The position numbers were made by a program, and so were the translations under genes. Positions 1-57,118 of a DNA stretch of 57,118 bases are shown here, one piece after another (the stretch's first letter is position 1; each line of letters opens with the position of its first letter). The notes beneath the pieces were generated by a model. The model saw only the letters and a list, made by a program, of their open reading frames with translations, was not told the DNA's origin and ran no database searches. The DNA is from Vulcanimicrobiota bacterium (GTDB lineage Bacteria; Vulcanimicrobiota; Vulcanimicrobiia; Eremiobacterales; Eremiobacteraceae): assembly GCA_013290125.1 (NCBI GenBank), contig JABCYQ010000019.1, positions 1-57,118 on the forward strand, read 5' to 3'.

Positions 1-2
1 TC

Positions 3-650
3 GAGAAGACCGTACGCGACGCCCTGGCTGCGCTCACGCCGCTCGTGGCGGACGTCGAAGTGATCGTCGTGGATGATGGCAGTTCAGACGGCACGGTGTC
101 CGTCGTCGAACGTCTGGCGGCAGAAGACGGTCGCGTGCGGCTCGTTCGTCACGAGCGCAACCGAGGCTACGGCGCCGCGCTTCGGACCGGCTTCAGCGCC
201 GCGGCGAAGGAGTTCGTGTTTTTCTCCGACGCCGACGGTCAGTTCGATCTGCGGGAGATCGACGGCTTCTTGCCGCTCGCCGCGAGCGCGCCGGCGGTGG
301 TAGGCTTTCGCATCAAGCGTAACGATCCGCCCCACCGCCTCTTCATCGCCAAGACGTACAATCTGATCGTGCGCGCGGTATTCGGGTTGCGCGTTCGCGA
401 TATCGATTGCGCGTTCAAGCTCTTTCGGCGCGACGCCCTGGACGGCATCGGCCTCGAATCCAATGGTGCCTTCATCAGTTCCGAGCTGCTGATCAAACTG
501 CGGCGCCGTGGCGTGCCTATCGTCGAGCGCGGCGTGCACCATTACCCGCGCACGACGGGCTATTCTAAAGGCGCGAATGCGGGCGTCATCCTGCGCACGA
601 TCCGCGACATCATCCGGCTGCGGTTGGGCATGTCGCTCGCGCCGCGGTGA
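3..650 (+). CDS. family 2 glycosyltransferase, 5' end outside the window
   Basis: This is the C-terminal part of a GT-A fold glycosyltransferase that probably transfers a sugar from a nucleotide or polyprenyl-phosphate donor at the inner membrane. The reading frame is open from base 3, and the first visible residues (EKTVRDAL) are what normally follows the start of this family, so only a few residues are missing. The DDGSSDGT motif and the metal-binding SDADG motif are both present. A C-terminal segment with DIDCAFKLFRRDAL and RTTGYSKG resembles dolichol-phosphate-mannose-synthase-like members. No membrane helices follow. The stop lies 18 bases before yebC, so the two may be co-transcribed. 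The acceptor cannot be told from sequence. Confidence 0.9.
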   Translation, partial: EKTVRDALAALTPLVADVEVIVVDDGSSDGTVSVVERLAAEDGRVRLVRHERNRGYGAALRTGFSAAAKEFVFFSDADGQFDLREIDGFLPLAASAPAVVGFRIKRNDPPHRLFIAKTYNLIVRAVFGLRVRDIDCAFKLFRRDALDGIGLESNGAFISSELLIKLRRRGVPIVERGVHHYPRTTGYSKGANAGVILRTIRDIIRLRLGMSLAPR

Positions 651-668
651 GCGGACTGGCGCGCTGAC

Positions 669-1433
669 ATGTCGGGTCACTCCAAATGGCATAACATCCG
701 CCTCCACAAGGGCAAGATCGACGCGCAACGCGCGCAGGTCTTCACGAAGATCAGCAAAGAGATCATCGTCGCCGCCAAATCAGGCTTGCCCGATCCGGAC
801 GCCAACTTCAAACTAAAACTCGCCGTAGCGAAGGCGCGCGAAGCGAACATGCCGATGGAGAACATCCGTCGCGCGATAGCCCGCGCCACCGGTGCCGGCA
901 GCGGCTCGGCGTCATTCGAGGCGATCCGCTACGAAGGGTTCGGCCCGAGCGGCGTGGCGGTGATCGTGGACGCGGTGACCGATAATCGCAATCGCACGGC
1001 TTCCGAGATGCGCTACCTTTTCTCTCGCAACGGTGGAAATCTTGGCGAGAGCGGCTCCGTCGCGTGGCAGTTCGATGAGCGCGGCGTGCTGCGTTTCCCC
1101 GCCGCTGGGATCTCTGAAGACGATGTGCTCGAGTGCGCGGACGTCGCCGGCGTTCTCGATGTGAATATCGACGGCGATGAAGTGGAGATCGTGACGGAGC
1201 CGAGCTCGCTCTCATCAACTCGCGAGGAGTTGGAGCGCCGGTTGCTCGGGCCGCGCGGCGTCGCATTAGGATCGGCGGCCGTCGAGTTTCTTCCGAAGAC
1301 CACGGTGGCGCTCGGCGCTGCAGAAGCACCGGACGTGCTCCGCCTTCTCGACGCGCTCGACGAACACGACGACGTGACGCGCGTCTCGTCGAACGCCGAT
1401 ATCCCTGACGCGCTCATGGAGCAGCTCGCGTGA
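669..1433 (+). CDS. yebC: YebC/PmpR (TACO1) family protein
   Basis: The protein is 254 residues long, about the usual 240-250 for the family, and starts with the signature MSGHSKWHNIRLHKGKIDA followed by the AKEANMPMENIRRAI-type segment. YebC proteins were long annotated as transcription regulators and are now regarded as translation factors that relieve ribosome stalling, including at proline runs. The two later domains, ending in a DALDEHDDVTRV-type segment, are complete. The ATG is the only sensible start. The last four bases overlap the GTG of the next gene, so translational coupling is likely. In many bacteria yebC sits next to ruvC; that is not the case here. Confidence 0.95.
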   Translation: MSGHSKWHNIRLHKGKIDAQRAQVFTKISKEIIVAAKSGLPDPDANFKLKLAVAKAREANMPMENIRRAIARATGAGSGSASFEAIRYEGFGPSGVAVIVDAVTDNRNRTASEMRYLFSRNGGNLGESGSVAWQFDERGVLRFPAAGISEDDVLECADVAGVLDVNIDGDEVEIVTEPSSLSSTREELERRLLGPRGVALGSAAVEFLPKTTVALGAAEAPDVLRLLDALDEHDDVTRVSSNADIPDALMEQLA

Positions 1434-2578
1434 GCGGCTCGGGCGACGGACCGTCTGCCGTCGGCAAGCGCAGCGCCAAACTCGCGGCGGAGAAGAGCCG
1501 CGCCCGGGGCCAGGTTCGTCGCGCGCTCGGGTGGACGTGGCAGACCTACGCGCTGTGGGGGGCACTAGGCGTTTCGCTCGTCGTTCTGCTCTGGTTCTTC
1601 ATCATGCTGAACGGATTTTTTGCTCCCGCAAGCGCTTCGGTGACCGTGCCCTCTCTCGAAGGCTTAACGCTCTCGGCAGCGCAGACTGTCGCCGCGCGCG
1701 CGCATCTAGAACTGCACACGATCTCTCGGCGCTCGGATTTTCGCGCGCCGAAAGACGAGATTTTGGGTCAACTGCCCGCTGCGGGCGAGCACGTCCGCGA
1801 AGGACGCAGCATCGACATCATCGTCTCGGACGGCGTGCCGACCGTCAAGGTGCCGAGCCTCAGCGCGATGTCGCAGCGCGATGCGATTGTAGCGCTCGAG
1901 AATGCGCACTTGGTCGCGGGCGATATCACGACGCGCGAACAGTCGGACGTCACGGCGGGCATCGTCCTCGATCAAAAGCCCGACGCGTTTACCGAGTTGC
2001 CGGCTGGTTCCAAAGTGGATCTCGTCGTCGCGCGCGGACGCCCGTTGAAGTACGCGCCGAACTTCGTCGGCTACCCAGCCTCGTTCGCCGCGACCGCGGC
2101 GAAAGAAGCGGGCATCGCGCTCGACAAAGTAACGATTCTCGCCATAGCGCCGAATGCAAAGCCGAAGGGGACGATCGTCGCAGAAGATCCGCCCGCCGGT
2201 TCCCAACTTTTGCCGAATCAACGCATCTCGCTACAGGTGAGCGGCGGTGCGCCGCCCACGCCGGCGCCGTTGCCGTCGCTGCCGATCGACAATACCGCGA
2301 ACGGCTCACCGCCGCCAAGCCCGCAGCCGTCTCCGTCGCCGACTGGCGCGCTGCCGCTGCCGGAGTCATCGCGCGCGATGCGCGTCTCCGTCGCGTTGCC
2401 GGCATCGTCAGCTCCGGCACGTGTGCGCGTGGTTCTATTGGACGCCAAGGGTTCGCGCACGCTCTACGATCAGGATACCACTGGGGGTTTCACGCTTTCG
2501 TTCGACGTGACCGTCACCGGAGCGGCGACGATCGAAACGTTCGTGAACGACGCGCTCGTGAACTCAACCGCGCTCTAG
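1430..2578 (+). CDS. single-pass membrane protein with three PASTA domains
   Basis: The 382-residue product has a short basic cytoplasmic head, one membrane helix (about residues 40-62), three PASTA repeats outside (about 71-136, 137-204 and 205-274), a Pro/Ser-rich linker (about 276-315) and a small C-terminal beta-rich domain. PASTA domains bind uncrosslinked peptidoglycan or muropeptides and usually belong to PknB-type kinases or PBPs. Here no kinase or transpeptidase domain is present, so it is probably a cell-wall-binding accessory protein. It starts with GTG overlapping the yebC stop. The proline-rich linker could itself need YebC-type help in translation, which is speculation. The specific role is unknown. 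Confidence 0.8.
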   Translation: MSGSGDGPSAVGKRSAKLAAEKSRARGQVRRALGWTWQTYALWGALGVSLVVLLWFFIMLNGFFAPASASVTVPSLEGLTLSAAQTVAARAHLELHTISRRSDFRAPKDEILGQLPAAGEHVREGRSIDIIVSDGVPTVKVPSLSAMSQRDAIVALENAHLVAGDITTREQSDVTAGIVLDQKPDAFTELPAGSKVDLVVARGRPLKYAPNFVGYPASFAATAAKEAGIALDKVTILAIAPNAKPKGTIVAEDPPAGSQLLPNQRISLQVSGGAPPTPAPLPSLPIDNTANGSPPPSPQPSPSPTGALPLPESSRAMRVSVALPASSAPARVRVVLLDAKGSRTLYDQDTTGGFTLSFDVTVTGAATIETFVNDALVNSTAL

Positions 2579-2611
2579 GGAATTCGAGGCGGGCGCCCCG
2601 AAAGCCGCCGT

Positions 2612-3298
2612 ATGGCCGTCAATCGTGTCGGAGACCGGCGCGCGTTTCGCGTCGCGCCGTCGCTTCTTTCAGCGGATTTCGCCGAAATCCGGGCGCAGAT
2701 AGAGTTGGTCGAACGTGCGGGCGCCGACTACTTGCACATCGACGTCATGGACGGCCGCTTCGTCCCCAACATCACCTGGGGGCCGAAGATCGTCAAAGAC
2801 ATGCGCAGGCTCTCGCCACTGCCCTTCGACGTGCACCTCATGATCGTTGAACCCGAACGGTACGTCGACGACTTCATCGCGGCCGGAGCCAACATCGTGA
2901 CCGTGCATTGGGAAGCGACGGTGCACGCGCATCGCCTCGTGCAGCAGATCAAGGCGAGCGGTGCGCGCGCCGGTCTTTCGGTCAATCCGGCGACGTCGCT
3001 GTCCGTCTTGGATGAGATATTGCCGTACGTGGACCTGCTGCTCGTCATGAGCGTCAATCCGGGCTTCGGCGGTCAATCATACATCCCGACCTCCACCGCG
3101 AAGATAGCGGAGGCCCGCCGGACGATCAACACGCGCGCACTGGATGTCGAGATCGAAGTGGACGGCGGCGTGCATCTCGACAATGTCGCCGATGTCGCCC
3201 GCGCAGGCGCCGACACGGTGGTCATGGGCGCCGGCATCTACGGCACGAAAGATCCGGCCGCCACGATCAGGCGCGTCCGCGAATTGTGCGCGCGCTGA
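2612..3298 (+). CDS. rpe: ribulose-phosphate 3-epimerase
   Basis: The enzyme interconverts ribulose 5-phosphate and xylulose 5-phosphate in the pentose phosphate pathway, in the cytoplasm. The 228-residue protein has the family hallmarks in order: APSLLSADF at the N-terminus, HIDVMDGRFVPN with metal-binding His and Asp, DVHLMI with the second metal His, MSVNPGFGGQ, and the phosphate-binding EVDGGVHLDN and MGAGIYG segments. The ATG at 2612 gives about a dozen residues before the conserved core, slightly long for the family. The end overlaps the start of thiL by 13 bases. Confidence 0.95.
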   Translation: MAVNRVGDRRAFRVAPSLLSADFAEIRAQIELVERAGADYLHIDVMDGRFVPNITWGPKIVKDMRRLSPLPFDVHLMIVEPERYVDDFIAAGANIVTVHWEATVHAHRLVQQIKASGARAGLSVNPATSLSVLDEILPYVDLLLVMSVNPGFGGQSYIPTSTAKIAEARRTINTRALDVEIEVDGGVHLDNVADVARAGADTVVMGAGIYGTKDPAATIRRVRELCAR

Positions 3299-4311
3299 CC
3301 GCGCCGCAACTCACTGAAGACGCGCTCATCGCCTCCTTGCGGGATGCGCTTGGACGGCCGCCGCGCGCGCTGCGCGTCGGGATAGGCGACGACGCGGCGG
3401 TCTGGAAAACACCGGGCTCGCACCTTACCGTCCTGACCACCGACATGTTGGTGGACGGCGTGCACTTCCGTTCGCATGCGACATCGCCTGAGGATCTCGG
3501 AGTGAAATCGCTGGCGGTGAATCTTTCCGACATCGCCGCGATGGGAGCACGGCCGGCCGTCGCTGTGATCGCGCTCGGAATCACTGAGGAAGTCGACGCT
3601 GACTGGCTGCGGCGACTATATCGTGGCATGGCCTCACTTGCGAATTCGTCGCAGTGCGCGATCGCGGGTGGTGACGTGGTCCGCGCGCCGGTGCTGACGA
3701 TCGGCGTCACCATAGCCGGGCACGTCCGTCCGAGCCGCCTTCGCGTTCGCTCGGGCGCCAAGCCCGGAGACGTCATCGCTGTGACGGGTTCGCTGGGGCG
3801 AGCGGCCGCGGGTCTGCGCGTACTCGATCGGCAGCTCGCTGACGCGCTCGAGTCGGGGGATCGAGCTACGGTCTGCGATGCTTACCTTCGGCCGACGCCG
3901 CGTTTACGCGAGGGTGCGTTTCTCGGCGGCTCGACCGCGGTTCATGCGATGATGGATATTTCTGACGGCCTGTCGACTGACGTTGGTCGGATGGCCTTCG
4001 CGTCCGGGGTTGACGCCGTTGTCGATATCCGTTTGTTAACGTTGGATCCGGCCGTTCGCGCCGCGGCGAAACTGACGGGCGACGATGCGCTGCGTCTTAC
4101 GTTTGACGGCGGAGACGACTACGAGCTGCTGATCGCGATCAGACGGCGCTCATTTACGCAAGTCGCGCGCGGCCTGCATGGCCGCTGCGGCACGGCGCTT
4201 CGGGCGATCGGCGCGTTTGAAAAGGGCAGCGGCGCGGTCTGGTCGGTGGACGACTCCGGCCGAAGGCCGCTACCACCGCGCGGCTACGACCACCTCTCAC
4301 AACGCGCTTAA
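3286..4311 (+). CDS. thiL: thiamine-monophosphate kinase
   Basis: ThiL phosphorylates thiamine monophosphate to the active cofactor thiamine diphosphate using ATP. The 341-residue product belongs to the PurM/AIR-synthase-like fold. It carries VGIGDDAAVW near residue 30, TTDMLVDGVHF, the metal/ATP-binding GGDVVRAP and MDISDGLSTD, and a late FDGGDDYELL motif, all in the expected order and spacing. It starts with GTG inside the end of rpe; the first 12 residues are not conserved, so a slightly later start is possible. It is the last gene before a long inverted repeat that probably ends the transcript. Confidence 0.93.
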   Translation: MRALTAPQLTEDALIASLRDALGRPPRALRVGIGDDAAVWKTPGSHLTVLTTDMLVDGVHFRSHATSPEDLGVKSLAVNLSDIAAMGARPAVAVIALGITEEVDADWLRRLYRGMASLANSSQCAIAGGDVVRAPVLTIGVTIAGHVRPSRLRVRSGAKPGDVIAVTGSLGRAAAGLRVLDRQLADALESGDRATVCDAYLRPTPRLREGAFLGGSTAVHAMMDISDGLSTDVGRMAFASGVDAVVDIRLLTLDPAVRAAAKLTGDDALRLTFDGGDDYELLIAIRRRSFTQVARGLHGRCGTALRAIGAFEKGSGAVWSVDDSGRRPLPPRGYDHLSQRA

Positions 4312-4337
4312 CGATATTGCTGAATGGGCCGACGAGT

Positions 4338-4406
4338 CTGAAGGGGCCGATTTTATATCGGCCCAAGCAAATAAAACGGGGGCCGATATAAAATCGGCCC
4401 CTTCAG
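4338..4406. repeat. 27-bp perfect inverted repeat built from two dispersed palindromic elements; likely bidirectional terminator
   Basis: A left arm at 4338-4364 (CTGAAGGGGCCGAT then TTTATATCGGCCC) is repeated exactly in reverse complement at 4380-4406, separated by about 15 A-rich bases. Each arm is itself palindromic (GGGCCGAT...ATCGGCCC). It sits between the convergent ends of thiL (+, stop 4311) and rpmB (-, stop 4411), where a shared terminator is expected. Related elements recur at 17311, 17797, 32281, 35911, 36528 and 40968. Confidence 0.85.
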
Positions 4407-4410
4407 AGAA

Positions 4411-4602
4411 CTAGACGGCGCGGGTGACTTTTTTCGAGCGCAGACATCTCGTGCAGACCCGCGAGGTCTTCACGGTGCCGGCGATTTTCACGCGCACGGA
4501 CTGAAGATTGGGCAGCCAGCGCCGGCGCGTCTTGCGCATTGAGTGGCTGACGTTATTTCCCGACGCCGGGCCTTTGCTGCAGATATCGCATCGCTTCGCC
4601 AT
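4411..4602 (-). CDS. rpmB: 50S ribosomal protein bL28
   Basis: The 63-residue basic protein begins [21 protein letters not shown] and contains [13 protein letters not shown], which are diagnostic of bL28, a structural protein of the large ribosomal subunit. Two cysteine pairs (CDIC near the start, CTRC near the end) indicate the zinc-binding C+ form. The chosen ATG at 4602 is preceded by AAGGAA at good spacing; a longer reading frame upstream to 4647 is not conserved. It is transcribed away from fakA, with an 88-base divergent intergenic region, and converges on thiL. Confidence 0.95.
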
Positions 4603-4690
4603 GGTAGTTCCTTCACGATCAATTGGACAACCTACGCATGATACCACACGCGCCGTAAGCCTTCAAGGGCCTGCTGTACGGGACGTCGTA

Positions 4691-6310
4691 ATGACGGCCG
4701 TGCGCATCACGAAGTGCGACGGAAAGACGTTCGCCGACTTCATCGTCGCGGGGACATACTTCTTGCGGAAGTATCGTTCGGTAGTCAATGACCTGAACGT
4801 ATTTCCTGTTCCGGACGGCGACACGGGTACGAACATGTTCTTCACCGTGCGCAGTGCGATGATCGAAGCGTGCAAAGTGAAGAGCCGCGAGATCAAGGTC
4901 GTCGCGGCCGCGGCAGCGCAGGGCGCGCTGATGGGCGCGCGCGGAAATTCCGGCGTCATCATCTCGCAGATGTTCCGCGGGTTCGCCCACGCAGTCCGGC
5001 ATAAGGCGGCGATCGAAACGATCGATTTCGCCACGGCACTGGACGAGGGCGTGCAAGCCGCGCGCCAGGCGCTGCTCAAACCAGTCGAGGGCACGATACT
5101 CTCCGTCGCGTCGGCCGCGGCAAACGCGGCGTTCAAAAGTGCGGTCTCGGAAAAGGACTTCTATAGCGTCGTGCACGCCGTGGTCTCGGCGGCAAATGAA
5201 GCGCTTGAAAAGACGCCCGATCAATTGGCGGTGCTCAAAGAAGCCAACGTCGTCGACGCCGGAGGACAGGGCTTCGTGTATTTCATGGAAGGCGTCGTAC
5301 GCATGCTGCCCGGACGCGCTCCCTACACGACCGCGTTTCCGCGAAAGCCGATCCGTGCCGCGACGTTCACGACCAGACAGAAAGTGGACGTCAACCGATA
5401 TTGTACGGAGTTCGTCCTTACAGACGCCACCATCGACGCCGATAGTTTCCGCGCGCTGCTCCTGCCGCAAGGCGATTCGCTGATCGTCGCGGGCGGCGAA
5501 GGCACTATCCGCGTCCACATCCATACGGATTTTCCGCAGCGCGTCGCCGATAGCGCGCGCGAACACGGCGTCGTCTCAAAACTCAAAATCGACAACATGG
5601 AAGAACAGCACAACGTCCTGGTCGTCGATCGTGAAGCAAAGCCGCGCGGCATCGTCGCGGTCGTGCCGGGCGAAGGCTTCGTGAAGATCGCAAAGGAGCT
5701 CGGCGCCGACGTCAGCGTTCTCGGCGGCGCGACGATGAACCCATCCGTAAAAGATCTGCTCGTCGCCGTCAACAAGGTGCTAGCGCCGGTCGTCTACTTG
5801 CTGCCGAACGACAAGAACGTCATTCTGAGCGCACGTGAAGTCGGCGCACTCACCGACCGGAAGGTCGTCGTCGTGCCGACCCGGACCATTCCCGACGGCA
5901 TCGCGGCGCTCTTCGCCCTGGTCAACACAGCCGCCGACGCGCAACCCGCACCCGAGGAATTGCTCGCGGAATCGACCGTCGCCGTGTCCGGATCGATCTT
6001 CGCAGCCGGCCGCGACGCATCGATCGGCGGCGTCGCCGTCAAGCAGCATCAGCTCGTGGGCGCAGTGGATGCGCGCGATGGCCGGCCCGAAAGGCTCATC
6101 GACGGGGACGACGCAGCAGGCATCGCGCTTGCGATGCTGCGCGACGCCGGCGACGCGTCGCTTCTTTCCTTATACTATGGGGCAAATCGTAAGCTCAAGG
6201 ATGCAGAAGCGGTCGCCGAAACAGTGCGCGCCGCGAACCCGCAGCTCGCCGTTGAAGTCTACTATGGCGGCCAGGCGTCGTCGGATTACGTGATCAGTAT
6301 TGAACGCTAA
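4691..6310 (+). CDS. fakA: FakA/YloV-type fatty acid kinase subunit (DAK2 domain)
   Basis: The 539-residue protein has an N-terminal DAK2 ATP-binding domain (about residues 10-200, with LNVFPVPDGDTGTNM, GARGNSGVI and VKPVEGTIL-like segments), a middle domain (VNRYCTEFVL, HIHTDFP), and a C-terminal DegV-like fold. In Firmicutes FakA phosphorylates fatty acids bound to a FakB (DegV) partner, and PlsX interconverts acyl-phosphate and acyl-ACP. Here plsX and a degV gene follow directly, which strongly supports that role. The ATG at 4691 was chosen because homology begins with TKCDGKTFADFI-type sequence; the frame is open further upstream but overlaps rpmB. Confidence 0.9.
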   Translation: MTAVRITKCDGKTFADFIVAGTYFLRKYRSVVNDLNVFPVPDGDTGTNMFFTVRSAMIEACKVKSREIKVVAAAAAQGALMGARGNSGVIISQMFRGFAHAVRHKAAIETIDFATALDEGVQAARQALLKPVEGTILSVASAAANAAFKSAVSEKDFYSVVHAVVSAANEALEKTPDQLAVLKEANVVDAGGQGFVYFMEGVVRMLPGRAPYTTAFPRKPIRAATFTTRQKVDVNRYCTEFVLTDATIDADSFRALLLPQGDSLIVAGGEGTIRVHIHTDFPQRVADSAREHGVVSKLKIDNMEEQHNVLVVDREAKPRGIVAVVPGEGFVKIAKELGADVSVLGGATMNPSVKDLLVAVNKVLAPVVYLLPNDKNVILSAREVGALTDRKVVVVPTRTIPDGIAALFALVNTAADAQPAPEELLAESTVAVSGSIFAAGRDASIGGVAVKQHQLVGAVDARDGRPERLIDGDDAAGIALAMLRDAGDASLLSLYYGANRKLKDAEAVAETVRAANPQLAVEVYYGGQASSDYVISIER

Positions 6311-7304
6311 GGACGCGCGCATCGCCATAGACGCCATGGGCGGCGATCTTGCGCCCGACGAGGTCGTGACCGGCGCTTGCTGTGCCGCCGCCCAACTCGG
6401 TTTCTCGCTGATCCTCGTCGGCGATGAAAAGCGCATCGAACCGCTGATCGCGGCGTCGAAGGCGTCAGCGAGCGTGCGCGTCGTTCATGCGCCCGAAGAA
6501 GTCGCGATGCATGAAGCGCCCGCGGGCGCAGTACGCCGCGGGTCGGCCACGTCCATGGGCCGCACGGTCGAACTCGTGCGCGACGGCGAAGCCGACGCAG
6601 CGTTCTCGGCCGGCAACAGCGGAGCGTTCCTCGCCATCTCCACCATCCGTTTGCGAACGCTTCCGGGCATCGCACGCGCGGCGTTCGCAACGGCATGGCC
6701 GGCACGCAAGGGGCCGATGTTGCTGCTCGACTCCGGCGCGAACGTGGATTGCAAACCCGAGTGGCTCGTGCAATTCGCGATAATGGGCTGCGCTTACGCG
6801 CGCGGCGTCCTCAATGTGGCGGCGCCGAAAGTCGGGCTGCTCTCGGTCGGCGAAGAAGAGGAGAAGGGCAACGCGCTGACAGCGGCAGCCTTTCCGCTCT
6901 TGCGCGCGGCGCCGATCGACTTCATCGGCAACGTCGAGGGACGCGATCTGCTCTTGGGCGACGCGGACGTCATCGTCTGCGACGGCTTCGTCGGCAACGT
7001 CGCCCTCAAGCTCGTCGAAGCCTCGTCGGAGTATCTGTTCGACAACGTCCGCGCGAGATCAAAAGATAACGCACGCGCCCGGATCGGCGCATTGCTTATG
7101 CGTCCGGCGCTGCGCAAGGTGAAGGCGATGCTCGACTATCGCGAGTACGGCGGCGCACCGCTGCTCGGCGTGCGCGGCATCTGCCTGATCGGCCACGGTC
7201 GCGCCGACTCGTTCGCGGTCGTGAGCGCCTGTCGCGCCGCGCTTGCGGCCGTCAGTCACGACGTTCTCGGCTCCATCGCGCGAGCGTTTGCGGCGCAGCC
7301 GTGA
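6300..7304 (+). CDS. plsX: phosphate acyltransferase PlsX
   Basis: PlsX makes acyl-phosphate from acyl-ACP (and the reverse) for membrane phospholipid synthesis, working at the inner face of the membrane. The 334-residue protein shows IAIDAMGGDLAPDEVV at the start, FSAGNSGAFLA, the LLDSGANVDCKPEWLVQFA stretch, GLLSVGEEEEKGN and VCDGFVGNVALK, all typical. It begins with a TTG codon that overlaps the end of fakA by 11 bases; no better start lies closer to the conserved core. Its position between fakA and degV fits a three-gene unit for activating free fatty acids. Confidence 0.95.
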   Translation: MNAKDARIAIDAMGGDLAPDEVVTGACCAAAQLGFSLILVGDEKRIEPLIAASKASASVRVVHAPEEVAMHEAPAGAVRRGSATSMGRTVELVRDGEADAAFSAGNSGAFLAISTIRLRTLPGIARAAFATAWPARKGPMLLLDSGANVDCKPEWLVQFAIMGCAYARGVLNVAAPKVGLLSVGEEEEKGNALTAAAFPLLRAAPIDFIGNVEGRDLLLGDADVIVCDGFVGNVALKLVEASSEYLFDNVRARSKDNARARIGALLMRPALRKVKAMLDYREYGGAPLLGVRGICLIGHGRADSFAVVSACRAALAAVSHDVLGSIARAFAAQP

Positions 7305-8146
7305 GCTGGCGCTACGCGATCGTCACGGATTCGACGGCGGACATGGGGCCGCTGGCGGCCGCGAACGGCGTCACCGTCGTTCCGCTGACCATCCGTTTCG
7401 GCAATGAAGAGTTCCGCGACGGCGTCGATCTCTCGAGCGAACAATTCTACGCGAAGCTCGAGACCAGCCCGCAGCCGCCGATCACAGCGCAGCCCACCCC
7501 GGCGGCATTCGAAGCCGCGTATCGCCGGCTCCTCGACGAAGGCGCGGAACACGTCCTCTCGCTGCACGTCTCAAGCTCGCTCTCCGGCACATATAACTCG
7601 GCAGCGCTTGCGGCGTCCACGGTCGATCCGGCGCGAATCAGCGTGCTCGACACCAGATCCGTATCAGCGGGCCTTGCCATGCTCGCGATCGGAGCGCGCA
7701 AATTGTTGGACAGCGGAGCGTCGCCCGCCGAAGTCCTGAACGCTTTGCGCGGCGACATCCCGCACGTGGAGCTTTTCGCAACCATCCCGAATCTCACGTA
7801 TTTGGCGCGCGGCGGCCGTATCGGCGGTCTGCGGGGCATGCTCGGCAACGTGCTGAAAATAGTGCCGATCTTAAAAGTCGAAGACGGCGTCGTGGCCGAA
7901 CAGGCGAAGGTGCGGACTTTCAACCGCGCAGTCGACCAGTTGGTGGAGACCGCCATCAAACGCATTCCCGCCAAGGGGTCGGCCAGAGTCGCCGTGCTTC
8001 ACTCAGTCGCGCCGGATCTCGCCGCGTCCGTCGGCGAACGAATGCGTTCGGGGGTTGCGCCGTCATCGCTGATCACGTGCGAGATCGGGCCGACGGTCGG
8101 CACCCATGCGGGGCCAGGGGCCGTCGGCGTATGCTTCATCCCCTGA
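7301..8146 (+). CDS. DegV family fatty-acid-binding protein (FakB-like)
   Basis: The 281-residue product has the DegV fold signature: VTDSTADM at the start, TAQPTPAAF, SSSLSGTYNSA, TRSVSAGLAML and, in the C-terminal lobe, a NLTYLARGGRIGG motif. DegV/FakB proteins hold one fatty acid and present it to FakA for phosphorylation. Direct linkage to fakA and plsX makes this the likely FakB partner. It starts with GTG overlapping the plsX stop (GTGA). Chain-length preference cannot be read from the sequence. Confidence 0.9.
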   Translation: MSWRYAIVTDSTADMGPLAAANGVTVVPLTIRFGNEEFRDGVDLSSEQFYAKLETSPQPPITAQPTPAAFEAAYRRLLDEGAEHVLSLHVSSSLSGTYNSAALAASTVDPARISVLDTRSVSAGLAMLAIGARKLLDSGASPAEVLNALRGDIPHVELFATIPNLTYLARGGRIGGLRGMLGNVLKIVPILKVEDGVVAEQAKVRTFNRAVDQLVETAIKRIPAKGSARVAVLHSVAPDLAASVGERMRSGVAPSSLITCEIGPTVGTHAGPGAVGVCFIP

Positions 8147-9294
8147 CCACCGGCGTGTACGTCCACATCCCGTTCTGCGACCGGATCTGCCCGTACTGCG
8201 ATTTCGCGGTCGTGAAGACGCGCGAGTCCGCCATCGATCGATACTGCGCGGCGCTGCACTCAGAGATCGAGCGAGCAGTCGGGCCGCAAAAAGTCAGAAC
8301 GATCTACTTCGGCGGGGGCACGCCGTCCGCTATCGGTCCGGCTCGGATCGCGGCGTTGACCGCGCTCTTATTCGACAAGTTCGCCATAGATCCCGATGCG
8401 ATCGAATGCACGCTCGAAGCAAACCCATCGCGCGGTCCAGACGACATCCGGCGCTGGCGCGAGGCAGGCGTGAACCGGCTATCGGTTGGTGTGCAGTCGT
8501 TCGACGACACCGAACTGCACCGGCTCGGGCGCGACCACTCATCCGCCGATGCGCGCAGGTTCTTGCGCGCGGCGCGATCCGCGGGCTTTGAGAACATCAG
8601 CCTCGATCTGATCGCGGGTTCACCCGGTCAGTCGCTCGCAGGATTTCGCGAATCGCTCCGATCGGCGATCGAGACCGGCGTCGACCACGTCTCCGTCTAC
8701 GGGTTGACCATCGAAGCGGCCACGCCGTACGCGACGTGGTTCGCGCGCGAGCCGCAGGTGTTTCCCGACGACGACCTCGTCGCGGCACTGCTTGAGGAGG
8801 CTGATTCTCAATTGACCGCGGCGGGTTTTATCCACTACGAGATCTCCAACTTCGCACGCGCCGGTTTCGAGAGCGCACACAACCGCGGCTACTGGCGGCA
8901 AGCGGACTGCGCGGCGTTCGGCATGTCGGCCGCCGGCTACCGCGACGGCGTGCGCTACGTGAACCACCGCGGATTCGATGAGTATTGCGGCGCGATCGAA
9001 GCACATCGCTCGCCGCTCGCCGAAGAAGAGCAACTCGACTTCGGGCGCCGCGTCGGAGAAGCAGCGATGCTCGCCCTGCGCACTTCCGACGGCATCGTTT
9101 ACGAAGAATTCCGGCGACGCTTCGGCGTGGATGCGCACGCGATCTTCGGCGCTGCGCGAAAAAAATGCTCGGCGGCCGGCTTGCTCGAAGAGAATGAGGC
9201 GGGCACGCGCCTCAACAATCGCGGCCGCCTGCTTGCCAACTCGGTATGCGCCGAGTTCCTCACGCCCGACCTGCCGCGAAACGAGCACGCGTGA
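8131..9294 (+). CDS. hemW: HemW-type radical SAM protein
   Basis: The 387-residue protein starts MLHPLTTGVYVHIPFCDRICPYCDF. It has the radical SAM CxxxCxxC triad followed by Asp-Phe; HemN coproporphyrinogen oxidases have a fourth Cys in that place, so this is the HemW type. HemW is a heme chaperone and is often misannotated as HemN. FGGGTPSAIG, RLSVGVQSFDD and NISLDLIAGSPGQ follow in the normal order, with the HemN_C-like domain near the end. The ATG at 8131 overlaps the degV end by 16 bases. Confidence 0.9.
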   Translation: MLHPLTTGVYVHIPFCDRICPYCDFAVVKTRESAIDRYCAALHSEIERAVGPQKVRTIYFGGGTPSAIGPARIAALTALLFDKFAIDPDAIECTLEANPSRGPDDIRRWREAGVNRLSVGVQSFDDTELHRLGRDHSSADARRFLRAARSAGFENISLDLIAGSPGQSLAGFRESLRSAIETGVDHVSVYGLTIEAATPYATWFAREPQVFPDDDLVAALLEEADSQLTAAGFIHYEISNFARAGFESAHNRGYWRQADCAAFGMSAAGYRDGVRYVNHRGFDEYCGAIEAHRSPLAEEEQLDFGRRVGEAAMLALRTSDGIVYEEFRRRFGVDAHAIFGAARKKCSAAGLLEENEAGTRLNNRGRLLANSVCAEFLTPDLPRNEHA

Positions 9295-10346
9295 CACGAA
9301 TCTTCTTCCGGTCGGCCTTCGCCATTTTATTCTGCATCCTCGGCATCATCGGCGGACACGAACTCTCGTTGCACTACGCCTCGCAGATCGCGGCGACGGG
9401 CATGATCGAGTTTCTCCGCGACTTCGGGCTGCCCACGATCGGAGCGATAGTCGGCATCGCTGTCTCGCCGCTGTTCTATCGGCTGTTCGAGACGCTCGTC
9501 TTCGCGATCGAAGACAGCATCGCACGCCTCCAGCCGGCCGAGGCGCTTTCCGGCGCAATCGGCTTGGTCGTTGGTCTGGTCGTCTCGTTCTTCGTGCGCG
9601 ACATCTTCCAGGGGTTCACGCAACTGCCGCGTTACGGACCGATGCTCTCGTTCGTGCTCTACGCGCTGATCACGATGTTCTTCAGCTATCTCGGTGTGCG
9701 CGTCGGACTGCGCCAGCGGCTTTCCACGTGGACGCGCGGCGCCATGCATGGCGGCGACGCACCGCCGAAGCTGCTCGACACATCGGTCATCATAGACGGA
9801 CGCATCCTTGAGATCGTGCAGGCCGGATTCTTGGATGGGCGTCTCATCGTGCCTAAATTCGTGTTGCGAGAACTGCAGACGATCGCCGATTCGGTGGATG
9901 CGCTCAAACGCGGCCGCGGCCGACGCGGACTGGAAGTGCTCTCGCAGCTGCGCGACGCCTCTCAGTCGCTCGAAGTGCTCGACCGGGATGTGCACGAGCG
10001 CGACGTCGACGGCAAACTCGTCGTGCTCGCACGCGATATGGGCGCGCACATCCTCACGAACGACTTCAACCTGAACCGCGTAGCGAGTCTGCAGGGCGTG
10101 AAGATCCTCAACATAAACGTGCTCGCAAACGCTCTCAAACCAGTCGTGATCCCGGGCGAAGGCATGGCGGTGGCGATCGTCAAGGACGGCAAAGAGCCGA
10201 ATCAAGGCGTCGGCTATCTCGATGACGGCACGATGATCGTCGTCGAAAACGGCCGCGCGCTCAAAGGCGAGAACGTCTCGGTCGAAGTGACGTCCGTGCT
10301 GCAGACGGCGGCGGGGCGCATGATCTTCGCGAAACTCAAACGCTGA
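9291..10346 (+). CDS. membrane PIN-TRAM domain protein (YacL type)
   Basis: The 351-residue protein has four predicted membrane helices in the first 130 residues, then a PIN nuclease-like domain (about 150-280) with LLDTSVIIDGRI, LRELQ, DGKLVVLA and TNDFNLNR supplying the acidic active-site set, and a TRAM RNA-binding domain at the C-terminus (about 290-350). This is the architecture of B. subtilis YacL, which lies in the same place upstream of ispD. It is a probable membrane-tethered ribonuclease; its substrate is unknown. It starts with GTG overlapping the hemW stop; an upstream ATG at 9246 in frame is not conserved. Confidence 0.88.
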   Translation: MTRIFFRSAFAILFCILGIIGGHELSLHYASQIAATGMIEFLRDFGLPTIGAIVGIAVSPLFYRLFETLVFAIEDSIARLQPAEALSGAIGLVVGLVVSFFVRDIFQGFTQLPRYGPMLSFVLYALITMFFSYLGVRVGLRQRLSTWTRGAMHGGDAPPKLLDTSVIIDGRILEIVQAGFLDGRLIVPKFVLRELQTIADSVDALKRGRGRRGLEVLSQLRDASQSLEVLDRDVHERDVDGKLVVLARDMGAHILTNDFNLNRVASLQGVKILNINVLANALKPVVIPGEGMAVAIVKDGKEPNQGVGYLDDGTMIVVENGRALKGENVSVEVTSVLQTAAGRMIFAKLKR

Positions 10347-10347
10347 C

Positions 10348-11052
10348 GTGGCAGGCGAAGGCGCGGTCACCGCGATCCTCGCGGCTGCCGGTCGCGGCGT
10401 CCGGCTCGGATCGCGCAAACAGCTGCTCGAATTCAACGGAAAACCGCTCGCCGCGTGGTCGCTCGAGACGTTCGCGGCGTGTCCGCTCGTGACGGACATC
10501 GTCGTCGTGTGCGAAGCGGACGAGCACGAAGCATTCGTCGTTCTGTCGCGAGATCGCGGCTGCGGCAAAGTCCGCGCCGTCGTCAGCGGCGGCGCGCGGC
10601 GCCAAGATTCGGTCTACGCCGGTCTGCGCGCGGCGCCGGCGGAGACTTCGATCGCGATCGTCCACGACGGCGCGCGTCCGTTCGTCACGCGCGAGCAGAT
10701 CGAGGCGGTGCTGGCGGCGGCGCGCGAGGGCGGCGCGGCGATCCTTGCGGTCCCCGAGAAAGAGACCGTGAAACAAGCTGGCGAAGGCGGCGCCGTCGCC
10801 CGGACGTTGCCGCGCGAGGCGCTGTGGCACGCGCAGACGCCGCAGGCGTTCGAGTTCGGCATACTCATGCGTGCGTATGCCGCAGCGGAGCAGGGCGGGT
10901 TCGTCGGCACGGATTGCTCGATGCTGGTCGAGGCCGCGGGTGAGACCGCCGTGCGCATCGTCGAGGGTTCGTACGACAATTTGAAGATCACGACGCCGGA
11001 AGATCTCGTCATCGCCGAGCATCTTGCTCAGGCGCGCCGCAACCCGACATGA
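10348..11052 (+). CDS. ispD: 2-C-methyl-D-erythritol 4-phosphate cytidylyltransferase
   Basis: IspD attaches CMP to methylerythritol phosphate in the non-mevalonate isoprenoid pathway. The 234-residue enzyme has the N-terminal nucleotide-binding loop AILAAAGRGVRLGSRKQ, the VSGGARRQDSVYAGL segment, VHDGARPFV, TPQAFEF and a C-terminal NLKITTPEDLVIAE. The start is GTG one base after the preceding stop. It is directly followed by ispF, which catalyses a later step; ispE, the intervening kinase, is not in the window. Confidence 0.95.
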   Translation: MAGEGAVTAILAAAGRGVRLGSRKQLLEFNGKPLAAWSLETFAACPLVTDIVVVCEADEHEAFVVLSRDRGCGKVRAVVSGGARRQDSVYAGLRAAPAETSIAIVHDGARPFVTREQIEAVLAAAREGGAAILAVPEKETVKQAGEGGAVARTLPREALWHAQTPQAFEFGILMRAYAAAEQGGFVGTDCSMLVEAAGETAVRIVEGSYDNLKITTPEDLVIAEHLAQARRNPT

Positions 11053-11552
11053 GGGTAGGGTTCGGCTACGACGCGCATCCGTTGGTCGCCGGCCGGCTGC
11101 TCGTCCTCGCAGGTGTGGAAGTGCCGTACGCTCGCGGGCTCGATGGCTTTTCGGACGGCGACGTCGTGGTGCACGCCGTCATCGACGCGCTGCTCGGCGC
11201 GCTCGCGCTCGGCGATTGCGGATCGCATTTCCCCGCGGGCGACGCCCGTTTCGCAGGCGCGCGGAGCCTGGACCTGCTGCGTGAAGCCGTGACGCTCATC
11301 TTGGCGGAAAATCACGTCGTCGGAAATGTGGACTGCACCATCGTGGCCGAACGCCCCGCGCTCGCCCCGTTCATCGCGCAGATGCGCGCGAATCTCTCGC
11401 GCGCGCTCGACGTGACGGCCGCGTTCGTCAGCGTCAAGGCGAAACGTACGGAAGGCCTAGGCTTTGAAGGTGAGAGCCGCGGCATCGCGGCGTACGCGGT
11501 CGCGTGCGTGATCCCGGCGCGACCGGTATTTCAGGCGGGTGAAGAGACGTGA
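11049..11552 (+). CDS. ispF: 2-C-methyl-D-erythritol 2,4-cyclodiphosphate synthase
   Basis: IspF cyclises CDP-methylerythritol 2-phosphate with loss of CMP. The 167-residue protein carries the metal-binding GYDAHPL near the start, the FSDGDVVVHAVIDALLGAL helix with the second metal His, GDCGSHFP, and KAKRTEGLGFEG near the end. Its length is normal for the trimeric enzyme. The ATG overlaps the ispD stop (ATGA). The common LSHSDAD-type motif reads GFSDGD here, a conservative change. Confidence 0.95.
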   Translation: MRVGFGYDAHPLVAGRLLVLAGVEVPYARGLDGFSDGDVVVHAVIDALLGALALGDCGSHFPAGDARFAGARSLDLLREAVTLILAENHVVGNVDCTIVAERPALAPFIAQMRANLSRALDVTAAFVSVKAKRTEGLGFEGESRGIAAYAVACVIPARPVFQAGEET

Positions 11553-13036
11553 TCGCAAAGGGGCCGCGTGTTCGATTCGCGCCGGCGCCGACGGGCTCTC
11601 TGCATGTCGGCGGTGCGCGCACCGCGCTTTTCAACTACCTCTTCGCGCGCAAGCTAGGCGGCGCGCTGATCCTCCGTTCGGAAGATACCGACAGCGCGCG
11701 TTCGTCGCTTGAATCGGAAAAAGTCATTCAAGACGATTTGCGCTGGCTCGGCCTCGCATGGGACGAAGGGCCGGATATCGGCGGACCGTACGCGCCATAC
11801 CGGCAGACTGATCGCCGCGAACGATACGCGCTAGCTGCGGCTCGTTTGATGGAGATCGGCCGAGCCTATCCGTGCTACTGCACGCCCGAGGAGCTGGACG
11901 CAGCGCGCAAAGCAGCAGAAACACAGGGTTTGCCGCCACGCTATCCGGGGACGTGCCGCGACCTAACTGCTGAGCAGCGCACAGAGCGCGAGCGGGAGGG
12001 CCGCAAGCCGGCTTTGCGCTTTCCGGTACCGTCGCGCGATATCTACGTCGAAGACCTGATCCGCGGCTCGGTCCATTTCCCGGCCAACACAATCGGCGAT
12101 TTCGTCATCGTCAAATCCGAAGGATTGCCCACGTACAACCTCGCGGCCGTCGTCGACGATGCCGAGATGGAGATCTCGCATGTGATCCGCGGCGACGAAC
12201 ATCTGCCGAACACGCCGCGGCAAGTGCTGTTGTACGAAGCGCTCGAGCTGCCGCCGCCGCTTTTTGCGCATGTCTCCATGATCCTAGCGCCGGATCACCA
12301 AAAACTTTCAAAGCGCCATGGCGCCACGGCGGTCGCGGAATATCGCGCGCAAGGATATCTTCCCGAAGCGCTCATCAACTATCTCGCACTGCTCGGGTGG
12401 TCGCCCGGCGACGATCGAGAATTCTTTTCGCTCGCGGATCTCGTGGACGCGTTCTCGCTCGAACGCGTCGGCAAGAGCCCCGCGGTGTTCGATCACGCGA
12501 AGCTGCGCTGGTTCAACGCGCACTACGTGCGCAGACTCCCCGACGTGGAGCGCATACAGTTGATCGCCGATTGGGCCGGTCAGAGCCCGATCGTCGCCGC
12601 CTTACCGACGTTCAACGATCGCGAATGGCGGCGATTGCTCGATCAGGCGCTCACAGAACACATCCACGAGCTGAGCGACGTGCCGCGCGATGCAAGCGCG
12701 CTCTTCGCGCAAGATGTGGAACCCGAAGCGTCGATGGCCGACGCGCTGGCCGATCCGGCCGCGCGCAGATTGGTCGAGGACCTCGCAGCGCAAGCCGAAG
12801 CGGCGAAGTCTGATGCGGCCGTGTGGTCAGCGGCCGTCACGCGCGAAGCGATCCTTGCTCTCGGCGCGCGCCACGGCCTAAAAGGCAGAGCACTCTTCCG
12901 GCCGATCCGCGCGGCGGTCACAGGGTCTGAGCACGGTCACGAGTTGCCGTTGCTGCTCGCGCTGCTCGGGCCGCGACTTGTCGCACGTCGCATCCGCCAG
13001 TCGCTCGCGCGGGAGGACAGGCCGCGGTCGGCTTGA
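11549..13036 (+). CDS. gltX: glutamyl-tRNA synthetase
   Basis: GltX charges tRNA-Glu, and in many bacteria also tRNA-Gln. The 495-residue class I synthetase shows VRFAPAPTGSLHVGGART (the HIGH region), ILRSEDTD, a VIRGDEHLPNTPRQ segment and KLSKRHGAT as the KMSKS-type loop at about residue 250, followed by a helical anticodon-binding domain. It starts with GTG overlapping ispF by 4 bases. Downstream cysE is about 150 bases away, the first real gap in the block. Whether it is discriminating cannot be judged from these motifs alone. Confidence 0.95.
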   Translation: MIAKGPRVRFAPAPTGSLHVGGARTALFNYLFARKLGGALILRSEDTDSARSSLESEKVIQDDLRWLGLAWDEGPDIGGPYAPYRQTDRRERYALAAARLMEIGRAYPCYCTPEELDAARKAAETQGLPPRYPGTCRDLTAEQRTEREREGRKPALRFPVPSRDIYVEDLIRGSVHFPANTIGDFVIVKSEGLPTYNLAAVVDDAEMEISHVIRGDEHLPNTPRQVLLYEALELPPPLFAHVSMILAPDHQKLSKRHGATAVAEYRAQGYLPEALINYLALLGWSPGDDREFFSLADLVDAFSLERVGKSPAVFDHAKLRWFNAHYVRRLPDVERIQLIADWAGQSPIVAALPTFNDREWRRLLDQALTEHIHELSDVPRDASALFAQDVEPEASMADALADPAARRLVEDLAAQAEAAKSDAAVWSAAVTREAILALGARHGLKGRALFRPIRAAVTGSEHGHELPLLLALLGPRLVARRIRQSLAREDRPRSA

Positions 13037-13100
13037 ACCATGCGCTGTGATGACAATGGTGAAGCCCACGAAATACCCGACCTGCTGTTGCTCCTGTTGA

Positions 13101-13121
13101 ACGGGCGCCGGATGCGCCCGT
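13101..13121 (+). terminator. GC hairpin between gltX and cysE
   Basis: ACGGGCGC at 13101-13108 pairs perfectly with GCGCCCGT at 13114-13121 around a 5-base loop. No T-run follows, so it may be an attenuator or mRNA-stabilising hairpin rather than a classical terminator. A TATACA-like box lies at 13131, just before cysE. No T-box specifier structure of the Bacillus cysE leader type was recognised. Confidence 0.45.
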
Positions 13122-13185
13122 CTCCGCACTATACACTAGCGTGCGCGGCATCGACCGCGCGAACAGGCAGAACAGAATCAAGCCC

Positions 13186-13857
13186 ATGCGTCACGAATCG
13201 ATCTTCCATAAGATAGCCGCGGATTGGCGCGCATGTTTCGCGCGCGATCCGGCAGCGCGAAACGCGCTCGAAGTGCTCTCAAGTTACCCGGGCTTTCACG
13301 CGATCTTCGCCTATCGTTTTATCCATCCGCTGCAAAGGTGGGGCGTTCCGGTGCTGCCGCGCTTCCTGTCGAACGTCACGCGGTTTTTCACGGGCATAGA
13401 GATCCACCCGGGCGCCGAACTAGGCGGAGGACTCTTCATCGACCATGGCACGGGCGTCGTGATCGGGGAGACTGCCGAAGTCGGCCGCGACTGCACGCTC
13501 TACCAAGGCGTGACGCTCGGCGGAACGAGCCTGCAGCGCGGCAAACGCCATCCGACGTTGGAAGACGGCGTCGTCGTGGGGGCCGGCGCGATCATCCTCG
13601 GCGCGATCGTCGTGGGTCGCGGTGCGAAGATCGCCGCCGGCGCGGTCGTCGTGAAAGACATTCCGCCGGACAGCACGGTCGTCGGCGTGCCTGGACGCGT
13701 CGTTTTCCAAAACGGCAAGAGAGTTGAGGAGCCGGTCATTCCGCACGTCGACATGCCAGACCCGGAGGACGACGCGATCAGAGCGCTCACGCGCCGCGTC
13801 GAAGCGTTGGAATCGCGCGATCGCAGCGAGGAGCCGCATGGCGATCCGCTTTTTTAA
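13186..13857 (+). CDS. cysE: serine O-acetyltransferase
   Basis: CysE acetylates serine for cysteine biosynthesis. The 223-residue protein has an N-terminal helical part and a left-handed beta-helix of hexapeptide repeats containing GAELGGGLFIDHGTGVVIGE with the catalytic His, QGVTLGGTS, KRHPTLEDGVVVGAGA and VVGVPGRV. A charged C-terminal tail follows. The start at ATG 13186 matches the usual start of the short family members; an in-frame GTG at 13141 would add 15 residues. It overlaps cysS by 20 bases, pairing cysteine synthesis with cysteine charging as in Bacillus. Confidence 0.93.
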   Translation: MRHESIFHKIAADWRACFARDPAARNALEVLSSYPGFHAIFAYRFIHPLQRWGVPVLPRFLSNVTRFFTGIEIHPGAELGGGLFIDHGTGVVIGETAEVGRDCTLYQGVTLGGTSLQRGKRHPTLEDGVVVGAGAIILGAIVVGRGAKIAAGAVVVKDIPPDSTVVGVPGRVVFQNGKRVEEPVIPHVDMPDPEDDAIRALTRRVEALESRDRSEEPHGDPLF

Positions 13858-15301
13858 CAGCCGGACGCGGCGCACGGACGAACTCACGCCGCTGCGCGGC
13901 GACGAGGTCAGCATCTACGTCTGCGGCATGACGCCGAATTCGCATCCGCACCTCGGACATGCGCGCACGTTTCTGACTTTCGACGTGCTGCGGCGCCATC
14001 TGCGTTCGCGCGGTTTGAAAGTGCGCTACGTGCAGAACGTCACCGACATCGACGATAAGATCATCGAGCGCGCGGCGGCAGACAAGACGCCATGGAGCGA
14101 TATCGTGGCGCGCTTCTATGGCGAATACGAAGCGTGCGCTCACCAATTGCGCATCGCCGATCCGGACGTACTGGCGCGCGCCACCAACGAGATGGATGAG
14201 ATCACCGCGATGATCGCGCAGCTCGTCGAGCTGGACAAGGCGTACGAGACGGCTGACGGCGTCTACTTCAAAGTGAAATCGTTCTCGCGTTACGGCGAGC
14301 TGAGCGGACGGCAGATCGATGAACTGCGCGCGGGCTCGCGCATCGAAGTACGGGAGCAGAAAGAGGATCCGCTCGACTTCGCGCTCTGGAAGAAAGCGAA
14401 GCCTGGAGAGCCGACGTGGCCGAGTCCGTGGGGTCCGGGCAGGCCGGGCTGGCACATCGAGTGCTCGGCGATGTCGCGGCGCCATCTCGGCGATCAGATC
14501 GACATCCACGGAGGCGCGACCGATCTGATCTTCCCGCACCACGAGAATGAGATCGCTCAGACGGAGAGCTGTACGGGTCTGCACCCGATGGCGGCGATCT
14601 GGATGCACGCGGGTTTGCTCAACGTGGACGGGCAGAAGATGAGCAAATCGCTCGGCAACTTCATGCCGCTGGTCGACGTATTGAAGCGGCACTCGTGGGC
14701 CGCCATCCGCTACTTCTTCCTGCAGACCGGGTATCGCAAACCGACCAACTTCACCGATGCGGCGCTCGAAGCGGCCACGAAGGGTCTGCGCGGTCTGTAT
14801 GCTGATATAGAAGCGCTGCGCGCGACGGCAGGCGATCGTCCGGCGCGCTCGGATCGTATTGCAGAAGCAGAAGAGTTCGACGCGCTGCTGGACGACGATC
14901 TCAACACCGCCGGCGCGGTCGGCTGGCTTCAGAAGCGGCTCAAGGCTGAGCGCACGGCGTCGGCGCAGCGCGACGGTTCGCCGCAGGCGGCAGTCGCGCT
15001 CGCCGAGCGTTGCCTCGCCGTGCTCGGATTGCCGGCAACAGTCGACGAAGCAGGTCTGACACAGGCCGAGTCATCGCTGCGCCTCACAGATGCCGCGCGC
15101 TTGAGTCTGCGCATCATCGCCGGCGACGGTCACTCTGACGACCGCAAGCTCATCGATCGCGTGGTCGCGATCCGCTGGGCCGCGCGCGAGGCGAAGGATT
15201 TCGCCGCATCCGATCGCCTGCGCGACGTCTTGTTGAAGTCGGGCATCGCGGTCAAAGATTCGAAAGCCGGATCCGAGTGGACCGTCATTGAGAACGAATA
15301 A
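13838..15301 (+). CDS. cysS: cysteinyl-tRNA synthetase
   Basis: The 487-residue class I synthetase charges tRNA-Cys. It has the zinc-ligand Cys and HIGH region in VCGMTPNSHPHLGHART, NVTDIDDKII, the second zinc site in PGWHIECSAM, FPHHENEIAQ, and KMSKSLGN as the KMSKS loop. The common PTVYDxxHIG reads MTPNSHPHLG here, a mild divergence. GCGAGGAG precedes the ATG at 13838 with good spacing; a longer frame back to 13724 lies inside cysE and is not conserved. The C-terminal helical domain is complete. Confidence 0.95.
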   Translation: MAIRFFNSRTRRTDELTPLRGDEVSIYVCGMTPNSHPHLGHARTFLTFDVLRRHLRSRGLKVRYVQNVTDIDDKIIERAAADKTPWSDIVARFYGEYEACAHQLRIADPDVLARATNEMDEITAMIAQLVELDKAYETADGVYFKVKSFSRYGELSGRQIDELRAGSRIEVREQKEDPLDFALWKKAKPGEPTWPSPWGPGRPGWHIECSAMSRRHLGDQIDIHGGATDLIFPHHENEIAQTESCTGLHPMAAIWMHAGLLNVDGQKMSKSLGNFMPLVDVLKRHSWAAIRYFFLQTGYRKPTNFTDAALEAATKGLRGLYADIEALRATAGDRPARSDRIAEAEEFDALLDDDLNTAGAVGWLQKRLKAERTASAQRDGSPQAAVALAERCLAVLGLPATVDEAGLTQAESSLRLTDAARLSLRIIAGDGHSDDRKLIDRVVAIRWAAREAKDFAASDRLRDVLLKSGIAVKDSKAGSEWTVIENE

Positions 15302-16100
15302 GCCGGAGGGGAAGCGCGAGCTCGAATATATCTTCGGCGTTCATGCTGTCGCCGAAGCGATAGCCGCCGGCGAACCGCTGGAGCGCATCATCGTCGGCCG
15401 CCGGCGTACCGCAGATCGCGAATTGTCTGTCATCCTCAAGGAAGCTGCCGCCCGCGGCACGCGCGTGGAGGTCGAAGAAGAGGCGACGTTTCGGCGCTTC
15501 GGCGATGCTCGGCATCAGCACGTCGTCGCGGTCGCGCCGCCGTTTCGCTACGCGCAGTGGAGCGAGTTGCTCGCTGCGGTGCGCGAGTGCCCCGACGCGA
15601 TCGTCGTCGCGCTCGATCATATCGAAGATCCGCATAACGTCGGCGCGATCTTGCGCAACGCCGAAGCTGCCGGTGCGGTGGGCGCCGTGCTCCCCGACCG
15701 CAGAAGTGCGGCCGTCACAGCTTCGGTCAGGCGAGCGGCCGCCGGAGCGACTTCACACTTAGCAATTGCCCGTGTCCCGAACCTGGTCCGGGCGTTTGAG
15801 GACTTGAAACGCGAGGGCTGCTGGGTCATCGGCACCGACGCGGCAGCTGGGGCGCCGGAATATACGTCGGTCGATCTCACCGGGCGCTGCGTCATCGTGA
15901 TCGGAGCGGAAGGCAAAGGCATATCCCGCTTGGCTTTGGTGCGCTGCGACCTGCGCGCGAGGATCCCGATGCGAGGCAAGATCGCTTCATTAAACGCGTC
16001 ATCGGCCTCGGCGATCATGCTGTTCGAGGCAGTGCGCCAGAGGTCGCAAAGCAAGCTTGTGACGGGCAGAACAAGCGGTCAAAGCCCCGTCAATCCTTGA
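15288..16100 (+). CDS. rlmB: SpoU/TrmH family rRNA 2'-O-methyltransferase (RlmB type)
   Basis: The 270-residue protein has the N-terminal substrate-binding domain (EYIFGVHAVAEAI) and the knotted SPOUT catalytic domain with DHIEDPHNVGAILRNAEAAG, VIVIGAEGKGIS and IPMRGKIASLNASSASAIMLFEA, the three SpoU motifs. RlmB methylates the 2'-OH of a guanosine in 23S rRNA. It starts with TTG inside the cysS end (14-base overlap). A strong promoter for sigH begins at its stop codon. The exact target nucleotide is inferred from family and synteny only. Confidence 0.9.
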   Translation: MRTNKPEGKRELEYIFGVHAVAEAIAAGEPLERIIVGRRRTADRELSVILKEAAARGTRVEVEEEATFRRFGDARHQHVVAVAPPFRYAQWSELLAAVRECPDAIVVALDHIEDPHNVGAILRNAEAAGAVGAVLPDRRSAAVTASVRRAAAGATSHLAIARVPNLVRAFEDLKREGCWVIGTDAAAGAPEYTSVDLTGRCVIVIGAEGKGISRLALVRCDLRARIPMRGKIASLNASSASAIMLFEAVRQRSQSKLVTGRTSGQSPVNP

Positions 16101-16125
16101 CTTCCGCCCTGCGCACACCTATAAT
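16097..16125 (+). promoter_or_regulatory. near-consensus housekeeping promoter for sigH
   Basis: TTGACT at 16097-16102 and TATAAT at 16120-16125 are separated by exactly 17 bases. The -35 box overlaps the rlmB stop codon. Transcription would start about 16132 and give a leader of about 50 bases before the TTG start of sigH, with a GGGGG stretch at 16166-16170. Confidence 0.85.
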
Positions 16126-16184
16126 CACAAAGGACAAAAAGAGGGGCAGAGCCGCTCTAATAATCGGGGGTAAACAACACAAAC

Positions 16185-16832
16185 TTGGCGGCACTCCATC
16201 AGACCGAAGAAACCCTAGACTATAGCGAACGAGCCGACGAAGAACTCGTAAATGCAGCGAAGTGTGGCGACAATCTCGCCATGGAGTTCCTGCTCAATAA
16301 GTATAAGAACTTCGTCCGGATTAAAGCGAAGAGCTATTTCCTCATCGGCGCCGACCGAGAGGATATCATACAAGAAGGCATGATCGGCCTATATAAGGCC
16401 GTTCGCGACTTCCGCGCCGACAAATTGTCGTCGTTCCGCGCGTTCGCGGAGCTGTGCATAACACGGCAGATCATCACTGCCATCAAGACGGCCACGCGCC
16501 AGAAGCACATCCCGCTGAACCAGTACATCTCGCTGAACAAGCCCATCTACGACGAAGACAGCGAACGGACGCTGCTCGACGTCATGGCGAGCGCCAAGAT
16601 GTCCGATCCCGAGGAACTGGTCATCAACCAGGAAGTCTCGGAAGACATCAAAGAGCGGATCCAGGAGAACTTGAGCGACCTCGAGTCGCAAGTGCTCTTG
16701 AGCTATCTCGAGGGCAAATCGTACCAGGAGATGGCGCGCGACCTCAACCGGCACGTCAAGTCCATCGACAACGCGCTCCAGCGCGTCAAGCGCAAGATCG
16801 AAAAGAACTTGAGCGAAGTGGACCTGTACTAG
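16185..16832 (+). CDS. sigH: RNA polymerase sigma factor, sigma-H (Spo0H) type
   Basis: The 215-residue factor has region 2 (GADREDIIQEGMIGLYKAVRDF, then FRAFAELCITRQIITAIKTATRQKH), a linker with LNQYISLNKPIYD, and region 4 (LSDLESQVLLSYLEGKSYQEMA then HVKSIDNALQRVKRK). This matches B. subtilis SigH in length and layout, and the upstream gene order is also that of Bacillus. In Bacillus it controls transition-state, competence and early sporulation genes; no sporulation genes are seen here, so its regulon is unknown. The start is TTG; no ATG gives a complete region 1.2/2.1. It has its own promoter and a hairpin terminator. Confidence 0.92.
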   Translation: MAALHQTEETLDYSERADEELVNAAKCGDNLAMEFLLNKYKNFVRIKAKSYFLIGADREDIIQEGMIGLYKAVRDFRADKLSSFRAFAELCITRQIITAIKTATRQKHIPLNQYISLNKPIYDEDSERTLLDVMASAKMSDPEELVINQEVSEDIKERIQENLSDLESQVLLSYLEGKSYQEMARDLNRHVKSIDNALQRVKRKIEKNLSEVDLY

Positions 16833-16870
16833 GACGACGATCGAACTTCGCCGGACCTGGATAGATGTGG

Positions 16871-16903
16871 GGCGGACCTTTATGGTCCGCCTTACGTTTT
16901 TGT
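16871..16903 (+). terminator. hairpin terminator after sigH
   Basis: GGCGGACC (16871-16878) pairs with GGTCCGCC (16884-16891) around the loop TTTAT, followed by a T-rich stretch ending at 16901. It contains the ATG (16882) of the following lipoprotein gene. A similar stem recurs at 54206-54223. Confidence 0.7.
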
Positions 16904-17304
16904 TATCATGCGCCTTGCTCTCCGCTTGTGCACCGGCCGACCCGCTTGACGGTTTCACGTTCAGGCCGCCCGCAGGTTGGACCGCGCTGCCGCCCCACGA
17001 CGGCTCGCGGCTTTGGACGAACCCGCGAAGTGCGGGTGAAGAATTGTTGGTGACGCGGCCTGGCGACATTAGCCCCGGCGAAGATCACAGCGCGGGAAAA
17101 CCAGTGACGATTTGCGGCGGTCATCCGGCCTCGCTGACGCTCAAAATAGGCACTGCGTTCGACCACCCGGCGCATCTCGAATCGATCACGGCCACGTGGC
17201 AGAACATCCGGATTATGGCTGCCTACGTCCGCCCGCTCTCGGCGCGCGCCGATCCGAACGCCGAAACTGCGTTGCGTTCCCTCTGCCCACGAAAGCCGAT
17301 CTGA
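16882..17304 (+). CDS. small lipoprotein of unknown function
   Basis: The 140-residue product begins with a short signal peptide ending in the lipobox LLSAC, so it is probably lipid-anchored after cleavage before Cys16. The mature part has FRPPAGWTALPPHDG and a later ICGGHPASLTLKIG segment, a pattern seen in small secreted proteins that lack a named function. The chosen ATG lies inside the loop of the sigH terminator hairpin, with no clear ribosome binding site; a TTG at 16900 would remove half of the signal peptide. Three palindromic elements follow its stop. I do not recognise the family. Confidence 0.6.
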   Translation: MVRLTFLLSCALLSACAPADPLDGFTFRPPAGWTALPPHDGSRLWTNPRSAGEELLVTRPGDISPGEDHSAGKPVTICGGHPASLTLKIGTAFDHPAHLESITATWQNIRIMAAYVRPLSARADPNAETALRSLCPRKPI

Positions 17305-17310
17305 TCTTTT

Positions 17311-17416
17311 CTGAAGGGGGCCGACTTCATGTCGGCCGACGTCCTATTGCTGAAGGGGCCGACTTCATGTCGGCCCACGTCCTAGTGTAGAAGGGGCCGA
17401 CTTCATGTCGGCCCGA
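17311..17416. repeat. three tandem palindromic elements (GGGCCGAC...GTCGGCCC family)
   Basis: Three direct copies of a unit with the core GGGGCCGACTTCATGTCGGC start at about 17311, 17350 and 17389, with a period of 38-39 bases. The first two are followed by related spacers (GACGTCCTATTG and ACGTCCTAGTG). Each core folds into an 8-bp stem with TTCAT at the tip. The array begins 7 bases after the lipoprotein stop codon. The remaining bases up to 17556 hold only the CDGSH gene leader. Confidence 0.9.
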
Positions 17417-17556
17417 CCAAACAAAACGTTTGCGTTGTGTCAGCGCTGAAATTGAAATGAAAACCTTACGGTCAAGAACGAAGGCCAGCTCGCGTACACA
17501 ATGGTACTGCTGGCGAACAAATGTTGCACGCCTGACTGCATTTGAGGAGCCAAATA

Positions 17557-17781
17557 ATGGATGAGACATCTATCACACTCACGCCGACCGATCGAGGTCC
17601 CAACATCGTCAAAGGTCGCATCCAAGTGATCACGCCCAGCGGTCAAGTACTCGAAACCAAAGACGTCACCGCGTTCTGCCGTTGCGGCCATTCGAATGAC
17701 AAGCCGTTTTGCGACGGGTCGCACAAACGGGTCGGCTTCGATTCGGTCGAAGGCGGACCTGATTTCCACAAGGGACCGTAG
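17557..17781 (+). CDS. CDGSH iron-sulfur domain protein
   Basis: The 74-residue protein contains one CDGSH domain: CRCGHSNDKPFCDGSH supplies the three Cys and one His that bind a [2Fe-2S] cluster, as in mitoNEET-type proteins. An upstream TPSGQVLETKDVTAF strand completes the usual small fold. There is no membrane anchor. The ATG at 17557 follows GAGGAG at 8 bases; the frame extends to a TTG that is part of that ribosome binding site. Roles in electron transfer or iron-sulfur handling are known for the family; the partner is not known. Palindromic elements flank the gene on both sides. Confidence 0.9.
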   Translation: MDETSITLTPTDRGPNIVKGRIQVITPSGQVLETKDVTAFCRCGHSNDKPFCDGSHKRVGFDSVEGGPDFHKGP

Positions 17782-17796
17782 AGTCGCGCCCGGCGT

Positions 17797-17822
17797 CTGA
17801 AGGGGCCGACGGTTGTCGGCCC
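17797..17822. repeat. single palindromic element
   Basis: CTGAAGGGGCCGAC followed by GGTT and GTCGGCCC lies 16 bases after the CDGSH stop. It is the same family as the 17311 array, with a different loop. Confidence 0.85.
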
Positions 17823-17840
17823 AAACCCGACGACGCTGAT

Positions 17841-18641
17841 ATGAATACTCGCATGGAACTGCTCCCCGCCGGCGGATCGCGCCGCGAGCGCTCCGCCGAT
17901 GAAATTGCGGCGGCATCGTCTTTCGATTATCCGGCGACTGAGGTCGGCATATCGGGAAGCATAACGCTCTACTACGACCCATCGCTCGGGCCGCCCGGGC
18001 TAGCGCTCGCACAACAGTTGCTGAACGCGATCGCCGGACCTTATATCGACATGCAATCGTTCTTCGGAGTCATGGGGAGCGCGGCCGACGTCGTCATCGC
18101 ACCGCTGAGCGGCAATAACGACGGCTCCGGCGGCGCATATCACTTCGGCTGCGATTTCACGTCCGGCGGCGTCTTGTACTTGGACGCGACATTTGCAAAC
18201 ACAACCGTCAATCCGCTTGATCTTGAAGTGGGCCTCTTCGTCGCCGAACTAAGCGAGAGCTTTATGGGGCTGCAAGGCGGCGGTTGGGGCTGCGGCTCGA
18301 GCAACGGCGAAGGCCTCTCGCGATTTTGCGCCGAGGTCGAGACGCCGACAGGTACGCTCAGCGCGTTTGCCACCGGTCCGGCATGGGCACAGGCCGGATT
18401 TCCCGATTGGGTCTCGCAGACGGAGGCAACCGATCAAGACGCGGTCTCGACCGGATGCGCGATCGTCTATCTCTACTGGCTGCGCTCCCTCGGTTTCTCG
18501 ATTCCGAACATCGTTCAAGCCGCGGGTGCGACGCTTGCAGCGAACTATCAATCGCTCACCGGTAAGACCACGGCACTTCAAGATCTGACCGCCGCGCTCG
18601 CCGGTCGCACCGTCACGTCGGACAATCCGTTTGTCTCTTGA
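17841..18641 (+). CDS. conserved hypothetical protein, possibly a degenerate zincin-like fold
   Basis: The 266-residue product has no clear signal peptide. It contains GSITLYYDPSLGPPG, a Gly/Asp-rich DFTSGGVLYLDATF stretch, VGLFVAELSESFMG followed about 18 residues later by SNGEGLSRFCAE, and near the C-terminus SQTEATDQDAVSTGCAIVYLYWLRSLGFS. The AELSE...GEGLSR pairing resembles the helix and third ligand of HExxH metallopeptidases, but both histidines are missing, so catalysis by that route is not expected. Uncharacterised proteins with a similar TGCA...YWLRSLG end exist; I do not know their function. The ATG at 17841 follows a palindromic element by 18 bases. Confidence 0.6.
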   Translation: MNTRMELLPAGGSRRERSADEIAAASSFDYPATEVGISGSITLYYDPSLGPPGLALAQQLLNAIAGPYIDMQSFFGVMGSAADVVIAPLSGNNDGSGGAYHFGCDFTSGGVLYLDATFANTTVNPLDLEVGLFVAELSESFMGLQGGGWGCGSSNGEGLSRFCAEVETPTGTLSAFATGPAWAQAGFPDWVSQTEATDQDAVSTGCAIVYLYWLRSLGFSIPNIVQAAGATLAANYQSLTGKTTALQDLTAALAGRTVTSDNPFVS

Positions 18642-18720
18642 CCAGATCGTCGAAGAGCGGCGCGCTACAAGCAAGCCGTAGCGGCGAGGACCGCTTCGTC
18701 GCCTAAGAGAAGCGGCAACC

Positions 18721-19929
18721 GTGCCGTCGCTCGCGTGGAAAAACCTGATCGAGGACCGAGGACGGCTTGCGGTCGCGCTCGCCGGCATCATGTTCGCCGT
18801 CGCCCTCATCGCGATCCAGACCGGTATCTACGCCGGTTTCGTCAAATCAGCCGGGCTGCTCATCGACGAATCGTCAGCAGACATCTGGGTCTGCGCGCAA
18901 GACATGCGCTACGTCGAACTGACGCTCCCGATACCGTACGAAGATCTGGACAAGGCACGCCACGTCGCGGGAGTCGAGAGCGCAGAACCGATGGTCGTGC
19001 GCACGTCGGCGTTCAAAGGGCCTGCGCACCGCCTCGAGCTTATCCGAGTCGTCGGGTTCGATCCGGAGGGCACGCTGTTCCGCCCGGGTCCGGTGAGCGA
19101 CGCCGACTTGCACAAGCTGCGCGCCAAGAACACTTTTCTCGTCGATCGCGCGAACTTGAGCGCGATGAATCTCCACGGCGTCGGCGATACAGGCGAGATC
19201 GGCGACACTCGCTTGCGCCTCGTCGCGCTGACGCAAGGCACACAGCCGATCGTCTCCGCAACTTTCATCTATACATCGCTGCCGAACGAGCGGACGTACC
19301 TGCAGCTGGGGCCGACGATCGATACGAAATCGTTCAATCCCTTTGCGGCATTTTTCGGCATGCCGGTCGGCGCGTTCGATGCGCTCGGCCCCGACACGTC
19401 GCTGAGCTACGTGCTGATAAGGGCGAAGCCCGGCGCGGACATCACGACCGTGCAGAATGCTCTCAAACGCGCGCTTCCGGGAACGGACGCCTACACCAAG
19501 ACGCAGATGGGCGATGTCACGAAGACCTATTGGGAGAAGCGCACCGGCATCGGATTCATCCTCGGTCTTGGCGCGGTCGTTGGCATCATCGTCGGCATGG
19601 CCGTCGTAGGGCAGATCCTCTACACGTCCGTTTCGGATCACATCCGCGAGTACGGAACGATGAAAGCCATGGGCGCATCCGATTGGACGCTGCATAAGAT
19701 CATCATCATGCAAGCCGTGCTCATGGCAGTCGTCGGCTTCTTGCCCGGCATTCTCGTGAGCGAGTGGGTGGCGGCGTTCGCCATGGCGCAGCGTGGATTG
19801 CTCGTTTTGATCACACCCGCCGTCGCACTCCAAGCGCTCGGCATCACGGTGGGGATGTGCGTGCTCTCCGCGGTGTTCGCGATGCAGCGCGTGACGCGCG
19901 TCGATCCCGCGGTCGTGTTCAAAGCATGA
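18721..19929 (+). CDS. ABC transporter permease, FtsX/DevC-like
   Basis: The 402-residue protein has one membrane helix near the N-terminus (about 17-40), a large extracytoplasmic domain (about 45-275) and three helices in the C-terminal third (FILGLGAVVGIIVGMAVVG, a second near 330, a third near 370), ending in the DPAVVFKA tail usual for the FtsX/MacB superfamily. DevC-like permeases work with a DevA-type ATPase and often a membrane-fusion protein to export compounds or glycolipids. The ATPase gene overlaps the stop by 4 bases; no fusion protein gene is nearby. The start is GTG. The substrate is unknown. Confidence 0.85.
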   Translation: MPSLAWKNLIEDRGRLAVALAGIMFAVALIAIQTGIYAGFVKSAGLLIDESSADIWVCAQDMRYVELTLPIPYEDLDKARHVAGVESAEPMVVRTSAFKGPAHRLELIRVVGFDPEGTLFRPGPVSDADLHKLRAKNTFLVDRANLSAMNLHGVGDTGEIGDTRLRLVALTQGTQPIVSATFIYTSLPNERTYLQLGPTIDTKSFNPFAAFFGMPVGAFDALGPDTSLSYVLIRAKPGADITTVQNALKRALPGTDAYTKTQMGDVTKTYWEKRTGIGFILGLGAVVGIIVGMAVVGQILYTSVSDHIREYGTMKAMGASDWTLHKIIIMQAVLMAVVGFLPGILVSEWVAAFAMAQRGLLVLITPAVALQALGITVGMCVLSAVFAMQRVTRVDPAVVFKA

Positions 19930-20612
19930 CCACAGCAATGCGTGCACGCGGACTGCACAAAGTGTATGGCTCAGGAAATGCGAGCGTGTGCGCTCTTCAG
20001 GACGTCTCGCTCGACGTGACCGGCGGTGAAGTCCTCGTGCTGATGGGCCCATCGGGATCGGGCAAAACGACGTTGCTCTCGGTCCTTGCGGGAATCCTCA
20101 CCCCAACGACCGGCTCGGTGCATGTCAACGACACGGAGATCACCGCACTATCGCGGCGCGACGCGGCGGATTTCCGCCGCCGGCACTTCGGCTTCGTCTT
20201 TCAAGGATTCAATCTGTTCGGCGCGTTGAGCGCGCGCGAAAACGTCGAACTCGCATTGCACTTGAAAGGCGTTCGCGGCGCGGCCGCGCGCGACGAGTCG
20301 CACCGGCTCTTGCAGAGCGCAGGAATCGACCACCGCGCAGGGTCGCATCCGCGCGATCTCTCGGGTGGCGAAAAACAACGCGTCTCGATCGCGCGCGCTT
20401 TGGCGTGCGCTCCAAGCGTCGTCTTCGCGGACGAACCGACCGCATCGCTGGATTCAGAAAGCGGTCATGCGGTGATCGCATTGCTGCGCGCGCTCGCCAA
20501 AGAGCGAGGCTGCACGGTGTTCATCGTCACGCACGACAGCCGGATAGCGGACGTCGCGGATCGCGTGGTCTACTTGAGCGACGGATCGCTTGCGGAACCG
20601 GCGGCTAGATAG
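19926..20612 (+). CDS. ABC transporter ATP-binding protein, DevA/LolD-like
   Basis: The 228-residue ATPase has Walker A GPSGSGKT, the Q-loop in FVFQGFNLF, the signature LSGGEKQR, Walker B VVFADEP with TASLDSE, and the switch His in IVTHDSR. It is of the LolD/MacB/DevA class that energises FtsX-type permeases. The ATG at 19926 overlaps the permease stop, so the pair is coupled. An in-frame extension upstream runs through the permease gene and is not part of it. Its end overlaps the convergent hydrolase gene by 8 bases. Confidence 0.92.
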   Translation: MTTAMRARGLHKVYGSGNASVCALQDVSLDVTGGEVLVLMGPSGSGKTTLLSVLAGILTPTTGSVHVNDTEITALSRRDAADFRRRHFGFVFQGFNLFGALSARENVELALHLKGVRGAAARDESHRLLQSAGIDHRAGSHPRDLSGGEKQRVSIARALACAPSVVFADEPTASLDSESGHAVIALLRALAKERGCTVFIVTHDSRIADVADRVVYLSDGSLAEPAAR

Positions 20613-21390
20613 CCGCAGCAGGCGCCGTCCTTGCTCGACGGCCCATATGGGCGAACAACGCAGACGTGAAGCGCTCCGGTTGTTCCACCATCGGCAAATG
20701 GCCGCACTCCGCGACGCGGACGAATGTGGCGTCTTTGACATGCGCGCTCAAACGGACCCAATCGCCGCAATCGCTGACTCTGTCCTCATCGCCCCACACC
20801 AAGAGCGTGCTGACGTCAAGCTTTCTCAGCATGATCTTGACGTCCAGAGATTGCGCCTCGCGCAGCAGATGGATCATGTTCGCAAGATGTCGCCGGTCGA
20901 GAAACAGCCGGAAGGCGTGTTCGATATGTTCGTCTGCGATGCGCGAGCGATCGTGGAAGAGCCCGCGGGCAACGTCGAATGCGATGGATCGCGTGAGCTT
21001 GCCGAACGACGCGATGCCAAGACCTTTCCCACCCATCGCGGGAGCGCCGCTGAGAACGAGCGTTTCGACGCGCTGCGCGTTGTCGATCGCGTATGCAAGA
21101 GCGACGGCCGAGCCCAAGGAGGCGCCGAGAATCGTCGCGCGTTGGATCGCGAATTGGTCGAGCGCTTCACCGAGTTCGATGGCCGCAGCATCGATGGAAT
21201 TGTGGGCCACCGCGATCGGATCGCGCATGGTCACGCACGGATAGCCGGCGGCGACCAGTGAGTCGCGGACGTCCGTCCAGATCCAATCGCCCGCGACGAG
21301 GCCGGAGAGCATGACGATCGGCGTGCGCGCCGTCATGCCCGGATAATAGATGAACGCGTCAGCGTCATAGACGCGGCGAACCATGCGCAA
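20605..21390 (-). CDS. alpha/beta hydrolase
   Basis: The 261-residue protein is an alpha/beta-hydrolase fold enzyme with the nucleophile elbow GASLG, a likely catalytic Asp in VWGDEDRVS and the His in ECGHLPMVEQP. An oxyanion region (SGLVAGDW) lies near residue 30. No signal peptide is visible, so it is probably cytoplasmic. Similar proteins include esterases, lactonases and C-C hydrolases; the substrate cannot be inferred. ATG codons at 21390 and 21384 are both possible. It converges on the ABC ATPase gene and diverges from the membrane protein at 21511. Confidence 0.85.
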   Translation of the reverse strand: MRMVRRVYDADAFIYYPGMTARTPIVMLSGLVAGDWIWTDVRDSLVAAGYPCVTMRDPIAVAHNSIDAAAIELGEALDQFAIQRATILGASLGSAVALAYAIDNAQRVETLVLSGAPAMGGKGLGIASFGKLTRSIAFDVARGLFHDRSRIADEHIEHAFRLFLDRRHLANMIHLLREAQSLDVKIMLRKLDVSTLLVWGDEDRVSDCGDWVRLSAHVKDATFVRVAECGHLPMVEQPERFTSALFAHMGRRARTAPAAAI

Positions 21391-21510
21391 CGGGATTCGG
21401 ACGCGCCTCTGGACCCACCTTGACGACTATGAAAATGTTGCACAATGAGTCAATCGAACGGCGGTGAAGATGCGAGCTATCTTTATGATTCACTCAATTC
21501 GGAGGAAGCC

Positions 21511-21909
21511 ATGGCTGAGCGAACGGCGTTTCTCGGCAAACTCATCGGCATCTATTGCATTCTCCTCGCGCTAGCGATGGGGATAAATAAGCAGGCTACG
21601 ATTCTGACGGTGGCGGCGCTCGTCCACGATGTTGCGCTGATGTTCGTTATGGGCTTGATCTTGGTCGCAACCGGCGTGGCGATGACCCTGCGGCACAATA
21701 TCTGGTCCGGCGGAGCGTTGCCGGTCATCGTGACGATCGTCGGTTGGTTGACGCTGCTCAAAGGTCTGGCATTCCTGTTCTTCCCGCCGCCGGCGGCCGT
21801 GGGGATCGTCGTCTGGGGCCATACGTACGAACAATTCTTCTATCTAGATGTCGGAGCGGCGCTCGTGCTTGGCATCTACTTGACTATCGCCGGTTTTAGA
21901 TCGAAATAG
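21511..21909 (+). CDS. small four-helix membrane protein
   Basis: The 132-residue protein has four hydrophobic segments (about residues 9-24, 31-55, 64-89 and 106-127) and short loops, so it is an integral inner-membrane protein. I chose the ATG at 21511 because GGAGG lies 5 bases before it; an in-frame ATG at 21445 would add 22 polar residues but has no ribosome binding site. No catalytic motif is seen and I do not recognise the function. Confidence 0.75.
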   Translation: MAERTAFLGKLIGIYCILLALAMGINKQATILTVAALVHDVALMFVMGLILVATGVAMTLRHNIWSGGALPVIVTIVGWLTLLKGLAFLFFPPPAAVGIVVWGHTYEQFFYLDVGAALVLGIYLTIAGFRSK

Positions 21910-21935
21910 CCACATCGCTCGATCGTTTCTGGGTC

Positions 21936-21965
21936 TTGCATGCGTCCTCGGCAGTATGCTAGAAT
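21936..21965 (+). promoter_or_regulatory. possible promoter for the NHL-kelch lipoprotein
   Basis: TTGCAT at 21936-21941 and TAGAAT at 21960-21965 are 18 bases apart. This would give a leader of about 100 bases before the ATG at 22069. Confidence 0.45.
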
Positions 21966-22068
21966 TTTGCGAAATGGGCTTCAGATGCGGCGGCCAATCA
22001 GCCGTAAGAGATCTGAGGCTCTTCAGCATATCGTCGTCGCATCGCAAATTCGCTTGGGGAGCTGTCAC

Positions 22069-23801
22069 ATGCTACGAACGTTCAAGGTAACCGTCGCCCT
22101 GACGTCTATCCTAGTACTCACCGCGTGCAGCGGGGCCGGGCGCATGCCCACCGGTGGATTGCAGCCCGCTCAGCATTCTTTGGGGCGCGCGCTTCCGCAT
22201 CGCGCGGGACCCGCTGTCACGAACACGCAGATCTACGCGGCGAATTCGCGTAAGAACAAAGTTACGACGTACAACGTCAGCGGCACGCTGATCACGCCGA
22301 CGATCAACAGCAGTGAGCAGCCGACGGGCCTTGCAACGGACGCAAGCGGCCGGGTCTACGTGACCGATCTTCGCAGTAATATCGTGAGCACGTACAATCC
22401 AAACGGCACTCGGACCAGCGTGACGATAAGCGGGCTGAACAAGCCTTTCGGCGTGGCGGTCGATGCAAGCGGTATCGTCTACGTGACGAATTTCGGCGGA
22501 AACACGATGACGACGTACAATGCGGACGGCACGCCGGCAGCCTTGCAGATCAGTGGCCTGAATAAGCCCGAAGGGGTAGCCGTCAACGCAGGTGACGGAA
22601 GCATCTGGATCTCCAACTTCGGCGACGGCAGTGTGCGTCACTTCGATTCGGCCGGCAATCTCTTGCAATCGTTCCCGGTGCAAGCGGGCATCGCCGGGCT
22701 TGCGATCGTCAGCGACGGCACGATTGTGACTGCCTATACAAAGGGAAACGAGGTGCTGCACTTGGATCCGGCGACCGGCAATGTCACGACTTTCGTCAGC
22801 GGGTTGAGCGGTCCCATCGGCATCGCGCTGGATGGCAGCAACAACCTTTACGTCGCCAACAAGACCAATAACACGGTCTCGGAGTTCGACCCATCGGGCA
22901 ACCTGCTCTTGACCATCAGCAGCGGGCTGAGCGGACCGTCGGGCGTAGCGCTTGGCGTACGGGCGACTGATGCTTGGACTACCGAAGCTAATATGCCGAC
23001 GCATCGTTATGGCTTGGGCGTCGGCGTCGTAAACAAGACCTTGTATGCAGTGGGTGGGTATGATGGATCGATAATCTCGAATGTGGCCGAAGCTTATAAC
23101 CCATCCACCAACACGTGGAGCACCGTTGCACCCATGCCCACGGCGCGTTACGTGTTGGCCGCCGGTGTCGTCAACGGCATACTCTACGCGCTTGGTGGAT
23201 ATAACGGCACCCCGCTCAGTACTGTCGAGGCCTATAACCCAACTACAAACTCGTGGAGCACCGTCGCACCCATGCCGACCCCGCGATACGGCCTGGGAGT
23301 CGGGGTAATTAACGGCATTCTCTACGCGGTTAGCGGCTTCGACAACGATTACACAACCGTTGTCGAGGCATACAACCCTTCCACGAACACGTGGAGCTCC
23401 GTGGCGCCTACGTCCGCGCCGCACTACGGCGCCGGAGTCGCTGTCGTAAACGGCATCCTCTATGTTGTTGGTGGATATGAGAACGGCAGCCCCCTCAACA
23501 CGGTAGAGGCGTACAATCCTCGACGAACACGTGGACCACTGTAGCATCCCTGCCGACGGCGCGCTATTTCCTGACCGCGAGCGCGGCCAACAACAAAGTC
23601 TATGCTGCCGGCGGGGAGGATAGTGCCAATATCTTCAATACCGTCGAAGCGTACGATCCTTCCACGAATGCCTGGAGCACTGTCACACCCATGCCAACGT
23701 CACGATTCTTGCCCGCATCGGGCGTTGTGAACAACTACGTTTACGTGGTCGGAGGCTACAACAACGGCTTCCTCAGCACTGCCGAAGGCTACGCACCGTA
23801 A
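22069..23801 (+). pseudogene. lipoprotein with NHL-type and kelch repeats, broken by a one-base frameshift
   Basis: The product starts with a lipoprotein signal (VALTSILVLTAC). It continues with about six NHL/SMP-30-like beta-propeller repeats (to about residue 300) and then kelch-type repeats of about 49 residues, each with a W-S-T-V-A-P-M-P opening and a YAVGGY-like strand. The frame stops at 23544. Compared with its sister repeats, one T is missing at about 23519: the conserved YNPSTNTW becomes YNPRRTR. The other frame then continues through two more full kelch units to a stop at 23799-23801. It is either a genuine frameshift mutation, a phase-variable state or a sequencing error. It is an exported, probably surface-attached protein of unknown ligand. 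Confidence 0.8.
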
Positions 23802-23837
23802 ACGGTCGGCACTGAACGCACCATTCAAATATCACCG

Positions 23838-23878
23838 GGCCGCCGCTGCGGATCACAACGCTCGGCGGCCGTTATTTT
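23838..23878 (+). terminator. hairpin after the NHL-kelch gene
   Basis: GGCCGCCG (23838-23845) pairs with CGGCGGCC (23863-23870), followed by GTTATTTT. It lies 37 bases after the stop of the downstream frame, which supports 23801 as the true gene end. Confidence 0.6.
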
Positions 23879-23990
23879 CCCTCGCAACCCCTTGATTTCA
23901 CGCAGGGAGGCGAATGCGGAAGCCAAATTCGTGCATCGCGCGATCCTTTTGAGGAAGATTGCCGAGTAAGGCCCCCACAGCGAGATTCTA

Positions 23991-26297
23991 ATGCGCCGAT
24001 TTATTTTCGCCGTTGCGGTTTTCGCGATATCGGTCAGCGCGTGTTCGCACGCCCAGCCGAGTTCGACTGCGACACCGCTTGCAAGTCCCGCCGCGCTGGC
24101 CACGACGCCATTGCCGGAGGCGAGTTCCTCACCTAGCGAGGCATCGGGAGCTGCGAGCGAAGCATCGGCATCACCCGAAACATCGGCATCGCCGGAACCA
24201 TCGGCGACGATCACCGCCACCCCGAATCCCAACTTGCTCGAACAGTCGAACGGCACGATCGTCCGCGCGTATCCTACCGGCGTCAGCGACCCCGCGTCAA
24301 TAGCCGACAACGGCTTCGACCCGATCCAAGATACGTCACCACGCTCGGCGACATTCGAACTTCCAGGCGTCGCTTCGATCGCATACTTTCAAGCCAACCT
24401 GCCCGTGCCGTTACCGTCGGTCTCTCCGGAAACGCTGGACATCGCGGTCTCCACGACCTCGGCGACATCGGGTTTTCAAGACATCGGCACGATGCGCACG
24501 AAAGAAGATGGAAGTCCCCAGCGGCTTGTCGCCGGCGTCAAAGCCCGCTGGGTCCGCGTGACGTCTCAAAGCGGTGTGGAAGGGCCGACATTTCAGCGCC
24601 TTGTTGCCCAAGGCGCCTTTGAGTCGCGACCGGCGGCGGCGCCAATCGCTGGTATCTACGAGCAGTACGCAAAAGTGTACGACGGCGGCGCTTACGTACC
24701 GAAGGTCAATGATACCGATCGCTTTTTCCGTGTCGTGACAACGCCGGATGGCTCGACCAACGGGATGTTCTGTCGGGCTGGCGTCTCTTTCGAGAGCTAT
24801 CCGGGTTCGTTCGACGGTCGGTATTGGAGATGGAACAACCCTCGCGATGTCGACAATGGGATTTTGGTCGCCAATGATGAGGGCGACCGAATTGTCGGCG
24901 ACGGCATGCTGCTCGGTCGCGTGCCGAGCGGGCCCGACTACTGCAGCCCGCGCGCGAGCGGAAAAGGTCGCACGGGCGTGCTCATCCTCGACTATGGTGG
25001 CGACACCCCGTTCTATCCGGCAGAGAACCCGATCGATTTCCGCGCGTATCGGTTCACGAGGATCAGCGACGCGATGATGGAGCCGCAGATGCTCGATCGA
25101 GCCTCGATCGCGGTGTTGAACCGGGTTTGCAGCGATTCCGATCTGGATTTGGCTCAGGGAAGGGCATTGATGCAGTGGGTCGCGGCCGGGCACAAGCTGA
25201 TCATCGAAGACGCTGACAATTGCACGAAGACGAGCTACGCCCTCGTGCCCTATGCGTTCAAGACATCGAATCCCGGCGCGCAGGGTACACGCGGCAAGCA
25301 CCTGATCATCGTGGAGGATGATTCTCTCGGCAGCGCTGATCCGGCGGATTCGCACTACTTCGTCGACACGAAAGCGTATCTGGCTGGGCACAACGATCTG
25401 GGCGATGCGAACACCACGACGTCGAGCGATCCGCATTGGTGCGGCCACTTGTTCGGCACAAACCTGCTGAATGTCAACGGCTTCATGCAGATGTATGCGC
25501 AGTATCAGAACGGCGTGATCATCTACACCGGATTGGACAAAGACGACAGCGACAATCCGCAATACGACCGTCTCGAGCACTTGCAAATGGAGTTGCCCGT
25601 CGGCGTTACACTACCGTGCAGTCAGAAGATCTCGCTGTCGTTCCTCGTTGAACCCGCGACGACGGCGAACTACGTACCGGGCCGGCTATCGACGCCCCGT
25701 TTTTCGATGGAAGTGCTCGCCAATCAGGGCTGGTCCGGTTCGCTAACGATCAAGGCGGTAGGCGATCTCGCGGCGAGCGTGTCGCCGTCCAGCGCGACGA
25801 TGCAAGGCGGCTCGCAGCCGCTGACCGTGACGGTTACGATTCCGAAGAACGCCCATGCGGTGCCGCACGTCATCGACGTCGTGGCAACGACGGCGAGCGG
25901 AACCACCGCCGATGCGACCATCACGCTCGAACCGAAGGAGATCATCGCCAAGAAATTCACGCGCATTCGCGTCTACGGGATACATTTTGACGTAGATAGC
26001 GCCGTTATCCAACCGCGATCAGAGTCCGTGATCGCCCAGATCGCTGCGATCCTTCGGGAGAATCCACACCTGCGGCTGCGCATCGAGGGCCATACCGATT
26101 CCGACGGCGGCGCTGCGCACAACCTCGTGCTCTCGCAACACCGCGCTCAATCCGTGGTCGATGATCTCGTTCATCGCTACGGCATCGCCCGCTCGCGCTT
26201 GGAACCCGCCGGCTTCGGGCTGACACGGCCGGTTAAGCCAAACACGACGAAGGCGAACAAGGCGCTCAACCGGCGCGTGGAGTTGGTCGCGCTATGA
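23991..26297 (+). CDS. large lipoprotein with C-terminal OmpA-like peptidoglycan-binding domain
   Basis: The 768-residue product has a lipobox (VSAC), an Ala/Ser/Pro/Glu-rich low-complexity linker (about residues 22-75), a long central region and a C-terminal OmpA domain (about 660-768). The OmpA part keeps GHTDSDG, N and LSQHRAQSV, with the Asp and Arg that bind diaminopimelate. The central part (about 340-530) has alternating strands such as TGVLILDYGG and HKLIIEDADNC and ends with IIYTGLDKDDSD; it might be a glutamine-amidotransferase-like or ThuA-like fold, but I am unsure. A beta-sandwich segment precedes OmpA. It probably bridges the outer membrane and peptidoglycan. Confidence 0.8.
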   Translation: MRRFIFAVAVFAISVSACSHAQPSSTATPLASPAALATTPLPEASSSPSEASGAASEASASPETSASPEPSATITATPNPNLLEQSNGTIVRAYPTGVSDPASIADNGFDPIQDTSPRSATFELPGVASIAYFQANLPVPLPSVSPETLDIAVSTTSATSGFQDIGTMRTKEDGSPQRLVAGVKARWVRVTSQSGVEGPTFQRLVAQGAFESRPAAAPIAGIYEQYAKVYDGGAYVPKVNDTDRFFRVVTTPDGSTNGMFCRAGVSFESYPGSFDGRYWRWNNPRDVDNGILVANDEGDRIVGDGMLLGRVPSGPDYCSPRASGKGRTGVLILDYGGDTPFYPAENPIDFRAYRFTRISDAMMEPQMLDRASIAVLNRVCSDSDLDLAQGRALMQWVAAGHKLIIEDADNCTKTSYALVPYAFKTSNPGAQGTRGKHLIIVEDDSLGSADPADSHYFVDTKAYLAGHNDLGDANTTTSSDPHWCGHLFGTNLLNVNGFMQMYAQYQNGVIIYTGLDKDDSDNPQYDRLEHLQMELPVGVTLPCSQKISLSFLVEPATTANYVPGRLSTPRFSMEVLANQGWSGSLTIKAVGDLAASVSPSSATMQGGSQPLTVTVTIPKNAHAVPHVIDVVATTASGTTADATITLEPKEIIAKKFTRIRVYGIHFDVDSAVIQPRSESVIAQIAAILRENPHLRLRIEGHTDSDGGAAHNLVLSQHRAQSVVDDLVHRYGIARSRLEPAGFGLTRPVKPNTTKANKALNRRVELVAL

Positions 26298-26383
26298 TCT
26301 ATGAAGGGCGTTGCCGAATGCCTCGAAGGGGATGCCCCTTGATTGGCACGGATAAACGAAGCTCGGGTTCCCACTGGGTAATT

Positions 26384-26559
26384 GTTGTACGCGAACTGAA
26401 TCGTGTGTGGTCGGCTGTGAGCGGCGATACGAGTGTCGCAACCGTGAATAAGCGCCGCCGCCCAACAAGTTCACCGTCGCATCCATAGCCGCTGACCACA
26501 CGATGACGATAAGCGATGGCATCGGCAATAGTTTCAACGTGAAGGTGACGGTGCCCTAA
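26384..26559 (+). pseudogene. remnant of an Ig-like (BIG-type) repeat protein
   Basis: One frame reads SAVSGDTSVATVN and, after a shift, another reads FTVASIAADHTMTISDGIG...VKVTVP and stops at 26557. Together these resemble one bacterial Ig-like repeat with its usual C-terminal ending. No start or signal sequence is present. The rest of 26298-26662 shows no other gene. Confidence 0.45.
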
Positions 26560-26662
26560 CCCCGACCACGATCGCCGCGGTCCGCGATCATAACGCGCGG
26601 CCATCCACGACGACGAACGGGAAAAAAGCCGATACCGAAGAAATCGCAGATTAGCTGCAGGT

Positions 26663-26734
26663 GCCGACGTAGCTCAGTGGTAGAGCGGCGGTTTTGTAAA
26701 CCGTTGGTCGGGGGTTCAAGTCCCTCCGTCGGCT
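26663..26734 (+). tRNA. tRNA-Thr(UGU)
   Basis: The acceptor arms GCCGACG (26663) and CGTCGGC (26727) pair perfectly. The D-arm AGCTCAGTGGTAGAGC, the anticodon loop TTTGTAA (anticodon TGT) and the T-loop TTCAAGT are all normal. CCA is not encoded. This is the first member of the Thr-Tyr-Gly-Thr-tuf order completed at the window end. Confidence 0.96.
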
Positions 26735-26950
26735 TCTCACAATTTAGTTCACTAGTCCCAATATACTCTCGTTCTACGAATTAACCGAGTTCACTCGGGA
26801 ACGGTTTGGGGCTGCAGTGGCAAGCCAATTTGGCATCCTTGGGCCATTCGTGCTGCTTGCATATTCCGACTCGATGTCCTAGTCGCGAGTTCGCCGCAAG
26901 ATGCCGCTGTCCGCAGGAGCATTCTCCACTATAACCTAATTCGTTAGGTG

Positions 26951-28285
26951 ATGAGGATACTGCACTTCGTAGCGGCGGTCTCGCTATTCAGTCTGGCGAA
27001 TCTGTCACCGCTCTCAGCCGTTGCGCTCGGCATATCCGTTTCGCCAGCGACCTCGATGGCCGATCGGCCGATCTCCATTCGCGTGTCGGCTAGCCCCGGT
27101 GAACGAGTCAGGGTTCGGCTGATGACGCAGCGTTACGGAATGACATTTGCATCTTCCGCGACGTTTATAGCGCCTAAGTCTGGTGCGATCGATCTCGCGC
27201 AACAAGCACCGATTTCGGGATCGTACTCCGGAAGCGACGGCATGGGCCTTTTCTGGTCCGCGGTTCCAGGCAGTGATGCGCCGAAGCCATATGAGTTTCG
27301 CCGCGATAGCGACCTCGATGCTCGACACTTCACACTCGTTGCGACGGACGGATCGCAAAGCGCAACGGCTTCCGGTACCCGGCTTACACTTTCACCCGAC
27401 GACAACCGCCGCGTCGTTGATAGCGGTTCGCTGGTCGCGACGCTGTTCGCGTCGAAGACGAAGACATGCGAGCCAGGTGTGATAGTCCTCGGCGGGAGCG
27501 AAGGTGGAGTACCGGAAGAAGAAGCTGCGGTGCTAGCGGCTCACGGCTTCACAACGCTTGCCCTAGCCTACTTCGGCGCGCCGGAATTGCCGCAAATGCT
27601 CACCGACATCCCGATCGAGTCGGTCCAGCGTGCCGCCGTGTTCATGCAGGCCCGGCACGAGGTCTGTCGGGATCGCCGCATCGCGCTCATCGGCTCATCG
27701 AAGGGCGCAGAACTCGCGCTGCTCGCAGCCTCCAAGTTCGACGTATTCGGTGCGGTCGTCGCCGTGTCGCCTGCGTCGATCGTTTTCGGCGGCATAGGAA
27801 CGAGTGCGACCGACCCGAATCCGTCGTCGTGGTCGTATCGAGGCAAGGCTCTCCCATTTGCGAACGGCAAAGTGCCCGACAACGTTGTCGCGGCCGAGCA
27901 ACGTCAACGAAAAACGCACGAGAAAGTTTCGTATCGCGACGACTATCTCGCGCAGCTGCAGAACAACACCGAACCCTCCGCGCCGATTCCAGTCGAGCAG
28001 ATCGGCGCTCCCGTGCTCGTGGTCGCCGGCGGCGCGGACCAGCTCTGGCCTTCGGAATTCATGGCTCGGCAGATCGCCGCGCGCCTCAAGTTGCACAAGC
28101 ACTCGTATCCAGATGAGTTGCTCGTCTGTAGCGCGGCGGGTCATCAAATCGGAACACCTTACCAATTTCCGATCGCCGAGCTCGCCTACGCCGGTCTCGC
28201 ACTGGGCGGCAGCGGGCTAGCGAACGAGCGAGCCGACGAGACGTCGTGGCCGAAAATACTCGCGTTTCTAAGAGAGGCAAAATAG
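26951..28285 (+). CDS. secreted acyl-CoA thioester hydrolase / BAAT-like protein
   Basis: The 444-residue protein starts with a signal peptide (to about residue 27), then has an N-terminal beta domain like the BAAT/thioesterase N-domain (about 30-150; GISVSPATSMADRPISIRV) and a C-terminal alpha/beta hydrolase domain. The nucleophile elbow is GSSKGAEL, with Ser where bile-acid conjugating enzymes have Cys. Asp and His candidates lie in GGADQLWPS and SAAGHQIG. Family members hydrolyse acyl-CoA esters; an exported one implies another ester. A GTG lies just before the ATG. A 5-bp stem with a TTCG loop (26935-26948) covers the region before the start. The upstream 216 bases show no gene. Confidence 0.8.
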   Translation: MRILHFVAAVSLFSLANLSPLSAVALGISVSPATSMADRPISIRVSASPGERVRVRLMTQRYGMTFASSATFIAPKSGAIDLAQQAPISGSYSGSDGMGLFWSAVPGSDAPKPYEFRRDSDLDARHFTLVATDGSQSATASGTRLTLSPDDNRRVVDSGSLVATLFASKTKTCEPGVIVLGGSEGGVPEEEAAVLAAHGFTTLALAYFGAPELPQMLTDIPIESVQRAAVFMQARHEVCRDRRIALIGSSKGAELALLAASKFDVFGAVVAVSPASIVFGGIGTSATDPNPSSWSYRGKALPFANGKVPDNVVAAEQRQRKTHEKVSYRDDYLAQLQNNTEPSAPIPVEQIGAPVLVVAGGADQLWPSEFMARQIAARLKLHKHSYPDELLVCSAAGHQIGTPYQFPIAELAYAGLALGGSGLANERADETSWPKILAFLREAK

Positions 28286-28899
28286 CCGGCGGCTCTGAGA
28301 CGAATTCTGCGGCATCAGCGCAGGACGCCACGAGCGCAATCATAAATCGCAACGGCGTGGACGTACCGATTCTCGAAACCGATCGCCTCAGGTTGCGCGC
28401 TCACCGTTCGGGAGATTTCAACGGGTGCGCCGCGGTATGGGCAGATCCTGCGGTCGTGCGCTACATCTCGGGCAAGCCATCTACGCGGACGCAGAGCTGG
28501 CTGCGGATGCTCGCATACGCCGGCCACTGGGAACACGTGCATTTCGGCTACTGGGCCGTTGAACTAAAAGAAAACGGTGAGTATATCGGCGACGTCGGCT
28601 TCGCCGACTTCAAGCGCGATATCATCCAGCCCATGAAAGACGTGCCCGAGATCGGCTGGGTGCTCGCATCTCGCGTGCATGGCATGGGCTACGCCACCGA
28701 GGCGGTCCGCGCAGCCATCGCCTGGGGCGACAAGATGATCGACGCGCCGCGCACCGTCTGCATGATCGATCCAGAGAACCTCGCCTCGCTGCGCGTAGCC
28801 GAGAAGAACGGCTATGAGATCTTCGAACGGGGGCTATTCAATACTGCGCCGACGGTTTTTCTGCAGCGAAATCGGCCGCAAGCAGACCGTCTGACGTAG
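28246..28899 (+). CDS. GNAT-family N-acetyltransferase (RimJ/RimL-like)
   Basis: The 217-residue product has a GNAT domain from about residue 43: LETDRLRLRAHRSGDF, YWAVELKENGEYIGDVGF, then EIGWVLASRVHGMGYATEAVRAAIAWG, which contains the acetyl-CoA-binding loop, and NLASLRVAEKNGYE. This is the RimJ/RimL subgroup that acetylates protein N-termini or small amines. With the GTG at 28246 the gene overlaps the previous one by 40 bases; a GTG at 28357 would start right before the conserved core and is a plausible alternative. The substrate is unknown. Confidence 0.85.
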   Translation: MAENTRVSKRGKIAGGSETNSAASAQDATSAIINRNGVDVPILETDRLRLRAHRSGDFNGCAAVWADPAVVRYISGKPSTRTQSWLRMLAYAGHWEHVHFGYWAVELKENGEYIGDVGFADFKRDIIQPMKDVPEIGWVLASRVHGMGYATEAVRAAIAWGDKMIDAPRTVCMIDPENLASLRVAEKNGYEIFERGLFNTAPTVFLQRNRPQADRLT

Positions 28900-28997
28900 C
28901 GCCCGGATCTATTCGCTCCGGTCGGGCGCCAAGCTGGCATTAGCGTGGCATCGGATAGGGCATGATTCCGCCACGCAACCCGCCGAACGAAGCGGCC

Positions 28998-30326
28998 ATG
29001 ATGCGACGTCACGCTATCTTCGCGAATATCTTTGCGTTTGCCGCCGTAGCGGCGCTGCGCGTGCCGGCACTCGGCGCAGATGCAGCGATGTTCCGCGGCG
29101 ATCTCGGGCACACCGGGATATATCAGTCAGCGCCTGTGATGCACCAAGCGCAGGTGAAGTGGAAGTTCCACACTGGCGCGTACGTGAACTCGTCGCCTGC
29201 GGTCTCTCAGGGCGTCGTATACGTGGGTAGCGCCGACGGATACATGTACGCATTGGATGCGGGATCCGGCAAGACGATATGGCGCTTCGCGACTGGTAGC
29301 CGCGTCGTGTCGTCGCCTGCGGTGTCGGCAGGCGTGGTCTACTTCGGAAGCTACGACGGCAACTTCTACGCGCTCAATGCCGCAGACGGCAAACGGCTTT
29401 GGAAATTCAAGACCGGCGGCGAGCGACGATTCGAAGGCACGCACCTGCACGGATCGCAGCCGGCGCCCGAGACCATGCCGGACCCGTTCGATGTATATCT
29501 CTCGTCGCCCGCGATCTGGCACGACACGGTGTACTTCGGAAGCGGCGACGGCAACATCTACGCACTGAGCGCGAAGACCGGCGAAAAAGTCTGGAGTTTC
29601 AAGACCGGCGACATCGTCCACGCGTCGCCGGCTATCGACAACGGCATGCTCTTCGTCGGAAGCTGGGATAGTTATTTCTATGCACTCGATGCGCTGAGCG
29701 GCGCCGTGAAATGGAGCTTCAAGACGGGCGAGGACCCCGACATCCACAATCAGGTCGGCATCCAATCGTCCGCTGCGATCATGGGCGGCACGGTGTTCTT
29801 CGGTTGTCGCGACTCGCATCTCTATGCGCTCGACGAAGAGACCGGTGGCAAGAAATGGTCGCTCGACATGCATGGGTCCTGGGTGGTCGGATCGCCGGCC
29901 GTGCGCGACGGTAAGGTCTATTTCGCGACATCGGATAGCGGGCTATTCTACGCGGTCAAGGCGAGCGACGGGTCTACGATTTTCTCCGAGGACTTCCACC
30001 ATTGGCCGACATTCTCGTCGCCGGCGATCGCGGGAGACACGCTCTATCTCGGATCGTGGAGCGGCGCACTCACGGCGATCGACCTAGCAAAGCAGAAGAG
30101 GGCTTGGTCGTTTCAGACGGATGCGTCGAAGCGCCTCGGCCCGGAGTTGACCAAGGCCGACGGCACGCCCAACTACGACGTTGCGTACGCCTCGAATTTC
30201 TACGACGATATGGTCACGGGTTTTGCGCGGATGATGACGGTCGGCGCGTTTCTTTCATCGCCCACGATCGTCGACGGTGTGATCTTCATTGGGAGCACAG
30301 ACGGCAACGTATACGCGCTCGATTGA
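28998..30326 (+). CDS. exported PQQ-like beta-propeller protein
   Basis: The 442-residue protein has an N-terminal signal peptide (MMRRHAIFANIFAFAAVAAL, cleaved near ALGA) followed by seven or eight repeats of the form SSPAVSxGVVYVGSxDGxxYALDAxxGxxxW, the PQQ/quinoprotein-like propeller. Residues that bind PQQ and calcium in true dehydrogenases are not evident, so it may be a structural or BamB-like binding propeller. An earlier in-frame ATG at 28962 adds 12 residues. It is followed by about 180 bases without a gene before the diguanylate cyclase. Confidence 0.82.
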   Translation: MMRRHAIFANIFAFAAVAALRVPALGADAAMFRGDLGHTGIYQSAPVMHQAQVKWKFHTGAYVNSSPAVSQGVVYVGSADGYMYALDAGSGKTIWRFATGSRVVSSPAVSAGVVYFGSYDGNFYALNAADGKRLWKFKTGGERRFEGTHLHGSQPAPETMPDPFDVYLSSPAIWHDTVYFGSGDGNIYALSAKTGEKVWSFKTGDIVHASPAIDNGMLFVGSWDSYFYALDALSGAVKWSFKTGEDPDIHNQVGIQSSAAIMGGTVFFGCRDSHLYALDEETGGKKWSLDMHGSWVVGSPAVRDGKVYFATSDSGLFYAVKASDGSTIFSEDFHHWPTFSSPAIAGDTLYLGSWSGALTAIDLAKQKRAWSFQTDASKRLGPELTKADGTPNYDVAYASNFYDDMVTGFARMMTVGAFLSSPTIVDGVIFIGSTDGNVYALD

Positions 30327-30508
30327 TCGCGCTAAACGCGCAAATAATGCGTGCAAGTAATAATAGATAACTATATGCGATTTCGATCGCGCGGTGCTGA
30401 CGGACCGCAGTGACCACTGTCACACGCCGTGCGGTTTAGGCCGGGCCGATAGTACAAACATAGGCTGTCGGCACGGACCTCCACGAGTGGCCGACAGACA
30501 AGGCTTGG

Positions 30509-32275
30509 ATGTCGATCTCCCAACGTCTCTACCTCGTACTCGGCATCATGGTGCTGCTGATCAGCGCTGAATTGACTGCGCTCGTCTTTACCATTCACAC
30601 GTTGTCAGCTGTGCGTGCTTACGTCGGCGGCGAAGGCCTCTGGTCGAAGGCCGAAAAGGACGCGGTCTATCACCTCGAGGCGTACGGCCGCACGCGCGAT
30701 CCCAAGGAATACACGGCCTATACGTCGCTGCTCGGCGTCTCGCTTGGCGACCGTGAAGCGCGGTTGGAGATGTCAAATCCGAACCCCGATTGGAACAAAG
30801 AGTATCAAGGCTTTCTGCGTGGCGGCAATAACCCCGGCGACATCCCGGGCATGATCGCGCTCTTCCAACGCTTCAACCGCATCAGCTATATCTCTGCCGC
30901 GATGGCCGACTGGACGCAAGGCGACGCGTTGCTCAGCCAAGTGCAGGGGTTGGCGACACAACTGCACGCCGAGATCTCTTCGGGCCAACCGAGCAAGACG
31001 GTTCAGCGTACGCTCGCCCAGATCGGCGACGTGAACGCGAAGCTGACCATCGTCGAGGACCATTTCTCCTCGACGCTTGGCGACGGCTCGCGTTGGATGT
31101 CCGGTCTCATCCTCACGATACTTTTCGTGGCCGCGTTGACCGTGGAATTGAGCGGATTGCTGCTGACGGCATCCGTGACCCGCCGGATATCCGTGCGCCT
31201 CAAGGCGATGCTGGCCGCGGCCGACCGTATCGCTCGCGGCGACTACAGGGTCGAGCTGGACACGCGCTCGCAAGACGAGCTAGGTCGCTTGGCGTCGGCG
31301 TTCAACGACATGGCCCACGACGTCGAGACCGAGCAGCGTCGCGCGGCGATCGCCGCCAAAGCAGCCGAGGTCGCACTGCGCGAGGCGCAGCGAGTAGCGC
31401 ATATCGGCAGCTTGGATTGGGATATCCGCAAAGACGTCTTCACCTGCTCGAAAGAACTCCGCAGGCTGCTCGAACTCAAGCCCACGATGGCGACGTCGAC
31501 ATTCACCACATTTATCGCGAGCGTGTACGCTGAAGATCGAAAGAACGTGGACGGCGCGCTTCGGGCCGCGTGCGCGATGCGCGAGCCGTTCAGCGTCGAC
31601 TTCCGCGTCGCGGTGCCCGACGGTTCGGTGCGTTGGCTTTGCGCGCAGGGTACGGTCGAGGAGGATTCGACGGGCGAACCGCTCAGGCTCATGGGCACGG
31701 CGCTGGACATCACGGACCGTAAACGATCCCAGGATCGGCTCGAATATCTGGCCCAGCACGATTCGCTCACCGGATTGCCGAACCGCATGCTGCTGTTCGA
31801 TCGTCTGCGTCAGGCGATCGCTCTTGCGCGACGTGGGAATTGTTGCGGTGCGCTGCTGTTCCTCGACCTCGACAACTTCAAGGAGCTCAACGACACGTTC
31901 GGGCACGCTGCGGGCGACCGGCTGCTCGTTCTAGTTGGGGAGCGGCTCCGTGCGGGCGTGCGCGAGATCGACACCGTCGCGCGCTCCGGCGGAGACGAGT
32001 TCCTGATCGTTTTGAATGGTCTGCAGTCACCGGACGCGTGCCGGGTTGTGGCAGACGCCGTCATGAGGGCATTCGGCGACCAGTTCACGTTGGACGGCAA
32101 TGACGTGCGCGTGAATGCGAGCGTCGGCATGGCGATCTTCCCGCAAGACGGCGACGACGCCGAGGCCTTGGTCCGTCAGGCCGACGCCGTCATGTATAAA
32201 TCCAAACGGCGTGGCATGCGGCAGTACGAGGTCCCGGTCGCATCGTCGGAAGTCGATATCAGCAAGAGCGCATAG
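30509..32275 (+). CDS. membrane diguanylate cyclase with HAMP and PAS domains
   Basis: The 588-residue protein has a membrane helix at about 7-29, an extracytoplasmic sensing region (about 30-195), a second helix (about 197-222), a HAMP linker (about 223-276), a PAS-like domain with its PAC ending (about 293-405) and a GGDEF domain (about 415-575). The active-site motif SGGDEF is intact at 493-498, and the inhibitory site REID lies just upstream, so it should make cyclic di-GMP with product inhibition. The external ligand is unknown. It converges on the gene at 32340 across a palindromic element. No EAL domain is present. Confidence 0.92.
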   Translation: MSISQRLYLVLGIMVLLISAELTALVFTIHTLSAVRAYVGGEGLWSKAEKDAVYHLEAYGRTRDPKEYTAYTSLLGVSLGDREARLEMSNPNPDWNKEYQGFLRGGNNPGDIPGMIALFQRFNRISYISAAMADWTQGDALLSQVQGLATQLHAEISSGQPSKTVQRTLAQIGDVNAKLTIVEDHFSSTLGDGSRWMSGLILTILFVAALTVELSGLLLTASVTRRISVRLKAMLAAADRIARGDYRVELDTRSQDELGRLASAFNDMAHDVETEQRRAAIAAKAAEVALREAQRVAHIGSLDWDIRKDVFTCSKELRRLLELKPTMATSTFTTFIASVYAEDRKNVDGALRAACAMREPFSVDFRVAVPDGSVRWLCAQGTVEEDSTGEPLRLMGTALDITDRKRSQDRLEYLAQHDSLTGLPNRMLLFDRLRQAIALARRGNCCGALLFLDLDNFKELNDTFGHAAGDRLLVLVGERLRAGVREIDTVARSGGDEFLIVLNGLQSPDACRVVADAVMRAFGDQFTLDGNDVRVNASVGMAIFPQDGDDAEALVRQADAVMYKSKRRGMRQYEVPVASSEVDISKSA

Positions 32276-32280
32276 CTAAA

Positions 32281-32332
32281 AAAGGGCCGAATTTCCCTTC
32301 ATTCGCCGGCCGCTTCATTCGTCGGCCCTTCA
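32281..32332. repeat. palindromic element variant between convergent genes
   Basis: GGGCCGA at 32284 pairs with TCGGCCC at 32322-32328, with an internal CGCCGGCCGC and two TTCATTCG copies. It begins 6 bases after the GGDEF stop and ends 8 bases before the convergent stop, so it probably ends both transcripts. It is a diverged member of the window-wide family. Confidence 0.7.
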
Positions 32333-32339
32333 ATACAAA

Positions 32340-33665
32340 CTACGGAAAGAGAATGTACGCCGAAACCGGCGGCAACAGCGTCGGCGCGCTCGGACCGTCG
32401 GTGCGAATCGTGCCGCCGTCAAATGGATCGGTGCCCGTGACCGCCAGTGTATGCGTGTAGCCCGCGTATCCGCGCGCGAGCGCCGCAGACTTGCTGGGAT
32501 TCACGATCGCCACGCACGGGCCCGCGAGCACGCCGGAGATATAACACGCTCCGTATTCGCGCGCGTACAATCCGGAACTCGTCATGAGATTGGAGACATC
32601 GGTCGGTTGCGGCATGACCGGGTCGAGCGCGACGAGGTGCGTCTCTTTGTTCTGCCGGAAATTACTCCCCGTGACCCATGGCTGCTTCAAGTACGCCTGC
32701 CCCGGCTTATAGGTGAGAAGGAATGAAGCGAGCTGGTACATGCGCTCCGGGATAGCCGCCGCCGAGTTCGTGCCGTTCTCATAGTCGCCGCTGCAGAACC
32801 AGTTCTTGCCGGTCGCCATGATCGCGATCTCCGCGTTCTCCTGCGCGACCCACATGCTCTCGCCCGGACCGGGATTCACGCCCGAACCATCGGTGTCGGC
32901 GTAGCATTCTTCGGTCATCTCGCCCCACACGAATGGAGCGATCGCGATGCCTGGGCTGATCCTGTGTCCGCCGTTCGGCGAAGGGGTGTAAAGCGCGTTT
33001 GCAAGAATCGCGAGTCCCGTCCGTTGTTCGAACGACGCGTACATCTGGGCAGTCGCGTGCGCCCATTCTGAATCGTCGAACCCAGTGTGCGCGCTGTTGT
33101 TGCACGGTCGAGCGACGAACTTGCGCAGATCATCGACGCTATCGGCGTCGACATAGTCGGCGTGATAGCCGTTCTGCTCAATCGCATTGCGCGCTTGCGC
33201 GATCCAGAGACGCAAGAGATGCGTCGAGTGCGGGTCCGTCAGGTAGACGGTCTGGCCTTCATAACTGCTGGTTATCCGGTTGCCGCCGCAATCGTGGGCA
33301 AACGTCGTCTCGTCCGTCGTGAACAGCGCGTCGCTCGCGCGAAGTATCGCGACGTCGCTGTACCATCCGACGCGCTCGCCGGCTGCCGCCGCTTCGTTTG
33401 ACTGCGCAGGCGAATTCGGTTCATCCGATGTGAGATACGGGCTGATCGCCGGCCAAGACACCTTGGTTCGGTGCCCGTCTTGTCCGATGTCCTCAAAGTT
33501 CGCGACGTGCGTCATCGTGGTCGTCTGCGGCGCGTTGCTGGCGGCGTGCACCGATATCGTAGCCGGCCGCACGGGCGAATTCGCGCGTGGGAGCGCGCTC
33601 GCGTCGCAGCCGGACAGAGCAAATGCCAGGACAAAGACGATATAGCCGGATTTAGGCATGCGCAT
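32340..33665 (-). CDS. lipoprotein, possibly a glycoside-hydrolase-like TIM barrel
   Basis: The 441-residue product has a lipoprotein signal (VFVLAFALSGC) and a Ser/Thr/Ala-rich stretch after it. The main domain has segments such as RVGWYSDVAILRASDA, HADYVDADSVDDL, FDDSEWAHATAQMYASF and GIAIAPFVWGEMTEECYAD, reminiscent of the hypothetical glycoside hydrolase (GHL15-type) barrels with acidic residues at strand ends. I cannot confirm the family or substrate. It is transcribed convergently to the diguanylate cyclase and divergently to the Lrp/kamA pair, with about 290 bases between. Confidence 0.6.
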   Translation of the reverse strand: MRMPKSGYIVFVLAFALSGCDASALPRANSPVRPATISVHAASNAPQTTTMTHVANFEDIGQDGHRTKVSWPAISPYLTSDEPNSPAQSNEAAAAGERVGWYSDVAILRASDALFTTDETTFAHDCGGNRITSSYEGQTVYLTDPHSTHLLRLWIAQARNAIEQNGYHADYVDADSVDDLRKFVARPCNNSAHTGFDDSEWAHATAQMYASFEQRTGLAILANALYTPSPNGGHRISPGIAIAPFVWGEMTEECYADTDGSGVNPGPGESMWVAQENAEIAIMATGKNWFCSGDYENGTNSAAAIPERMYQLASFLLTYKPGQAYLKQPWVTGSNFRQNKETHLVALDPVMPQPTDVSNLMTSSGLYAREYGACYISGVLAGPCVAIVNPSKSAALARGYAGYTHTLAVTGTDPFDGGTIRTDGPSAPTLLPPVSAYILFP

Positions 33666-33886
33666 CTTTCACGTAAAAGAAATTGATCCGATTCGACTTT
33701 TGCAAGCGCGATAGACAGCTACCCTTGGGCGCTTCAGCCTAATGCATGATTCCAAACGGTAAACGCGGGCAAATCCCATGACGTCATACGCGGTTTAAGC
33801 CTCGCTGCTGGCCGCCCGGTTTGTCCCGTACAGCGCAATAGGCGCGATGAGTTGCGTTGGGTACATGCATACGATGGAGTCGTGGC

Positions 33887-33915
33887 TTGCGCCGAAATAT
33901 ATGGCGTGATATTCT
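33887..33915 (+). promoter_or_regulatory. promoter for the Lrp-kamA pair
   Basis: TTGCGC at 33887-33892 and TATTCT at 33910-33915 are 17 bases apart, giving a leader of about 40 bases with GGGGAG at 33942. The rest of the 33666-33959 gap holds no gene I can support. Confidence 0.6.
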
Positions 33916-33959
33916 ATGAATGCCTAACAAATGGTTACTTCGGGGAGCGCGCCTTGACG

Positions 33960-34466
33960 ATGATAGAAGGACCGGATCTGGACGAGCTGGACATCCGCCT
34001 GCTCGACGCGTTGCAGCGCAACGCGCGCACGACGTTCGCAGAACTCGGTGCTCTCGTGGGCCTCAAAGCACCGTCGGTGCACGATCGGGTGAAGCGCCTG
34101 GAAGCGCGCGGTTACGTGCGGCGCTACGCGGCGCAACTCGACGGACCGCGGCTCGGTCTTGCGCTGACAGCGTTCGTCAGCTGCTTCACATCTGCCGAGA
34201 CGAAATACGACGAGTTCACTGCCAACGTTTCTGCCATGCACGAGGTCTGCGAAGTCCACAGCGTCGCTGGCGAAGAGACGTATGTCTTGAAAGTGCTCAC
34301 GCGGTCCACAACCCATCTCGACGATTTTCTCGCGCGCCTCAAACAGATCCCGGGCATGGTGCGCACGCGAACCACAATCGTGCTCTCCACGCCGTTCGAA
34401 CGCGGCGGGCTCGAGCTCACGCAAGCCGCCGAATCGCAGCCCCGCCGCCTGCGCAGCGTCCGCTGA
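33960..34466 (+). CDS. Lrp/AsnC family transcriptional regulator
   Basis: The 168-residue protein begins with DELDIRLLDALQRNARTTFAELGALVGLKAPSVHDRVKRLEARGYV, the Lrp winged helix-turn-helix, and continues into the RAM (AsnC_trans_reg) ligand-binding domain with VAGEETYVLKVLT. Such proteins sense amino acids as dimers or octamers. It lies 30 bases before lysine 2,3-aminomutase, so it probably controls that gene in response to lysine or a related amino acid. ATG 33960 is used; TTG 33954 is better spaced from GGGGAG and is an alternative. Confidence 0.9.
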   Translation: MIEGPDLDELDIRLLDALQRNARTTFAELGALVGLKAPSVHDRVKRLEARGYVRRYAAQLDGPRLGLALTAFVSCFTSAETKYDEFTANVSAMHEVCEVHSVAGEETYVLKVLTRSTTHLDDFLARLKQIPGMVRTRTTIVLSTPFERGGLELTQAAESQPRRLRSVR

Positions 34467-34496
34467 ATCGCACCACACCGATCGCACGAGGAACTG

Positions 34497-35876
34497 ATGA
34501 CCGCCGTTAACGCCGCATCCGCAATTGCCGACGAACCGATCGTCGCGCTCAAACCGCCCGTCGGACCCGAAGCGTTCGAGTACAAGAACCTTCGCCAAGG
34601 CGAGTTCTGGCGGCACATCCCGGCCTACGAAGCCGTAGACGAGAAGACGTTCTTGGACCACATCTGGCAAGGCCGCCACTCGGTCAAGACGCCCGACGAA
34701 TTGTTGAGCACGATCCAAAAACTCGCGTCGCCCGATTTTATTGAGGACGCCAAGCGCGGCTTCATGCGCGCACCCATGCAGGTGCGCGTCTCTCCGTACA
34801 TGATCGCCCTCATCGATTGGAGCGATCCTTATCGCGATCCGATCCGCACGCAGTTCATCCCGCTCGCATCGCGCCTTCTGCCCGATCATCCGCAGTTGTC
34901 ACTCGACTCGCTGCACGAACAAGAAGATTCGCCGGTTCCGGGGCTGACGCATCGCTACGTCGACAAGGCGCTCTTCTTGCCGCTCAACGTCTGCCCCGTC
35001 TATTGCCGGTTCTGCACGCGCTCGTATGCCATCGGCGGCGATACGGAGACGGTCGAGAAAGCCGTGCTCGCGACCGACCCCAAGAAATGGGAGCGCGCGT
35101 TCAAGTACATCGAGTCGCGTCCGGAGCTGGAGGACATCGTCATCTCGGGCGGCGACACATATCAGCTATCCGCGAAGAGCCTGAAAGCTATCGGCGAACG
35201 CCTCTTGGCCATGCCGAACGTCCGGCGCATGCGCTTCGCCACTAAAGGGCCGGCGGTGATGCCGAGCAAGATCCTGACCGACGTCGCGTGGACCGACGCG
35301 CTCACGTCGATCGTCGACCAGGGGCGCAAACTCGGCAAAGACGTCATGCTGCACACGCATTTCAATTCGCCCAACGAGATCACGTGGGTCACCGACAAGG
35401 CGATGCGCCTGCTGTTCGAGCGCGGCGTCATGGTGCGCAACCAAAGCGTGCTCATCCGCGGCGTCAACGACGATACGCAGACCATGCAGCTGCTCGTCAA
35501 GCGGCTTGGCTACATGAACGTGCACCCCTACTACGTCTACATGCACGACATGGTGAAGGGCGTGGAAGACCTGCGAACGACGATACAGACCGCCGTCGAT
35601 ATCGAGAAGTTCGTCCGCGGTTCAACAGCCGGATTCAACACGCCGCTGTTCCTGTGCGACGCGCCGGGCGGCGGCGGCAAGCGGGATCTGCATAGCTATG
35701 AGTACTACGACCGCGAGAACGGCATCGCAGTGTACACGGCTCCGAGCGTCAAGCCGGGCAAGACGTTTCTCTACTTTGATCCGATCGACAAACTGCAGCC
35801 TGACGCGCAAGCTCGCTGGCGCGACGAAACAACGCAGCGCGAGATGATCGAAGCCGCCCGCGCAAAGGCGAGCTAA
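34497..35876 (+). CDS. kamA: L-lysine 2,3-aminomutase
   Basis: This radical SAM/PLP enzyme converts L-lysine to beta-lysine. The 459-residue protein has the cluster motif CPVYCRFC at about residue 166, SGGDTYQLS, and the PLP-lysine motif DAPGGGGK. The Asp of DAPGGGGK and an Asp in YVYMHDMVKG align with D330 and D293 of the Clostridium enzyme, which bind the substrate epsilon-amino group; glutamate 2,3-aminomutase lacks them. It is too long for EpmB. No acetyltransferase of the AblB type is adjacent, so beta-lysine may serve as an osmolyte precursor, a catabolic intermediate or a building block; this is open. Position after an Lrp regulator suggests amino-acid control. Confidence 0.9.
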   Translation: MTAVNAASAIADEPIVALKPPVGPEAFEYKNLRQGEFWRHIPAYEAVDEKTFLDHIWQGRHSVKTPDELLSTIQKLASPDFIEDAKRGFMRAPMQVRVSPYMIALIDWSDPYRDPIRTQFIPLASRLLPDHPQLSLDSLHEQEDSPVPGLTHRYVDKALFLPLNVCPVYCRFCTRSYAIGGDTETVEKAVLATDPKKWERAFKYIESRPELEDIVISGGDTYQLSAKSLKAIGERLLAMPNVRRMRFATKGPAVMPSKILTDVAWTDALTSIVDQGRKLGKDVMLHTHFNSPNEITWVTDKAMRLLFERGVMVRNQSVLIRGVNDDTQTMQLLVKRLGYMNVHPYYVYMHDMVKGVEDLRTTIQTAVDIEKFVRGSTAGFNTPLFLCDAPGGGGKRDLHSYEYYDRENGIAVYTAPSVKPGKTFLYFDPIDKLQPDAQARWRDETTQREMIEAARAKAS

Positions 35877-35910
35877 CTAACCTACACAAACGTACGTAAC
35901 CAAACGTCGT

Positions 35911-35952
35911 TTGAAGGGGCCGACTATGAAGGGGCCGACTTTATGTCGGCCC
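35911..35952. repeat. palindromic element: truncated copy plus full copy
   Basis: A partial copy (TTGAAGGGGCCGACTA, 35911-35926) is followed by a full one at 35927-35952 with core GGGCCGACTTTATGTCGGCC. The full copy is identical in reverse complement to the one at 36528-36553 over 26 bases. A second weak stem (GGGCAAGC/GCTCGCCC) follows near 35961. It lies between the convergent kamA and the gene at 35983. Confidence 0.9.
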
Positions 35953-35982
35953 TGTGTTTTTGGGCAAGCGATGCTCGCCCGA

Positions 35983-36537
35983 CTACGATTTCATGAATTG
36001 CGTGGGATCGTAGTTTGGACGCTTGGGACGCGGCTCGTCCTTCCACCAAGCGCTGTATTGCGCTAGCCAGTCGAAGTTCTCATAGATGAACGGATTACCG
36101 GCTAGCCGGCGCTGACGCTCGACAAACGGCTGGATCATCGCCCAACGTGTCCGGAGCAGCAATCCGACAGCATCCACGATAAGCGAGGCGTCGAGCACCT
36201 CACGACGCGCGAGGCACGCCACCGTCTCGATGAACTGAGCCACGACAAATAGGGCCCGCTCGTCATCGGAGCCCGGGAACTTCTCGCGCAGATCGGCATC
36301 CGTGGGATAGCGCTCGTTGACGCCGCGCAATTCGTGGAACGCGGTCACGATCTCGGGCGAGGAAAGTCGATCGATAGCCTCGATCAGAGCCAGTGCATTG
36401 CGCTCGTGCTCCATCTGTCGCGTCTGACGCGCCATCATCAACGTCGTGAATATGACGGCCGCGAGCGCGACCATGGTTGAGAGCAGCGGAAGGAGGACGT
36501 CGGCGGATATCAAGATTCGCAGACGTTGGGCCGACAT
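35983..36537 (-). CDS. single-pass membrane protein, DUF4760-like
   Basis: The 184-residue product has one N-terminal membrane helix (about residues 9-33) and a helical cytoplasmic domain with RQTRQMEHERNALALIEAIDRL, FVVAQFIETVACLARREVLDASL and a C-terminal FDWLAQYSAWWKDEPRP, a pattern seen in DUF4760-type proteins of unknown function. Its ATG lies inside a palindromic element, and an inverted identical element follows its stop, so the gene is bracketed by a 26-bp inverted repeat. It follows the response regulator on the same strand, 24 bases downstream. Confidence 0.65.
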   Translation of the reverse strand: MSAQRLRILISADVLLPLLSTMVALAAVIFTTLMMARQTRQMEHERNALALIEAIDRLSSPEIVTAFHELRGVNERYPTDADLREKFPGSDDERALFVVAQFIETVACLARREVLDASLIVDAVGLLLRTRWAMIQPFVERQRRLAGNPFIYENFDWLAQYSAWWKDEPRPKRPNYDPTQFMKS

Positions 36538-36553
36538 AAAGTCGGCCCCTTCA
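36528..36553. repeat. palindromic element, inverted relative to 35927
   Basis: GGGCCGAC, ATAAA and GTCGGCCCCTTCA at 36528-36553 are the exact reverse complement of 35927-35952. It begins 9 bases past the response-regulator stop on the minus strand and covers the start codon of the next gene. Confidence 0.9.
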
Positions 36554-36561
36554 TTCCCGAA

Positions 36562-37206
36562 CTAGATCAGGCCGCGGCGAAAAGCCTCGACCGCAGCCTG
36601 CGTCCGGTCGGCGACCGAAAGTTTTTCCAATATGTCGCGAATGTGGCCCTTCACGGTGCCGAGACCGATCGAAAGTTTGGCGGCGATCTCCGCGTTCGAC
36701 TTGCCTTCGGCGATCAGTTCCAAAACCTGCGTCTCGCGCTCCGTCAACGGCGAAAGCGTCGCTCGAGCGGGGACGAGTGGGCGCCCAAACCCGCGCAAGA
36801 CGACGTGGGCGACGAGGGGATCGAAATACACGCCGCCTTCGGCCGCGATCCGCACAGCATCCAGCACCCGTTCCGGGCGCGATGCCTTGAGACAGTACGC
36901 GTCGGCGCCGGCGGCTAGAGCGGCGATGACCTCATCTTCGAGGTCGTGCATGGTGAGGATCACGACATGCGTCTTCGGCAGCGCACGGCGGATGCGGCCG
37001 GTGAGCGCGATTCCGTCCTCGCCCGGCAAGCCGATGTCGATGACCGCTACGTCGGGTGCGACCGAGGTCGCCAACTCAAACCCGCTCGGGCCGTCGGCAG
37101 CTTCGCCGACGACCTCGAATGCGCTATCGCGCGAAAGCGCAGTCACTAAGCCGGCGCGCGTCAACGCGTGGTCTTCGACGACAATGACGCGAATGCGATC
37201 AGCCAT
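36562..37206 (-). CDS. NarL/LuxR-type response regulator
   Basis: The 214-residue protein has a receiver domain (VVEDHALTRAG, phospho-acceptor Asp in VAVIDIGLPGEDG, Lys in YCLKASRP) and a C-terminal LuxR helix-turn-helix (LTERETQVLELIAEGKSNAE then IGLGTVKGHIRDILEKLSV). The ATG at 37206 overlaps the kinase gene by 8 bases, so the two form a two-component pair. The known Kdp regulator KdpE is of the OmpR type, so this pairing with a KdpD-like kinase half is unusual. Targets are unknown; the nearby kdp operon is the obvious candidate. Confidence 0.92.
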   Translation of the reverse strand: MADRIRVIVVEDHALTRAGLVTALSRDSAFEVVGEAADGPSGFELATSVAPDVAVIDIGLPGEDGIALTGRIRRALPKTHVVILTMHDLEDEVIAALAAGADAYCLKASRPERVLDAVRIAAEGGVYFDPLVAHVVLRGFGRPLVPARATLSPLTERETQVLELIAEGKSNAEIAAKLSIGLGTVKGHIRDILEKLSVADRTQAAVEAFRRGLI

Positions 37207-38803
37207 GCGCCGCCTCATGCGAAAGCGGAAGAAGAACGCTAAAGCGGCTGCCCCGCGGCGTCGCCGGTTCATACGTCGCGCGACCGCCGTGACTCTCCGC
37301 GATTCGACGCACGATATACAAGCCGAGTCCTGACCCGGCCCCGTGGCGCGCGCCTGGCGAAAACCGCTGGAAGAGAGTCGCGCGCTGCGCCTCGGGGACG
37401 CCAAATCCATCGTCTTCGATCTGCAGCCTCCCTTGAGCGCCGTCATCCTTGACTGAAACGTTCACGTGCCCGCCGCTCTGTGTGGATGCGATGGCGTTTG
37501 CGAGAAGGTTTACGATCATGCGGCGCAGCTCGCTCTCGTCACCTGAGACAGGGCGCCCAAGTTCGCCCGCTGCCCGGATGACGGTCACGCCGTTGTCGCG
37601 AGCCAGCGGATCCAATTCGGCGACGACGTCGTCCGTCAGAGCTCCGAGGTTGATAAGCGTTCGCGACGGCGACTGTTCACCCGATTCGTACCGGGCGACC
37701 ATCAAGAGTGTCTCGGCGAGCCGTTGCAGTTCGTCGTTGGAGTCGACCGTGCGTCGCAAGATCTCGATGTACGCCGGGGGCAGCTCGCCGAACGCTCCAT
37801 CGAGCGCCTGGCGCATCGTCATCCGCGCGGCGGCAAGCGGCGTGCGCAGATCGTGCGAGAGCGCATAGACGATGTCGCGGATCACCTCGCTGCGCTCGAC
37901 CGCCGCGTCATTTGCCGCCTCGAGCTGTTCGTTCTTCGCGGCGAGCTCCATGAACAAGTCGGCTTGTGCGATGGCCGCCGCGGCCTCGTCGGCGAAGGTC
38001 TGGGCGACGACTGACGTCTCTGCATCGAACGGCTCTTCCGCGCTCTTGCGCAAGACGACGATCACGCCTTGCCGGTTGGCTTTGCCCCCAAGAGGTACGG
38101 CAATTCCGTATGCCGCGCCCAACGTATCGAGAGCGAATCGGCTCATCGGATCCGAGGCGTCGAGCACGGCGACCTGGCCTGACTCGCGCACGCGAGTCAG
38201 CATCGAAGCGAGCTCGGGAGCCGGCCGCGCGCGACGCAGGTCGACATCGCGCACACCGCTTTCGGCGAGATACTGTTCTTCGGCGAACGAACCCGCGCCG
38301 CGCGAGAAGACGACGGCCGCATCCGCCTGCATCACGCGTAGAGATTCGCGCGCGATCGCGCGCAACACGATCTCGCGATTGACCGAATTGCGCATGACTT
38401 CGAACGACTCGCGCAGCGTCCGTTCGCGCTGGACCTGCCGTTGCCGGACCTCGATCTCGGCGACCGAGCGCGCGGCGCGCTGCGTTCCGATGCTGAGGGC
38501 GCCGACGAGAATGCACGACATCGCCGCCAGCACCCGATTCTCTACGGCGATCCGGTCCCAATGCCCCTCGTGATACGCGTTATACCAGCCGGCGACCGCG
38601 TTTGCGGCAAGCGCGGCGACGACGACGCGGATAGTGAGGCGCCGATCGAACGCGAAGCTCGTGAGCGCGATCGGCGCGTTCAATAAAATGGCCGCGATGA
38701 ACAGCTGCGGCGTGAACATGTCGATCGCAAACGCCGCCAATAACAACGCAGCGCATGCGATCGGGATGTATTGCGGCTTCAACGCCGAGCAGGTTCTGTG
38801 CAC
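37199..38803 (-). CDS. sensor histidine kinase resembling the C-terminal half of KdpD
   Basis: The 534-residue kinase has four membrane helices packed in the first 107 residues (about 12-29, 33-52, 58-74, 90-107), a GAF-like domain (about 140-285), HisKA with the phosphorylated His in ALSHDLRTPL and a HATPase domain with DDGFGVPE and GSGLGLYIVRRI. This is the order found after the KdpD and USP domains in KdpD, but those two domains are absent here. They occur, duplicated, in the divergent gene starting 53 bases away. It uses HisKA rather than HisKA_3 while its partner regulator is NarL-type. The start is GTG. Confidence 0.88.
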   Translation of the reverse strand: MHRTCSALKPQYIPIACAALLLAAFAIDMFTPQLFIAAILLNAPIALTSFAFDRRLTIRVVVAALAANAVAGWYNAYHEGHWDRIAVENRVLAAMSCILVGALSIGTQRAARSVAEIEVRQRQVQRERTLRESFEVMRNSVNREIVLRAIARESLRVMQADAAVVFSRGAGSFAEEQYLAESGVRDVDLRRARPAPELASMLTRVRESGQVAVLDASDPMSRFALDTLGAAYGIAVPLGGKANRQGVIVVLRKSAEEPFDAETSVVAQTFADEAAAAIAQADLFMELAAKNEQLEAANDAAVERSEVIRDIVYALSHDLRTPLAAARMTMRQALDGAFGELPPAYIEILRRTVDSNDELQRLAETLLMVARYESGEQSPSRTLINLGALTDDVVAELDPLARDNGVTVIRAAGELGRPVSGDESELRRMIVNLLANAIASTQSGGHVNVSVKDDGAQGRLQIEDDGFGVPEAQRATLFQRFSPGARHGAGSGLGLYIVRRIAESHGGRATYEPATPRGSRFSVLLPLSHEAAHG

Positions 38804-38856
38804 GCTTTGCAGCGGCCTCCGGGGGAGCGTCGCTGCCGCGCGCGAACGATTGAAGC

Positions 38857-40965
38857 GTGGAACGTGAATCCGTTCGCGACAAGCCGGAACTGCTCTTACG
38901 ACAGTTGGCTTCGTCGACGCGGTTGACGGTGTATCTGTCCGCCGCGTCCGGAAGCGGCAAGACGCGCCGGCTCTTGACTGAAGCGCGCGAGTTGTCCGCG
39001 CGCGGCGTCCGCGTGCTCATCGGTTGGATCGAAACCAAGGATAGGCCGAATCTCGCGGAGCTCTGCGATGGATTAGGGAAATTGCCGCCGCGCAACGTCG
39101 AGATCGGCGGTGGAAGATTTGCGGACTTCGATCTCGCCGCTGCCTTAGCTGCGAAGCCGGACGTCATCGTGCTCGACGAGTTGCCGCACACGAACATCCC
39201 TGGCTCGCTCTACGCGAAACGATGGCAAGACGCAAACGCACTGCGAGCCGCCGGGATCAGCGTGATGACCGCGTTCAACGTGCAGCATCTTGAATCGGTC
39301 GCGCCGACCGCCGAACGATTGCTCGGGTTCCCGATCCGGGAGATCATCCCCGATTCGTTCCTTTCGGGCGCCGATGAAGTGATCGCGCTCGACGTTTCGC
39401 CGGAGCAGCTCGCCGAACGCGTGCGGGCCGGCTTAATCGTCCGCCCGGAAGACGCGGACGCGGCGCTCTCAGGTCCGTTCCGGCCGGCAACGCTGCGCGC
39501 ACTGCGCGAACTCCTCATGCGGACGATCGACGAACTGACGATCCCCGCCGTTGAGGCTAGACGAGTTTCTACCGCGGTCTTGTTCGCCCCAAGCGGAGCC
39601 GACGTGCAACGCGTGATTCGCCGCGCTTCAGAAGTCGCGAACGCGCTGGACCTCGCGCTCGAAGTCGCCGTCGAACGACAATCCGAGAACGATGGCGTGC
39701 AACGAACCGTCCGCGAGGCGGGAGCGCAGTTCATCGCATGGCCGCGAACACCTGACGGTCGCCCGACCGATGCCGTCAGCGCGTCGCTCGTCGTCGTGCC
39801 GCATGGGCTGTTGGCGGATCGGTTGGTTGCGGGTGCTATCGATCGCGACATCTTCGTCGTGGGGCAAGAACCGACTGTGGCTCAGTCGTCCGCGTTCGAT
39901 ATCCATCCGCTTGCGCAGACGGCGGGTGATCGGATGCGCGTCGGGTACGGCCGGCTTACGATCTATCTTGGCGCGAGCGCGGGCTGCGGCAAGACGTATT
40001 CGATGCTCGATCGCGCGCACGAACTCGCTGCCGCGGGCGTGGATGTGGTTGGCGCGTTCGTAGAAACCCACGGCCGCAAAGAGACGGCTGCCCTTATACC
40101 CGGTCTCGAGATGCTGCCCCGCAAGAGCATCGAGTCCGGAGGCATCCGCCGCGAAGAGCTCGATGTGGACGCTTTGCTCAAGCGGATGCCCACAGTGGCG
40201 CTCATCGACGAACTCGCGCACACAAACGCGCCCGGTAGCATCTTCTCCAAGCGATACGAGGACGTGCTCAGCGTCCTGCGCTCGGGCATCTCTGTGGTGA
40301 CAACGCTGAACATCCAACACCTTGAAGGCTTGGGTGAAGCCGTGGCGCGACTGACCGGCGTGCGCGTTCGCGAAACTCTGCCCGACCGCATCCTGGATCT
40401 CGCAGACGAGGTCATCTTCATCGATTGTCCGCCCGATCTGCTGCGCGAGCGCTTGCGCGCTGGAAAGATCTATCCGCCCGACCGGATCGATCGCGCGCTC
40501 AGCAATTTCTTCAGGCCCGAGAATCTTGCCGCTCTACGGGAACTTGCGCTGCGCGAGTCGATTCGCGCGCGCGGCAAACGGCCGGGCCAATCGGCTATCG
40601 TCAGGCTAATCGTGGGCGTCGCCGACAGGGAGCGCGATGGCTCGCTCATCCGCCGGTGCGCTGCGCTTGCCGGCCGGCTCGAGGTGGGATTCTCCGTCGC
40701 CCACGTGGCGCGCAATGCTGGGCACGCGTCGGACGCATTGACGGAGCTGCGGACACTGTGCCGCGATCTTCGGGGCCGCTGGGTGCAGCAGACCGCGGAC
40801 GATACAGCGCGAGGGCTCATCGAAGCTGCGGCCGCCGACGGCGCGACGACGATCATGATCGAGGGAGCGAGAACGCGACCGAAGCTGTTCAGCGGCCCTT
40901 CTTTTGCGCGCCGACTTCTAAAAGCCGGCGTACAAGACATGTTGGTCTTAACCGCTCCGCTTTAG
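38857..40965 (+). CDS. tandem KdpD N-terminal/USP protein without a kinase domain
   Basis: The 702-residue cytoplasmic protein has two complete KdpD-type sensory modules in a row. Module 1 has Walker A at residues 28-36 (AASGSGKT), DELPHTNIPGS at 107-117 and a USP-like domain at about 238-337. Module 2 has Walker A at 372-380 (GASAGCGKT), DELAHTNAPGS at 451-461 and a USP-like domain at about 595-700. No membrane helix or kinase follows. In KdpD this region binds ATP and tunes kinase output. Module 2 is near the KdpD consensus while module 1 has drifted. The SxS...FTAxY cyclic-di-AMP motif known from S. aureus KdpD is not seen in either USP. The start is GTG. Confidence 0.9.
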   Translation: MERESVRDKPELLLRQLASSTRLTVYLSAASGSGKTRRLLTEARELSARGVRVLIGWIETKDRPNLAELCDGLGKLPPRNVEIGGGRFADFDLAAALAAKPDVIVLDELPHTNIPGSLYAKRWQDANALRAAGISVMTAFNVQHLESVAPTAERLLGFPIREIIPDSFLSGADEVIALDVSPEQLAERVRAGLIVRPEDADAALSGPFRPATLRALRELLMRTIDELTIPAVEARRVSTAVLFAPSGADVQRVIRRASEVANALDLALEVAVERQSENDGVQRTVREAGAQFIAWPRTPDGRPTDAVSASLVVVPHGLLADRLVAGAIDRDIFVVGQEPTVAQSSAFDIHPLAQTAGDRMRVGYGRLTIYLGASAGCGKTYSMLDRAHELAAAGVDVVGAFVETHGRKETAALIPGLEMLPRKSIESGGIRREELDVDALLKRMPTVALIDELAHTNAPGSIFSKRYEDVLSVLRSGISVVTTLNIQHLEGLGEAVARLTGVRVRETLPDRILDLADEVIFIDCPPDLLRERLRAGKIYPPDRIDRALSNFFRPENLAALRELALRESIRARGKRPGQSAIVRLIVGVADRERDGSLIRRCAALAGRLEVGFSVAHVARNAGHASDALTELRTLCRDLRGRWVQQTADDTARGLIEAAAADGATTIMIEGARTRPKLFSGPSFARRLLKAGVQDMLVLTAPL

Positions 40966-40967
40966 AT

Positions 40968-41065
40968 CTGAAGGGCGCTAGTCGGCCCACGTTATATCTG
41001 GCTGGGCCGACTAGCGTCGGCCCCTTCAGGATCGCCCGCCCCTTCAGGATCGCCGGCCCCTTCAG
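40968..41065. repeat. cluster of palindromic elements before the kdp operon
   Basis: A direct copy (40968-40988) and an inverted full copy (41004-41029) flank GTTATATCTGGCT. Two further 18-base partial units follow (about 41030-41047 and 41048-41065), each ending in CCCCTTCAGG. The cluster begins 3 bases after the stop of the tandem KdpD gene and probably ends its transcript. Confidence 0.85.
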
Positions 41066-41123
41066 GTTCGTAGAAGTTGCCCATTTGTCGAATCGTGTCC
41101 GGTCGGACTATCCGTTCGGCGGC

Positions 41124-41152
41124 TTGTGGGCGTTGCAGTGCAAGCGTAGGAT
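41124..41152 (+). promoter_or_regulatory. possible kdp promoter
   Basis: TTGTGG at 41124-41129 and TAGGAT at 41147-41152 are 17 bases apart. Transcription would start about 41159, just before GGAGGAGGG (41165-41173), the ribosome binding site of the first small gene. No obvious direct repeats for a regulator were seen. Confidence 0.45.
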
Positions 41153-41179
41153 AAGTATGCGCCCGGAGGAGGGCGATCT

Positions 41180-41263
41180 ATGCTCGACTTGATTCTCCTT
41201 GTCATCACCGTAGTGGGTTTCCTCATGCTCGACCGCTACGCAGCCGCGTGCGAGCGGCTTTGA
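41180..41263 (+). CDS. 27-residue single-helix peptide leading the kdp operon
   Basis: The ATG at 41180 follows GGAGGAGGG with 6 bases between and encodes MLDLILLVITVVGFLMLDRY plus AAACERL. It is one membrane helix with a short charged tail. It stops one base before kdpF. Small helices of this form, ending in an arginine/cysteine-containing tail, occur at the head of kdp operons in other phyla as I recall, so it is likely a real subunit or accessory peptide. No function is established. Confidence 0.7.
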   Translation: MLDLILLVITVVGFLMLDRYAAACERL

Positions 41264-41264
41264 C

Positions 41265-41351
41265 ATGATCGATCAAATCATCGGACTGATACTCTCGATC
41301 CTCGCGCTCGGCTACCTCGTGTACGCCATGTTGCGCCCGGAGAAATTCTAG
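41265..41351 (+). CDS. kdpF: potassium-transporting ATPase small subunit
   Basis: The 28-residue peptide MIDQIIGLILSILALGYLVY plus AMLRPEKF is one hydrophobic helix ending in LRPE(K/R)F, the KdpF signature. KdpF stabilises the KdpABC complex in the inner membrane. It lies 13 bases before kdpA. Confidence 0.92.
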   Translation: MIDQIIGLILSILALGYLVYAMLRPEKF

Positions 41352-41364
41352 TGAGCGATAACGA

Positions 41365-43065
41365 ATGACGGGCATCGGCTGGCTTCAGGCGCTCATCCTC
41401 TTCGGCTTGGTTCTCGTGGCCGTCAAGCCGCTCGGCGCATTCATGGCGCGCGTGTTTCAAGGCGAATCCACGTTCTTGACGCCGGTTTTTGCGCCCATCG
41501 AGCGCATGATCTATCGCCTCTGCGGCGTCGACCCAAAAGAAGAGATGCCGTGGTATACCTACCTCTTCGCCACGCTCGCCTTCAGCGCGGTTGGCCTCAT
41601 CTATCTATACGTCTTGCTCCGTACGCAAGCGTTTCTGCCGCTGAATCCGCAGAAATTCGGCAACCTCGCCCCGGATCTCGCGTGGAACACGGCCGTCAGC
41701 TTCGTCACGAACACCAACTGGCAATTCTACGCGGGTGAGAACACCCTTAGCTATCTTTCGCAGATGGTCGGGCTCGCTTGGCACAACTTCACCTCCGCCG
41801 CGGTCGGCATCGTCCTAGCGATCGCGTTCATCCGCGGTATAGCACGCACGGATCTTCGCACGCTCGGCAATTTCTGGGCGGACATGACGCGCTGCTGCCT
41901 TTACGTGCTGCTGCCGATCTCGATCGTCGGCACGCTGCTGCTCGTCTGGACCGGCGTGCCGCAGAATTTCCACGCTTACGAGACAGTGACGTCGATCGAC
42001 GGCTTCCATCAGGCGATCACGGGCGGCCCAATGGCTTCGCAAGAGGTCATCAAAGAGCTCGGCACCAACGGCGGCGGATTCATCGGCCAGAACTCGGCCG
42101 CCCCGAACGAAAATCCGACGCCGCTCAGCGACTTGTTCGAGCTCTGGCTCCTCCTTGTGATCGCAGCCGCGCTGACGTATACGTTTGGACGCATGGTGAA
42201 AGACCAGCGACAAGGCTGGGCGCTCTTCATCGCGATGTCCATACTGTTCTTCGTCGGGCTCGTAGTGGCGTACGCGTCTGAAGCGGCCGGCAATCCAATC
42301 GTCCACCAGCTCGGCGTGTTGGGCGGCAACATGGAGGGCAAAGAAGCGCGCTTTGGCATCGCAGCGTCTTCGCTCTGGGCGGTTGCCACCACCGCTACGT
42401 CGTGTGGTGCCGTCAACGCCATGCACGATTCGTTCACCGCGCTCGGCGGCCTCATCCCGATGCTCAACATCCAGCTCGGCGAGATCATCTTCGGCGGCGT
42501 CGGTAGCGGCCTCTACGGCAAACTGATCTTCGTCATCCTCACGGTCTTCATCGCGGGCCTCATGGTGGGGCGGACGCCGGAATATCTCGGCAAGAAGATC
42601 GAGCGGCGGGAAGTGCAGCTCGCGATTCTCTTCATCCTTATAACGCCGCTCTTCACACTGGTCCCCACGGCGATCGCGGCGATCAATCCAGCGGGTCTGG
42701 CCACGCTCGGCAATTCTGGTCCGCACGGCTTCTCTGAGATCCTCTACGCATACACGTCGGCCACCGGCAACAACGGCAGCGCGTTTGCCGGCCTCGGACC
42801 GAATCTGTTCTACAATGTCTCGATGGGCATCGTGATGTTCTTCGGCCGATTCGCCGAATTCGTGCCGATGCTGGCGCTCGCGGGTGCACTAGCCGGCAAG
42901 CGCGCCGTGGCCGCGTCGGCCGGAACGTTCACGACGCATTCGCCGATCTTCGTCGGCCTGCTCATCGGCACGATTCTGATCGTGGGGGCTCTCACGTTCT
43001 TGCCCGCCGACGCGCTTGGCCCGATCGTCGAACACCTACTCATGATCCAAGGAAAGACGTTTTAG
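41365..43065 (+). CDS. kdpA: potassium-transporting ATPase, potassium-binding subunit
   Basis: KdpA is the channel-like subunit of the high-affinity K+ pump. The 566-residue protein has about ten membrane helices and four selectivity-filter-like segments: NTNWQFYAG, GTNGGGFIGQNSA, TTATSCGAVNAMHDS and TGNNGSAFAG, matching the superfamily of K+ transporters. Length equals the usual 555-580. It directly abuts kdpB. In low external potassium it works with KdpB, KdpC and KdpF. Confidence 0.97.
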   Translation: MTGIGWLQALILFGLVLVAVKPLGAFMARVFQGESTFLTPVFAPIERMIYRLCGVDPKEEMPWYTYLFATLAFSAVGLIYLYVLLRTQAFLPLNPQKFGNLAPDLAWNTAVSFVTNTNWQFYAGENTLSYLSQMVGLAWHNFTSAAVGIVLAIAFIRGIARTDLRTLGNFWADMTRCCLYVLLPISIVGTLLLVWTGVPQNFHAYETVTSIDGFHQAITGGPMASQEVIKELGTNGGGFIGQNSAAPNENPTPLSDLFELWLLLVIAAALTYTFGRMVKDQRQGWALFIAMSILFFVGLVVAYASEAAGNPIVHQLGVLGGNMEGKEARFGIAASSLWAVATTATSCGAVNAMHDSFTALGGLIPMLNIQLGEIIFGGVGSGLYGKLIFVILTVFIAGLMVGRTPEYLGKKIERREVQLAILFILITPLFTLVPTAIAAINPAGLATLGNSGPHGFSEILYAYTSATGNNGSAFAGLGPNLFYNVSMGIVMFFGRFAEFVPMLALAGALAGKRAVAASAGTFTTHSPIFVGLLIGTILIVGALTFLPADALGPIVEHLLMIQGKTF

Positions 43066-45141
<2,076 letters not shown>

Positions 45142-45153
45142 AGGCAGACATCA

Positions 45154-45753
45154 ATGAATACGAACAAGACGACCGACAACACGCTGCGCCACCTGTGGCC
45201 GTCGGTGATGTTCACCCTGATCACTGTCGTGCTGTTCGGGATCGTCTATCCCGTCGTCATGACCGGGATCTCGCAACTCATGTTCCCAACCCAGGCGAAC
45301 GGCTCGATCGTGAGCGTCGGCGGTAAACCCGTGGCGTCCACGATCATCGGCCAGCTATGGAAGTCAGCGAAATATTTTCAAGGCCGTCCGTCAGCGGCAG
45401 GCAACGGCTACGATCCCACGTCGACGGGTGCGACAAACCTTGGACCCACGTCGAAGAAGTTGATCGATGCCACGCGCAGCGCGATAGCAGCGCTGAAGAA
45501 GGCGAATCCGAACGCGACGGATCCGGTTCCCATGGATCTCGTCACGACGAGCGCGAGCGGAATCGATCCCGACATCAGCCCGGAAGCCGCGAGCTATCAG
45601 GCGCCGCGAGTCGCATCTGCGCGGCATATGTCGCTTGACGCGGTGCGTTCGCTGATCGCGGCGCACGTCGCCCCAAGGCAGTTGGGATTTCTGGGCGAAC
45701 CGCGCGTCAACGTGCTGGAGCTCAATATGGCTTTGGACGGTATACACTCATGA
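45154..45753 (+). CDS. kdpC: potassium-transporting ATPase subunit C
   Basis: KdpC is the single-helix subunit that supports ATP binding and assembly of the Kdp complex. The 199-residue protein has its membrane helix at about residues 13-35 and a periplasmic domain with YFQGRPSAAGNGYDP, SGIDPDISPEAASYQAPRVA and a LGEPRVNVLELN ending, all typical. It overlaps the next gene by 4 bases (ATGA), so the porin is in the same operon. Confidence 0.96.
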   Translation: MNTNKTTDNTLRHLWPSVMFTLITVVLFGIVYPVVMTGISQLMFPTQANGSIVSVGGKPVASTIIGQLWKSAKYFQGRPSAAGNGYDPTSTGATNLGPTSKKLIDATRSAIAALKKANPNATDPVPMDLVTTSASGIDPDISPEAASYQAPRVASARHMSLDAVRSLIAAHVAPRQLGFLGEPRVNVLELNMALDGIHS

Positions 45754-46937
45754 ACCGAGTTCGCCGGCTGACGATAGCGCTTAGTGCGAGCCTGCTTGCG
45801 TTCAGCGGCATTGCCTACGATCGCGCCGTCGCCGATCCTACGCCGGCGCCAGGCGCATCGGCCATGCCCAGTCCGACGCCGTCGCCAAGTCCGTCGCCTG
45901 CTCCGGCCGTGACTTTGCACGGCGTCCTGAGCGGTACTCTTGCCATGACGAGCGGCGTCAACGCGACCGGCAGTTTCGATTCGCCATCGGGCATGGACAG
46001 TTCGTCGCGCGTGAACGTTTCGAACGCGTTCGTGTTGCTGTCGAAAACTCAGGGTGTGATGCAGTTCGCGCTGCAAGGCGGCGCGTATAGCATTCCGACC
46101 GTCGGCGTCGCCGGAAACAAGACGACCGCCGCCAATGCGAACACCGGTCTGTACGGACCGCTGCCGCTTGCTCAGCTATCGTACGTGCCGACGAGCAACT
46201 TCAATATCAATGCCGGGATACTGGCGACGTTGACCGGTGCGGAATCCACGTATACGTATCTAAATTGGAACGTTCAGCGCGGTGCTGTCTGGAACGTCGA
46301 GAACGCGGTGAGTCGCGGGGTGCGCGCGTCGTTTACATCGGGCAAGCTCACCTATACGCTCGGTGCAAACGATGGTTTTTGGAGCGGAAAATATGGCGCT
46401 GCGGAGGGATCGCTCACATTTGCGCCTGACAGCAACGACTCGCTCTTGTTCGTCGCTCTGATTCCCAATAGCAGGACTCCCGGAAATCCGACCGCGTCGG
46501 TCGCGAACAAAGAGTTGCTCAATCTCGTCTTCACAAGGACGCGCGGCAACCTTCAAATCGCGCCGTACATCCTCTACACGCGTTCACCCGCGGCGCCCAG
46601 CCTCGGATACGCCGGTGCAGAAAGCGCTTTCGGCGCGGCTCTCTTGGCGAATCTGACGCTGAGCAGCCATTTCACGACGGCGTTCAGATACGAGACGCTG
46701 CACAATGCCAGCACGATCAACGACAAGAGCGCGAACGCGGATCTCGTCGGTTATGGGCCAGGCAGCGGCATCAACACCTACACGCTGACGCCGGGGTGGA
46801 CGAACGGGCATACGTTCATCCGCTTAGATTTCTCCACCGCGCGCGTCACGAGCTCAGCCGACGGTTTGGCGTTCGGAAGCGACGGCGATCAGCACAATCA
46901 GTTCCGCACGGTGTTGGAGATTGGAACGCAGATCTGA
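45750..46937 (+). CDS. outer membrane beta-barrel porin of the kdp operon (BBP2/OmpL-like)
   Basis: The 395-residue product has a signal peptide, a Pro/Ser/Ala-rich segment (about 29-52) and a series of amphipathic beta strands ending with the aromatic/charged outer-membrane pattern FRTVLEIGTQI. It resembles putative beta-barrel porins (BBP2/OmpL type) that follow kdpC in some Acidobacteria-like genomes. Its ATG overlaps the kdpC stop, so it is probably made when the pump is made and could admit K+ through the outer membrane. This is evidence that the organism is diderm. The region to 47217 carries only a promoter for the next gene. Confidence 0.75.
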   Translation: MNRVRRLTIALSASLLAFSGIAYDRAVADPTPAPGASAMPSPTPSPSPSPAPAVTLHGVLSGTLAMTSGVNATGSFDSPSGMDSSSRVNVSNAFVLLSKTQGVMQFALQGGAYSIPTVGVAGNKTTAANANTGLYGPLPLAQLSYVPTSNFNINAGILATLTGAESTYTYLNWNVQRGAVWNVENAVSRGVRASFTSGKLTYTLGANDGFWSGKYGAAEGSLTFAPDSNDSLLFVALIPNSRTPGNPTASVANKELLNLVFTRTRGNLQIAPYILYTRSPAAPSLGYAGAESAFGAALLANLTLSSHFTTAFRYETLHNASTINDKSANADLVGYGPGSGINTYTLTPGWTNGHTFIRLDFSTARVTSSADGLAFGSDGDQHNQFRTVLEIGTQI

Positions 46938-47028
46938 CGCGTGAATTCACTATGGTGAGGTAATATTATCCAAAGGTCGGAACCGTGAAAGCCATAGCCA
47001 CAGAAACGTGAACGCGGCGCGCATTTTC

Positions 47029-47057
47029 TTGCAGTTCCATTAAGACAGGCGTATACT
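47029..47057 (+). promoter_or_regulatory. promoter for the secreted protein at 47218
   Basis: TTGCAG at 47029-47034 and TATACT at 47052-47057 are exactly 17 bases apart. A leader of about 155 bases would follow, ending in GGAGGAGG directly before the start codon. Confidence 0.65.
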
Positions 47058-47217
47058 AGACCGCGTAGACCTGATCGGCTGCAAGTCCACGGATGGAATT
47101 ATTTCGCGAATTTCCTTGCCGTGGTCTTGTTCTTTTTTGACGACGTAAACGCCCACATGTTAGGAAGTGTGCGTGTTCAAACGCGTCAAGATGGGTGAGC
47201 CGACGGGGAGGAGGAGC

Positions 47218-49026
47218 ATGATGACAATTTCGTTCTTTCGGTGGCCGGCTGTTGTAGCCGCAGCAGCCCTCCTGTGTCTTGCGCCCGTAGCGGCGCTCTC
47301 GGCGACCTCGCAAGCGCCAGTGCGCATCGCCGCGAAAGGAGTCTCGCATCCCCACATAGCGGCTGGGCGCTTCGTTTCGCTCAGAGAAATGCTCGCCGTT
47401 TCCGCGCGCGATAGCGCCAACCCCGTGAGAAGCGCGGCCAAACTCGGAACGCAACCATTCTACACGCGCCTTTCGCACGCAGCATATCTGCGCGCAAAGC
47501 AGGCCGCCCTTCACAATCTCGCGGCGCCAATGGGGCGCAATCCGATCCAGCCTTCCTTTTCATCACCTGGTCCAAATATGCTGATGGGGGCGGGAAGCTT
47601 CGAGGGACTCGCCGACTCAGGATTCATCTGCTCGTTTTTCGGTACGGGATGTCAACCGCCGGACATGGCCCTGGCGGCTTCGCCGTCGCACGTGCTGCAA
47701 GTCGTCAACACGTCGGCAGCGGTTTTCAACCCGGCGACGCAGACGGAAGAGTTCGGCTGGCCGATGCAGATGGATTCTTTTCTCGGCGGTGGCCCATCAT
47801 CGATCGTCGGAACGCCCGGTGGTTCGGGGTGCGATCCTAACGGCCCATTCCTCTCCGATCCACGGGCATTTTACGATACGCACACGGGGCATTTCTGGGT
47901 GAGCATCGGCCAATTCGATGGCGTAGACTTTATCGGCGATTCCTGTCCTGACACTTCGATCATTTGGTGGGGCGTGAGCAAGGACAGCAATCCGGCCGAC
48001 GGATTCTTCGTCTACCACTTCGACGACAGCTTCGGCGGAGCGCAACTCGGAGATTTCCCAACGATGGGATTCGACGACGCGTCCGACGCCATTGAGATGA
48101 GCGCCAACGACTTCAGCTTTACCGCGCATACGTTTACCGGGTCGCCGGTTCTGTATATCGAGAAAGCGGGAATGGAAGCCGGCACGGGTCCGACGGCTGC
48201 GACGTTCTACAACGACATCTTCTGCTTTGGCGGGCCGTGCGGCAGTGCGTACTTCCTCGACACGATCCAGCCTGCGGACATGCTTGCGTTCGGCGTCGCG
48301 GACCCGGGCGTGGACATCAGCAATTCCGCGGAGAACTTCAACGCGAATGGCGGGGCGGGATGCGGAAATCCGTCGCCGTGCACGTTCTATCTGACGTTCG
48401 CCGTGGTCAACCCGTTCGACGGTACGTTTACGAACGGTTCCAACGTACAAGCCACGAACATCAACTGGGTCTTGCCGCCGAACGCCGACGTCACGATTCC
48501 AGGCGGCTTCTGCACCGCGTGCGTCGAGACGCTCGACAATCGGATCTCTGCCACGATGGCATATAATGCAAGGTTCCATTCGGTCACCTTCGCTAACGAG
48601 ACCGGATTGAACAACGGAACCCAAGTGGTTCCCGCCGTGATCTGGTCTGAGGAGACAGCGATCTTGTCATCCGGTCCGACGCTTAGCACCGGTCTTCGGC
48701 AACAGAACGATATCTTCGGCAGCGGCGATCTCGCCGTGTCGTTCGGCTCGACGATGACGGAAAAGGACGGTGATGCGTGGATCTTGACCGACTTGATGAG
48801 CGCGACCCTTAATCCGGGAGCGCAATATCAGGAGCGGGAATTCAATGATCCTCTGAACACACTGCGTGCGCCGATTCTCTTGCGCGCAAGTGCGGGGCCG
48901 GACATCCTCGAGGGTCGTTGGGGGGACTACGAAGCACTCTCGTACGACGGCACCAACATGTGGCTTGCTTCGCAGTACATCGGAGGCGGCGGTGACTGGG
49001 CCACGCAGATCGGCCACAATCACTAA
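47218..49026 (+). CDS. large secreted protein of unknown function
   Basis: The 602-residue protein has a signal peptide (to about residue 28), an N-terminal low-complexity part and a long domain with LSDPRAFYDTHTGHFWVSI, GDFPTMGFDDASDAI, ISATMAYNARFHSVTF and EGRWGDYEALSYDG. The DPR...YD...FWV pattern recurs in secreted beta-propeller-like proteins without assigned activity. ATG 47218 is used because GGAGGAGG lies directly upstream; the frame opens at 47167 but lacks a ribosome binding site there. Several Cys pairs (GCQPPD, GCDPNG, CFGGPCG) suggest disulfides outside the cytoplasm. It is a single-gene unit ending in a strong terminator. Confidence 0.75.
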   Translation: MMTISFFRWPAVVAAAALLCLAPVAALSATSQAPVRIAAKGVSHPHIAAGRFVSLREMLAVSARDSANPVRSAAKLGTQPFYTRLSHAAYLRAKQAALHNLAAPMGRNPIQPSFSSPGPNMLMGAGSFEGLADSGFICSFFGTGCQPPDMALAASPSHVLQVVNTSAAVFNPATQTEEFGWPMQMDSFLGGGPSSIVGTPGGSGCDPNGPFLSDPRAFYDTHTGHFWVSIGQFDGVDFIGDSCPDTSIIWWGVSKDSNPADGFFVYHFDDSFGGAQLGDFPTMGFDDASDAIEMSANDFSFTAHTFTGSPVLYIEKAGMEAGTGPTAATFYNDIFCFGGPCGSAYFLDTIQPADMLAFGVADPGVDISNSAENFNANGGAGCGNPSPCTFYLTFAVVNPFDGTFTNGSNVQATNINWVLPPNADVTIPGGFCTACVETLDNRISATMAYNARFHSVTFANETGLNNGTQVVPAVIWSEETAILSSGPTLSTGLRQQNDIFGSGDLAVSFGSTMTEKDGDAWILTDLMSATLNPGAQYQEREFNDPLNTLRAPILLRASAGPDILEGRWGDYEALSYDGTNMWLASQYIGGGGDWATQIGHNH

Positions 49027-49050
49027 CCTTGCTCAGTGACTGCTACAAAG

Positions 49051-49081
49051 ACGGCGGCCTCCATATTCTGGAGGCCGCCGT
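49051..49081. terminator. strong bidirectional hairpin terminator
   Basis: ACGGCGGCCTCC (49051-49062) pairs perfectly with GGAGGCCGCCGT (49070-49081) around a 7-base loop. It lies between the convergent stops at 49026 and 49108. Confidence 0.85.
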
Positions 49082-49107
49082 CGTTCACTACCGGACTCGG
49101 TTTTCGA

Positions 49108-50340
49108 TCAATACTCGCCGTATGCGGTAATGGCGTAGTGGCCGGAAAGCGATATCTGGTAGCCGTTCAGATTCTTGTCGTACTGAAATCCGCCGCCGGA
49201 GCCGCCGCCGAGGAGGTTGACGTTTCCGCCCGCGATGACGGCGCCGAATTCATTGCCGTTACCGTGCAGTGTCAGGTCAGCCTTGGTCCAAATGAGAGCC
49301 GCCGCGGTGGCGTTGCCGCCGATGTCGGCGGTTCCGTTCACGGCGAACAGGCTGGACTTCCACGCTCCGGCCGGACTCGGGTCGTTGAAGACGACACCGC
49401 CATGTCCGGTCGAAGAGTAACTGCCGTTTACGACGACCGTCCACGGCCCGTTGAAGACGGGCACAGATTGAGTATTCGATACGCTGGCCACATCGATGAA
49501 CATCACGCAACCGGCCCCGCCGTTGGGAACTGGAGATGTCGGACAAGAATACGTCGTCGTGGAGGGGAACGCCGACGTGTCGATCATCGTCGATCCGTTG
49601 CCCGAGCCGACGGCCGCGCGTTGTTGAGCCACGAAGTTCGTGAAATCGGTCGATGTCGGAAGCGCAAGTGCGGGAGCATTCGTCGCCGATCCCACCCCTG
49701 CTTGTCCTATGAGGGAGTTCGTGCCGGTCGCGCTTTTCGCCCAACCGTCGATAAAGCCCACCGACGCGTTGATCGTGCCGTTGACATACACGTTGGCATC
49801 GTCGGCTCCGCCGCTCTGGCTGCCATCGCTTCCGGCGAGTCCGATATTATGATTCCAATTGCCGGTCAAGTTGCCGCTGGCTGCGATCGCCACGTTGTTC
49901 AACGTGTAGTTGAACCCCGAGGTCCTCACTATCGCCTCCGCGACGGTGGGTCGTTGATTCCCGATGGACCCGGTGCTGACGATCAGCGCAAAGCCAGGCG
50001 GGATGCTGATGCTATTGACGCCGTCCGACGCATTCTTTGGAAGCGCACCGGTTACGTTTGAGGTGATCGTATAGTTGAAGGAATAGCCGTTCGCGAGGCT
50101 GCCGCTGCCGCCGGTGGCAGTGCTTGACCCGTCGAGAGCGTTCAGTCCATCCTCAACGCCCGATTCCGCCGCATTGTAGACGGCATTTTTTTGCTGCATG
50201 CTTTGCGTGTTCAGCGACCCATATTGCGCGTTTGCCATCAGAGCAAGCGACGCGACCAGGATCAGTGCCACGACGAAAAGGACGAGGATGAGCGCAAAGC
50301 CGCGATTGGTCGAGCGCCGGACAGAACTCTTCGATGTCAT
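49108..50340 (-). CDS. PilX-like pilus assembly protein
   Basis: The 410-residue product has a basic leader, then RGFALILVLFVVALILVASLAL, a prepilin-like helix with Gly-Phe at the processing site but no Glu5, as is common for PilX/GspK-type minor pilins. The rest is Gly/Ser/Asn-rich beta structure typical of surface or pilus-tip proteins. It is the last gene of a three-gene minus-strand operon with pilW- and pilV-like genes. It probably sits at the tip of a type IV pilus-like fibre or pseudopilus. No assembly ATPase or secretin gene is nearby. Confidence 0.75.
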   Translation of the reverse strand: MTSKSSVRRSTNRGFALILVLFVVALILVASLALMANAQYGSLNTQSMQQKNAVYNAAESGVEDGLNALDGSSTATGGSGSLANGYSFNYTITSNVTGALPKNASDGVNSISIPPGFALIVSTGSIGNQRPTVAEAIVRTSGFNYTLNNVAIAASGNLTGNWNHNIGLAGSDGSQSGGADDANVYVNGTINASVGFIDGWAKSATGTNSLIGQAGVGSATNAPALALPTSTDFTNFVAQQRAAVGSGNGSTMIDTSAFPSTTTYSCPTSPVPNGGAGCVMFIDVASVSNTQSVPVFNGPWTVVVNGSYSSTGHGGVVFNDPSPAGAWKSSLFAVNGTADIGGNATAAALIWTKADLTLHGNGNEFGAVIAGGNVNLLGGGSGGGFQYDKNLNGYQISLSGHYAITAYGEY

Positions 50341-50358
50341 GCTACGCCTCGTGTGCTC

Positions 50359-51033
50359 TTAGTTTCGGTACGTCGTATCTGCGACGAAGGACGACTCATT
50401 TGTGTCCGGTTCGTCGTTGGAGGTCGCCGTCAGCGACAATTCTACGTCGTTGGTCGACACATTCAAACCGACGTTCATCGCCGTCACCGACTCCACGACG
50501 ATCTGCGGGTTCGTCGACGAACCGATCGTGGGGTCGACGACGTGCTGAGAGATGTAGAGTCCCTGGTCTTGCCAGCCTGCCGGGTTGGCCACGAACGAGT
50601 AGACGAGGTCCGTCTCGTTCGCATTATTCGGATTCTGCTGCAGCCAGTAGACGTTGTAACCTTGCTGCAGCGCAGCACCCGACGAGCTGATGTTCAGCGC
50701 TCCGGATGGTCCGATTCGCGGACTTGTGATGACGAGCGTCTGGGCGGGCGCGGGAGTCGCGCCGACAGCCGGTGCCGTGCACGTGGTCGGCACGACGTTT
50801 GTGCAGTAGTAGACGCCGCCCTTAGTCGTCTGACGGACGTCGCGCTGCATCAGATAGAGAGCTTTGGCGACGGCCTGGATGGTGTCGACCTTCGCCTGCT
50901 CCTGGTTCGGCGCGCGCAGCATCGGCCCGATCACAGCCGCTACCACGGTGCTAATAAGTCCGAAGATCACCATCACGGTCATGAGCTCCGCGAGGGTCAC
51001 GCCCCGCTGGCGATTACGTCTCTGTCGTGACAT
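50359..51033 (-). CDS. PilW-like prepilin
   Basis: The 224-residue protein has the leader MSRQRRNRQRG followed by VTLAELMTVMVIFGLIS, a type IV prepilin processing site with Glu5. The C-terminal globular part contains VYWLQQNPNNANETDLVYSF and SVTAMNVGLNVS, which fit a minor pilin such as PilW. It is cleaved and methylated by a prepilin peptidase in the family; none is in the window. It overlaps the upstream pilV-like gene by 20 bases. Confidence 0.8.
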   Translation of the reverse strand: MSRQRRNRQRGVTLAELMTVMVIFGLISTVVAAVIGPMLRAPNQEQAKVDTIQAVAKALYLMQRDVRQTTKGGVYYCTNVVPTTCTAPAVGATPAPAQTLVITSPRIGPSGALNISSSGAALQQGYNVYWLQQNPNNANETDLVYSFVANPAGWQDQGLYISQHVVDPTIGSSTNPQIVVESVTAMNVGLNVSTNDVELSLTATSNDEPDTNESSFVADTTYRN

Positions 51034-51472
51034 ACGATTCGATCTTAAGACTATGTGCCATATTTTTGGTCGTCCAGCTTACAGTGACAGTACAGTCAAA
51101 TTCGAGTGCCGAGGCGCCGACGGCAGTGCAGCTCGGCACGAACGTGAAGTTCGAAGTGCCGTTGGCCGCCTGACCGGTGCCGAATATCGTCTCGCCCATG
51201 TCGACCGCGACCGGCTTGGGCGTGGGCAGAACTGACACTGGGTATCCGGCCGGGGAGCCCGTCGGGGCGTCGCCCTTGATGTAGTACCGGATTTGATCCA
51301 TGTACGCTTGCCCCGCACTCAGCGCTTGCACATGTTGGCTGTCCATGTTGGTGTCGCTGAACGAGAGCGGCAGGATGCCGAGCATCGCGACGATACCCAT
51401 TCCCAAAATAACAACCGCGATCATGGACTCGATGATGCTAAACGCCCGCTGAGATCGTTTGGTACTCTTCAT
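51014..51472 (-). CDS. PilV-like prepilin, first gene of the operon
   Basis: The 152-residue protein begins MKSTKRSQRAFSIIESMIAV, a prepilin leader with Ala at -1 and Glu5 kept, followed by VVILGMGIVAMLGILPLSFS, which matches PilV-type minor pilins. A QALSAGQAYMDQIRYYI segment follows. The start at 51472 gives a normal short leader; in-frame ATGs at 51484 and 51481 are also possible. With the two downstream genes it forms a minor-pilin-like cluster used to prime fibre assembly. Confidence 0.8.
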   Translation of the reverse strand: MKSTKRSQRAFSIIESMIAVVILGMGIVAMLGILPLSFSDTNMDSQHVQALSAGQAYMDQIRYYIKGDAPTGSPAGYPVSVLPTPKPVAVDMGETIFGTGQAANGTSNFTFVPSCTAVGASALEFDCTVTVSWTTKNMAHSLKIESYVTTET

Positions 51473-51484
51473 AGTTTCCATCAT

Positions 51485-51812
51485 GCCTGGTTTAATTAGC
51501 CCGCATTCTGCACCCGGCGTTCTAGATGTCGGTTCCCCGCGGCGCTCGCACGCACGGTTTGCCGTCACAAGTCGCACCGCCATATCTCCCGACACAGTTC
51601 GGCGACGACGGCGGTCACACCATATGAACGCCCCGACCCCCAAACGGTTGCAGATCATACAAATGGCGGAATTAGGGTTCCGTCAAGATGCGCATTGAAA
51701 ACGGCTGTCCAAAACGCGCAAAGCAGATGAAAAAACCGACGTTGCCGCGCGCGTCCGAACGAAATCTTTATCGCCTAGCGTCTAGTTGAGCCCGTCGACA
51801 ACGCAAAGAAAC
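51485..51812. other. gene-free region upstream of the prepilin operon
   Basis: These 330 bases contain no gene I can support; the short frames here lack ribosome binding sites and family features. The promoter of the prepilin operon should lie here on the minus strand, but no clear -35/-10 pair was recognised. Confidence 0.5.
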
Positions 51813-51837
51813 GCGGGCCGGCATAAGGCCGGCCCGC
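51813..51837 (-). terminator. perfect 10-bp hairpin downstream of the HAF-repeat gene
   Basis: GCGGGCCGGC (51813-51822) pairs with GCCGGCCCGC (51828-51837) around ATAAG. It lies 48 bases past the stop of the minus-strand gene at 51885. It resembles the GGGCCGACATAAAGTCGGCC element with G-C pairs in place of A-T. Confidence 0.75.
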
Positions 51838-51884
51838 ACGAACGCGTCATCGAAACGTTTGCTATTGCAGATCGTGCACCCGAC

Positions 51885-52757
51885 TCATAGGTCCGTCGCC
51901 GTCGGCGTTGATAGATAACCCGTTGTCTTGCCGCCCCCAGAGGTGAAGGACCCGACATAGCTCCCACCGTTATTGATGCCCGCAATGTCGGGTAGGTTAG
52001 AAGCATGAAATCTGCCGTTCCTATACGTGAAGCCGTGCGACACATTGCGAGAATCAAGATAGTATCCGGTGACCTCGCCGGCGTCGTTTAGGCCTAGACA
52101 GCTTGTGGCCAAGGAGCCAGGGTAATCAAGTTGTCTGATCGCGCCGCTCGTCGCTCTAATGAAACCATGCGAAGCGATGAACGGCGGCGGTATGAAGTAC
52201 CCCACGGTTGTGTTGGAAGCGTTGATGCTGAAGACGTACGTCGCATATCCGTGAAAAGTGAAGAATGTGACGTCGTGCCCGATCTTCACAAACCCCTGAG
52301 TATTTCCATCATTGCCAACGTAACCAGTCAGATTACCCACGTTGTTGATTCCGGAAATCCAAGTTGAGAGACCGCGTTTCGCATCGTAGCGAGCGAATCT
52401 GCCACCGGCGAGCAAGAAACCGTGGGTGAGTTGGTCGGAGCCGACGAAATCGCCGACGATCGTGCCCGTATCGTTGACGCCGTTCGCTTGTGTGAAGCTG
52501 GTGGCTTCCGGGAGGCCGATTGTCCTGTACTCATTGCGGTCGTAGACATACCCTCGGTATGTTCCATGCGCGTCGGTGTACGATCCGACCACCATCCCAG
52601 AGTTATTTATCCCGAAGGCGAACGCGTAGTTCGCGCCTGGTGGGTTGAGCAGCTTAAACGTTGATGCCTGCCACTGCGCCGACGACACTTTCGCCGCGGA
52701 AATCAACAAAGTCGCCAAGATTGCGACAGCAATTGACACCTTATAGGGAGTCTTCAT
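51885..52757 (-). CDS. exported HAF-repeat-like protein
   Basis: The 290-residue protein has an N-terminal signal peptide (AVAILATLLISAAKVSSA) and about five to six repeats of about 45 residues with the pattern GINNSGMVVGSYTDAxGxxxGYVYD, as in HAF-type extracellular repeats, which form a beta-propeller-like structure. No enzymatic motif is seen. GGAGG-like sequence precedes the ATG at 52757 on the minus strand. The ligand is unknown. Upstream lie the remains of an integrase. Confidence 0.8.
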   Translation of the reverse strand: MKTPYKVSIAVAILATLLISAAKVSSAQWQASTFKLLNPPGANYAFAFGINNSGMVVGSYTDAHGTYRGYVYDRNEYRTIGLPEATSFTQANGVNDTGTIVGDFVGSDQLTHGFLLAGGRFARYDAKRGLSTWISGINNVGNLTGYVGNDGNTQGFVKIGHDVTFFTFHGYATYVFSINASNTTVGYFIPPPFIASHGFIRATSGAIRQLDYPGSLATSCLGLNDAGEVTGYYLDSRNVSHGFTYRNGRFHASNLPDIAGINNGGSYVGSFTSGGGKTTGYLSTPTATDL

Positions 52758-52899
52758 AGGAGGCCCGCCCTTTCAGAGACGTCGGCGGAGGTTAGAAGCG
52801 CTCGGACGGAAATCCAAGCATCGCGCCCTCTGTTCGTGTTTTCCATGTTGTGGCCAATCAACATCTCTTCACGGTGCCATACCACTGCCAAGAGAATCC

Positions 52900-53328
52900 G
52901 GCGATGTGGAACTGTGGTGCGCGCGGACGCTGCGCACCGAGGTCCGCGGATCTGCGAGATTTTGGGACTACAATGGTCGGATCTCAATCAGCGGGAGGGT
53001 CGACTTACTATTCATCGGAGGAGCCGGCGCACGGTCGAACTTCCACTTCTGGCCCGAGACGCTCTTCGGAATCATCAAGAGCGCGAACGCTCGGATGGTG
53101 TGAAGAGATCAACGTGGGTGTTTTGCGACAAAGCGGGCCGACCGCTAAGAGGAACACACGTCGTTCGCGACACACCTCTCAAGGCTTTGAAGGAAGCGGG
53201 CTTGCCGAAAATCCGCGTTCACGATTCCCTTGATCACGGTAAGCAAGATCTTGGGTCACGCGAGCGTTGGATTCACCGTATTGACCTATGGCCATGATGA
53301 GCTCTTCGGTGGGATGACCGGCGCATAG
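52900..53328 (+). pseudogene. decayed tyrosine recombinase (phage-type integrase)
   Basis: One frame reads CEILGLQWSDLNQREGRLTI, LPLLARDAL, WVFCDKAGRPLRGTHVVRD and LPKIRVHDS, matching the catalytic domain of phage integrases. The expected HDLRHT box is corrupted to HDSLDHG. After a frame change another reads ILGHASVGFTVLTYGHDELF and stops at 53326-53328, the usual integrase C-terminus. The N-terminal DNA-binding domains are missing. The relic ends 50 bases before tRNA-Tyr. From 52758 to 52899 I see nothing else. Confidence 0.8.
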
Positions 53329-53377
53329 TAGGGACTTAGTAGGAACTTGGAGCATCAAATGTCGTGGAAACCTTTAT

Positions 53378-53461
53378 GGGCAGGTGACCGAGTGGTTAAT
53401 GGTAGCAGACTGTAAATCTGCCGCGCTCCGCGCTACGTAGGTTCAAATCCTACCCTGCCCA
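53378..53461 (+). tRNA. tRNA-Tyr(GUA)
   Basis: The acceptor arms GGGCAGG and CCTGCCC pair. The anticodon loop CTGTAAA gives GTA, and the long variable arm (CGCGCTCCGCGCTACG region) is that of a class II tRNA. CCA is encoded at 53462-53464. Confidence 0.96.
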
Positions 53462-53477
53462 CCATAACGCGAATCCG

Positions 53478-54002
53478 ATGACGACCGACCAGAATATGCG
53501 TCTCCGATTTTTCCAGTGCGCGCGAGGCGTGGCCATCTTCGTTCTTGTCGCGAGCTTTAGCGCATGCTCCCGGATGCAGGCCGCTCCGGAACCGTTGTCT
53601 ATCGAGTCGCTCTGCGGAAGTGCAACCGACCGCGGATCGCACGGCCGGCATCATCCAGTGCTCGGCCGATTCGTGGATGATCGCATCCTCGGAGACTCCG
53701 CCGGATCACTCGTCGATATAGGAGCGCTCGCGCGCGATGCCGGCACCGTTAACTCGTCATCCGGAGGCAGTCCGTTGCACTCCACGCGAGCGTTGCGAAC
53801 CTACATCCGGGCGCATGGCGGCGGCGTGATCGCGTATTGGGCCGACCTCACGATCGGAACAAAGGGCGTGCCCATCGACGGAACCGCGTTTGCGGACGGC
53901 GACGACAGCGGAAAAGGCCGCGAAGCATTCGTCCGAGCGCGCGGCGCGCAAGCGTGGTCTTTCGCGCACGTCGACGAACCCTACGATCCAGTCTGCGAAT
54001 AG
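53478..54002 (+). CDS. small lipoprotein of unknown function
   Basis: The 174-residue product has a lipoprotein signal (VAIFVLVASFSAC; Cys at about residue 30) and a mature region with HHPVLGRFVDDRILGD, RTYIRAHGGGVIAYWADLTIG and a C-terminal Cys. No family was recognised. The ATG at 53478 or the one at 53496 could be the start; neither has a strong ribosome binding site. It sits alone between tRNA-Tyr and tRNA-Gly, in the same direction, so it may be transcribed from the tRNA promoter or be recently inserted. Confidence 0.6.
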   Translation: MTTDQNMRLRFFQCARGVAIFVLVASFSACSRMQAAPEPLSIESLCGSATDRGSHGRHHPVLGRFVDDRILGDSAGSLVDIGALARDAGTVNSSSGGSPLHSTRALRTYIRAHGGGVIAYWADLTIGTKGVPIDGTAFADGDDSGKGREAFVRARGAQAWSFAHVDEPYDPVCE

Positions 54003-54061
54003 CCGACGACTCTAATAGTGCAGGTCGAAACGCTGAAAATCCCGTAAGTCGTGAGGAGCGG

Positions 54062-54134
54062 GCGGGAGTAGCTCAATTGGTAGAGCGCTAGCCTTCCAAG
54101 CTGGATGTTGCGGGTTCGAGACCCGTCTCCCGCT
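54062..54134 (+). tRNA. tRNA-Gly(UCC)
   Basis: The acceptor arms GCGGGAG and CTCCCGC pair. The D-arm is AGCTCAATTGGTAGAGC, the anticodon loop CTTCCAA gives TCC and the T-arm is GCGGGTTCGAGACCCGT. CCA is encoded at 54135-54137. Confidence 0.96.
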
Positions 54135-54149
54135 CCATGAAATTTCCGA

Positions 54150-54176
54150 GGTCGGCGACGAGCGCCGGCCTTTTTT
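54150..54176 (+). terminator. rho-independent terminator after tRNA-Gly
   Basis: GGTCGGCG (54150-54157) pairs with CGCCGGCC (54163-54170, one G-T pair) and is followed by six T. It ends the tRNA-Gly transcript and argues that translation of the next gene starts downstream of it. Confidence 0.85.
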
Positions 54177-54205
54177 CATGTGACGGCTGTCGTTACGAAC
54201 GTTGG

Positions 54206-54256
54206 GCGGACCTTATGGTCCGCTGGGCATGCTGCGTGGGCATGCGATGCATGCCC
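54206..54256. repeat. two adjacent hairpins related to the sigH terminator
   Basis: GCGGACC (54206-54212) pairs with GGTCCGC (54217-54223) around TTAT, almost the same as 16871-16891. GGGCATGC (54238-54245) pairs with GCATGCCC (54249-54256) around GAT. Both lie between the tRNA-Gly terminator and the GGDEF-EAL gene. Confidence 0.6.
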
Positions 54257-54310
54257 TACTACGGGAGACATAGGCAAAATCCGATTACTAAGGGGTGCAG
54301 GGCTTGCCAA

Positions 54311-56578
54311 ATGGCCCTCCAGAGAGAACACGTTTTGGATAAGCCTCGGCGCACGGCGTCGCACCAACGACTAGGGTCTACAAACGGCGCCCTCGACAGG
54401 CAGACGGAACATTCGCTGCTCGTCGCCACGTTGGAGGCGACTGCCGATGGGATTCTCGTCGTCGACGCCGCCGGGAAGATCTCGCGCTTCAACGAGCGCT
54501 TCACCCAGCTCTGGCGCATTCCGCAACATATTCTCGACACGGGCGACGACGAAGCCGCGATCGGTTTCGTCCTCGGGCAGCTGCGCGATCCGGAAGAATT
54601 TCTCTCAAAGGTGCGCGAGCTCTACGCACAACCTGAGGCGGAGAGCTTCGACGTCCTCACCTTCAAAGATGGCCGGATCTTCGAGCGCTATTCGATTCCG
54701 CAAAGCATGGATGGGAAGCCGGTGGGTCGCGTCTGGAGCTTTCGCGACGTCACCGATCGCGCCAACGGAGAACGCGCACGAGACCTTGCAGAGACGAGGG
54801 CGCGGCGCCGCCTTGCCCGGCTCGACTCGCTCTGGCGGTTGCAGACGCACGAAGAACGTAATAGCGACGGTCTCGCCCGAACAATATTAGCCGAAGGGAA
54901 ACGCGCGCTCGGGATGGATTTCGCTGCGATCGGGGACGCGTTGGGCGAACGGCACACCGACCGCGCCGACGCCGAACCGTCAAACGCGACAGGGACCTGT
55001 ATTGCGGCGCTCGCTGGACTCGTCGATCACGACAGGCCGACGATCGAGTTCGATACTGATAGTTCGGGCAGCGGCATGCCGTCCAAAGAGTTGGAGGCGG
55101 CGGGCTTAAGAGAGGCGATCGCGACCGCGTGTTGGTTGGATTCAAAGAAGTACATTCTTTTCTTCGGATCGAGCGCGCCGCGCACCGAACCGTTCACGCA
55201 GGAGGATCGCGAATACGTCGAGCTGCTTTCAGCATATCTCTCGCGCGTGCTGCGGGACCTCGATCAGCGCAGCCGTATCGCGCACCTCGCCTACCACGAT
55301 TCGCTCACCGGTATGGAGAATCGCGCACGATTTCTGGAGCGGCTGACCGAAGCTGCCGCGCTTGGCGCTCGCACGAATCGACGGTTCGCGGTGCTCTACG
55401 TCGACCTCGATCGCTTCAAGGACGTCAATGATTCGGCAGGCCACGCGACGGGAGATCGAGTGCTGCTCGAGGTCGCGCGCCGGTTGCATAAGACCGTCCG
55501 CCAGTCAGACGCGTGCGCCCGGTTCGGCGGCGACGAATTCGCCGTGCTCGTCCACGAAGTGGAGAACGCCGCCGAGCTCAGCATCCTAGCCCAGCGCATC
55601 GGCGATGCGCTCGGTGCGCCGTATCGGATCGATGAGACGGATATCTATCTGTCGGCCAGCACCGGCATCGTCATCTTCCCGGAAGACGGCGATGGCCCGG
55701 ACACGCTTTTGCGCCGCGCCGATGCGGCGATGTACCGCGCGAAGGAAGATGGGCGCAACAGATATCGTTTCTACAGCGAGGAAATCGCGGCGCGGCTCGA
55801 GCGGCGACAGACCATCCAATCGGGAGTGCGCGACGCGATGGAGCACGCGCGCCTTGAATTGTTCTATCAGCCGATCGTGGATTTGGAAACGGGTCGACCG
55901 CATGGCGCGGAAGCGCTCCTGCGCTGGAATCGGCCAGGTCACGGGGTTGTGCCGGCGATGGATTTCATCGCAGAAGCGGAAGACGCCGGGCTCATGCCGG
56001 TCATCGGCGAGTGGGTGATAGGCCAAGCCGTCGCGCAACTTGGAGCGTGGACGCGAGCGGGTCAGGATTTGCGCGTCGCCATCAACGTCTCTGCGATGCA
56101 GCTGCAGGACGCCGCGCTGATATCGACGCTTCGGACGGCTATCGCCGCGGCTGCCGTCGACGCCGCGCGGATCGAACTCGAGATAACAGAATCCGCCGCG
56201 CTGCGCAATCCGGATGCCGCCGCGGCCGTCCTGCACGAGTGCCGGGCGATGGGCATTCGCGTCGCACTCGACGATTTCGGCACCCAATTCGCATCGCTCG
56301 CGTATCTCAAGCGCCTGCCGGTGGACGTCATCAAGATCGATCGGTCCTTCGTGGCCGGTCTACCGTCGCGGCTCGAAGATGCCGCGATCGTGCGATCCGT
56401 CATCTCGCTTGGTGCGACGCTCGGACGGACGATCGTGGCCGAAGGCGTTGAACTTCCCGAGCAAGCTGCGTGGCTGAGGATCGAAGGCTGCCGCTTCGCG
56501 CAGGGCTACCTGCTCGGTTCGCCGATGCCGGTCGCGGCGTTCGATGCTTGGCTATCCTCGGCCCAATCCGCGAATTGA
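54311..56578 (+). CDS. PAS-GAF-GGDEF-EAL cyclic di-GMP turnover protein
   Basis: With the ATG at 54311 the protein is 755 residues and has no membrane helix. It has a PAS domain (about 35-150), a GAF-like domain (about 170-320), GGDEF (about 330-490; RFGGDEF intact, inhibitory site RQSD present) and EAL (about 505-750). In the EAL part EALLRW, NVSAMQL, the EITES Glu, DDFGTQ, KIDRSF, AEGVE and QGY are all kept, so both synthesis and hydrolysis are possible. The longer frame back to 54137 starts at the CCA of tRNA-Gly and crosses a terminator, so it is rejected. It splits two tRNAs of the tuf cluster. Confidence 0.88.
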   Translation: MALQREHVLDKPRRTASHQRLGSTNGALDRQTEHSLLVATLEATADGILVVDAAGKISRFNERFTQLWRIPQHILDTGDDEAAIGFVLGQLRDPEEFLSKVRELYAQPEAESFDVLTFKDGRIFERYSIPQSMDGKPVGRVWSFRDVTDRANGERARDLAETRARRRLARLDSLWRLQTHEERNSDGLARTILAEGKRALGMDFAAIGDALGERHTDRADAEPSNATGTCIAALAGLVDHDRPTIEFDTDSSGSGMPSKELEAAGLREAIATACWLDSKKYILFFGSSAPRTEPFTQEDREYVELLSAYLSRVLRDLDQRSRIAHLAYHDSLTGMENRARFLERLTEAAALGARTNRRFAVLYVDLDRFKDVNDSAGHATGDRVLLEVARRLHKTVRQSDACARFGGDEFAVLVHEVENAAELSILAQRIGDALGAPYRIDETDIYLSASTGIVIFPEDGDGPDTLLRRADAAMYRAKEDGRNRYRFYSEEIAARLERRQTIQSGVRDAMEHARLELFYQPIVDLETGRPHGAEALLRWNRPGHGVVPAMDFIAEAEDAGLMPVIGEWVIGQAVAQLGAWTRAGQDLRVAINVSAMQLQDAALISTLRTAIAAAAVDAARIELEITESAALRNPDAAAAVLHECRAMGIRVALDDFGTQFASLAYLKRLPVDVIKIDRSFVAGLPSRLEDAAIVRSVISLGATLGRTIVAEGVELPEQAAWLRIEGCRFAQGYLLGSPMPVAAFDAWLSSAQSAN

Positions 56579-56602
56579 CCGCGTCCGCTTCACCAACTTG
56601 CG

Positions 56603-56630
56603 TTGTGTGCTTCGTTTAGGCTAGTATTAT
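56603..56630 (+). promoter_or_regulatory. likely promoter of the tRNA-Thr/tRNA-Arg/tuf unit
   Basis: TTGTGT at 56603-56608 and TATTAT at 56625-56630 are 16 bases apart, about 26 bases before tRNA-Thr. Placement right after the inserted GGDEF-EAL gene would restore transcription of the downstream tRNAs. Confidence 0.55.
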
Positions 56631-56655
56631 GGGCGTGTCCGAACGGTCGGCACCC

Positions 56656-56727
56656 GCCCTTGTAGCTCAGTGGTAGAGCGCGTCCTTGGTAAGGACGAGG
56701 CCGCGGGTTCAATCCCCGCCGAGGGCT
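56656..56727 (+). tRNA. tRNA-Thr(GGU)
   Basis: The acceptor arms GCCCTTG and CGAGGGC pair with one G-T. The anticodon stem is CGTCC/GGACG and the loop TTGGTAA gives GGT. CCA is not encoded. It matches the thrT position before tufB in E. coli. Confidence 0.95.
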
Positions 56728-56741
56728 TGTAAGATTTGCGC

Positions 56742-56815
56742 GCGCCCGTAGCTCAACTGGATAGAGCGATGGACTCCTAAGCCGTAGGTTGGAGGTTCGA
56801 ATCCTCTCGGGCGCG
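56742..56815 (+). tRNA. tRNA-Arg(CCU)
   Basis: The acceptor arms GCGCCCG and CGGGCGC pair perfectly. The D-arm is AGCTCAACTGGATAGAGC, the loop CTCCTAA gives the anticodon CCT and the T-arm is GGAGGTTCGAATCCTCT. The anticodon stem has an A-G mismatch next to the loop (ATGGA/GCCGT). It lies 14 bases after tRNA-Thr. Confidence 0.9.
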
Positions 56816-56833
56816 AACCAAAACTCTTTGCCG

Positions 56834-56878
56834 CCCCGGCATCCGGGGTGTGCGTAAGCACGGCCGCAACATGCGGCC
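56834..56878 (+). promoter_or_regulatory. three consecutive hairpins in the tuf leader
   Basis: CCCCGG/CCGGGG (56834-56839 with 56843-56848), GTGC/GCAC with the tetraloop GTAA (56850-56861) and GGCCGC/GCGGCC (56862-56867 with 56873-56878) follow each other almost without spacer. They lie between tRNA-Arg and the tuf start. They may be processing or stability elements; no known class was matched. Confidence 0.6.
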
Positions 56879-56907
56879 TAAATTTACGGGACGGTCTCGA
56901 GGTAGCA

Positions 56908-57118
56908 ATGGCTAAGCAGAAGTTCGAGCGTTCGAAGCCGCACGTGAACATCGGCACGATTGGTCACGTGGACCACGGCAAGACGACGCTGACGGCGGCG
57001 ATCACCAAGGTGCTCGCGGCGTCAGGTACGGGCACCAAAGCCCTGATCGTGGATCAGATCGATAACGCGCCTGAGGAGAAAGAGCGCGGTATCACGATCT
57101 CGCTGTACCATGCCGAGT
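56908..57118 (+). CDS. tuf: elongation factor Tu, 3' end outside the window
   Basis: The first 70 residues are visible: [20 protein letters not shown] followed by [13 protein letters not shown] (G1 loop GHVDHGKT) and a segment with [15 protein letters not shown], the switch I region. EF-Tu brings aminoacyl-tRNA to the ribosome as a GTPase. The residues after GITI read SLYHAE where most bacteria have NTAHVE, a modest divergence. GAGG lies 7 bases before the ATG. It follows tRNA-Arg by about 90 bases that hold three hairpins. Confidence 0.95.

What the first reader, a model, noticed from the sequence alone, without database searches (positions are those of the whole stretch)
38857..40965. One protein with two complete KdpD-USP sensory modules in tandem and no kinase
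KdpD normally has one KdpD domain and one USP domain fused to a transmembrane kinase. Here two such modules are fused head to tail (Walker A at residues 28-36 and 372-380; DELPHTNIPGS and DELAHTNAPGS), and the protein ends there. The second module is close to consensus while the first has lost the leading Gly of Walker A and altered the DELAHTN box, as if one copy catalyses and the other regulates. Free-standing KdpD N-terminal proteins are known from cyanobacteria, but I do not know a described tandem form. Neither USP shows the SxS...FTAxY cyclic-di-AMP motif, so its ligand may differ.
Basis: partly seen in the sequence, partly recalled or inferred. Interest (0 to 1): 0.78.

Follow-up and report, generated by a model that had tools for sequence, protein, structure and literature searches.

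The report
Double serine-kinase brake for potassium pump
This gene makes a soluble protein carrying two copies, joined end to end, of the module that in other bacteria switches off the potassium pump KdpFABC; the double form is a widespread but unstudied variant of a known brake, and its two copies seem to have different jobs.

Summary
In detail: the 702-aa protein has two strong KdpD (PF02702) domains and no histidine-kinase domain. "No kinase" is outdated, because the KdpD domain is itself an atypical serine kinase that inhibits KdpB (PMC11018627). The locus is Deinococcus-type: a divergent sensor kinase and response regulator, kdpFABC, and a stand-alone KdpD-N, here doubled. The response regulator is 50% identical to the D. 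radiodurans one shown to activate kdp. The tandem is class-wide (pairs in about 87 of 89 genomes with a strong hit). It also occurs in Paenibacillaceae, other Bacilli and some cyanobacteria, including a contig with exactly the chromosome length of Alicyclobacillus acidocaldarius, whose split kdpD locus was published in 2006. Module 1 keeps every catalytic residue but has lost the aromatic adenine-stacking residue, and its USP is shortened. Two predicted models pair the USPs as in tandem-type USPs. Module-2 motifs deviate almost only in genomes without KdpFABC, while module 1 stays intact there. Best reading: a covalent pseudo-dimer in which module 2 phosphorylates the TGES serine of KdpB and module 1 does something else.

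The parts
38857..40965 (+). tandem KdpD-USP protein, 702 aa (KdpD-N duplicated; KdpN-like)
38917..39528 (+). module 1 KdpD domain; Walker A SAASGSGKT (res 28-36), Walker B DE (res 107-108), adenine position R37, R188
39550..39912 (+). module 1 USP, shortened (about res 232-352); predicted beta1-alpha1-beta2-alpha2-beta3-beta4-alpha4-beta5
39949..40557 (+). module 2 KdpD domain; Walker A GASAGCGKT (res 372-380), Y381, Walker B DELAHTN (res 451-457), R532
   Evidence: model matches KdpD crystal structure 2r8r at Z 31.9
40600..40962 (+). module 2 USP (about res 582-702), full USP fold without the SxS c-di-AMP motif
41180..41263 (+). 27-aa hydrophobic ORF upstream of kdpF
   Evidence: read from the DNA
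41266..41352 (+). kdpF, 28 aa
   Evidence: read from the DNA
41365..43065 (+). kdpA
   Evidence: TIGR00680, PF03814
43066..45141 (+). kdpB, with the TGES serine that KdpD phosphorylates in E. coli
   Evidence: TIGR01497; TGES in all 98 KdpB copies long enough to show the motif
45154..45753 (+). kdpC
37199..38803 (-). divergent TM-GAF-HisKA-HATPase sensor kinase, homologous to D. radiodurans SK DR_B0082
36562..37206 (-). NarL/LuxR-type response regulator (listed ORF is longer; true start near residue 81), 50% identical to D. radiodurans DR_B0081

Best explanation
A stand-alone KdpD N-terminal protein (atypical serine kinase plus USP) duplicated and fused into a covalent pseudo-dimer. The two USP domains pair with each other and carry the two P-loop kinase domains. 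When K+ is sufficient, module 2 phosphorylates the TGES serine of KdpB and stops the pump; transcription is handled separately by the divergent sensor kinase and response regulator. Module 1 still binds nucleotide and has some other, KdpB-independent role, such as tuning module 2 or acting on another protein. Shown here: architecture, conservation, genomic linkage, predicted USP pairing, decay of module 2 where the pump is lost. Inferred: the kinase activity itself, its substrate in this organism, the signal, and the role of module 1.
For: E. coli and D. geothermalis KdpD N-terminal domains phosphorylate KdpB S162; the essential residues are known (PMC11018627). All are kept in module 2, and all but the adenine stacker in module 1. 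kdpFABC with TGES lies next door. Of 43 class loci, 31 have kdpB/C nearby and 34 the divergent HK. The RR is 50% identical to DR_B0081, whose deletion abolishes kdp expression. No DUF4118-bearing KdpD was found in most of the class. Module-2 motif deviations occur in 3 of 5 genomes without KdpFABC and in 1 of 75 others; that one, G130, also had no KdpA or KdpB hit above cut-off. Predicted USP1-USP2 pairs match tandem-type USPs: Z 17.8 over 222 residues and, for a Bacillota tandem, Z about 21 with pTM 0.88. The two modules also occur as adjacent separate genes.
Against: No activity was measured. pTM for the window model is only 0.52. Genomes G055, G088, G015, G093 and G116 keep the gene without KdpFABC, and dN/dS there (0.10-0.17) is no higher than elsewhere, so KdpB may not be the only target. 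Several genomes with the tandem lack a diadenylate cyclase (G015, G016, G020, G022, G049), so the signal is uncertain. The decay test rests on 5-6 genomes.
Confidence: 0.7

Rival explanations
1. Module 1 is a pseudokinase that only regulates module 2: it binds a nucleotide but transfers no phosphate.
For: Module 1 has R or H in place of W39/Y and a shortened USP in the whole class. In Paenibacillaceae-type tandems module 1 has lost the catalytic E110 (DG/DD/DQ in 15 of 15), and E110A abolishes activity in E. coli.
Against: In the window's class E110 is kept in 55 of 56 proteins and D109, G36, K37, T38 and R190 in all, more than a purely structural role would demand.
Confidence: 0.4
2. The protein works in trans with the divergent sensor kinase as a split KdpD, tuning its phosphatase activity and hence transcription, rather than phosphorylating KdpB.
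For: Conserved divergent pairing with HK-RR (34 of 43 loci); in E. coli the N-terminal domain influences phosphatase activity and signalling (PMC2714519, PMC11018627).
Against: The HK's N-terminal part shows no DUF4118 similarity. Loss of kdp goes with decay of the module-2 kinase motif, and some genomes keep the protein after losing both HK-RR and kdp.
Confidence: 0.2
3. It controls other K+ or cation transporters (TrkA-type proteins or a Na+/H+ exchanger) as well as, or instead of, KdpFABC.
For: TrkA-TrkA pairs and a Na+/H+ exchanger flank the locus in many genomes, and in G088 and G055 the tandem directly follows the TrkA pair with no kdp genes. Module 1 stays intact in the pump-less genomes.
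Against: Adjacency only. No substrate motif is known, and module 2 decays without KdpFABC.
Confidence: 0.2

Closest known systems
KdpN / split kdpD of Alicyclobacillus acidocaldarius (Schleussinger et al. 2006, title seen in reference lists)
   Same: Contig G660:C1 has exactly the published chromosome length, 3,018,755 bp. It encodes kdpABC followed by a tandem KdpD-USP protein, with a divergent KdpD C-terminal half and a response regulator.
   Different: There both modules look fully intact and the divergent kinase is a true KdpD C-half with DUF4118; here module 1 and USP1 are modified and the HK/RR are Deinococcus-like. The paper was not readable; the name KdpN and its description are from memory.
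KdpD-N (DR_B0088) with SK/RR of Deinococcus radiodurans
   Same: Same locus plan: divergent SK-RR next to kdpBAC plus stand-alone KdpD-N; RR 50% identical, SK homologous over kinase and TM parts.
   Different: Single KdpD-USP module, 365 aa.
NCBIfam NF038185 'KdpD-like non-kinase potassium sensor'
   Same: Best NCBIfam hit, matching twice.
   Different: Whole-protein score 482.6 is below the cut-off of 550; the family model has one module.
Full-length KdpD (E. coli)
   Same: KdpD domain (41% and 51% identity to modules 1 and 2) and USP.
   Different: No TM, GAF or histidine kinase here; two modules instead of one.
Tandem-type USPs (UspE/YdaA, 3loq)
   Same: Predicted pairing of USP1 and USP2.
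   Different: In UspE the two USPs follow each other directly; here a kinase domain lies between them.

Membership tests
KdpD N-terminal atypical serine kinase (PF02702) | PF02702 domain above the curated cut-off | tested here: met
   two stretches
KdpD N-terminal atypical serine kinase (PF02702) | Walker A GKT, Walker B DE and the adenine arginine needed for phosphotransfer | tested here: met
   both modules
KdpD N-terminal atypical serine kinase (PF02702) | aromatic residue stacking adenine (W39 in E. coli) | tested here: inconclusive
   met in module 2 (Y381), not met in module 1 (R37)
KdpD N-terminal atypical serine kinase (PF02702) | phosphorylates the KdpB TGES serine | not testable with these tools
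   target motif present in the adjacent kdpB; activity needs the bench
Short KdpD/USP controlled by c-di-AMP | USP with (A/G/C)XSXSX2N(Y/F) motif (S. aureus type) | tested here: not met
   absent in both USPs; D. radiodurans KdpD-N lacks it too, so it does not settle c-di-AMP binding
Short KdpD/USP controlled by c-di-AMP | diadenylate cyclase in the same genome | tested here: met
   DAC at G000:C41, but absent in some tandem-bearing relatives
KdpD histidine kinase | HisKA plus HATPase on the same chain | tested here: not met
KdpD non-kinase sensor NF038185 | score above the curated cut-off | tested here: not met
   482.6 against 550
Tandem KdpD-USP (KdpN-like) | two PF02702-USP modules on one soluble chain linked to kdpFABC | tested here: met

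The most novel reading that the evidence does not exclude
The two serine-kinase modules have separate substrates: module 2 brakes KdpFABC, while module 1, with an altered nucleotide pocket and a ligand-blind USP, acts on another K+ transport component (for example the TrkA proteins or the Na+/H+ exchanger encoded alongside), so that one protein coordinates several transporters.
Probability: 0.15. Interest if true: 0.75.

Novelty: new variant of a known kind. Interest (0 to 1): 0.45.

Why it matters
KdpD's serine-kinase role was recognised only in 2024, and how the USP controls it is open. A tandem form that fixes two kinase modules and two USPs on one soluble chain, without a membrane part, is a convenient system for testing how USP pairing gates the kinase. 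The association between loss of the pump and decay of module 2, but not module 1, offers a genome-based handle on which module acts on KdpB. The survey also shows that the tandem layout is widespread and was not discussed in the main text of the 2024 domain survey.

Tried and rejected
Assembly artefact or frameshift: rejected, the fusion recurs in many genomes. Hidden kinase domain: rejected. Split KdpD C-half in the divergent HK: no DUF4118 similarity by Pfam or by profile comparison; it resembles D. radiodurans SK instead. Riboswitch near the locus: no Rfam match up to E 1. Phage or viral copies: none. Independent origins of the tandem: the trees suggested several, but AU tests reject neither one clade of all first modules (p 0.35) nor class modules 1 and 2 as one clade (p 0.45), so the number of origins is left open. 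Plasmid search gave only single-module relatives among the rows listed. Literature: no open paper found that describes the tandem form; Schleussinger 2006 is not held, and the supplement of PMC11018627 could not be read.

Full report
Observation. The ORF at 38857-40965 (+) encodes 702 aa. Pfam finds two PF02702 stretches and no histidine-kinase, DUF4118 or GAF domain. The genome has no other PF02702 hit. The two KdpD domains are 47% identical to each other; across 56 class proteins the mean is 40%, so the duplication is old. USP2 is a clear USP. USP1 is shortened and barely recognisable by profile comparison, and the model shows a USP-like fold lacking one helix.

Setting. Downstream lie a small hydrophobic ORF, kdpF, kdpA, kdpB, kdpC and a BBP2-type porin. 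Upstream and divergent lie a TM-GAF-histidine kinase and a NarL-type response regulator. In D. radiodurans the same plan is published: SK and RR divergent from kdpBAC plus a stand-alone KdpD-N, and RR deletion abolishes kdp expression (PMC5716572). The window RR is 50% identical to that RR, and the HK is homologous to that SK over both kinase and membrane parts. In 43 class loci, 34 have the divergent HK and 31 have kdpB/C nearby. In 28 of those 31 kdp runs towards the tandem gene instead of following it; the window's own genus is among the exceptions.

Distribution. In the phylum, about 87 of 89 class genomes with strong PF02702 hits have a pair of them (counted by hand); 56 single-frame tandem proteins were aligned. 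Outside the class the tandem occurs in Candidatus Cyanaurora vandensis, a Bacillota bacterium, Saccharibacillus alkalitolerans and G131, in five further genomes of the Cyanobacteriota sample, in most Paenibacillaceae genomes with hits and in other Bacilli. In G776 and G766 the two modules are adjacent separate genes. One contig, G660:C1, is 3,018,755 bp long, exactly the published chromosome length of Alicyclobacillus acidocaldarius DSM 446. It carries kdpABC followed by a tandem and a divergent KdpD C-terminal half with a response regulator. This fits the title of Schleussinger et al. 2006 on a split kdpD in two divergent operons. That paper could not be read; that its KdpN is this protein is an inference, and the name is from memory. 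Class modules 1 and 2 each form a fully supported clade (100/100), so the fusion predates the sampled class radiation. AU tests leave the number of origins open.

Mechanism. In E. coli the KdpD N-terminal domain is an atypical serine kinase that phosphorylates KdpB S162 in TGES. Walker A, D109, E110 and W39/R190 are needed, and a short KdpD-USP from D. geothermalis does the same under c-di-AMP (PMC11018627). Module 2 keeps all of these (Tyr at 39, as in D. radiodurans). Module 1 keeps all except the aromatic residue, which is Arg in 43 and His in 9 of 54. In Paenibacillaceae-type tandems module 1 has lost E110 in all 15 distinct sequences checked, so there it is probably a pseudokinase. All 98 KdpB copies long enough to show the motif have TGES.

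Division of labour. Five high-quality class genomes keep the tandem but have no KdpA and no KdpB above cut-off: G015, G055, G088, G093, G116. At 13 motif positions of module 2, three of these five deviate (G055 A375T; G093 G372A, A375P, H455R; G116 G372A, K379T), against 0 of 55 others (Fisher p 2.9e-4). With 20 more proteins it is 3 of 5 against 1 of 75 (p 4.8e-4). The one exception, G130, also had no KdpA hit and no KdpB above cut-off but is only 74% complete; moving it to the pump-less group after the fact gives 4 of 6 against 0 of 74 (p 9e-6), which is post hoc. Module 1 shows no deviation in the five pump-less genomes. These counts are exploratory, have no phylogenetic correction, and G055 deviates only by one conservative change. 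They suggest that module 2 is the KdpB kinase and that module 1 is held by something else. Over the whole gene, dN/dS in two pairs with one pump-less member (0.17, 0.10) is within the range of pairs with the pump (0.07-0.17), so the protein is still under selection without KdpFABC, at least on average over the two branches. In G088 and G055 it follows two TrkA-type genes.

Structure. The window model (pLDDT 84.6, pTM 0.52) has two confident P-loop domains; module 2 matches the KdpD crystal structure 2r8r (Z 31.9). Its two USPs taken together match tandem-type USPs (Z 17.8, 222 residues, 3.2 A). A second tandem, from the Bacillota bacterium, gives pTM 0.88 and Z about 21 over some 240 residues to the same structures. 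A covalent USP pseudo-dimer is therefore a reasonable prediction, better supported for the Bacillota protein than for the window's own.

Signal. Neither USP has the S. aureus c-di-AMP motif; D. radiodurans KdpD-N lacks it too. The genome has a diadenylate cyclase, but several relatives with the tandem do not. c-di-AMP is possible and not shown.

Verdict. Real, conserved, and a new variant of a known kind: a tandem KdpD-N serine-kinase brake on the Kdp pump. The tandem layout very likely exists in a published locus. The asymmetry and the module-specific decay are the parts worth following up.

Noticed in passing
window 40976-41070: Perfect 14-nt inverted repeat (40976-40989 / 41003-41016) followed by three 20-nt direct repeats at 18-nt spacing (CGTCGGCCCCTTCAGGATCG) between the tandem gene and kdpF; a near-copy lies at 17797-17821 (-).
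   Followed up: partly
window 41180-41263: 27-aa hydrophobic ORF directly upstream of kdpF, possibly a second KdpF-like peptide.
   Followed up: no
L049 6783-8170, L056 3458-4825 and others: TrkA-TrkA gene pair beside the kdp island in about a dozen of the class loci fetched, with a Na+/H+ exchanger often nearby; in G088 and G055 the tandem gene follows the pair directly and kdp is gone.
   Followed up: partly
L035 11071-12435: In G015 (no kdp) the tandem gene has an Nramp-type transporter gene nearby.
   Followed up: no
L072 (G086:C73): Second tandem KdpD-USP copy in a genome that has another copy beside kdp; no HK or kdp genes within the stretch.
   Followed up: no
L199 5581-7923, L207 5346-7671: Two KdpD-USP modules as adjacent separate genes after kdpABC, a possible pre-fusion or fission state.
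   Followed up: partly
L087 1-2462 (-): Saccharibacillus alkalitolerans also has a very divergent KdpD-like protein with DUF4118-like and kinase parts near the tandem gene; its KdpD domain has DR in place of DE.
   Followed up: no
window 45750-46937: BBP2-type outer-membrane porin gene overlapping the end of kdpC, also beside kdp in many relatives.
   Followed up: no
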